A stretch of DNA of 11,357 bases from an uncultured Candidatus Saccharibacteria bacterium (GTDB taxonomy: Bacteria > Patescibacteriota > Saccharimonadia > Saccharimonadales > Saccharimonadaceae): the NCBI GenBank assembly GCA_938046495.1, contig CALIXG010000132.1:1-11357 (forward strand). The letters are read 5' to 3'. Position numbers and translations under genes: made by a program. Below the pieces are notes generated by a model. The model was not told the origin of the DNA. It did no database searches and saw only the letters and a program-made list of their open reading frames with translations. Shown piece after piece: positions 1 to 11,357 of this stretch. Numbering within the stretch: the stretch's first letter is position 1; every line of letters starts with the position of its first letter.

Positions 1-50
1 GTTTTGCTAATTAGAACTAGGCAAATTACGAAAATCAATGGGAGAGAATA

Positions 51-3000
51 ATGAGTGTGAAGCGAAAGTTTCAGCAGAACCATCAAGGTAGGTCATTTTT
101 TCAATATCTATTAACATTTATCTTATCTAATTTTCTTTGCATTCTTTTCAGCCAATCCACCTTTGCTGCACCAAATATTTCTATGTCAATTGTCGGTGAC
201 ACCAATGTGCATGCTATTTTTCCGACTTCAGGCAAGATTGAAACTTCTAAAACCGCCGATATTACGGTGAATTCCGATGGCGTATTTGGGTACAAGCTCT
301 TCATGAGTAGTGACAGCGAGAATACCTCACTTGTCAGTCCAGATGCTAGTAACGCAGACTACATCTCATCTGTCAGTGGCAGTGACAATAAGCTCTCTGA
401 GGATATGCATAATCAATATGGATATAATATCGAGAACACCGATAATAAACTTTATAATGCCATACCTGCCTTAGGTACTCCTGAAATGATTAAACGAGTG
501 AAGACTAAGCTTAAAAGTGCGGATATTATTAAGTTTAATCTAGGTTTTGAATTAGAAAATACTATCACTCCAGGCAATTATAAAAGAAAGCTCATCTTTA
601 GTCTTATTTCAGACGAGCAAGCCTCCGCCCAGTTAGTTAGTGGTCGAGAGATCAATAAAGCGCTCAAACGCCCAACTGGTAGCGCATATGACGATCCTTT
701 AGAATCCCCTCTTTGGAATTATTACGACATCAATATTAGGGTTGGTGTAGAAAAATGCGAAGAGGATATCCCCCCAGAAAATATATCTGTCATCTCCGTC
801 CCAGACTCTGAAGTTGAAGTGTATTTGGGGGTATGGAGAAGTGGCTTCCAATCCGCAAGTTATCATGCCTGCATTTGGAGCTATGCTACGGAATTAATAT
901 TCCCAGAAGACCTCTCTTATATGTATGCTGGCTTCCAAAGTCTTAATGGAGATGCAGGCTTTAGTTTTTATGATGGCAGGTCCGTCTCGATGTTAAACTT
1001 TAAGAAGACCAAAGATATCTCTCATTTGTTTCACACCGCCTCGCCAGGAACTAATTATATAGATACTTCTACCCTAAAATTTTTTGATTTATTTAAAAAC
1101 TCTCCAATTGAAAACGCTGAATCAATCTTCGAAAATTCTGGAGTTTACAAAATCGGATCAGATTTTGAATCTGTTGCAAACAAGGCTAAAAATTTCAAAA
1201 ATGCTTTCAAGGATATGAATACAGGTAATTATGACTATAAAACCACAAATTGGCTATTCAATAATGCCGAAGATACCTCATCGATGTTTGAAAACTTCAA
1301 TATGTCTGAAATAAAATTACCAAATGTCACCTTTGCTAAGGTTAAAAACGCCAACTCCATGTTCAAAAATATCAAATCTCTCAGTACCTTCGATATTAAT
1401 CAGGCTACTTTTGCCGCTGCAGAAGATGTAACTAGTATGTTTGAGGATGTATATTTCAATGATACACTTAAAATGAACAATGCTACTTTTTTAGCCGCGA
1501 AAAATGCATCTAATATGTTTAAGTCGGTGGAAATTAATACAGTCAGTCTACCAAGTGCCACCTTCGATAGCGTAGTTAATGCCAATGCTATGTTCATGGA
1601 ATCAAAAATCAGCACTCTCACTATCAGTCAAGCAACTTTTGCAAATGCTGAAGACATTTCATCAATGTTTGAATCTACTTATGATAAACTTGTTGATATT
1701 AATCTTCAAAGTGCTACCTTTGCACATGCAAAAAACGCTCACCGTATGTTTTACGGGGGGCAAGCCACATCGGTCAATCTGGCTAATGCGGTATTTAATG
1801 AATTAGAAGACGCATCATCGATGTTTGAGGATCAAGATTATTTAACTGAAATAAAACTGCCAAAAGCCACTTTTGATAAAACAAGCAATTTCAACCGGAC
1901 CTTCTTTTCTGTATCTGCGGTCACCACCATCAGCCTGCCAAAAATCACCTTTAGAGCCGCAGAGGACTTAGCAAGTATGTTCCATGATTGCGTTAACATG
2001 ACAACTTTGAATCTAAATCCTTCAAAAATGGTTGCCTCGCATGTTGTCACTATGGCGAGTATGTTTAAGGGAGCATACAGTGTGGCTGAGATTAATCTTG
2101 AAAAACTCAATATTAATGGTGGCACACTTCAGGATATTCAGGAAATCTTTAAGGATAATAGTGCTGCTGAAAAAATTATTTTACCAACTGTTTTCGATAC
2201 TTCAAATGTCACTAATATGGCATCGGCATTCGAAAATTGTCAAAGATTGACCGAGATCGGTAATTATAATCAACTTAATCTAAAAAGCGTCACAAATGCT
2301 AGTCGTCTATTTGCGGATGCTGAAAGTCTTGATTTGAAACAAATTATTCCACTATTAAAAACTGATAGCATTGAAAATGCTTCATTCATGTTCTATCTTG
2401 CATATTCGTCAGCTCCCGTCGCTCTCTCCAATAACTTTAAGACCAATAGTATCACTACCATGCAAAGTATGTTCCAGGGATTCATGACTCCATCTCTTGA
2501 TATTTCGCATTTTAGCTTGGAAAATACCACCACTATGGAGGGTATGTTTAGCGGAAAAGAGGCATCGCTATCATATCCCGTCGGTGGTCAATACTACGCT
2601 GTTTCTGAGGTCATTTGGCCAAACAGCATTCTGAATGCCCCGCATTTAACCACCATGAAGAGCCTTTTTCATGAGAACCATCACATTACTAAGCTCAATC
2701 TACCAAAATTCATTAGTCCAGCTCTCACTGATACTAGTTTTATGTTCTTCAAAATAGACAAAGAAATCACAGCAATAAATGTTGATGGCCTTGATACGCA
2801 GAATGTAGAGGATATGTCTGAGATGTTTGAAGGACTAAAATTCGATCGCGGCAGTCTAGGCGGTAGCTTTGCTCCTAAATTCAAGACTACCAGTCTAAAA
2901 AATATGTACGGTATGTTTTATTATATGAACGTTGATCATCTTGACCTAACTGCTCTTGATGTTTCAAATGTCACTAATATGGAATATGCCTTAAGTAATG

Positions 3001-3266
3001 GATGGCTTATTACGATAGATCTCACTGGCTGGAATACCAGTAATGTAGAAAATATGAAGGATCTATTTAGCTGGCAATATTATCTCACGACAATTTATGC
3101 CTCAGACAGCTTTATCACTACCAAGGTTACGCAATCGGATAGTATATTTAATATGAATGGATATGATAATCTTGTCGGCGGTAATGGCACCCATGCTGCA
3201 GGTCAAGATATTACCTACGCTCGTATCGATCGTCCAGGCAAGCCAGGCGCTTTTACTCTAAAATAG
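51..3266 (+). CDS. Secreted BspA/DUF285-repeat surface protein
   Basis: Encodes a 1071-residue exported protein, probably a surface adhesin or cell-envelope protein. Seen: basic N-terminus (KRK at 4-6), hydrophobic stretch at about 16-33, and a likely signal peptidase I site after A39 (TFA|A). There is no lipobox cysteine. Residues about 41-190 look like the beta-sandwich domain common in exported Saccharibacteria proteins, with a 'GYKLFMSS'-type strand and 'ITPGNYKRKLIFSL' near its end. Residues about 245-300 resemble the lead-in to DUF285 arrays. About 28 degenerate repeats with a 'xxMF' core then run to about 1034. The C-terminus carries the BspA-like end 'NLVGGNGT...YARID'. No LPXTG motif or C-terminal membrane segment is visible, so the anchoring mode is unknown. 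The start is preceded by GGGAGAG at 40-46. Codon use is more AT-rich than in rpoBC. Ligand and exact function are unknown; a role in attachment to a host cell is inference. Confidence 0.85.
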   Translation: MSVKRKFQQNHQGRSFFQYLLTFILSNFLCILFSQSTFAAPNISMSIVGDTNVHAIFPTSGKIETSKTADITVNSDGVFGYKLFMSSDSENTSLVSPDASNADYISSVSGSDNKLSEDMHNQYGYNIENTDNKLYNAIPALGTPEMIKRVKTKLKSADIIKFNLGFELENTITPGNYKRKLIFSLISDEQASAQLVSGREINKALKRPTGSAYDDPLESPLWNYYDINIRVGVEKCEEDIPPENISVISVPDSEVEVYLGVWRSGFQSASYHACIWSYATELIFPEDLSYMYAGFQSLNGDAGFSFYDGRSVSMLNFKKTKDISHLFHTASPGTNYIDTSTLKFFDLFKNSPIENAESIFENSGVYKIGSDFESVANKAKNFKNAFKDMNTGNYDYKTTNWLFNNAEDTSSMFENFNMSEIKLPNVTFAKVKNANSMFKNIKSLSTFDINQATFAAAEDVTSMFEDVYFNDTLKMNNATFLAAKNASNMFKSVEINTVSLPSATFDSVVNANAMFMESKISTLTISQATFANAEDISSMFESTYDKLVDINLQSATFAHAKNAHRMFYGGQATSVNLANAVFNELEDASSMFEDQDYLTEIKLPKATFDKTSNFNRTFFSVSAVTTISLPKITFRAAEDLASMFHDCVNMTTLNLNPSKMVASHVVTMASMFKGAYSVAEINLEKLNINGGTLQDIQEIFKDNSAAEKIILPTVFDTSNVTNMASAFENCQRLTEIGNYNQLNLKSVTNASRLFADAESLDLKQIIPLLKTDSIENASFMFYLAYSSAPVALSNNFKTNSITTMQSMFQGFMTPSLDISHFSLENTTTMEGMFSGKEASLSYPVGGQYYAVSEVIWPNSILNAPHLTTMKSLFHENHHITKLNLPKFISPALTDTSFMFFKIDKEITAINVDGLDTQNVEDMSEMFEGLKFDRGSLGGSFAPKFKTTSLKNMYGMFYYMNVDHLDLTALDVSNVTNMEYALSNGWLITIDLTGWNTSNVENMKDLFSWQYYLTTIYASDSFITTKVTQSDSIFNMNGYDNLVGGNGTHAAGQDITYARIDRPGKPGAFTLK
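1260..2000 (+). repeat. Protein repeat array, 'ATF...MF' class
   Basis: Residues 404-650 of the surface protein hold nine successive units built on x-T/V-F, a seven-residue linker and xxMF. The marker Phe falls at 428, 454, 480, 505, 530, 557, 582, 608 and 634, a period of 25-27 residues. Units mostly alternate between an 'AEDxxSMFE' form and a 'KNAxxMF' form, which hints at an ancestral two-repeat duplication unit. They replace the 'DTSNVTNM' segment of typical DUF285 repeats with 'ATFxxAED'. At DNA level the units are diverged, so the array is old or has been diversified. Confidence 0.75.
2190..3152 (+). repeat. Protein repeat array, canonical DUF285/BspA class
   Basis: Residues about 714-1034 hold repeats closer to the DUF285 consensus: FDTSNVTNM at 715-723, LDTQNVEDM at 914-922, LDVSNVTNM at 969-977 and WNTSNVENM at 994-1002, each followed by an (x)MF/LF-like core. 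Between them are more degenerate units (for example NASFMF, MQSMF, MEGMF, TSFMF). Such repeats form extended leucine-rich-type solenoids on bacterial surfaces; that is family knowledge. The last units run into the C-terminal 'LVGGNGT' cap. Confidence 0.8.
2201..2982 (+). repeat. 20-bp exact direct repeat pair
   Basis: The same 20 bases occur at 2201-2220 and 2963-2982, both in frame and encoding the SNVTNM motif. The identity is longer than the protein motif needs, given codon degeneracy. This may mark a recent shared origin of the two units, or a place where in-frame recombination could shorten the array by about 254 codons. Confidence 0.8.
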
Positions 3267-3283
3267 TTTCAAAAAAATACCCC

Positions 3284-3312
3284 TTGAAAAAATCCCGAAA
3301 ATGCGTTAAAAT
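3284..3312 (+). promoter_or_regulatory. sigma70-type promoter of rpoBC
   Basis: TTGAAA at 3284-3289 and TAAAAT at 3307-3312 are separated by exactly 17 bases, each one mismatch from consensus. The predicted transcription start is near 3319. The promoter begins only 18 bases after the stop codon of the surface-protein gene. It implies that rpoBC is transcribed independently of it, with a leader of about 110 nt. No clear intrinsic terminator separates the two genes, so some read-through is possible. Confidence 0.7.
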
Positions 3313-3318
3313 GGTTAC

Positions 3319-3430
3319 AAGAAGTAGTGTGCCTACTATTAACATGTCTTTTTATTTTAGCGAGATGGAAAGACATAAGTAGCAGTAATCTTCGGCGCTA
3401 AAGATTATTAACACTAAATAAGAGGGAAAA
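3319..3430 (+). promoter_or_regulatory. Structured 5' leader of rpoB
   Basis: Three inverted repeats lie between the predicted start and rpoB. AGTAG/CTACT (3323-3327 with 3333-3337) is a short hairpin. ATGTCTTT/AAAGACAT (3344-3351 with 3369-3376) is a perfect 8-bp arm that can extend inward with A-U and G-U pairs. TAATCTT/AAGATTA (3386-3392 with 3401-3407) has an 8-nt loop. AAGTAG occurs twice (3322-3327 and 3377-3382), so CTACT could pair with either copy, giving alternative folds. None has a following U-tract, so none is an obvious terminator. The match to any known leader class (such as an L10 leader) is not evident. The end of the leader supplies the ribosome binding site AGAGGG at 3421-3426. 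Confidence 0.5.
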
Positions 3431-6400
3431 GTGAGTAAAAAAAGTACCATTCCAGATGGCAGTCGTGTCTTTTTCACTGAAGGAGACAAATTGCCTATCC
3501 CTGATCTTACTGCACACCAGAAAGATTCTTGGGAAGAATTTGTACGTTCGGGTCTACGCGAAGTTTTCACCGAACTCAATCCAATTGATGACTATACTGG
3601 TCAGAAATTGTCACTAAAGTTTAAAGATTATGAATTTAAGGCTCCAAAGCATACCATTCAGGAAGCCAAATATAATCTTGAAACCTACGAAGCTCCTTTG
3701 CACGTCAAAGCAGAACTTCAAAACAAAGTCACTGGCGAAGTCGTCGAGCAGGAAATTTACTTCGGTAATTATCCATGGATGACCGACCGTGCTACCTTCA
3801 TCATTAATGGTACTGAGCGTGTGATTGTTTCTCAGTTGATTCGTTCAGCTGGTGTCTTTTTCACCGCCGAAACCATTGGCATGAAGCGCTATTACGGTGC
3901 TAAGGTGATTCCAGGTCGTGGTGCATGGCTCGAATTCGAGACTGCGCCAAATGGTTGTATCTATGTAAAGATCGACCGCCGTCGTAAAATCCCAGTTACC
4001 ACCCTTCTTCGCGCGCTTGGCGTTGTGAAGGATGCTGATATCAAGGCCAAATTCGAAAATGTCGACACTGGTGCGATTAATTACATCGATTCTACTATCG
4101 ATAAGGATACTACCAGCTCTCAAGCTGCTGCCCTTCTCGAAGTTTATCGTCGTCTCCGCCCAGGTGACTTAGCTACTGTCGAGAATGCTCGTTCTATGGT
4201 TGAACGTACCTTCTTCGACTACAAGCGTTACGATTACTCTCGTGTCGGTCGTTTCAAGATTAACCAACGCTTAGGTTTTGATACACCTAACGACAGTACT
4301 CACCGTACCTTGCAAATGGATGATCTCGTCGCGATTATTGCCGAAATCATTCGCTTGAATAACACTCAAGAGCCTGCTGACGATATCGACTCTCTCTCTA
4401 ACCGCCGTGTGCGTATGGTTGGTGAACTTGTCCAACGTCAATTCCGCCTTGGTATGCTTCGTTTGCAACGTAATATCCTAGACCGCATGTCTATGGTTGA
4501 CGCTAAAGAAAAAGTCACACCATCTCAGCTCCTTAACCCACGTCCAGTGGTTGCTGCAGTTCGTGAATTCTTTAGTACTTCCCAGCTTTCTCAGCTGATG
4601 GATTCCTACAACCCATTCGGCGAGCTTGCTCACAAGCGTCGTCTATCATCTATGGGTCCTGGTGGTCTCACTCGTGAACGCGCCGGTTTCGATGTGCGTG
4701 ATACCCACCCTACTCATTACGGTCGTATCTGTACCGTTGAAACCCCTGAAGGTGGTAACGTGGGTCTTGTATTGAATCTTGCTACCTACGCTCGTATTAA
4801 CGAATATGGCTTTATTGAAGCCCCATATGTTGTTGTAAAAAATGGTAAAGTTACTGATGAAGTTATCTACGTTGATGCTAGTGTCGAACGTGATATGGTA
4901 ATCGCTGATACCTCTGTCAAATTGAACGCCAAAGGCGAATTTGAAGATGAATGGGTCTCCGCTCGTGTGAACGGTCAGCCAGTTCAGGTTGAATCCGCTA
5001 AGGTTACCCACGTCGATGCCGCTCATAAGGAAATTCTCGGTATCTCCGCCGCTCTGATTCCATTCGTGGAAAAGAACCGTGTCGACCGTGCACTCATGGG
5101 TTGTGCCATGCAGAAACAGGCTGTACCTCTTCTCCGCAACCAAGCTCCAACCGTTGGTACCGGTATTGAAAATGATATCGCCCGTGCCACTTCTCAGCTT
5201 ATCGTCGCCGAAGGTGATGGTGTAGTTGAAAAGGCCGATGGTCAATCCGTCATCGTCAAATATGCTGACAAAACTTCGAAAGAATACATTGTCGAGCATT
5301 TCGAACAAACCAACTCTGACCAATGTTACAACCAACGCTGTGTGGCGGTGCGTGGTCAAAAAGTTAAGGCTGGCGATACACTTATTGAAGGTGCTTCTCT
5401 TGAAAATAATGAACTCGCTCTCGGTCGCAACCTTCTCGTGGCCTTCATGCCATGGCGTGGTTACAACATGGATGACGCCATCGTGATTTCTCGCAAGCTT
5501 GTCGAAGATGATACTTTGACCTCTATTAATATTAAAGATTTCGATGTAGAAGTTCGTGAAACCAAACTTGGTCCAGAACAGGTTACTCGTGATATTCCTA
5601 ACGTTTCTGAGCACGCTCTGCGCCACCTCGGTGAAGACGGTATCGTGACTGTAGGTTCCGAAGTGAAGAATGGCGACATCCTCGTCGGTAAGATTACCCC
5701 TAAAGGTGAACAAGAGCTCAGTTCTGAGGAACGTCTCCTTCGTGCGATCTTTGGTGAAAAAGCCAAAGATGTCCGTGATACCTCAGTTCGTATGAGTGGT
5801 GGTACTTCCGGTAAAGTTATCGGTGTCCGCATCTACACTCGTGAACAAGGTCACGAACTCAAGGCTGGTGTTCTCATGCAGATCAAGATTTATGTCGCTG
5901 AAATGCGCAAGATCCAGGTCGGTGATAAGATGGCCGGTCGTTACGGTAACAAGGGTGTAGTTTCCCGCGTACTTAACGTTGAAGATATGCCATTCATGGC
6001 TGATGGTACCCCAATCGACGTCCTACTTTCCCCAATGGGTGTGCCTTCTCGTATGAATCTCGGTCAGCTTTATGAAATCCACATCGGTATGGCTGCTCGT
6101 ATTCTTGGTTACAAGGTTGCCACCCCATCCTTTAACGGTATCCCTGATGAAGTTATTTCAAAGGAGCTTGAAAAGGCTGGTATTGATAGCAATGGTCGTA
6201 CCCAACTTTATGATGGTCTCACCGGTGAACCATTCCACGAAAAGACTGCAGTTGGTGTGATGCACATGATTAAGCTTCACCACATGGTCGAAGACAAGAT
6301 TCACGCTCGTTCGACTGGTCCTTACACTATGGTCACCCAGCAACCTCTCGGTGGTAAGGCTCAAAACGGTGGTCAGCGTTTCGGAGAAATGGAAGTTTGG

Positions 6401-6823
6401 GCGCTTGAAGCTTACGGTGCTGCCAGCATCCTTCAAGAAATGCTCACAATTAAGTCCGATGACGTCTATGGTCGTGCTAAGGCTTACGAATCCATTATTA
6501 AGAACGAACCAATCCAAGGTCCTAAGCTTCCTGAAGGTTTCAACGTCTTAGTCAAGGAACTTCAAGGTCTCGGTCTTAAGGTTGATCTTCTCGATAATGG
6601 GGAAGCACGTGATGCCGACTCTGTAATTGAAGATACTTCTCGCGAAATTGAACGCGCACAAGATGACCGCCAAATTTACGCTAGACACAATGTTCACATT
6701 GAAGATGACAGTAATGACACCATCGATCTTACTGAAGAAGAAACTGAAGAAGCATTAACTGAAGATGGAATATCAATAACAGAAGGAGACGACGAAAGCG
6801 TCGATCTCGGAGAGGAGCTCTAA
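3431..6823 (+). CDS. rpoB: DNA-directed RNA polymerase subunit beta
   Basis: Makes the 1130-residue beta subunit, half of the RNA polymerase catalytic cleft. The length fits lineages without the large E. coli insertions. Seen: protrusion and lobe regions (about 20-370), the rifampicin-pocket segment at about 382-412 ending in GPGGLTRERAGF, TPEGGNVGLV at 438-447, GYNMDDAIVIS at 677-687, GDKMAGRYGNKG at 831-842 with catalytic-site lysines K833 and K841, and the C-terminal clamp segment QRFGEMEVWALEAYGA at 982-997. Residues about 1055-1130 form a long acidic tail. The start is GTG, the only in-frame start after the in-frame TAA at 3419-3421, with AGAGGG just upstream. The E. coli Glu813 position is Asp681, a conservative but rare-looking change. 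Body codons are strongly biased (CGT, GGT, CTT/CTC), typical of high expression; the acidic tail is less so. Overlaps the rpoC ribosome binding site. Confidence 0.98.
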   Translation: MSKKSTIPDGSRVFFTEGDKLPIPDLTAHQKDSWEEFVRSGLREVFTELNPIDDYTGQKLSLKFKDYEFKAPKHTIQEAKYNLETYEAPLHVKAELQNKVTGEVVEQEIYFGNYPWMTDRATFIINGTERVIVSQLIRSAGVFFTAETIGMKRYYGAKVIPGRGAWLEFETAPNGCIYVKIDRRRKIPVTTLLRALGVVKDADIKAKFENVDTGAINYIDSTIDKDTTSSQAAALLEVYRRLRPGDLATVENARSMVERTFFDYKRYDYSRVGRFKINQRLGFDTPNDSTHRTLQMDDLVAIIAEIIRLNNTQEPADDIDSLSNRRVRMVGELVQRQFRLGMLRLQRNILDRMSMVDAKEKVTPSQLLNPRPVVAAVREFFSTSQLSQLMDSYNPFGELAHKRRLSSMGPGGLTRERAGFDVRDTHPTHYGRICTVETPEGGNVGLVLNLATYARINEYGFIEAPYVVVKNGKVTDEVIYVDASVERDMVIADTSVKLNAKGEFEDEWVSARVNGQPVQVESAKVTHVDAAHKEILGISAALIPFVEKNRVDRALMGCAMQKQAVPLLRNQAPTVGTGIENDIARATSQLIVAEGDGVVEKADGQSVIVKYADKTSKEYIVEHFEQTNSDQCYNQRCVAVRGQKVKAGDTLIEGASLENNELALGRNLLVAFMPWRGYNMDDAIVISRKLVEDDTLTSINIKDFDVEVRETKLGPEQVTRDIPNVSEHALRHLGEDGIVTVGSEVKNGDILVGKITPKGEQELSSEERLLRAIFGEKAKDVRDTSVRMSGGTSGKVIGVRIYTREQGHELKAGVLMQIKIYVAEMRKIQVGDKMAGRYGNKGVVSRVLNVEDMPFMADGTPIDVLLSPMGVPSRMNLGQLYEIHIGMAARILGYKVATPSFNGIPDEVISKELEKAGIDSNGRTQLYDGLTGEPFHEKTAVGVMHMIKLHHMVEDKIHARSTGPYTMVTQQPLGGKAQNGGQRFGEMEVWALEAYGAASILQEMLTIKSDDVYGRAKAYESIIKNEPIQGPKLPEGFNVLVKELQGLGLKVDLLDNGEARDADSVIEDTSREIERAQDDRQIYARHNVHIEDDSNDTIDLTEEETEEALTEDGISITEGDDESVDLGEEL
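6811..6817 (+). promoter_or_regulatory. rpoC ribosome binding site inside rpoB end
   Basis: AGAGGAG lies within the last codons of rpoB, nine bases before the rpoC ATG at 6827. Because rpoB stops at 6823, translating ribosomes clear this site only at termination, which suggests translational coupling of beta and beta'. It supports 6827 rather than the in-frame ATG at 6836 as the start. Confidence 0.8.
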
Positions 6824-6826
6824 AAT

Positions 6827-9800
6827 ATGGCTTGGATGGATAATTATATCTCAGCCAGTGACTTCGATTCAATTCGTCTTTGCGTAGCAAGCGCCGAAGA
6901 CATCTTGAGCTGGAGTTATGGTGAAGTATTGAAGCCAGAAACCATCAATTATCGTACTCAGAAACCTGAGCGTGATGGCTTATTCTGTGAGCGTATCTTT
7001 GGTCCAGTCAAGGATATCAACCCACACGATAGCAAACTTAAAGGTGTCCGCTCTCGTGAAGCTGCCGTCGATAAGGAAGGTAACTTGGTTACCAAATCTA
7101 TCGCTCGTCGCGAACGTATGGGCCACATCAAACTCGCTGCACCAGTTGCTCACATCTGGTTCATGCGTGGTACCCCATCTGCTTTAAGCCTTTTGCTTGA
7201 CCTCACCGTCAAGTCAATCGAAAAAGTCGTTTACTTCGCTTCTTACCTTATTATCAGCGCTGATGATGCTAAGATTGAACAAGTTAAAAGCGATTTAATC
7301 GCTCAGCACGATGCCGCAATTCAGGCTATCAAGATTCGTTACTCTGAAGCTGCTAAGGCTGAAGGTGCTAACGCTGAAACCTTGGCTAATGAAGAAGCCA
7401 AAGAACTTGAATCCTTGGATGCCGACTTCTATTCTCGTAAGAATATTCTTGAAGGTTTGAAAAAGGGTGCCGTCATTTCTGAAATTGATTACCGCAACCT
7501 TCCAGAGGAATACGAAGAACTTGTCACCGTTAAGATGGGTGCTCAAGCCATTCGTGAATTACTCGAGGAAATTGACCTCGACGCGATGATCGAAGATCTC
7601 TCTGCTCAGGCTGAAGAGGCTAAAGGTCAAAAGGAACGTAAGCTTATCAAGCGTATCAAATTACTTGAAGGCATGAAGAATTCCAATATCAAGCCAGTGG
7701 ATCTTGTCTTGACGGTTATTCCAGTCATCCCACCAGATCTCCGTCCAATGATTTCACTTCCTGGTGGTCGTTTCGCGACTTCCGATCTTAACGATCTTTA
7801 TCGCCGCGTTATCAACCGTAACAACCGTTTGAAGAAATTGCTCGACCTCAATGCGCCAGAAGTAATTATTCATAACGAAATGCGCATGCTCCAAGAAGCT
7901 GTCGATGCTTTAATTGACAATAACGCCAACCATGGTCGTCAAGCCAGCTCCCAAAATGGTCGCCGTAAACTTAAATCCCTCTCTGATCTTCTTAAAGGTA
8001 AGCAGGGTCGCTTCCGTCAAAACCTTCTTGGTAAGCGTGTCGACTACTCCGGTCGTTCGGTGATCGTCATTGGTCCTGAACTCAAGCTTAATGAATGTGG
8101 TTTGCCAAAACTCATGGCTCTTGAGCTCTTCAAACCTTTCGTAGTTTCTTGGTTACTTTCTCACGAATACGCTGCCAACTCTCGCGCCGCTTCTCGCATG
8201 ATTGACGCCAAAGAATCTGTAGTTTGGGATGCTCTCGACGAAGTTATTCAAGGTCGCTATGTTCTCTTGAACCGTGCTCCGTCTCTTCACCGTCTATCTA
8301 TCCAGGCTTTCCAACCAAAGCTCGTTGACGGTATGGCTCTCAAGCTTCACCCACTCGTAGCTTCCGGCTTTAACGCTGACTACGATGGTGACCAAATGGC
8401 AGTCCACCTTCCTCTCTCTGATGAAGCCCAGCAGGAAGCTAAAACTTTGATGTCGGCTGCCAGTAACCTCTTGAAGCCAGCTGATGGTTCTCCAGTACTT
8501 TCAATCTACCAGGATATCGTACTTGGTGCTTACTACCTCACTTACGATAAGCCAGGCACCGAATCAGAAACCCCACGTGCTTATAGCTCAGTTTTCGAAG
8601 CTGAAATGGCCTACGAAGCTGGTGATATCGCCCTTCAAACTCCGATTCGTGTCTTCGCTAAGAAAGCGATTCGAAATACCACTCTTGGTCGTGTTTTCTT
8701 CAATGAAATCTTGCCAGAAGATTACCCATTTGATAATGGCATTCAAACTTCCAAGCATTTGAAGAAGGTCATGGCCGATACCTTCAATCTTTACGGTGCA
8801 GATGAAACGGTGCGTATTGCTGACGAACTCAAGGCTCTCTCCTTCGAGTACGAAACCATCGCTTCCATCTCGACCTGTAAGGATGACTACCCAACCTACC
8901 CAGAAATCCAAGACTTCATCGCTAAAGGTGACGCCAAGACTGCTCTTATTCAGGATCAGTACAACCAAGGCCTCCTCACCGATGACGAACGTTATTCTTT
9001 GACTGTGGCTAACTGGCGTGAAATCGATACTGAGATTTCTAACTTCCTCAAGGCTAAGCTTGCAACGATGGATACCGACATTGCTGTGATGACCAACTCT
9101 GGCGCTCGTGGTTCTGTCTCTGGTATCAAGATTGCTTCCGCCGAAATCGGTATCATGGTGGATATCTTCAACCGTGAAATCGAGCTTCCAGTTAAGTCCA
9201 GCTATAAGAAGGGTCTTAACACCCTTGAATCCTTCATCGCTACCCGTGGTGCACGTCAAGGTATGGTCTCGACCGCTCTTCGTACTGCCGACTCTGGTTA
9301 CCTCACCCGCCGTCTTGTCGATGTAGCTCAGGATGTCTTTACTGTCGATAAGCCAAATGATGATCCAGGTTTCGAAATTTTCAAATCTGAAACTGAACAC
9401 ACTGGTATTGAATTTGCTCAGCGCATTGCTGGTCGCTTCGCTGCTGAAACCGTCCCAGGTTATGTCGAAGCTGATGAACTCATCACTCGCGAAATTGCCG
9501 AGCAAATTGCTGAAGATGAAAATATCGATTCAATTAAAATTCAATCTGTTCTCACCACCAAGAGTATTAACGGTGTACCTCGTAAGGCTTACGGTGTCGA
9601 CCTAGCCACCCGTAAACTTATTGAACCAAACCAACCAATCGGTGTGATTGCTGCTCAATCTCTCGGTGAACTTGGTACTCAGCTTACCCTCGATACCAAG
9701 CACAGCTCCGGTGTCGCAGGTTCTGGTGCTATCGCTCGTGGTCTCCCTCGTGTGGAAGAGCTTCTCGAAGCCCGTTCACCAAAGGGTCAAGCTTGGATTG

Positions 9801-10669
9801 CTCCAGTTTCTGGTCTAGTCGATGTTTGGGAAGATGGTAATCACTTTGTGGTTCAAATCACCCCAACTGCTGGCCGCTCCGAAAAGATTGAAATTTCTGA
9901 GGGTCGCAAGATTAAGATCAAAGACGGTGCCAATGTTAAAACTGGTGATGTCCTCGCTGCTAAGGCTAAGGGTCTCGAACCAATCATCGCTCCATTTGAT
10001 GGAAATGCTCAAATCGTCGACGGCGCCATCATTCTTACCGAAGGTGGTAGTGCTCCAGTTCGTGTCGAAATTCCTAATGATGCCGAAATGTTAGTCAAAC
10101 CAACCGACACTGTCGAAGCCGGTGATCGTCTCACTACTGGTTCTTTGAATCTCCAAGATCAATTGAAGTTCAAGGGTGCCGAAGCCACCGCTCGTTACAT
10201 CATGAACGAAATTATGTCCGTTTATGCTGCTAACGGTGACGAAGTTTCCGCCAAACACCTTGAGGTAATCGTCCGCCAGATGTTCAGCCGCGTCGTGATT
10301 GACGAACCAGGTGATACCGACTTTGTGACTGGCGATATCGTCTCCCTCTCTGCCGTCGAAGATGAGAATCAGAAACTTGAAGCCAAGGGTCGCATGCCAG
10401 CATCTTACACTCGTATGTTGCTTGGTATTACCAAGGTCGCTATCTGGTCAGACTCCTTCCTCTCTGCTGCTTCCTTCCAAGATACCACTCGTGTGCTTAT
10501 CAATGCCGCCATCTCTGGTCGTGTTGACCACCTCAATGGTCTCAAGGAAAACGTCATTATCGGTCGCAAGATTCCAGTAGGTACTGGTGTCATCGCCCGT
10601 AAGAACGAAGAGAAAACCGCTGAAGCTGAAGAATCTACTGAAGCTGAAACAGAAATCACTCTCGAATAA
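6827..10669 (+). CDS. rpoC: DNA-directed RNA polymerase subunit beta'
   Basis: Makes the 1280-residue beta' subunit, carrying the catalytic Asp triad. Seen in order: N-terminal ERDGLFCERIFGPVKD at 48-63; the former zinc-ribbon segment 64-93 with no cysteine; RRERMGH at 94-100; an Ala/Glu/Lys-rich helical insertion in the clamp at about 145-205; the rudder/lid region SDLNDLYRRVINRNNRL at 319-335; NADYDGDQM at 516-524 with D518, D520 and D522; F-loop at about 770-777; bridge helix at about 805-830; trigger loop from about 947, with H959; and an extra barrel-sandwich-like stretch at about 1035-1105. The C-terminal clamp segment VLINAAISGRVDHLNGLKEN at 1223-1242 is followed by an acidic tail. Both structural zinc sites have lost all cysteines, and trigger-loop, F-loop and bridge-helix residues deviate from consensus. 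The reading frame is intact, so these are not frameshift effects. Three bases after rpoB; followed by a strong terminator. Confidence 0.98.
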   Translation: MAWMDNYISASDFDSIRLCVASAEDILSWSYGEVLKPETINYRTQKPERDGLFCERIFGPVKDINPHDSKLKGVRSREAAVDKEGNLVTKSIARRERMGHIKLAAPVAHIWFMRGTPSALSLLLDLTVKSIEKVVYFASYLIISADDAKIEQVKSDLIAQHDAAIQAIKIRYSEAAKAEGANAETLANEEAKELESLDADFYSRKNILEGLKKGAVISEIDYRNLPEEYEELVTVKMGAQAIRELLEEIDLDAMIEDLSAQAEEAKGQKERKLIKRIKLLEGMKNSNIKPVDLVLTVIPVIPPDLRPMISLPGGRFATSDLNDLYRRVINRNNRLKKLLDLNAPEVIIHNEMRMLQEAVDALIDNNANHGRQASSQNGRRKLKSLSDLLKGKQGRFRQNLLGKRVDYSGRSVIVIGPELKLNECGLPKLMALELFKPFVVSWLLSHEYAANSRAASRMIDAKESVVWDALDEVIQGRYVLLNRAPSLHRLSIQAFQPKLVDGMALKLHPLVASGFNADYDGDQMAVHLPLSDEAQQEAKTLMSAASNLLKPADGSPVLSIYQDIVLGAYYLTYDKPGTESETPRAYSSVFEAEMAYEAGDIALQTPIRVFAKKAIRNTTLGRVFFNEILPEDYPFDNGIQTSKHLKKVMADTFNLYGADETVRIADELKALSFEYETIASISTCKDDYPTYPEIQDFIAKGDAKTALIQDQYNQGLLTDDERYSLTVANWREIDTEISNFLKAKLATMDTDIAVMTNSGARGSVSGIKIASAEIGIMVDIFNREIELPVKSSYKKGLNTLESFIATRGARQGMVSTALRTADSGYLTRRLVDVAQDVFTVDKPNDDPGFEIFKSETEHTGIEFAQRIAGRFAAETVPGYVEADELITREIAEQIAEDENIDSIKIQSVLTTKSINGVPRKAYGVDLATRKLIEPNQPIGVIAAQSLGELGTQLTLDTKHSSGVAGSGAIARGLPRVEELLEARSPKGQAWIAPVSGLVDVWEDGNHFVVQITPTAGRSEKIEISEGRKIKIKDGANVKTGDVLAAKAKGLEPIIAPFDGNAQIVDGAIILTEGGSAPVRVEIPNDAEMLVKPTDTVEAGDRLTTGSLNLQDQLKFKGAEATARYIMNEIMSVYAANGDEVSAKHLEVIVRQMFSRVVIDEPGDTDFVTGDIVSLSAVEDENQKLEAKGRMPASYTRMLLGITKVAIWSDSFLSAASFQDTTRVLINAAISGRVDHLNGLKENVIIGRKIPVGTGVIARKNEEKTAEAEESTEAETEITLE

Positions 10670-10680
10670 AGAGATAAAAT

Positions 10681-10714
10681 AAAATATACCCCGTCTCTGG
10701 GGTATATTTTTTTA
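10681..10714 (+). terminator. Intrinsic terminator of rpoBC, likely bidirectional
   Basis: A perfect 12-bp stem (10681-10692 with 10699-10710, four G-C pairs at its top) closes a six-base loop and runs into a T-tract, starting 11 bases after the rpoC stop. On the opposite strand the same stem is followed by TTTTATTTTATC-like sequence, so it could also stop the convergent methyltransferase transcript. The remaining 49 bases to the methyltransferase stop are AT-rich and hold nothing else recognisable. Confidence 0.93.
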
Positions 10715-10763
10715 TTAACGAATCATTTTTAACTTGAATTTCGATATCCTATAGTGTAATTTT

Positions 10764-11279
10764 TTACTTTTTTACACCTAAGAAATAGAAGATTTTGTGT
10801 TGGTGTGGTTCTGGAAAGCCCGGATGCCCAGGGTCTTGTATTATTTTAGTTTCAGAGTTAATCACATTAAACTTTGATGTAAGAATTCCTTCAAAATCAA
10901 GCGGCAGGAAAATTTTTTTATCCAGGATATAAGTTAAACATAGAACACCACCACTGTTTAGACAATTAGTCATATCATTAAGGCATCGAGTTGCCGTATC
11001 GTTATCAAAAAATTGCAAAACATTCGTCGCTACCACCAAATCAAACTTCCCCTGAATCTCCCAATCTCTAAGATCAGCCTTAACGGGATGAATCATTTTA
11101 TTATCAATGGCTAACTTTTCAAGCTCTTCAATATTTTGATCCACCGCCAGTACCTCAATTCCTAAATTTGCTAAATAAAGCGAATTTCGTCCAGTCCCGG
11201 CACCATAATCAAGTGCCTGAGATTTTACACAATCTTGCAGAAACTTTGCACCAGCAACAACAATCGGTAATACTTTCAT
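10764..11279 (-). CDS. TehB-like SAM-dependent methyltransferase
   Basis: Encodes a 171-residue class I methyltransferase. Seen: motif I ALDYGAGTGRNSLYLA at 22-37 (D24, glycine loop 26-30), the acidic end of strand 2 in VLAVDQN (D47), the adenine-side acidic residue in VKADLRDW (D69), and the strand-4 segment FDLVVATNVLQFF at 79-91. The GRNSLYLA form and the C-terminal DPGHPGFPEPHQHKIFY segment resemble the TehB/PF03848 group, whose members methylate small thiol- or metalloid-type substrates; the substrate here is not predictable. The protein is short (E. coli TehB is about 197 residues) but looks complete. The start at 11279 has no Shine-Dalgarno sequence and a TATAAT only seven bases upstream, suggesting a leaderless message. 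Convergent with rpoC, divergent from the next gene. Confidence 0.85.
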   Translation of the reverse strand: MKVLPIVVAGAKFLQDCVKSQALDYGAGTGRNSLYLANLGIEVLAVDQNIEELEKLAIDNKMIHPVKADLRDWEIQGKFDLVVATNVLQFFDNDTATRCLNDMTNCLNSGGVLCLTYILDKKIFLPLDFEGILTSKFNVINSETKIIQDPGHPGFPEPHQHKIFYFLGVKK

Positions 11280-11286
11280 GATTTAC

Positions 11287-11296
11287 ATTATATAAT
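11287..11296. promoter_or_regulatory. Palindromic divergent -10 element
   Basis: ATTATATAAT is its own reverse complement and presents a perfect TATAAT to each strand: 11291-11296 on plus and 11292-11287 on minus. Each hexamer ends six to seven bases before a start codon (ATG at 11303 on plus, ATG at 11279 on minus), so transcription would begin at or next to the ATG in both directions. No convincing -35 element is seen on either strand, so the call rests on the -10 match and geometry alone; AT-rich sequence could give this by chance. Confidence 0.5.
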
Positions 11297-11302
11297 AAAT
11301 CT

Positions 11303-11357
11303 ATGCAAACTTATGTCGATTCCATCCAGCAGGCCGCTTACATCTTTCCGCCTCTGG
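11303..11357 (+). CDS. 5' end of an unidentified gene, cut by window edge
   Basis: An open frame starts at ATG 11303 and runs 18 codons to the window edge without a stop. The translated start is MQTYVDSIQQAAYIFPPL. The pattern Y-x-x-S-I-x-x-A with a following F-P is reminiscent of the N-terminus of VanZ-like membrane proteins, but 18 residues cannot establish this. There is no Shine-Dalgarno sequence; a TATAAT box ends six bases before the ATG, matching a leaderless start. The reading frame is divergent from the methyltransferase. Confidence 0.45.
   Translation, partial: MQTYVDSIQQAAYIFPPL

Follow-up and report, generated by a model that had tools for sequence, protein, structure and literature searches.

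An Asp933/Lys935 trigger loop in the RNA polymerase of Saccharibacteria, best read as a functional, lineage-fixed variant

Introduction

The Arg of the trigger loop is counted among the catalytic residues of bacterial RNA polymerase. According to passages of earlier mutational work, the cost of R933A is 4-fold for the E. coli enzyme and 50-fold for that of Thermus (PMC3325174), and the Taq enzyme, which runs at 100 per second, slows to 0.037 per second with H936A/R933A (PMC3957892). A passage on the closed E. coli complex singles out F935, alongside R425, M932, and H936, at the bound NTP (PMC10716388). We analysed a stretch of DNA of 11,357 bases (the window) from a contig of Saccharibacteria (Patescibacteria/CPR), which encodes a surface protein, rpoB, rpoC, and a methyltransferase. 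The trigger loop of this rpoC has Asp at position 933 and Lys at position 935 (E. coli numbering). The locus thus raises the question of how a polymerase comes to carry an acidic residue in place of this Arg, and whether the neighbouring Lys has anything to do with it.

Results

The beta′ subunit of the window matches TIGR02386, the equivalog model of rpoC, over its full length with 1339.8 bits against a cut-off of 963.5, and it contains the catalytic motif NADYDGDQ with the Asp triad D460, D462, and D464 intact, both as expected of a bacterial rpoC. The TehB-like methyltransferase does not reach the curated cut-offs that NCBIfam sets for its TehB models. Residue numbering was verified against rpoC of E. 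coli K-12. Relative to that protein the trigger loop carries P926L, M932L, R933D, and F935K, with Q929 (Q952 of the window), T931, T934, and H936 unchanged; direct reading and alignment agree on this, bearing out the substitutions and the reversal of charge at 933 that had been described in the first-pass annotation (Table 1). The canonical trigger-loop set is therefore represented by Gln929, a Leu at the Met/Leu position 932, and His936, and its basic residue at 933 is replaced by Asp.

Table 1. Features of the window and of the rpoC trigger loop
Feature	Position	Strand	Remark
DUF285/PARCEL (BspA-like) repeat surface protein, 1071 aa	51-3266	+	immediately 5′ of rpoB
rpoB, beta subunit, 1130 aa	3431..6823	+	
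rpoC, RNA polymerase beta′ subunit, 1280 aa	6827..10669	+	TIGR02386 match
Lost zinc sites of beta′	7022-7078 and 9356-9589		
Bridge helix	9209..9307	+	H777R, K781Q, D785S (E. coli numbering), Asp at 792
Trigger loop N-terminal helix GELGTQLTLDTKHSSG, beta′ residues 947-962	9665..9712	+	direct reading
Leu949 (E. coli P926)	9671..9673	+	9671 is the start given in the first-pass annotation
Leu955 (E. coli M932)	9689..9691	+	L 124, M 71 of 195 rows
Asp956 (E. coli R933)	9692..9694	+	codon GAT; charge reversal
Lys958 (E. coli F935)	9698..9700	+	codon AAG; correlated gain
His959 (E. coli H936)	9701..9703	+	kept in 195/195 rows
TehB-like SAM methyltransferase	10764-11279	-	3′ of rpoC

In alignments of 195 beta′ and 192 beta sequences (rows), Q929, H936, R425, and D460/D462/D464 are invariant in all 195 polymerases, which agrees with the earlier observation that the His and the Gln are retained; N458 is Asn in 194 and R731 is Arg in 183. 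In beta, K1065, K1073, and R1106 are invariant in the 192 rows, D814 is Asp in 191, and R678 is Arg in 189, and the rpoB of the window retains these five substrate-site residues. Beside the conserved Asp814, the Glu813 of E. coli is replaced by Asp in the window, and Asp is found there in 67 of the 192 beta rows. Position 933 of beta′ is R in 75 rows, D in 67, K in 28, N in 24, and Q in 1, and position 935 is F in 110, K in 77, M in 7, and T in 1, proportions that do not mirror nature since the rows were picked partly by motif. R933, which had been called near-universal, is not so in the CPR, where K, N, Q, and D also occur. Eleven comparisons were made of columns changing together with 933/935: beta′ 537 changes to Tyr in eight and 807 to Val in seven, and the bridge-helix residue 779 differs in eight, in mixed directions. 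Taken as bare counts, these 11 comparisons pointed to no clear partner column for 933/935 in beta and beta′.

The description of the gene as otherwise highly conserved overlooked the bridge-helix changes and the loss of both zinc sites. The window has P, D, V, and E at C70, C72, C85, and C88, and N, T, P, and A at C814, C888, C895, and C898. Neither site is complete in 103 of the 195 rows, both are complete in 92, and no row has one alone. The 103 zinc-less rows form one clade, crown Saccharibacteria; they lack all four Cys of the first site and keep zero to two of the second. The sites were lost within this lineage, and homology to rpoC is secure. As to the bridge helix, K781Q and D785S are common to the window and the sister LNTFH rows L194 and L234.

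The motif is found throughout the relatives of the window. TQLTLDTKH is encoded exactly once in each of the 80 relative loci fetched (the best 80 of 366 genome-contig matches), where it is spelled by 70 distinct 27-mers, which indicates a conserved protein trait and not a sequencing error. LDTKH is also present in all 120 homologous proteins among the matches listed and in the 99% identical protein cluster P0001, and each LDTKH genome of a 379-genome Patescibacteria survey had one motif match. With the 80 loci, the 70 spellings, P0001, and the single matches per genome taken together, a sequencing, assembly, or paralogue artefact is ruled out for practical purposes. Of these 80 records, 79 are titled Saccharibacteria and one is titled Alistipes. 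The latter (L079, JAFSBY010000012.1) is a 5,355-base contig bearing a Saccharibacteria rpoC in an Alistipes MAG whose own trigger loop, LRTFH, is encoded at another place, and it looks like a stray Saccharibacteria contig. A nucleotide comparison of the window with the relative L001 gave a dN of 0.149 and a dS of 1.20, and within the clade of the window the D933+K935 pair is invariant despite saturating synonymous change. This purifying selection argues that the polymerase is functional, as the first-pass annotation had supposed.

The wider distribution was surveyed by pattern matching in 379 genomes taken across the phylum Patescibacteria, 291 of which matched a general trigger-loop pattern, chance matches counted in. 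A Lys935 pattern gave 23 matches, one of them a chance match with an internal stop and the others reading LDTKH (9), LNTKH (4), MNTKH (1), MRTKH (4), LRTKH (3), and LKTKH (1). A pattern for Phe935 with a residue other than Arg at 933 gave 39, namely 26 MKTFH, 4 LKTFH, 6 LNTFH, 2 LDTFH, and 1 MQTFH. Within the class Saccharimonadia (294 genomes), four residues occur at position 933: R, K, N, and D. One of the first three was found in 127 genomes, one chance match having been removed (57 LRTFH, 28 LKTFH, 19 LNTFH, 7 MRTMH, 7 MKTFH, 5 MNTKH, and 5 MRTFH, with two in one genome). Asp was found by pattern in 97 (90 LDTKH, 6 LDTFH, and 1 MDTKH). Another 70 had no usable pattern match; 60 of these were searched by protein and 50 had beta′, of which 17 were left unread. 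All 30 loci from the protein-searched genomes read SLDSKH, and further fetched loci read SLDSKH (G035), KLDSKH (G612), and TLNVFH (G330). Adding the 30 SLDSKH loci to the 97 pattern genomes places D933 in at least 127 of the 294 Saccharimonadia.

The SLDSKH loci belong to a second large group (L315-L344 and L345-L361) that reads GTQLSLDSKHR, with Ser931, Asp933, Ser934, Lys935, and Arg937; SLDSKH is common to 119 of 120 homologues of L345 among the matches listed. Leu at 926 occurs in the window and in four of the 120 homologous proteins among the matches listed for it, and separately in L349, L358, and L360 of the LDSKH group; P926L, earlier counted among the departures, is a small local change.

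Sampling outside the CPR comprised 109 Bacteroidota genomes and five solved-structure sequences. LRTFH was found in 107 of the 109, the other two having no true match, and the sole LDTKH was the Saccharibacteria contig inside the Alistipes-labelled MAG; the five solved-structure sequences are all MRTFH. The first-pass annotation had left room for the same motif being common in many phyla; with one other phylum sampled, we found it in several CPR lineages only.

A FastTree phylogeny of RpoB+RpoC (195 rows, residues 922-944 removed) placed the 36-row LDTKH clade of the window next to LDTFH rows (L297/L298, then L299) and then LNTFH rows (L194/L234), with supports of 0.995, 0.999, and 1.0 for the LNTFH > LDTFH > LDTKH nodes. 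IQ-TREE on 54 rows recovered the same order of steps, with supports of 99, 99, 100, and 100. This order indicates that Asp933 preceded Lys935 in the lineage of the window, for which Lys935 as a precondition of Asp933 is thereby ruled out. Elsewhere the order differs: in L159-L165 Lys came first, from MRTKH to LRTKH/LKTKH with 933 staying R or K, and in other rows Lys is found with Asn and Asp came later (L158 within LNTKH, L301 within MNTKH).

The D+K pair is seen in the clade of the window, L300/L303, L302, the LDSKH group, L158, and L301; the tree positions of L363 and L364 are unsure. In AU tests on the 54-row set, a single clade was rejected for all D+K rows (p 3.7e-71), for all LDTKH rows (p 2.5e-97), and for the clade of the window with L300/L303 (p 3.6e-5), rejections that would still fit a single origin with later losses. 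A clade uniting all the D+K rows is thus ruled out. The test did not reject a single clade for LDSKH (p 0.43), and the 10 gains of Lys935 counted by parsimony may therefore be eight or nine. Altogether, F935K was gained about 8-10 times, all but one with N or D at 933.

The two positions are associated. For nine of the 10 parsimony gains of Lys935, position 933 had become Asn or Asp on the branch of the gain or on one before it, a state that takes up 22% of the branch length (binomial p 1.1e-5); counting LDSKH once and dropping L363 left seven of eight (p 1.8e-4). Pagel's dependent model was preferred both for non-basic 933 with K935 (LRT 35.6, p 3.6e-7) and for D933 with K935 (LRT 17.6, p 1.4e-3), although the rows were selected by motif and a few large clades can inflate this test. 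In the fitted model Lys935 is gained about 16 times faster at non-basic 933, and with Lys935 in place a non-basic 933 stays non-basic. Unlike this fit, parsimony has one return to a basic 933 with Lys935 (L167, MRTKH) and one with Met935; it counts no reversion of Lys935 to Phe and one change to Met, and about 34 changes at 933, returns to R or K among them. An independent-pairs test had four pairs only, too few for significance, in which Lys and non-basic 933 occurred together in 1.9 on average and were never opposed (median p 0.5). Asp933 stands with Phe935 in seven of the 67 D933 rows (L190/L295, L207, and L296-L299), and compensation is therefore not obligatory. The proposal that Lys958 supplies the lost charge thus gains from the correlated evolution and fails as a precondition, Asp having come before Lys and also occurring alone.

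Discussion

Our best reading is that the LDTKH trigger loop is a functional, lineage-fixed variant. We lean towards an ordinary Saccharibacterium polymerase with an inherited trigger loop, in which the Arg would be a dispensable helper and Lys935 would restore or lock the electrostatics. The Arg would assist in stabilizing charge in the transition state and could be spared as long as His936 and the remaining substrate contacts are kept, catalysis would be carried by His936 and the fixed shell of Arg and Lys residues, and Asp933 would be tolerated. Lys935 would sit where the closed helix faces the substrate, so that the positive charge may have moved two residues along it, conceivably to contact a phosphate. 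The role of helper for the Arg and the offset by Lys935 draw on the published mutants and structures and on the evolutionary pattern; an AlphaFold model of residues 401-1060 had a pLDDT of 52, and below 50 in the trigger loop. Counting against compensation by Lys935, yeast F1084K, the equivalent change at 935, is a named loss-of-function mutant in a passage of PMC10069792.

Relaxed constraint would explain the same sequences by a position 933 that tolerates change in CPR bacteria with small genomes and wanders between R, K, N, and D, with K935 as an unrelated neutral change. That R, K, N, Q, and D are all found there, and that 933 changes and returns so often, speaks for it. We nevertheless consider it unlikely, though deserving of some weight, given that changes at 933 and 935 are associated, that K935 did not revert to Phe in the reconstruction and went once to Met, that the D+K pair is invariant in the clade of the window while synonymous sites saturate, and that the neighbours 929 and 936 are invariant. 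Asp933 might instead have taken on a new role with Lys935 as its partner, for instance at the second metal or the pyrophosphate, where it would act as a ligand or relay protons, as could be argued from the repeated evolution of the exact D+K pair in several lineages and the wholesale retention of the remainder of the active site; N, K, and R are still common at 933 in sister lineages, however, which points to tolerance rather than a required carboxylate, and we hold such a role to be highly improbable. A broader version, in which Saccharibacteria and several further CPR lineages each converged independently on a second electrostatic solution with Asp933 active (on metal, proton, or pyrophosphate) together with Lys935, is doubtful; if true, it would mean a polymerase in which speed, fidelity, and the use of Mg2+ are balanced differently.

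Adaptation to trigger-loop inhibitors (streptolydigin, tagetitoxin, lasso peptides), with the changes altering the drug pocket, appears very unlikely. Saccharibacteria often live on Actinobacteria, producers of such inhibitors, which is a point in its favour. Against it, the window has Asp at E. coli position 792, which we take to be the bridge-helix Asp that streptolydigin needs, and would then be of the sensitive type. A passage of PMC10274647 describes a model of an E. coli complex with GreB in which R933 and F935 come near to streptolydigin, but a passage of PMC3957892 states that streptolydigin requires a bridge-helix Asp and that H936, R933, and M932 take no part in its binding. Loss of Gre factors was also considered as an explanation and rejected, a Gre-domain match having been found in 26 of the 26 genomes tried. 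Among them, one match was present in each of the eight genomes with LDTKH and the six with LDSKH, and G172, G611, G204, G463, and G282 (four of them LNTFH) had two each above the cut-off.

The natural series R, K, N, and D at 933 with Lys at 935 is a ready evolutionary experiment on the function of the Arg, and the natural intermediates LNTF, LDTF, and LDTK allow positional and charge catalysis to be probed. Mechanistic models and drugs derived from MRTF enzymes may fail to transfer to Saccharibacteria. In the open-licence PMC literature searched we found no work joining the trigger loop with Saccharibacteria, which does not establish absence in print; PMC11515920 treats the trigger loop, RNA polymerase, and the candidate phyla radiation together, with insertion domains as its topic.

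The window can be compared with three known kinds of loop. It shares with the MRTFH/LRTFH loop of E. coli, Thermus, and Bacteroidota the gene, the place, the length of the helix, Q929, T931, T934, H936, and the Asp triad, and differs in having Asp for R933 and Lys for F935. With yeast Pol II and Pol III it shares Leu at 932 and the lack of Arg at 933, where passages of two papers give Asn for Pol II (N1082, PMC3325174) and Lys for Pol III (PMC5127505). Leu for Met at 932 is normal (PMC5127505), so that the M932 change, earlier listed as a departure, is ordinary. Yeast, in contrast, retains Phe at 935 (F1084 in Rpb1), no Asp at 933 is named for Pol II or Pol III in those passages of PMC3325174 and PMC5127505, and the CPR states arose on bacterial branches. 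The LDSKH loop of other Saccharimonadia has the same L932, D933, K935, and H936, but differs by its Ser931, Ser934, and Arg937 and its separate position in the tree. Set beside these systems, the polymerase of the window is an enzyme of known kind with a catalytic-loop variant that is new as far as our searches went.
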